In this document: positions 1-14,977 of the stretch, one piece after another
Layout: each line of letters opens with the position of its first letter
Numbering within the stretch: the first letter of the stretch is position 1
DNA from: Candidatus Sulfopaludibacter sp. SbA3
GTDB lineage: Bacteria; Acidobacteriota; Terriglobia; 20CM-2-55-15
Length of the DNA: 14,977 nt
Assembly: GCA_945861845.1 (NCBI GenBank)
Contig: CAMAWS010000019.1
Location: 1 to 14,977, forward strand
Direction of reading: 5' to 3'
Translations under genes and position numbers: made by a program
Notes under the pieces: generated by a model
What the model was told of the DNA's origin: nothing
The model's input: the letters and a program-made list of their open reading frames with translations, nothing else
Database searches by the model: none

Positions 1-2
1 GC

Positions 3-155
3 CAACCTGCAAGTAACGGAATTCACAAATGTTTTCGATCTTTGTCCGGGGCGGGCTATGACAGTTCGACCGGGACGGGAAGTCCGTTCAAATTCAAGGA
101 CGACAATCTGTCACAGGGCTTTGATCGAGGGAGATTCGGTAGTGGGTCACTTTGA
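3..155 (+). pseudogene. Possible 3' end of a reading frame, its tail replaced by the MITE insertion
   Basis: This frame is open from the left edge and has no stop until TGA 153-155, which lies inside the inserted element. If 138-417 and one 8-bp duplication copy are removed in silico, the frame continues through 426 and stops at TAA 456-458, adding the residues FGIANRQLED. The visible protein is hydrophilic and Gly/Ser/Asp-rich (for example GAGYDSSTGTG, then FKFKDDNLSQGFDRG), and I do not recognise a family. A second frame starting at base 1 is also open over the same stretch, so coding is not certain, and a frameshift between the two frames cannot be excluded. The start lies outside the window. 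Confidence 0.3.
130..137. repeat. Left copy of the 8-bp target-site duplication
   Basis: GGAGATTC directly abuts the left terminal inverted repeat of the element at 138-417. An identical copy abuts the right end at 418-425. Confidence 0.75.
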
Positions 156-417
156 AACTTCGCGCATCGCGATCCCTTCTTGGTTTGCAGCACAAAAGCC
201 GTAGCGGCGAAACAGTGTTAGCCACGGGCGTAAGCCCGTGGATTCAGACAGCACGTTATGCCCAGCCCCAACGGGGCGGCACAGCATCCAAGTATCGTGC
301 TATGCCGCACCTACAGTGCTGATGTTCGATCGTTCGGTCGACCACGGGCTGACGCCCGTGGCTATGTTCTTTCGCCGCTCCGCGGCTAGTTACGATATTT
401 CAAAATGACCCACTACC
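138..417. mobile_element. 280-bp MITE-like non-autonomous element
   Basis: The ends are inverted repeats: the left end reads GGTAGTGGGTCACTTTGAAA (138-157) and the right end (398-417), read on the other strand, matches 19 of 20 bases. The element is flanked by exact direct repeats GGAGATTC at 130-137 and 418-425, as expected of an 8-bp target-site duplication. Inside, a second imperfect inverted pair (197-241 with 342-386) and a central pair (about 274-285 with 295-306) let almost the whole element fold back on itself. It encodes no transposase, so movement would need one supplied in trans. The transposase family cannot be assigned with confidence from these ends. Confidence 0.78.
222..361. 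repeat. Pair of opposed REP-like hairpins inside the MITE
   Basis: Bases 222-241 and 342-361 are each a self-complementary unit of the form CCACGGGCN4GCCCGTGG (central bases GTAA and TGAC). They are also inverted copies of one another with one mismatch. Homology of the two arms extends outwards to 197 and 386. Between them lies a short stem, AGCCCCAACGGGGC. Hairpins of this style recur in Acidobacteriota intergenic regions (recollection, not a search result). Another pair of similar design lies at 9486-9571 in this window. Confidence 0.6.
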
Positions 418-425
418 GGAGATTC
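418..425. repeat. Right copy of the 8-bp target-site duplication
   Basis: GGAGATTC directly abuts the right terminal inverted repeat and is identical to the left copy at 130-137. Confidence 0.75.
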
Positions 426-474
426 TTCGGAATTGCAAATCGACAGTTGGAGGATTAAGAGCGCCCTGCAGTGA

Positions 475-498
475 GGCTGGTGGCGTCTGCCACCAGCC
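475..498. other. Strong hairpin between convergent frames
   Basis: GGCTGGTGGC (475-484) pairs perfectly with GCCACCAGCC (489-498) around the loop GTCT. No U-run follows on either strand, so it is not a classical intrinsic terminator. It lies between the possible + frame ending near 458 and the 3' end of the DUF6152 gene at 538. It could cap either transcript or be a decayed member of the local hairpin repeats, since GGCTTCAGCC follows at 501-510. Confidence 0.45.
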
Positions 499-537
499 CC
501 GGCTTCAGCCAAGTCCTGGCATGAAATCCTGCTGCTA

Positions 538-954
538 TTACCGCGGAGCGCGCGGCGGAGGAGGAACTCCATCGGAATTCGCCTGCATTTTACGGCCATC
601 AGCCAACGTTACGGTCCTTGTGGCTGCGAATGGTTTTCCATCCCTTGCCAGGAATCCATCTACCGTGATCTTGTCCCCTACCTTTATTGATTCACGAGTC
701 CAACCTTGTCCCGCCAGCGCCGTCGGACTGGCCGATAGCACACCCCACGGCGTGACTTTCCCGGCTTCATCTTTGACCTCAATAAAGAAATTGATGTGTG
801 GATTCGACCATTCGACCTTCGTGACCGTTCCCGTCACAGTGACCGGCTTCGACATGTCGAATTCCTTCATGAATGAATGATGGGCAAATACGGGAGCCGC
901 CGCCAAAACCAAACCGAGTCCAAGAGCCAAGAAACCAAATACGCTGGGTCGCAT
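538..954 (-). CDS. DUF6152 family periplasmic protein
   Basis: The protein has 138 residues. Its first 24 form a clean signal peptide (hydrophobic stretch FLALGLGLVLAAAPVFA), followed by HHSF at the mature N terminus. The body, with VTVTGTVTKVEWSNPH, a central WGVLS segment and KVGDKITVDGFLARDGK, is the OB-like beta-barrel typical of DUF6152. The family is exported and has no firmly assigned activity; the His-rich mature start hints at metal binding but proves nothing. I chose the ATG at 954 because GGAGG lies 7 nt upstream and the signal peptide begins there; an in-frame ATG at 999 would add 15 non-signal residues. The C terminus is Pro/Arg-rich (GVPPPPRAPR). It is transcribed away from the 1309 gene across a 354-bp gap. 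Confidence 0.85.
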   Translation of the reverse strand: MRPSVFGFLALGLGLVLAAAPVFAHHSFMKEFDMSKPVTVTGTVTKVEWSNPHINFFIEVKDEAGKVTPWGVLSASPTALAGQGWTRESIKVGDKITVDGFLARDGKPFAATRTVTLADGRKMQANSDGVPPPPRAPR

Positions 955-1308
955 TTCGATACCTCCGTTTTCAACTATTGAGATCCCCTGTAATTTCATG
1001 CCAATCCCAGTAATGCAATAGTGGTGCCTCAGTTCCGACGTTGTAGTTACAGCAGTTTGCGAGGAAGCCTTCCGTCAGAATGGCCAATTAGTCAACATAG
1101 CTCCGGCGTGTTGCGCCGTTTTGTCATTCTTGATCCAACTCATCTGGTGATGAACTGACACCCTGTCGGACATAACGGGCAGTTGAGAATATTTGGCGGA
1201 CCGCAAGCATGGATAACTCATTCAGAAATCGTTACCCCTCAAGAAATAGTGTGGCAGCTGAAGTGCTTAAAACCCAAGAGCGTGCTGACACGCGATAAAG
1301 GAGGAGTA
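955..1308. other. 354-bp divergent intergenic region
   Basis: This gap separates the divergent genes at 954 (-) and 1309 (+), so promoters for both should lie here. I see no strong sigma70 pair. On + there is a short stem CGGCG-TGTTG-CGCCG followed by TTTTG (1104-1122). It looks like a weak intrinsic terminator but has no + gene before it. A 5-bp stem GCGTG-CTGA-CACGC (1280-1293) sits just before the ribosome binding site of the next gene. No small gene is supported. Confidence 0.4.
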
Positions 1309-1641
1309 ATGAATCATAATGCAAGCGCGATCCTTTTAATTTCCAGGACAGACAATCTCGTAGCCCAGTTACAACAGGCAGAAATAGCACGAACTCGATC
1401 CATTATCTTGAGCATGCTGGCCGGCTCAATTCTGGGATGGGCAATCGGCGTGGGACAACTCATCACTATAGGTTCCTGGGATCTGTTCTACTGGGCATGG
1501 ATGCCTTTGATTCCGTTCTACAGCGCCCTGGGCTGGGCGCTGTTCGGAATGATCATGGGTGGAAGCGGCGTTTTCTCCAACTCGAAGTCAATCGAACACA
1601 TCGGCACGGAGAAGAATTACCTGAAAACCGACGCTGCCTGA
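1309..1641 (+). CDS. Small membrane protein of unknown function
   Basis: The protein has 110 residues. A polar N terminus (about 25 residues) is followed by two hydrophobic segments, roughly residues 30-52 (SIILSMLAGSILGWAIGVGQ) and 58-85 (Trp/aromatic-rich, FYWAWMPLIPFY then ALGWALFGMIMGG). A polar tail of about 22 residues ends in KTDAA. The Gly-rich helix faces suggest a helical hairpin. No family is recognised. The ATG at 1309 is preceded by AAAGGAGGAG two bases upstream, a strong ribosome binding site. The frame runs upstream to a TTG at 1183, but that extension lacks a binding site and is probably non-coding. The next gene starts 18 nt after its stop, so the two are probably co-transcribed. 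Confidence 0.6.
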   Translation: MNHNASAILLISRTDNLVAQLQQAEIARTRSIILSMLAGSILGWAIGVGQLITIGSWDLFYWAWMPLIPFYSALGWALFGMIMGGSGVFSNSKSIEHIGTEKNYLKTDAA

Positions 1642-1648
1642 TTTGCAC

Positions 1649-1656
1649 GGGGGGGG
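1649..1656 (+). promoter_or_regulatory. G8 tract forming the ribosome binding site
   Basis: Eight consecutive G residues followed by AGA lie immediately before the ATG at 1660 and act as the Shine-Dalgarno region. A homopolymer this long is prone to slippage, which would change the spacing to the start codon. Any effect on expression is speculative. Confidence 0.4.
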
Positions 1657-1659
1657 AGA

Positions 1660-2055
1660 ATGCGGATTACCGGTCTGATCCTGTTAGGTAGTCTTGCGGC
1701 TGTGCAGCAACAGGGCGCGTACAAGCCTGTCGCTACCAACGCTCAATTAATGACGACGTTGATTATTCCTTCTTCGGATGCAATCTTCGACGTGTCCGTC
1801 AATCCCCCCAAAACTGATGAAGCGTGGGCCAACCTTGAAAACCAGTCCCTCATCCTGGCGGAATCGGGAAACCTGCTCATGATGGACGGCCGGGCCGTCG
1901 CCGAAACCCTATGGATGGAAGAATCACGTGGTCTTGTGGACTCGGGCGAGGACGCATTCAAGGCCGCGAAAGCCAAAGACCTGAAACGCATGCTGGAGGT
2001 TGGCGAAGACATTCTTGCCACGTGCGCCCGCTGTCACTATCAGTACCTGAAGTAG
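1660..2055 (+). CDS. Exported c-type cytochrome with C-terminal heme motif (cytochrome c' -like)
   Basis: The protein has 131 residues. A short hydrophobic leader (residues 1-14, MRITGLILLGSLAA) is followed by a largely helical chain with a single heme-binding motif CARCH at residues 122-126, five residues from the end. A CXXCH so close to the C terminus of a four-helix protein is the hallmark of class II cytochromes c (cytochrome c'/c556-like), which carry electrons or bind gas ligands in the periplasm. Helical segments such as DEAWANLENQSLILAESGN and AFKAAKAKDLKRMLEVGEDI fit this. The signal peptide is short, and its cleavage site (near VQQQGAY) is not obvious. The gene lies between a small membrane protein and a PQQ-type dehydrogenase, so it could serve that enzyme as electron acceptor (inference). 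Confidence 0.7.
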   Translation: MRITGLILLGSLAAVQQQGAYKPVATNAQLMTTLIIPSSDAIFDVSVNPPKTDEAWANLENQSLILAESGNLLMMDGRAVAETLWMEESRGLVDSGEDAFKAAKAKDLKRMLEVGEDILATCARCHYQYLK

Positions 2056-2102
2056 GGCATTAACATACATGGCTCATGAATCTCGCGAAGCCCCCCCCCT
2101 TC

Positions 2103-2131
2103 TTGACTTGCCGGAAATCCGCAACTAGGCT
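2103..2131 (+). promoter_or_regulatory. Candidate sigma70-type promoter for the sugar dehydrogenase gene
   Basis: TTGACT (2103-2108) is a near-consensus -35 box. A 17-nt spacer leads to TAGGCT (2126-2131), a poor -10 box. A run of nine C residues (2091-2099) lies just upstream. The element would give a short leader before the ATG at 2155. Support rests on pattern alone. Confidence 0.35.
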
Positions 2132-2154
2132 GTCCGTGATTCCAGAGGAGATCT

Positions 2155-3603
2155 ATGGCATTCATGATTCGTGTGTTCATGGCATCGCTGCTGACGGCGT
2201 CGTTCTCGTTCGCAGTTACGGCACAACAGGCGCCCGCTCCCCTGCAGCCGGGCCAGACGAACGACCCTTTCCCTGCGCCCATCCCCGCGGTCCAGGGCGT
2301 AATCGTGGTCAATGTCGCCGAGTTCGCGTCACTTCCCGAAATCGATGGAGTGGCCGCCCGCATGATGCACCTGGTAGATGAGCCCGGTTCGCGGCGGCTG
2401 TTCGTGAACGAAATGCGCGGCCCGCTCTACAGCGTGAGCTACGACGGCAAAACGGTGACGACGTATGTCGACATCAACGCTTCGAACTGGGGCGTGCCCG
2501 TGCAGTCCATGGGCCGTGAGCGAGGGTTTCAGAGCCTCGCGTTCCACCCGCAGTTTGCCGAGGCCGGGACGCCCGGTTACGGCAAGTTCTATACCTATAC
2601 CGATACCACCAACATGACGCCAGCACCCGACTTCCGTCCTTTGGGTGGAATGGACACGCACGACACCGTGCTGCTCGAGTGGACCGCCAAAACCCATGAC
2701 GCGGCAACTTATGATGGCGGCCTTCCGCGCGAGTTGTTCCGGCTGCGCCAACCGTTTGCCAACCACAACGCGGGCCACCTGGCCTTCAACCCGAACGCCG
2801 CTCCCGGCAGCCCGGACTTCGGCCTGCTTTACGTTGGCGTCGCCGACGGCGGAAGCGGGGGCGACCCGCTCAACATGGCGCAGAACCTCGGTTCCGCATT
2901 TGGGAAGGTATTCCGCATCAACCCCCTGGGCACGGACAGCCTCAACAAGAAGTACGGAATTCCGCCGGGCAACCCCTTCGTCAACCGTACCGGAGCCCTC
3001 CCGGAAATCTATGCATACGGCGTGCGCAACCCGCAGCGTTTTTCCTGGGATCCGGCCAACGGCAACCTGTTCCTCTCCGATATCGGCCAGAACATTGTTG
3101 AGGAGGTCAGCATTGTCAAACCCGGCGCCAACCTTGGATGGAATCTCTGGGAAGGCAGCTTCCGCTTTATCAGCCGCGCGGCTGTCAGCACGCAGAATCC
3201 GCGCGACCTCGAGATAACGTACCCCGTCGTTGAATATGGGCAGTTGGATCCGTTGCTTCAGCCCAACTCCGCTGCCAGTGGCGTGATCGTTTACCGCGGG
3301 AGCCAGATTCCGCAGATTGCAAATCTCGTGATATTTACCGATATGCCGAGCGGGGAGATCTTCCACTTCAGCGCCGACTCGCTGCCCAGCGGCGGCCAGG
3401 ACGCCATTCGCCGAATCCTGCTCCGATACGACGGATCGGAGAAGACCATGCTCCAGTTGATCCAGGACAAGAACAGGGCCCAGGGGAAGATGCCTGCCAC
3501 GCGCTCAGACCTGCGGCTGGCGATGGGCCCCGGCAATCAGGTCTTGCTGCTCAACAAAGGCGACGGCACCATCCGCCAATTAGAGAAGAATGAGGGACAG
3601 TGA
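2155..3603 (+). CDS. Secreted PQQ-dependent sugar dehydrogenase (glucose/sorbosone dehydrogenase family)
   Basis: The protein has 482 residues with a signal peptide at residues 1-23 (ending FAVTAQQ). The rest is the six-bladed beta-propeller of the GSDH family. It shows NHNAGHLAF (about 203-211; His likely catalytic), VGVADGGSGGDP (about 227-238), YGVRNPQRFSW (about 288-298, cofactor-proximal Arg in the family) and LSDIGQNIVEEV (about 307-318). Members oxidise aldoses or similar alcohols in the periplasm using PQQ and Ca; the substrate here is unknown. The ATG at 2155 follows AGAGGAG. The family-like end is DGTIRQL; the last six residues, EKNEGQ, are encoded by the left arm of a perfect palindrome (3583-3612), so the tail may have been acquired. 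No PQQ biosynthesis genes are in the window. Confidence 0.85.
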   Translation: MAFMIRVFMASLLTASFSFAVTAQQAPAPLQPGQTNDPFPAPIPAVQGVIVVNVAEFASLPEIDGVAARMMHLVDEPGSRRLFVNEMRGPLYSVSYDGKTVTTYVDINASNWGVPVQSMGRERGFQSLAFHPQFAEAGTPGYGKFYTYTDTTNMTPAPDFRPLGGMDTHDTVLLEWTAKTHDAATYDGGLPRELFRLRQPFANHNAGHLAFNPNAAPGSPDFGLLYVGVADGGSGGDPLNMAQNLGSAFGKVFRINPLGTDSLNKKYGIPPGNPFVNRTGALPEIYAYGVRNPQRFSWDPANGNLFLSDIGQNIVEEVSIVKPGANLGWNLWEGSFRFISRAAVSTQNPRDLEITYPVVEYGQLDPLLQPNSAASGVIVYRGSQIPQIANLVIFTDMPSGEIFHFSADSLPSGGQDAIRRILLRYDGSEKTMLQLIQDKNRAQGKMPATRSDLRLAMGPGNQVLLLNKGDGTIRQLEKNEGQ

Positions 3604-3650
3604 GCAATTTCCGTAGTTCAGGAAATTGCTCACTGTCCCTCATTCTTCTC
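3583..3650. terminator. Perfect 30-bp inverted repeat at a convergent gene junction
   Basis: Bases 3583-3612 are exactly complementary to 3621-3650 around the 8-nt loop GTAGTTCA. The stem holds the dehydrogenase stop codon (3601-3603) and reaches the last codon of the facing ccdA gene (stop 3649-3651). It could act as a bidirectional transcription stop, although no U-run follows. Its perfection and its core GGGACAGTGAGCAATTTCC recall REP-like palindromes linked to IS200-like (RAYT) transposases. That resemblance is from memory and unverified. Confidence 0.6.
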
Positions 3651-4374
3651 ACAGCGCGAAGCGATTCAGGAATGTGAACCAGCTCGCAAAGCGGGAGAGG
3701 TTGTCGGTCATGATTAAAAGGCCGACCGCAATGACGAGAATTCCACTCATGACTTCCACCGCGTGGAAATGGCGCTTGAAGCGGCTGTAAAAGGCGAGGA
3801 ATTTGTTGATGCCGAGGCTTGTCAGGAGAAATGGAATTCCCAGGCCAAGAGAATAGACGGCCAGTAGAACGATTCCCTGGCTGACATCCTGCTTTGTACT
3901 CGCCATCGTGAGGATGCCTGCGAGTATTGGACCGATGCACGGCGTCCACCCAAACGCGAAAGCCAGGCCCAGGACCAGTGCGCCAAATGCTCCCTTCGGC
4001 TTGGCGACATTGTTGAAACGCTTGTCGCGATACAGGAAGTTGATCTTGAAGATACCCATCAGGTGCAGGCCAAAGACAATCAGCACGAGGCTGGCCAGCC
4101 GGCGCAACAGGACCATTCGCGTAACAAGGATCTGTCCGAGCCACGTGGCGGATGCGCCGAGGGAAATGAAGGTTATCGAAAACCCGGCAATGAACATTAT
4201 CGAACTCAGCACGACCGAACGCGTCAGAGCCGTCTTTTGCGTTCCTTCCTTAAGCTGGTCGAGTGAAAAGCCGGAAATAATCGAAATGTAGCCCGGTACG
4301 AGCGGCAACACGCACGGCGACAGGAATGAAATCAGGCCGGCAGCGAATGCTGTAAGGATCGAAACACTGTCCAT
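3649..4374 (-). CDS. ccdA: CcdA/DsbD-type thiol-disulfide membrane transporter
   Basis: The protein has 241 residues with about six membrane segments. The two conserved half-site cysteines are present: Cys21 in LSPCVLPLVPGY and Cys146 in GWTPCIGPILAG. These are the residues with which CcdA carries reducing equivalents from cytoplasmic thioredoxin across the membrane for cytochrome c maturation or other periplasmic thiol reduction. Length and Pro-flanked cysteines fit CcdA rather than the larger DsbD. The start is ATG 4374-4372, with no clear Shine-Dalgarno in the AT-rich leader. It lies 69 nt after the preceding gene on the same strand. A periplasmic partner (thioredoxin-like or ResA) is not seen. 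The 3' end abuts the 30-bp palindrome. Confidence 0.85.
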   Translation of the reverse strand: MDSVSILTAFAAGLISFLSPCVLPLVPGYISIISGFSLDQLKEGTQKTALTRSVVLSSIMFIAGFSITFISLGASATWLGQILVTRMVLLRRLASLVLIVFGLHLMGIFKINFLYRDKRFNNVAKPKGAFGALVLGLAFAFGWTPCIGPILAGILTMASTKQDVSQGIVLLAVYSLGLGIPFLLTSLGINKFLAFYSRFKRHFHAVEVMSGILVIAVGLLIMTDNLSRFASWFTFLNRFAL

Positions 4375-4443
4375 GTATTACAGAGTCTACAATAAATTAT
4401 GGTTCTATCGGCCTTGCATTCGCATCCGCCCATGTCGCCGGCA

Positions 4444-5034
4444 TCAGCGTTCAACCACAACATTGGCCAGCGGCGCGGTCAGCCGGATCATACGCCCTTG
4501 CGCATCGGTTGTCGCAATAACCCGGAGATTCTCCGTTACCACTGTGAAAGTCCTGTCCGCGGTTTGCTGAATCGACATTATTCCAACGGTACGATCCTGC
4601 GGAACGAATGCCGGCAGACTTGTTCCGGCGATGCCATTCCGATAAAGCAGTATCAAGTAATGATGGAAGAAGTTGTGGTCAACGATCGCAGTCTCAGGTG
4701 AAAAGCGGATGTCATCGGATTCGGTCTTGCCATCAACCTTGTACTCAAGCTGGCTGACTGGCTGCTGCACGTTCAGCCGGATCGCATTGCCTTTCGATTC
4801 GAACTCGTAGAACGTAACCCTGAGTTGGGAGTCGAGTTCCATGCGGCTTCGCAGGTCAAAGCTCTGGCCTGGAACCGAAATTCGCGTCCGTCCCTCTGCC
4901 GTATAGCCTCCGCGCTGTGCGGTTATGGAGAACTCCTCGGTTCCAATCTTCTTGCCGTCCTGGTAGATCGTGAATTCTCCGCGTTCTACGACAGGAGCCG
5001 CAATCCAAAGCATCAGTGAAAGGAAAAGACTCAT
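4444..5034 (-). CDS. Exported protein of unknown function, possibly DUF3108/DUF6134-like
   Basis: The protein has 196 residues. The N terminus (MSLFLSLMLWIAAPVV) is a short signal peptide or anchor. The rest is predicted beta-rich: GEFTIYQDGKKIGTEEFSI, RTRISVPGQSFDLRSRMELD and LEYKVDGKTESDDIRF, followed by a central aromatic segment DHNFFHHYLILLY. The pattern of a GKKIGTEEFSI strand followed by antiparallel sheets recalls the lipocalin-like DUF3108/DUF6134 proteins, but I cannot confirm membership. Its start codon overlaps the aroK stop by 4 nt (ATGA), so it is translationally coupled to aroK. ccdA follows 69 nt later. The context gives no clear functional clue. Confidence 0.6.
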   Translation of the reverse strand: MSLFLSLMLWIAAPVVERGEFTIYQDGKKIGTEEFSITAQRGGYTAEGRTRISVPGQSFDLRSRMELDSQLRVTFYEFESKGNAIRLNVQQPVSQLEYKVDGKTESDDIRFSPETAIVDHNFFHHYLILLYRNGIAGTSLPAFVPQDRTVGIMSIQQTADRTFTVVTENLRVIATTDAQGRMIRLTAPLANVVVER

Positions 5035-5534
5035 ATCTTTGAAATCGCTTCCAGTATTTCGTTCGCCACGTCCTCGCGGGCCCTGTCGTCTGTGGAGATG
5101 TGCAATTTAGCGAGGCGGTAAGCCGGTTCCCGGCTTTCAAAGAGACGTTCCGCCTGCTGCCTGTCCTGAAACATCGGCCTGGTGCCGTCAATTTTTACAC
5201 GCTCGGCCACTTTCGGAAAGGACACTTTCAGCCAGATTGTTAGTCCGGTTCGGTCGGCCAGGTCCCGATTGTCTTCACGCGTGAATGTGCCGCCTCCCAG
5301 AGCCACGATACTGTTGGGCCTGCCTGACAGCCGCTCCAGGTATTGATGTTCCAGGTCGCGAAAATAAGGTTCGCCGTGCGCGCGGAATATTTCAGGCACG
5401 GACTGCTTTTCACCCGCCTCAATTACTTCATCCAGGTCGTTGAAGCTCCACCGAAGTCTTCGCGCGAGGAGGCGCCCGATTGTAGTCTTGCCGGCTCCCA
5501 TGAAGCCGACCAGGTAGATGCGCTGGTGTTTCAT
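5031..5534 (-). CDS. aroK: Shikimate kinase
   Basis: The protein has 167 residues, the usual size. It phosphorylates shikimate at the 3-OH with ATP in the aromatic amino acid pathway (cytoplasm). Visible motifs are the Walker A loop GFMGAGKTT (10-18), the DLD pair (33-35) that positions Mg and shikimate, FRDLE with Arg59, the glycine triplet ALGGGTF (78-84), the lid TRPMF (118-122) and a C-terminal REPAYRLA segment supplying a late Arg. All key residues appear intact. The ATG at 5534 has only a weak upstream binding site. It is the first gene of a three-gene - strand group and diverges from the BrkB gene. Confidence 0.92.
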   Translation of the reverse strand: MKHQRIYLVGFMGAGKTTIGRLLARRLRWSFNDLDEVIEAGEKQSVPEIFRAHGEPYFRDLEHQYLERLSGRPNSIVALGGGTFTREDNRDLADRTGLTIWLKVSFPKVAERVKIDGTRPMFQDRQQAERLFESREPAYRLAKLHISTDDRAREDVANEILEAISKI

Positions 5535-5603
5535 TGGTGTCTTGATGGCTGCGCTCCGCTCATGTCGCGGCTATTTTACGTTCTGTGCCATCATATCCGC
5601 ACA

Positions 5604-6581
5604 ATGTTTGAGCACCCGCGGCTGAAACAGTTCAACCCGTGGATACGTTTCACGAAGAAGGCTTATCCCTATGCCGAGGAACTGTTGAGCAATGAAGTTT
5701 ACGTGCTCGTGTCGGCCATCGCGATGAATGCTCTCCTGTCGTTTTTCCCTTTCGTGATCCTTCTCGTCTCGGTGTCGACACGATATTTCCCGGCATGGAA
5801 CGTTCACACGATGACGTATGAAATTCTGCGCCAGTATCTGCCTTCAAATCAGACGTTCATTGTGGAAACTCTTCGCGGCCTGTCAGCGGGATTCGGAAGA
5901 ATCCAGTTTTTCTCCCTGATCGTATTGTTATGGTCGATCGCGAATGTCTTTATCCCGCTCGAAATGGCGCTGAACCGGGCGTGGCATGTCCATGAAGCGC
6001 GGGGTTTCTGGAAAAGCCAGAAGCTGGCGCTCGTAATGGTTGTGATTTCGGGGACACTTGCCTTCCTGTTTATTGGTGGCGCGGCAGCGACCCAGGGACG
6101 GCTGATACGTTTGCTTGGCGCCACGGAGTGGGTGACTGCGCAGACCGTGATCCGGTTTATCGCCATCAAAGTGTGGATGGTGCCGCTGACGCTGACAATG
6201 TTCTTCGTGGTGTACTACATCGTGCCGAACATGAAGGTATCGGTGCGTGAAGTGTTGCCGGCCGCCATTTTCACCGGCCTGCTTTGGGAAGTGTCGAACT
6301 ACGTTTTCATCCTCGTGCTGCCGTTTCTGGGCCTGAACGCAATCTACGGAGGATTCGTTGTGACGGTCACGCTCATGACCTGGGCATACGTCAGCGGCAT
6401 TATCCTCGTGCTTGGAGCCAACATGACGGCCCGCAAGGCATTCCCCATCCCCGTGCCTCTACGCGTCGCCATCGGTCACGGCGGCCTTCGTCTTGTAGAA
6501 TTCCCTTCCGTCCAAAGAGAGCAAAACCCGGAGGGCATCGATCCCGATCCAGGCGCCAAAAGGAACCAGGAGGAATCATGA
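5604..6581 (+). CDS. YihY/BrkB family inner-membrane protein with a chimeric C terminus
   Basis: The protein has 325 residues. After an amphipathic N terminus it shows the family's six membrane segments: about 33-60 (AMNALLSFFPFVILLVSV), 105-125, 138-160, 182-208 (MVPLTLTMFFVVYYIVPN), 220-245 and 250-280 (GGFVVTVTLMTWAYVSGI). YihY/BrkB proteins have no settled molecular function; some were once called RNase BN. The start is uncertain: ATG 5604 fits family length, ATG 5562 is in frame, and neither has a good ribosome site. Residues 286-324 (from LRVAIGHGG onward) are hydrophilic and antisense, codon for codon, to a relic of another gene (6459-6575), so the original C terminus has been replaced. 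The stop overlaps the next start (ATGA). Confidence 0.85.
   Translation: MFEHPRLKQFNPWIRFTKKAYPYAEELLSNEVYVLVSAIAMNALLSFFPFVILLVSVSTRYFPAWNVHTMTYEILRQYLPSNQTFIVETLRGLSAGFGRIQFFSLIVLLWSIANVFIPLEMALNRAWHVHEARGFWKSQKLALVMVVISGTLAFLFIGGAAATQGRLIRLLGATEWVTAQTVIRFIAIKVWMVPLTLTMFFVVYYIVPNMKVSVREVLPAAIFTGLLWEVSNYVFILVLPFLGLNAIYGGFVVTVTLMTWAYVSGIILVLGANMTARKAFPIPVPLRVAIGHGGLRLVEFPSVQREQNPEGIDPDPGAKRNQEES
6459..6575 (-). pseudogene. Relic 3' end of a zinc-ribbon membrane protein gene, antisense within brkB
   Basis: Read on the - strand, 6575-6459 encodes FLLVPFGAWIGIDALRVLL then SLDGREFYKTKAAVTDGDA and a TAG stop. This matches the C terminus of the intact protein at 8907-9434 (FPVGTAIGIYALWVLLS then QDGWEFYKTKSTVSEVHA, also TAG). 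By eye, 6461-6563 and 8909-9011 align without gaps with about 81 of 103 bases identical. Upstream the relic frame meets TGA (6578-6576), and the rest of the gene is absent. It is therefore a truncated paralogue, now read in antisense as the last codons of brkB. Confidence 0.72.
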
Positions 6582-7918
6582 TGATGAAGGCAGAGTGGAG
6601 GCGAGCCGCATTTCTCGTGCTGGCCGGAATTGCGGCTCCGTGTTTTGGTCAGGGTTGGGACTTGCCCGCCGATCGCGCAACCGTGCCTCAGGCCCAAATC
6701 GAAACCATTCTCGCGCGCAACGACTACCCGGAAACAACGCAGTTCACGCGACGGATTGAATTCATCGATTTCAATTCCTTCGGCAGAACATTTACCCAGG
6801 TGGTCATTCGACTCGATCCCCAAACGCCTCGCCTGCGGAATGGCAAGAAGCTCATTGTTGTGGGCGCCGAGCCCGGCAGCGAATACGCCACGGATTTCCT
6901 CGAGACCGTCGAAGGAAAAGAAGGCATGGGGATCTGGCTTGCGAAGCGTGGCATTACATTCATTGCCCTCACTCGCGTCGGAAGATGGAACTTCCTCGAT
7001 CCCGGCGGATCCTGGGAAACCATTCCGATCGGCCAGCGCATGCCGATTTTCAACCGCGACCAGAAACGCGCCTGGCAACCCGAGGACTACATGGTCGAAG
7101 TGAACCAGGCCGCCGCAACGGCCAGCGCCAGCAATGTGAATCGGTATCCAACTCCAGGAACGGAACTCTACAACCAGATGCTGGCCGCAAATCCGATTAC
7201 GGTGCTCAAAGGGTATGCACTCGCTTTGAACTCGATGGTGCGGCCCAACGAAAGACGCAACTCGGTCATGCTCTATTGGGGCATGTCGACCGGCGGCGCT
7301 TTTCTGTATCCGCTGGCAAAGTATGTAACGCCCGACGGCTATCTCGGATGGGGAACCAGCAGCACGGGGATTGCGTATTTCTACAGGAGCGCAAAACAAG
7401 GCAACTACGCACTGCCCTACGATCGCTCCGCGCTTCGCGTGCGAGAACGAGGCATTCCGGATTTTGATGTCTATACGAAGGGAATTCCGCAGGAAGTTAA
7501 AGATGGCTGGTGGCAGAATGCGCTGAAGAGCCCGCGTTTTAAGAGCATGGAGGATTCCACCATGATGTTCGGCACAGCCGCCCTCGCGGAAACTGCAGCG
7601 CGCTTGTGGATGACGGATTTCCTTCCAGCCGAAGACAGAAAAGCCGGTTTCGCGAAATTCGTTTCCAGTTTCGTGGAGCCGTCATTTCCTCCTGCGGAGT
7701 TAAAAAGGGCAGCGGTGCTGGACATGAACGGCACGCTGGATGAGGTCCTGCCCCCCGATGTCGTCGATGCCCAGCGCGAAGTCATGGAGCCACACGCCGC
7801 CAAATACCGCGTCGCCCGCATCGAAGGTTTTCACCACTACTTATTTACCCAACAGGGCATCAAAGTTGTTGGCAGTCTCTGGCTCCGATTCATCGATTCC
7901 GGGTACTTCGACAAGTAG
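6578..7918 (+). CDS. Secreted alpha/beta hydrolase of unknown substrate
   Basis: The protein has 446 residues. A signal peptide covers about 1-24 (AAFLVLAGIAAPCFGQG). The chain carries an alpha/beta-hydrolase nucleophile elbow YWGMSTGGAF with Ser237, a candidate acid in VLDMNGTLDEVLPP (Asp382 or Asp388) and a candidate catalytic His in EGFHHYLFTQQ (His419/420). Together these make a plausible Ser-Asp-His triad. About 200 residues precede the nucleophile, long for the fold, and include a lid-like segment. The substrate cannot be named; esterase or peptidase activity are both possible. Of three successive ATGs, 6578 overlaps the brkB stop (ATGA), with AGGAGG four bases upstream. The second and third ATGs (6581, 6584) sit at more usual spacing, so the true start may be one of those. 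Confidence 0.7.
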   Translation: MMMKAEWRRAAFLVLAGIAAPCFGQGWDLPADRATVPQAQIETILARNDYPETTQFTRRIEFIDFNSFGRTFTQVVIRLDPQTPRLRNGKKLIVVGAEPGSEYATDFLETVEGKEGMGIWLAKRGITFIALTRVGRWNFLDPGGSWETIPIGQRMPIFNRDQKRAWQPEDYMVEVNQAAATASASNVNRYPTPGTELYNQMLAANPITVLKGYALALNSMVRPNERRNSVMLYWGMSTGGAFLYPLAKYVTPDGYLGWGTSSTGIAYFYRSAKQGNYALPYDRSALRVRERGIPDFDVYTKGIPQEVKDGWWQNALKSPRFKSMEDSTMMFGTAALAETAARLWMTDFLPAEDRKAGFAKFVSSFVEPSFPPAELKRAAVLDMNGTLDEVLPPDVVDAQREVMEPHAAKYRVARIEGFHHYLFTQQGIKVVGSLWLRFIDSGYFDK

Positions 7919-8008
7919 TTCGGGCCGGTCGGGCCGATTATCAATGATTCAAACTGCCCGGTACGAAATGAAATAATCTGCACGGACAACGCAAAGGGGG
8001 AGGCGACG

Positions 8009-8377
8009 ATGCTGGCTTCATGCCGTATGAATGGATTCGTTCCCACAAAAGATCCGGCGCAGGCCCGGCACTTCTACGAAGAAGTTCTCGGTCTGACATT
8101 TGTGGACGAAAATCCATTCGTTGTTATGTTCCGGGGAAACCAGGCGATGGTCATCGCTCAAAAGATGAGCCAGTTTGTGCCGGCCACTTACACCGTCCTT
8201 GGATGGGAAGTTGAAGATATTGAGGACACCGTTTCCCGTTTAACAAACAAAGGGGTGCTTTTTGAACGGTATCCCTGGATGGAACAGGATGAGATGGGAA
8301 TCTGGAATAGCTCCGACGGCAAGGTAGCCTGGTTTAAAGACCCGGATGGAAATATTCTCTCAGTCTCCCAACACTGA
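8009..8377 (+). CDS. VOC superfamily (glyoxalase/bleomycin-resistance fold) protein
   Basis: The protein has 122 residues, one VOC domain of paired beta-alpha-beta-beta-beta modules. Typical signatures are FVPTKDPAQARHFYEEVLGL (9-28), the second-module segment VEDIEDTVSRLTNKGV and the closing FKDPDGNILSV. VOC proteins act as small dioxygenases, isomerases, resistance binders or glyoxalases. The family's metal ligands are only partly apparent (the His in ARHFYEE; no clear Glu in the last strand, which reads ILSVSQH), so it may be a binder rather than an enzyme. The ATG follows GGGGGAGG. It lies 90 nt after the hydrolase and 38 nt before the next lipoprotein gene. Confidence 0.85.
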   Translation: MLASCRMNGFVPTKDPAQARHFYEEVLGLTFVDENPFVVMFRGNQAMVIAQKMSQFVPATYTVLGWEVEDIEDTVSRLTNKGVLFERYPWMEQDEMGIWNSSDGKVAWFKDPDGNILSVSQH

Positions 8378-8415
8378 AAATGGAGAGTACGGCTTCCAAA
8401 CGAAAGGAGATTCCT

Positions 8416-8886
8416 ATGTCTTTACCGAAATGCCCCGGCTGGTTCGGGTCCATGCTTTTGACCGTCGTGCTGACGGGTTGCACTACAAATCCAGGGAAAC
8501 CCGACCTGGACCTGCTTCAACAGCAAGTGAGCGATACCGAACGCGCTTTTGCAAAGACCATGGCGGATCGCAACCTCCCGGCGTTTACCGAGTTCCTTGC
8601 AGAGGAGGCCGTATTCTTCTCCGGTCCGCAGCCCCTGAGGGGCAAACTGCAGGTGACGGATTGGTGGAAGCGCTATTACGAAAAGCCGGACGCGCCTTTT
8701 TCCTGGGAACCGCAACAAGTCCAGGTACTGGATTCCGGAACCCTAGCCCTGAGTTCAGGACCGGTGCATGATTCCAGCGGCAAGGTGATCGCAACGTTCA
8801 GTTCGATATGGCGGCAGGAAGAGCCTGGAGTGTGGCGCATCGTTTTTGACAAGGGTAACGACGTCTGCAATTGCCCAGCACCTTGA
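8416..8886 (+). CDS. SnoaL/DUF4440-type lipoprotein (NTF2-like fold)
   Basis: The protein has 156 residues. Residues 1-22 form a lipoprotein signal with the lipobox LTGC, so the mature protein should be lipid-anchored. The rest resembles DUF4440/SnoaL-like NTF2 domains: an N-terminal helix VSDTERAFAKTMADRNLPAF, EFLAEEAVFFSGPQPLRGK, TDWWKRYYEKPDAPFSWEPQ and the closing sheet ALSSGPVHDSSGKVIATF followed by GVWRIVFDKGND. Such domains act as small-molecule binders or isomerases, or simply as protein partners; no catalytic role can be read here. ATG 8416 is preceded by AAAGGAGA with a 5-nt spacer. An upstream in-frame ATG at 8380 would bury the signal peptide and is less likely. The C terminus is Cys-rich (DVCNCPAP). 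Confidence 0.78.
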   Translation: MSLPKCPGWFGSMLLTVVLTGCTTNPGKPDLDLLQQQVSDTERAFAKTMADRNLPAFTEFLAEEAVFFSGPQPLRGKLQVTDWWKRYYEKPDAPFSWEPQQVQVLDSGTLALSSGPVHDSSGKVIATFSSIWRQEEPGVWRIVFDKGNDVCNCPAP

Positions 8887-8906
8887 CTTTCCAGATCCCA
8901 CCGGCG

Positions 8907-9434
8907 CTACGCGTGGACTTCGGACACCGTGGACTTCGTCTTGTAGAATTCCCACCCGTCCTGGGAGAGCAAAACCCAGAGGGCATAAATGCCGATCGCG
9001 GTCCCAACCGGGAATTTGAAGAGAAATAAAGCAGAAACTACCAGCGCCACAGTTCTCCCCCACGAACGGTATTGCAGAAGGCCGACTCCGGCAGCCGCAA
9101 TTCCAGCAGCGGCCACGATAATTGAGAGGCCGATCATCACGGTGAGCGACGTTGCAAGACGGGCCACATTGAAGGGAACGTCTGCAGGCCATGCGATGGG
9201 CAAGTAGCGAATGAACTGCCCGGCGAAAATCACGATCATGCCCAGGATGCCCGTCAGGATGGCGCTGCCAATGAAAAGCCATCCGAGAATATTCACATGC
9301 ATGGACATGTCACGGCGCGTGCCAGGGGTGCGCGCTTCCTTTTGCCGTGATGGCGCCGGGCCCAGATCGACGCCACATTTGCTGCAGAATCTATAGTGAT
9401 CGCCAACTTGCATTCCACATTGCGGGCAAAACAT
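8907..9434 (-). CDS. Zinc-ribbon membrane protein of unknown function
   Basis: The protein has 175 residues. It opens with a four-Cys zinc ribbon MFCPQCGMQVG...FCSKCG (Cys3, Cys6, Cys17, Cys20). A polar Lys/Arg linker leads to about four hydrophobic segments: near 42-65 (ILGWLFIGSAILTGILGMIV), 80-100, 104-125 (IVAAAGIAAAGVGLL) and 133-160 (ALVVSALFLFKFPVGTAIG then IYALWVLLS). The start is ATG 9434, with AGGAGG five bases upstream. Similar zinc-ribbon-plus-TM proteins are common in Acidobacteriota and lack a known role. A relic of a paralogue lies inside brkB. Two copies of GTGGACTTCG (8913-8922 and 8929-8938, + strand) fall at its 3' end. It converges with the 8416 lipoprotein gene across 20 nt. 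Confidence 0.7.
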   Translation of the reverse strand: MFCPQCGMQVGDHYRFCSKCGVDLGPAPSRQKEARTPGTRRDMSMHVNILGWLFIGSAILTGILGMIVIFAGQFIRYLPIAWPADVPFNVARLATSLTVMIGLSIIVAAAGIAAAGVGLLQYRSWGRTVALVVSALFLFKFPVGTAIGIYALWVLLSQDGWEFYKTKSTVSEVHA

Positions 9435-9485
9435 TGTTTCCTCCTGACACTCGACTGGCAATCGTTGGTCACGTTTCCAGTCTAC

Positions 9486-9571
9486 CTGTGGGCGCGGGGC
9501 TTCAGCCCCGTGCCGGGATCAAACAGGAAGTTTATGGAACTTTGCACGGGGCTGAAGCCCCGTGCCCACAG
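9486..9571. repeat. REP-like double hairpin between operons
   Basis: Bases 9486-9513 and 9544-9571 are 28-nt inverted copies with one mismatch (a possible G-U pair in RNA), separated by 30 nt. Each arm is itself nearly palindromic: GGGGCTTCAGCCCC on the left and GGGGCTGAAGCCCC on the right. The region can therefore form one long stem or two short ones, like a bacterial interspersed mosaic element. It lies 19 nt beyond the stop of the DUF4097 gene and ahead of the zinc-ribbon gene on the - strand. It may stabilise or end the upstream transcript. Confidence 0.65.
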
Positions 9572-9590
9572 CGCACCTCACGCAAATTCC

Positions 9591-10883
9591 CTACTCTCGT
9601 TTCCCGATCCGAATATCTCCGTTGCTGGTTTCGATGGTGATCTGCGGTCCACCTGCGCCGACCTGCCCGGAAAGCGACTGCTCCCGGCGGGATGAGGAAA
9701 CGGAAGGCCCTTCGAACTCACTCGTAATATCTCCGGACCTGGTTTTCGCGTCGATACGGAATGCCGCATCCGCCGGCAGGTTGAGAACGACGTCTCCAAA
9801 TTCTCCGGATATCGACACCGGCTGCCGTGGCGCCCGATCGAACTCGATCGTGATATCGCCGTGCGTATTCCTGGCCTGGATGCGATCCTCCGCGTTGCGA
9901 ATACTCAGGCTCTTGTACGAGGTTTCCGTGCTTATCGCCCCCGCAATGCCTTCCACATCGACAGAGTTGTTTCGCCCGGTGATCTCCAGTTGCCCCTCAA
10001 TGTCTTCAACGCTGATGGCGGAGAATGTGTTCGCAATCGTTGCGTTTCCCTTCACGTTGCGCACATCGATCGGCCCAAAGCGGTTTTCGACCGTTACCGC
10101 GCCGGTAATGTCGCGGACCGTGACATCGCCATATCTATTAATGATGGACTGACTCCCTGTCAGGCCCGATATCTGGACCGTGCCATTCCGATTGGAGAGT
10201 TTTAATGAGGCGCTTTCCGGAACCCGGACCACAAGGCTGCTTTTGTAGCGCTGCCGTTGATTGCCTGGTCGATTGGCGGATGACGATTCGGGATTCTCAT
10301 CTCGCGAAGAGAGGATGCGCACCTTCCCGTCCACGGTCCGAATCGCGAAGGTGAACTGGGCGGCCCGCGAATCCGCCTCCTGCTGATTGGAGGCGCGCAC
10401 GGTTTTCTTTACGTCAAGAACGACCTGCCCGCTGCCGGAAGGCTGGACGTCGACATCCCCATAGAGGTTTGTGATTTCTATCGTCGATCCGGGGGCGATC
10501 TCCGATTCGAGATGCTCGGTGTACTCGTAGTTGTTTCCCGTGATGTCCCAGAAATCGAAGTCGACCGGTAAATTGAGGAATTCCGCGAACCCGGGGCTGA
10601 AGTTTGCAGCGGCCGTAAAAGCCGTTCCCGCAAAGATAAGCAGGATCAACATGGCGACTTCGCCTGGTGAAAATAACTTTCGTCTCTTATCGCCGCCTCG
10701 GCTCATGCGGAAATAGTCGATCAGCTTGACCAGTCCCCACACGATTATCAGCACGGGCCAGTACACCGTCAGGCCGCTCCAGACTGGAATGGAATATCCG
10801 AAATTCCGCGCGAGAAGGAGTGCGCCGATCGCAACAAGGACAAAGCCCCAGAAGATGCTGCCCGCGCTTCGATGACGGATCAT
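9591..10883 (-). CDS. LiaF-like membrane protein with DUF4097 beta-solenoid domain
   Basis: The protein has 430 residues. The N terminus has three hydrophobic segments (about 7-25, 38-58, 75-95), the first two forming a DUF5668/LiaI-LiaF-like hairpin with the signature TVYWPVLIIVWGLVKL. From about 115 to the end is a DUF4097 (putative adhesin) domain. It has roughly 20-residue repeats such as RYGDVTVRDITGAVTV, RFGPIDVRNVKGNATI and TFSAISVEDIEGQLEI, which should stack as a beta-solenoid. The family is known only loosely from LiaF/YvlB-type envelope-stress proteins. The start ATG has AAAGGAGG upstream and overlaps the previous stop by 4 nt. It is the last gene of the ECF sigma unit. The C-terminal solenoid is predicted to be extracytoplasmic, but topology was not tested. 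Confidence 0.8.
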   Translation of the reverse strand: MIRHRSAGSIFWGFVLVAIGALLLARNFGYSIPVWSGLTVYWPVLIIVWGLVKLIDYFRMSRGGDKRRKLFSPGEVAMLILLIFAGTAFTAAANFSPGFAEFLNLPVDFDFWDITGNNYEYTEHLESEIAPGSTIEITNLYGDVDVQPSGSGQVVLDVKKTVRASNQQEADSRAAQFTFAIRTVDGKVRILSSRDENPESSSANRPGNQRQRYKSSLVVRVPESASLKLSNRNGTVQISGLTGSQSIINRYGDVTVRDITGAVTVENRFGPIDVRNVKGNATIANTFSAISVEDIEGQLEITGRNNSVDVEGIAGAISTETSYKSLSIRNAEDRIQARNTHGDITIEFDRAPRQPVSISGEFGDVVLNLPADAAFRIDAKTRSGDITSEFEGPSVSSSRREQSLSGQVGAGGPQITIETSNGDIRIGKRE

Positions 10884-11065
10884 TGGTCCTCCTTTTTCGC
10901 GGGGTTGTTGCCGCGTTTACCACCCAGCAGGTTCTCGAATATCTTCGCCAGGCCAATCACGATCAGGATGACCGGCCACAACCTTCCGAAGCTGAACATC
11001 CCGGGATAGAGGTTGTTCAACAGGAACAACACCCCCAATGCGATGAGTATGAGCGGGCCTGTCAT
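10880..11065 (-). CDS. DUF5668 (LiaI-LiaF-like) small membrane protein
   Basis: The protein has 61 residues with two membrane segments (LILIALGVLFLLNNL and LWPVILIVIGLAKIF) and a Lys/Asn-rich tail. The turn-and-helix motif FGRLWPVILIVIGL is almost repeated in the neighbouring genes at 11067 and 9591, so this gene is one free-standing copy of a recurring module. It starts one base after the previous stop (TGA-G-ATG), and its own stop overlaps the next start. Function is unknown; by analogy with LiaI/LiaF partners it could be a membrane accessory to an envelope-stress response. Confidence 0.72.
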   Translation of the reverse strand: MTGPLILIALGVLFLLNNLYPGMFSFGRLWPVILIVIGLAKIFENLLGGKRGNNPAKKEDQ

Positions 11066-11066
11066 C

Positions 11067-11708
11067 TCAAATTCCCCTTTTCCGAAACCGCTTCAACATC
11101 CCTATGCCGGCCACGATCAGGATTACGGGCCACAGGCGGCCGATCCAGTTGAATTGGAAAATTCCAAAGTTATCCAGCAGGAAAAGACATCCGATCACCA
11201 CAAGCACAACGCCGCCCCATAGTTCCCTGTTCCGGAAGCCGCCCAGTTGCTGGTGCAGCCGATCGACCGGTGTCTCCAGTTCGATCCCTTCCGCTTGCAG
11301 TTTTCTCTTCTTGGCCGTGTAGTAGGCCTCGAACGCCATATAGAAATAAAAGCCAAAGGCCAACATTCCGAAAAGAGCCTCAGCCGGGCTGCCATTAAGA
11401 CCCCCGTTGATTGTCACGAGCAGGCCGAAGATCAGTATGTGTGCGGCGGCTTTCAGGAACTCGCCGTTGTAAATGGCCCCCACACCGGGGATCAGGCCAA
11501 GCGCAAACGCCGCGCCCGGATTGGTGTTTGCGACAACATTCCGGGCAGTAGCGGAAGCCGTGGAGCCCTTGCCTTCGACGATGTCTCCGAGGCAGGAATC
11601 GCAGTACACGCTTGCCCGCACCTGGTGCACGCACTCGTTGCACAGCGGGCGCCCGCAACGGATGCAGAATGCGACGTTTTGAACTTCCGCGTGGTACGCA
11701 CAATTCAT
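11067..11708 (-). CDS. B-box zinc finger plus DUF5668 membrane protein
   Basis: The protein has 213 residues. Residues 1-40 are a B-box-type zinc finger with Cys3, His6, Cys15, Cys18, Cys23, Cys26, Cys36 and Cys39. A linker leads to hydrophobic segments near 65-85 (AAFALGLIPGVGAIYNGEF, a common membrane motif), 88-105 and 113-130. A Lys-rich stretch follows (TAKKRKLQ), and the C-terminal hairpin (about 165-205) contains VVLVVIGCLFLLDNF and GRLWPVILIVAGIGML. The C-terminal hairpin is the same module as the next gene. It starts overlapping the anti-sigma stop by one base (TGATG). The zinc finger is probably cytoplasmic and could contact another protein; its role is unproven. Confidence 0.72.
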   Translation of the reverse strand: MNCAYHAEVQNVAFCIRCGRPLCNECVHQVRASVYCDSCLGDIVEGKGSTASATARNVVANTNPGAAFALGLIPGVGAIYNGEFLKAAAHILIFGLLVTINGGLNGSPAEALFGMLAFGFYFYMAFEAYYTAKKRKLQAEGIELETPVDRLHQQLGGFRNRELWGGVVLVVIGCLFLLDNFGIFQFNWIGRLWPVILIVAGIGMLKRFRKRGI

Positions 11709-12256
11709 CAGGAAATCTCCCTTAGCTGTTCAATTCGCGATTGGATTTGAGTAATCAACGGAGTGTTGTAGTAGGTCCGGACCGCGCGGTCATAAGCGCG
11801 ATTCACGAATACTCCCGCATCGTAGTAGATTGCCGCCGGATCACGAACGACCGTTGTCACCATTGTCACCGTTGTCACAGTTGTCCAGCGCGGCGAAATG
11901 CCGGCAATATTCCCCATCCATCCAATCACCATGGTTGCCGTAAACACGGCCATTGCCGTGCGCGGCTCGATAAGCCATCGGCCAATGGCCGCGAGCGTTT
12001 CCGTCCAGGTTTCGTGTACGACACGGGGAGTGTTGGCCGTGTTGTCGATGATGCGCGTTGCCAGCCACGCCGGGGCGGTATAGACAGGGAAAGTCCGTCC
12101 CCAGTCGATAACCTCCCTCATGCCCTCCAGCAATTCCCCGCAGGTACGGCATGCCCGGAAATGCCGCTCAACCGCATCCTGCTCGTCCGCGTTGAGCGCG
12201 CCGTCGAGGTAATCCGACAATTCTTCTTCGCACTGTGCGCAGTTCAGCCATTTCAT
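11708..12256 (-). CDS. Membrane-anchored zf-HC2 anti-sigma factor
   Basis: The protein has 182 residues. The N terminus has the zinc-binding anti-sigma signature: Cys6 and Cys9, the segment EEELSDYLDGAL, then His32-x3-Cys36-x2-Cys39. One membrane helix is visible at about 100-118 (AMAVFTATMVIGWMGNIAGI). It is followed by a 60-residue outside tail, which begins with a Thr/Val-rich stretch (residues 124-135) encoded by a 9-nt tandem repeat. In this family the N terminus holds the sigma factor inactive until a signal at the outer domain releases it. Its start overlaps the sigma stop by 4 nt, the typical coupled arrangement that keeps the two in step. Its cognate partner is inferred from position. 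Confidence 0.85.
   Translation of the reverse strand: MKWLNCAQCEEELSDYLDGALNADEQDAVERHFRACRTCGELLEGMREVIDWGRTFPVYTAPAWLATRIIDNTANTPRVVHETWTETLAAIGRWLIEPRTAMAVFTATMVIGWMGNIAGISPRWTTVTTVTMVTTVVRDPAAIYYDAGVFVNRAYDRAVRTYYNTPLITQIQSRIEQLREIS
11853..11888. repeat. Four 9-nt tandem repeat units inside the anti-sigma gene
   Basis: The + strand reads GTTGTCACC, ATTGTCACC, GTTGTCACA and GTTGTCCAG in succession. In the - strand reading frame these give Thr-Thr/Met-Val triplets just after the membrane helix. Because 9 nt is a multiple of three, gain or loss of units would lengthen or shorten the outer stalk without a frameshift. Confidence 0.5.
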
Positions 12257-12819
12257 TGGCGGCGCTCCTTGTTCAACAGCTTCGCCAGTTCGGCGCGGCC
12301 GCGGTTGATCCTGGATTTCACTGTTCCAATTGGCGCCTTGAGCATATCGGCGATTTCCTCGTACGTGAATTCCTCGAGATCTCTCAGGATGACCGCCTCG
12401 CGAAGATCCTCTGAAACCCGCAAAAGCGCCCGGTGAACCCGCCGGGAGAGTTCGCTCTTCTCGAGTGCCTCTCCCGGAGTGGGGTAGCGAGCGGGATTCT
12501 CTTCGACCTTCTCATATTCAACTTCAATGGAATCCGTCATGGTGCGCTCAGTTTTGTACTTCCGGTAATGGTCAATCAGGTGATTGCGTCCAACCCGCAC
12601 GATCCAGGTGACAAGCGCACCGGATTCGGGCCGGTACGACGTAAGCGTTCGATAGATCTTCATGAAGATCTCCTGCGTGAGATCCTCGGCTTCGTCGAAT
12701 CTACCCGTGAAACGGTAGGCCAGATTGTAAAGTCGCTGATGATGCTGCCTGACGATGGTTTCCCATGAGCCACGGTCGCCCGTCAGGCAGTGTCTTACCA
12801 GATCCGCATCGGTCTGCAA
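12253..12819 (-). CDS. ECF (RpoE-like) RNA polymerase sigma factor
   Basis: The protein has 188 residues. Region 2 spans about 20-85, with AEDLTQEIFMKIYRTL (promoter -10 and core contacts) and the aromatic WIVRVGRNHLIDHYRK. A charged linker follows (TDSIEVEYEKVEENPARYP). Region 4 spans about 125-182, with LREAVILRDLEEFTYEEIADM and the helix-turn-helix PIGTVKSRINRGRAEL. Regions 1.1 and 3 are absent, which defines the ECF group. The start is TTG 12819, forced by an in-frame TAA at 12825-12823; the next ATG would remove part of region 2. It is the first gene of the coupled unit and lies under a candidate ECF promoter (12860-12888). Confidence 0.92.
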   Translation of the reverse strand: MQTDADLVRHCLTGDRGSWETIVRQHHQRLYNLAYRFTGRFDEAEDLTQEIFMKIYRTLTSYRPESGALVTWIVRVGRNHLIDHYRKYKTERTMTDSIEVEYEKVEENPARYPTPGEALEKSELSRRVHRALLRVSEDLREAVILRDLEEFTYEEIADMLKAPIGTVKSRINRGRAELAKLLNKERRQ

Positions 12820-12859
12820 GAGTTATCCGGCTCCGTTCCATTCGCCTCGCCAATATCAA

Positions 12860-12888
12860 TGAACGAGATTGGGTGAAGAAAAGTTTCA
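12860..12888 (-). promoter_or_regulatory. Candidate ECF-type autoregulatory promoter
   Basis: Read on the - strand, TGAAAC (12888-12883) is followed by 17 bases and then CGTTCA (12865-12860). This matches the classic ECF layout TGAAAC-N16/17-CGT, as described for B. subtilis sigma W/M-type promoters. It would start transcription about 33 nt upstream of the TTG start. The TGAAAC box forms part of a 7-bp palindrome GTTTCAG-CAAA-CTGAAAC (12883-12900). Sigma factor self-activation is inferred, not shown. Confidence 0.5.
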
Positions 12889-13019
12889 GCAAACTGAAAC
12901 GATTCTGCGATAAGCGCGGGGTTGCGCACCAGACGTTGTTGTTTTTATTAGCTCTGGCCGTAGTCGCTCTCATTGTGGACTACCGTCTCAATGGGCGGGA
13001 CCAGGATCAAAACGGGCAT

Positions 13020-13044
13020 CGGCGGCGAATGGGGTTCGCCGCCG
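13020..13044 (-). terminator. Hairpin downstream of the kinase gene
   Basis: CGGCGGCGAA (13020-13029) pairs perfectly with TTCGCCGCCG (13035-13044) around a 5-nt loop. It begins 14 nt past the stop of the kinase gene on the - strand. A short GTTTTG follows at a distance rather than a true U-run, so it may be an intrinsic terminator of low strength. It isolates the kinase transcript from the sigma gene. The remainder of 12820-13058 holds the candidate promoter and nothing else recognised. Confidence 0.5.
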
Positions 13045-13058
13045 GTATCATCGACCCG

Positions 13059-14977
13059 TCACTTCCCCTGCGGGTTCCAGTTTTGAATGAGCGTGATCGG
13101 GGAGGAGGCCTCGTCCAGCATCGTGTTGATCAGGAATCGGCCGTCCCGGCTGACGTCGTATTGCCGGCCCTGTGCATTGTCCACGCCGCTGCCATAGATC
13201 CGCGTTGGAAACAGCGCCACCGGCGCTCCCGGCTCGAGCGTCGTTCCCGTCGTCGTGATCGGCGCCGCCATCATCTCCCCATTCGGTCCCACGTAGTACA
13301 GTTCCTTCCCATCCTGCCGCCATGCCGGAAAGATGCCTCCGGCCGTCGACACCTGCCACTGCCCACTCGCCGCCTGGCCCGTGGCGCTGGGTGCTGCTGG
13401 CGCGGCAAACGGCCGTATATAGATTTCTGACCGCCCCGACTCGTTCGACATGTACGCCACCCAGCGGCCGTCCGGCGAGAACCGGCCGGCGCGCTCATTG
13501 AAGTTGGTCTTCAAAAACACCCACGGCTTCCGCTCTCCCGTGAGCGGCAGGACCCATAAATCGCTGTCCGTCTGCGGATCCACGTTCAGATACAGGAGGA
13601 ATCGGCCATCCGCGGACCAGTCGTTGGCCACCTTGACCTGGGAGGATTCCACGAGCAGTTCCTCCGCACCCGCCCCGCTCGAGGGTTTTTGATAGAGGTC
13701 GCGCTGCCCCTTCCGGTTCGAGTCGAACGCGATCTGGCCGCCGTCGGGCGACCAGATGGGCAAGCTGTCCACGGCCGCATCAAACGTGAATCGGCTCGTG
13801 CGGGTTCCGTCCAGCAGCCAGATGTCCTGATTGCCTTGCACCGTGCGGGACACGGCCACCCGCCGGCCATCGGGAGAGATGCTGGGGGAACGGAGATCAT
13901 TTTCATCCGGCGCGCCCAGCGTGCCCAACGCCTTGCCGGACCGGTCGAACCAGGACAGTTGCCGCCGGCTGTTCCCGCCCGTCCGGTAGGCCACCAGCCC
14001 CGTGGCCGATACCGAGACGGCGCTCACATTTAAAGCAGCATCGATGGCCACCGGATCGGCCAGGGTCACCGGATCCCCGCTGAGCGCCTGCTGTTCCAGA
14101 TCCAAACGCTGCGCCACCAGCGTTCCCGCACGCACCCACGCCAGCCATCCCCCCTTCTTCTCCATCTTCCCTGCCAGCCCCGCCAGGTACACCCCCCGCG
14201 TGTCGGCCACCGTCAACCGCTTCGTCTCTCCCGATTCCAGCGAGCCCACATAAATTCCTCCCGTTTCCGCCGACCCTTGCGCGAAGTACAGGAATTGCCG
14301 GCCATCGGGCAGGAAGATCGGAAACCGGTGGCTCTGCTGCCGGTCCAGCTTCGTCACCGCCACTGCCTGCCCCCCGGTGGCGGCCACGCGGAACAGCGGA
14401 CTTCCGCCGGTTGGCGTAAACAGGATGACGCCGTCCGCGTTCCAGGTTCCGCCGCGTCCTCCCCCTGCCGCCGCCACTGTTTGCGGCGCACCGCCGCCAA
14501 TATCGAGCCGCTTCAGCGCGCCTCCGGCGAAGAAGCCGACCGAACGGCTGTCGGGCGACCAGAAGGGAAAGGCCGCGCCTTCGGTTCCGGCCAGCGGCTG
14601 AGCGGTAGCGGACGACAGCGGCCGCACCCAGAGGCGGGACGCACCGTCGCCCGATGCCACAAACACGATCTGCCGGCCGTCGGGAGAGACGGCAAAGGAA
14701 ATGGGATTAGAGGTCGCGGGCGTGACGATGTCGACGCGCGTTTCGGGCGGCGCGAGCGGTGGCGTTTCGCGCAGATGCCGCACCGTCGGAACGGTGAGCA
14801 CCACAGCCACAAGAGACGCCGCAGCGAAGGCCACGATCCAGCCCAGCGCGGATCTTCGTGCTGGAGTTGAAGCAACCTGCTGTTCCTTCTCCGTTCCTGC
14901 TTCCTCGATTTCAATCCGCGCATCGTGGATGTCCCCTAAACGCTGGCGCGGGTCCTTCTTCAGCGCACGCCGAAGCA
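13059..14977 (-). CDS. Ser/Thr protein kinase with PD40/TolB-like propeller (5' part off the window)
   Basis: The visible part has 638 residues and runs off the right edge. The first residues, LRRALKKDPRQRLGDIHDA, match the last helix (subdomain XI) of PknB-type kinases; the catalytic domain lies outside. A linker follows (EIEEAGTEKEQQVASTPARR), then one membrane helix (GWIVAFAAASLVAVVLTV). The rest is about 540 residues with at least nine PD40/TolB-type blades, such as AVSPDGRQIVFVA, FWSPDSRSVGFFA, SISPDGRRVAVSR, IWSPDGGQIAFDS and RFSPDGRWVAYMS. This layout is abundant in Acidobacteriota: a cytoplasmic kinase with an outer propeller, possibly a sensor. The ligand is unknown. A GTG at 14834 in frame is internal to the linker-helix region and not the true start. 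Confidence 0.88.
   Translation of the reverse strand, partial: LRRALKKDPRQRLGDIHDARIEIEEAGTEKEQQVASTPARRSALGWIVAFAAASLVAVVLTVPTVRHLRETPPLAPPETRVDIVTPATSNPISFAVSPDGRQIVFVASGDGASRLWVRPLSSATAQPLAGTEGAAFPFWSPDSRSVGFFAGGALKRLDIGGGAPQTVAAAGGGRGGTWNADGVILFTPTGGSPLFRVAATGGQAVAVTKLDRQQSHRFPIFLPDGRQFLYFAQGSAETGGIYVGSLESGETKRLTVADTRGVYLAGLAGKMEKKGGWLAWVRAGTLVAQRLDLEQQALSGDPVTLADPVAIDAALNVSAVSVSATGLVAYRTGGNSRRQLSWFDRSGKALGTLGAPDENDLRSPSISPDGRRVAVSRTVQGNQDIWLLDGTRTSRFTFDAAVDSLPIWSPDGGQIAFDSNRKGQRDLYQKPSSGAGAEELLVESSQVKVANDWSADGRFLLYLNVDPQTDSDLWVLPLTGERKPWVFLKTNFNERAGRFSPDGRWVAYMSNESGRSEIYIRPFAAPAAPSATGQAASGQWQVSTAGGIFPAWRQDGKELYYVGPNGEMMAAPITTTGTTLEPGAPVALFPTRIYGSGVDNAQGRQYDVSRDGRFLINTMLDEASSPITLIQNWNPQGK

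Follow-up and report, generated by a model that had tools for sequence, protein, structure and literature searches.

Insertion sequences of the IS1 family encode their transposase in two overlapping frames, insA and insB, have ends that start GGTnnTG, and generate target duplications of 8-9 bp. Palindrome-associated MITEs of the IS200/IS605 group (PATEs) carry IS200-type ends without tnpA, and we know of none nested in a DDE shell. REPIN, BIME and REPtron systems (RAYT/TnpA-REP) are treated in two studies (PMC6006769, PMC3733652). The main text of Quentin et al. 2018 (PMC6006769), from which the word Rfam is absent, reports acidobacterial class 3 TnpA-Y1 proteins with high-copy atypical flanking structures, about 600 of them in Solibacter usitatus, and Di Nocera et al. 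2013 (PMC3733652) describe, in the passage cited here, dimers of repetitive extragenic palindromes (REPs) that lie within long palindromes of Anabaena variabilis and Halothiobacillus neapolitanus. The element analysed here is likely a non-autonomous chimera, an IS1-like shell around a tnpA-less core of IS200 or REP type.

The window, a stretch of 14,977 nucleotides from Candidatus Sulfopaludibacter sp. SbA3, contains a 280-bp MITE at 138-417, the ends of which (138-157 against the reverse complement of 398-417) match at 19 of 20 positions. Exact 8-bp repeats, GGAGATTC at 130-137 and 418-425, directly adjoin both ends. The features are as follows.

130..137, no strand: left copy of the 8-bp target duplication, GGAGATTC, read from the sequence
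138..417, no strand: whole 280-bp MITE, from nine near full-length genome copies, with boundaries from the target duplications
138..157, plus strand: left terminal inverted repeat, IS1-like, GGTAGTGGGTCACTTTGAAA, 19/20 against the right end
182..200, plus strand: possible remnant of an end of a second MITE family (family B), GGCTTTGCACAAAA, from a weak local alignment
197..241, minus strand: left Acido-Lenti-1-like unit (outer hairpin, TTAG and palindrome), outward-facing, from alignment to sister copies
265..277, no strand: small inner hairpin GCCCC-AAC-GGGGC, from the sequence, pairs kept among copies
307..319, no strand: small inner hairpin around GCACC-TAC-AGTGC, from the sequence, pairs largely kept among copies
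342..387, plus strand: right Acido-Lenti-1 unit, Rfam RF01687, whole model (1-46), outward-facing, 52.3 bits
398..417, minus strand: right terminal inverted repeat, from its match to the left end
418..425, no strand: right copy of the 8-bp target duplication, GGAGATTC, read from the sequence

The single-stranded DNA fold of the 280 bases has an energy of -87.5 kcal/mol, where 200 shuffles give -43.8 +/- 3.8 (z -11.6), and no ORF of 80 aa or longer was found inside the element, in agreement with the snap-back, non-coding interior described in a first-pass annotation of this DNA. The same annotation suggested that the element packages REP-like hairpins, and the core does hold a pair of Acido-Lenti-1 units. 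The right unit (342-387) belongs to RF01687, scoring 52.3 bits against a gathering score of 37 (E 1.5e-9); the left unit is degenerate in the window copy, where its outer hairpin is short of two bases, and it fails the E 0.001 threshold.

The host genome is a draft (3.31 Mb in 496 contigs, 81% complete), and a DNA search of it returned nine near full-length copies at 89-100% identity, here called family A, in which at least 279 of the 296 query bases, shell and core together, align at 89% or better. Further matches in this genome were limited to the interior (query positions 55-262 or less). Exact 8-bp duplications flank seven of the nine copies, in seven different sequences, and left and right flanks taken from different copies matched in 0 of 72 pairings; the two misses are copy L008, with 6 of 8 bases, and copy L002, with no match. 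The 8-bp match at the element's spacing is, taken alone, weaker evidence for a MITE, exact 8-bp matches at an offset of 288 being found at 2 of 14,681 window positions. The joined flanks of copy L007 align with contig C22 at 86% over 275 bp, where a single GAAACCCA marks an empty paralogous site. Open frames of at least 80 codons span 6 of the 9 emptied sites, and a protein near the window element matched 42 loci at identities of up to 67%. Among named relatives of a window protein, the closest is an Acidobacteria MAG, at 67% identity. The L007 target is a repeat that is itself an Acido-Lenti-1 unit pair; its outward-facing units (L007 1365-1410 and 1795-1840) enclose the MITE copy at contig C195. 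The element is thus short, multicopy, bounded by terminal inverted repeats and devoid of a transposase gene, with target duplications at seven of nine copies and one empty paralogous site, and we regard it as a confirmed MITE of a known kind. A chance palindrome, or a decayed repeat with no history of movement as a unit, might be argued from the two copies that have no matching duplication; this is refuted by the seven different exact duplications, the nine copies and the empty paralogue, and its probability is negligible. The complete MITE with 20-bp inverted ends and perfect 8-bp target duplication proposed in the first-pass annotation therefore stands, and the outcome named there as damaging, no other copies and no empty sites, is not what we found. 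The search for copies and empty sites that it called for gave, within the host genome, the other copies and one empty paralogous site; among the best candidates scored in each of 60 relatives (12 or fewer per genome), there was no full-length copy.

The parentage of the shell was sought through its ends. Eighteen bases of the end, at one mismatch or fewer, are present in 27 of 61 genomes (the host included), with few control matches. Four elements in relatives combine similar ends (16 to 19 of 20 positions shared with the left end, 138..157), an exact 8-bp duplication and a related transposase: L123 in G058 (2137 bp), L156 in G001, of the same genus (2448 bp), L157 in G019 (2622 bp) and L121 in G018 (3083 bp). 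A fifth, L120, has ends and duplication and no full transposase ORF, just a match to a 71-residue remnant. The related transposases are single ORFs of 293-309 aa, a layout that does not reproduce the two frames insA and insB. Two of them were scanned: both pass the cut-off of 24.1 bits for PF03400 (DDE_Tnp_IS1), at 24.2 and 34.6 bits, and both fall under the cut-off of 100 for the NCBIfam IS1 equivalog model, at 50.5 and 61.7 bits, so we label the family IS1-like and not IS1. With similar ends, 8-bp duplications and an IS1-like transposase together in four relatives, the window element is therefore a MITE of this IS1-like family. The transposase family, which the earlier annotation called not evident, is named here from full elements in relatives, where the suggested search for the same ends flanking a complete transposase gene was fruitful.

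The shell would be mobilised in trans. The draft host genome gave no match to an IS1-like transposase, and one match was found in G001. A search for end-like sites at three mismatches or fewer gave 34 matches against 5 in the control, and five unpaired sites (on C208, C124, C258, C293 and C325) lie 20-183 bp from the contig end that they face; because of these, we guess that a collapsed multicopy insertion sequence could be hidden at contig ends. The IS1-like elements of relatives also carry other genes: a Fic domain protein in L156 (2538-3704), a BRO-N protein in L157 (451-1425), a DUF4258 protein and an MqsA-family antitoxin-like protein in L121 (538-1642; 57.2 bits against a cut-off of 61.8), and, in the transposase-less L120, a weak DUF3800 match (1387-2382; 19.4 against 21). 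In G027, MITEs of 89 bp (L122 146-234 and 2398-2486, L125 82-170, L115 1430-1518) have IS1-like ends and are flanked by exact 8-bp duplications; their interior is two inverted hairpins of a type different from the Acido-Lenti-1 core.

Across 20 loci of the host genome there are 37 RF01687 matches at E 0.001, and 16 of the 20 hold both units, always with the left on the minus and the right on the plus strand, facing outwards with a spacing of about 145 bp; of the two units in the window copy, only the right one reaches this threshold. Genome-wide counts, which are lower bounds from the best 150 candidates scored per genome, are at least 66 in the host, 97 in G004, 81 in G009, 80 in G015, 79 in G017 and 75 in G016. 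The family is present in 15 of 21 genomes against 0 of 14 control genomes. The foot of the unit is TTAG in the window and GTAG in some relatives.

Some of these units lie beside genes for Y1 transposases. PF01797 matched 58 times in 21 genomes, and among the first 32 of these loci, the surroundings of which were scanned, RF01687 units flank eight in six genomes (L239, L240, L242, L299, L302, L305, L311 and L312), never more than about 400 bp from the Y1 match; 24 of the 32 had none nearby. Three of the 32 Y1 genes have units on both sides. Orientation is away from tnpA in 14 of 15 units, the exception being one of two in L239. Control stretches shifted by 8 kb contained RF01687 in 0 of 20 cases, this control covering the second batch of 20 loci, of which 5 were positive. 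The single Y1 match of the host genome (L247) has no RF01687 nearby. Against the NCBIfam IS200 model, three of four linked proteins pass the cut-off of 55 (55.5, 64.7 and 65.3, the last scanned as a 115-aa piece) and the fourth scores 50.7; against the REP-associated tyrosine transposase model the same four reach 22.3 to 30.6, far under 80. The order around tnpA is outer hairpin, TAG and palindrome, inner hairpin, gene, inner hairpin, palindrome and outer hairpin, and the window core has this order minus the gene. Ends of IS200/IS605 type, with units on both sides of tnpA, thus occur in relatives, while the window itself has no tnpA. On one side of the Y1 gene in L302, three Acido-Lenti-1 units stand in tandem (353-551). 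An exact-palindrome hairpin scan of 12 Y1 loci, with matches at five (L236, L240, L241, L242 and L245), was superseded by the Rfam model.

These observations bear on what Acido-Lenti-1 is. Rfam types it as an sRNA gene, and Table 1 of Weinberg et al. 2010 (PMC2864571) gives it as a probable RNA that is not cis-regulatory, so the core could be a functional small or structured RNA that MITEs merely carry. Its pairing is indeed kept: across 26 cores, 94% of cells pair, and double changes are seen at 11 pairs, where shuffles average 5.7 and 0 of 300 attain 11, with a statistic that ignores relatedness. Single-stranded transposon ends are likewise expected to keep hairpins, however, and both the copy numbers (at least 66 in the host, at least 97 in G004) and the outward inverted pairs adjoining Y1 tnpA genes speak against an RNA, which we consider quite improbable. 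Because the element is best read as an IS1-like shell enclosing an IS200/REP-type core that lacks tnpA, Acido-Lenti-1 is probably transposon-end DNA.

A second MITE family, family B, also carries the core. It is seen at four further core copies in the host genome (L010, L011, L015 and L018), which end in GGCTTTGCACAAAA and, if the boundary is allowed to shift, are flanked by repeats of 9-11 bp. Such ends number 352 in G004, 58 in G003 and 49 in G006, and of 19 stretches in relatives that have them, 8 show an exact 9-bp duplication when the boundary is held fixed; several others match after a boundary shift or with one mismatch, and some never do. The interiors of the relatives' elements differ from the core and are often hairpin-rich; a 108-bp MITE in G004 (L217 103-210) has ends GGCTTTGCACAAAA and an exact 9-bp duplication. 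We take these ends and the 9-bp duplication to resemble those of IS903 (IS5 family). There are six PF01609 matches in G003, G004, G006 and G010. One of these loci, L363, was considered as the source of a family B transposase, with a family B end nearby, and rejected, since the family B MITE there seems to be interrupted by a different element. Among the matches listed for G003, G006 and G010, a search for paired family B ends at the spacing of an insertion sequence gave nothing but one 2.2-kb stretch, which holds two MITEs. In the window, the segment at 182..200 aligns locally with four family B ends at scores that 13 to 85 shuffles in 2000 also attain, which is suggestive only of a family B remnant inside the family A element.

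The sharing of one core by families A and B raises the question of how often it moved. The core's own Y1 transposase may have brought it into an old IS1-like MITE on several occasions, the sharing being repeated insertion: the core has a mobility signature of its own and is also present in family B and in bare copies, and such cargo recurs, given that the IS1-like 89-bp MITEs of G027 hold other inverted hairpins. Against this, the nine family A copies share shell and core (at least 279 of 296 bases at 89% or better) and group together, and we think repeated insertion unlikely. A midpoint-rooted tree was built from 26 cores, 9 from family A and 17 from elsewhere, with partial cores left out. 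In it, family A forms one side of a branch with support 91/95, and a single change accounts for it in 92% of 200 bootstrap trees, although the branch is not strongly supported. The simplest reading, inferred from this one tree, is a single capture of the core followed by spread to at least nine sites.

Under the chimera reading, the mobilising enzyme would be an IS1-like DDE transposase that acts in trans and binds the 20-bp ends, and the 280 bp would, from what is known of the family, insert at an 8-bp staggered cut and so acquire the duplication. The cargo would derive from an element of IS200/IS605 or REP type and be devoid of tnpA, its layout being two outward Acido-Lenti-1 units separated by two small hairpins; it would have entered the IS1-like shell once, and the chimera would then have spread. 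We advance more tentatively, as a possibility, the joint proposal that Acido-Lenti-1 is a Y1 transposon end unit and not an RNA family, and that in these bacteria DDE-type MITEs repeatedly take up gene-less Y1 cores, giving two-layer elements movable by double-strand chemistry through the shell or single-strand chemistry through the core. If true, an Rfam sRNA family of unknown role would be recast as transposon ends, and its matches in genome annotations would be read differently; its role would become directly testable through cleavage by the neighbouring TnpA; and a chimera of DDE shell and Y1-type core would be documented, for which sister copies, one empty site and full-length relatives are available.

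The element resembles several described systems and departs from each. The full relatives of the shell are like the IS1 family in their DDE_Tnp_IS1 domain, 8-bp duplications and ends starting GGTAGTG, and unlike it in their single ORF, sub-cut-off NCBIfam score and extra genes inside. With REPINs, BIMEs and REPtrons, as characterised in the texts cited above, the core shares inverted palindromic unit pairs that are multicopy and face outwards beside Y1 tnpA genes; it differs in that the linked tnpA proteins score 22.3-30.6 against 80 on the REP model, the window foot is TTAG and not GTAG, and the window pair is nested in DDE MITEs. Class 3 TnpA-Y1, as set out in the main text of PMC6006769, likewise has acidobacterial Y1 genes flanked by multicopy structures, and a Y and then a Q motif like that of the ORFs here; the foot there is CnGA, in a comparison by description, and those structures are plausibly the same system as the Acido-Lenti-1 units. 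The Anabaena variabilis and Halothiobacillus neapolitanus dimers, in the account given in PMC3733652, similarly nest a REP pair in a longer inverted repeat, whereas the outer palindrome is not tied there to an IS family. The whole RF01687 model is matched, yet what Rfam classes as an sRNA gene acts here like a mobile repeat, and within the searches made we found no literature link of Acido-Lenti-1 to tnpA or MITEs. What is new against this background is the make-up of the element, an IS1-like shell with a tnpA-less IS200/REP-type core, and its implication for the Rfam family.
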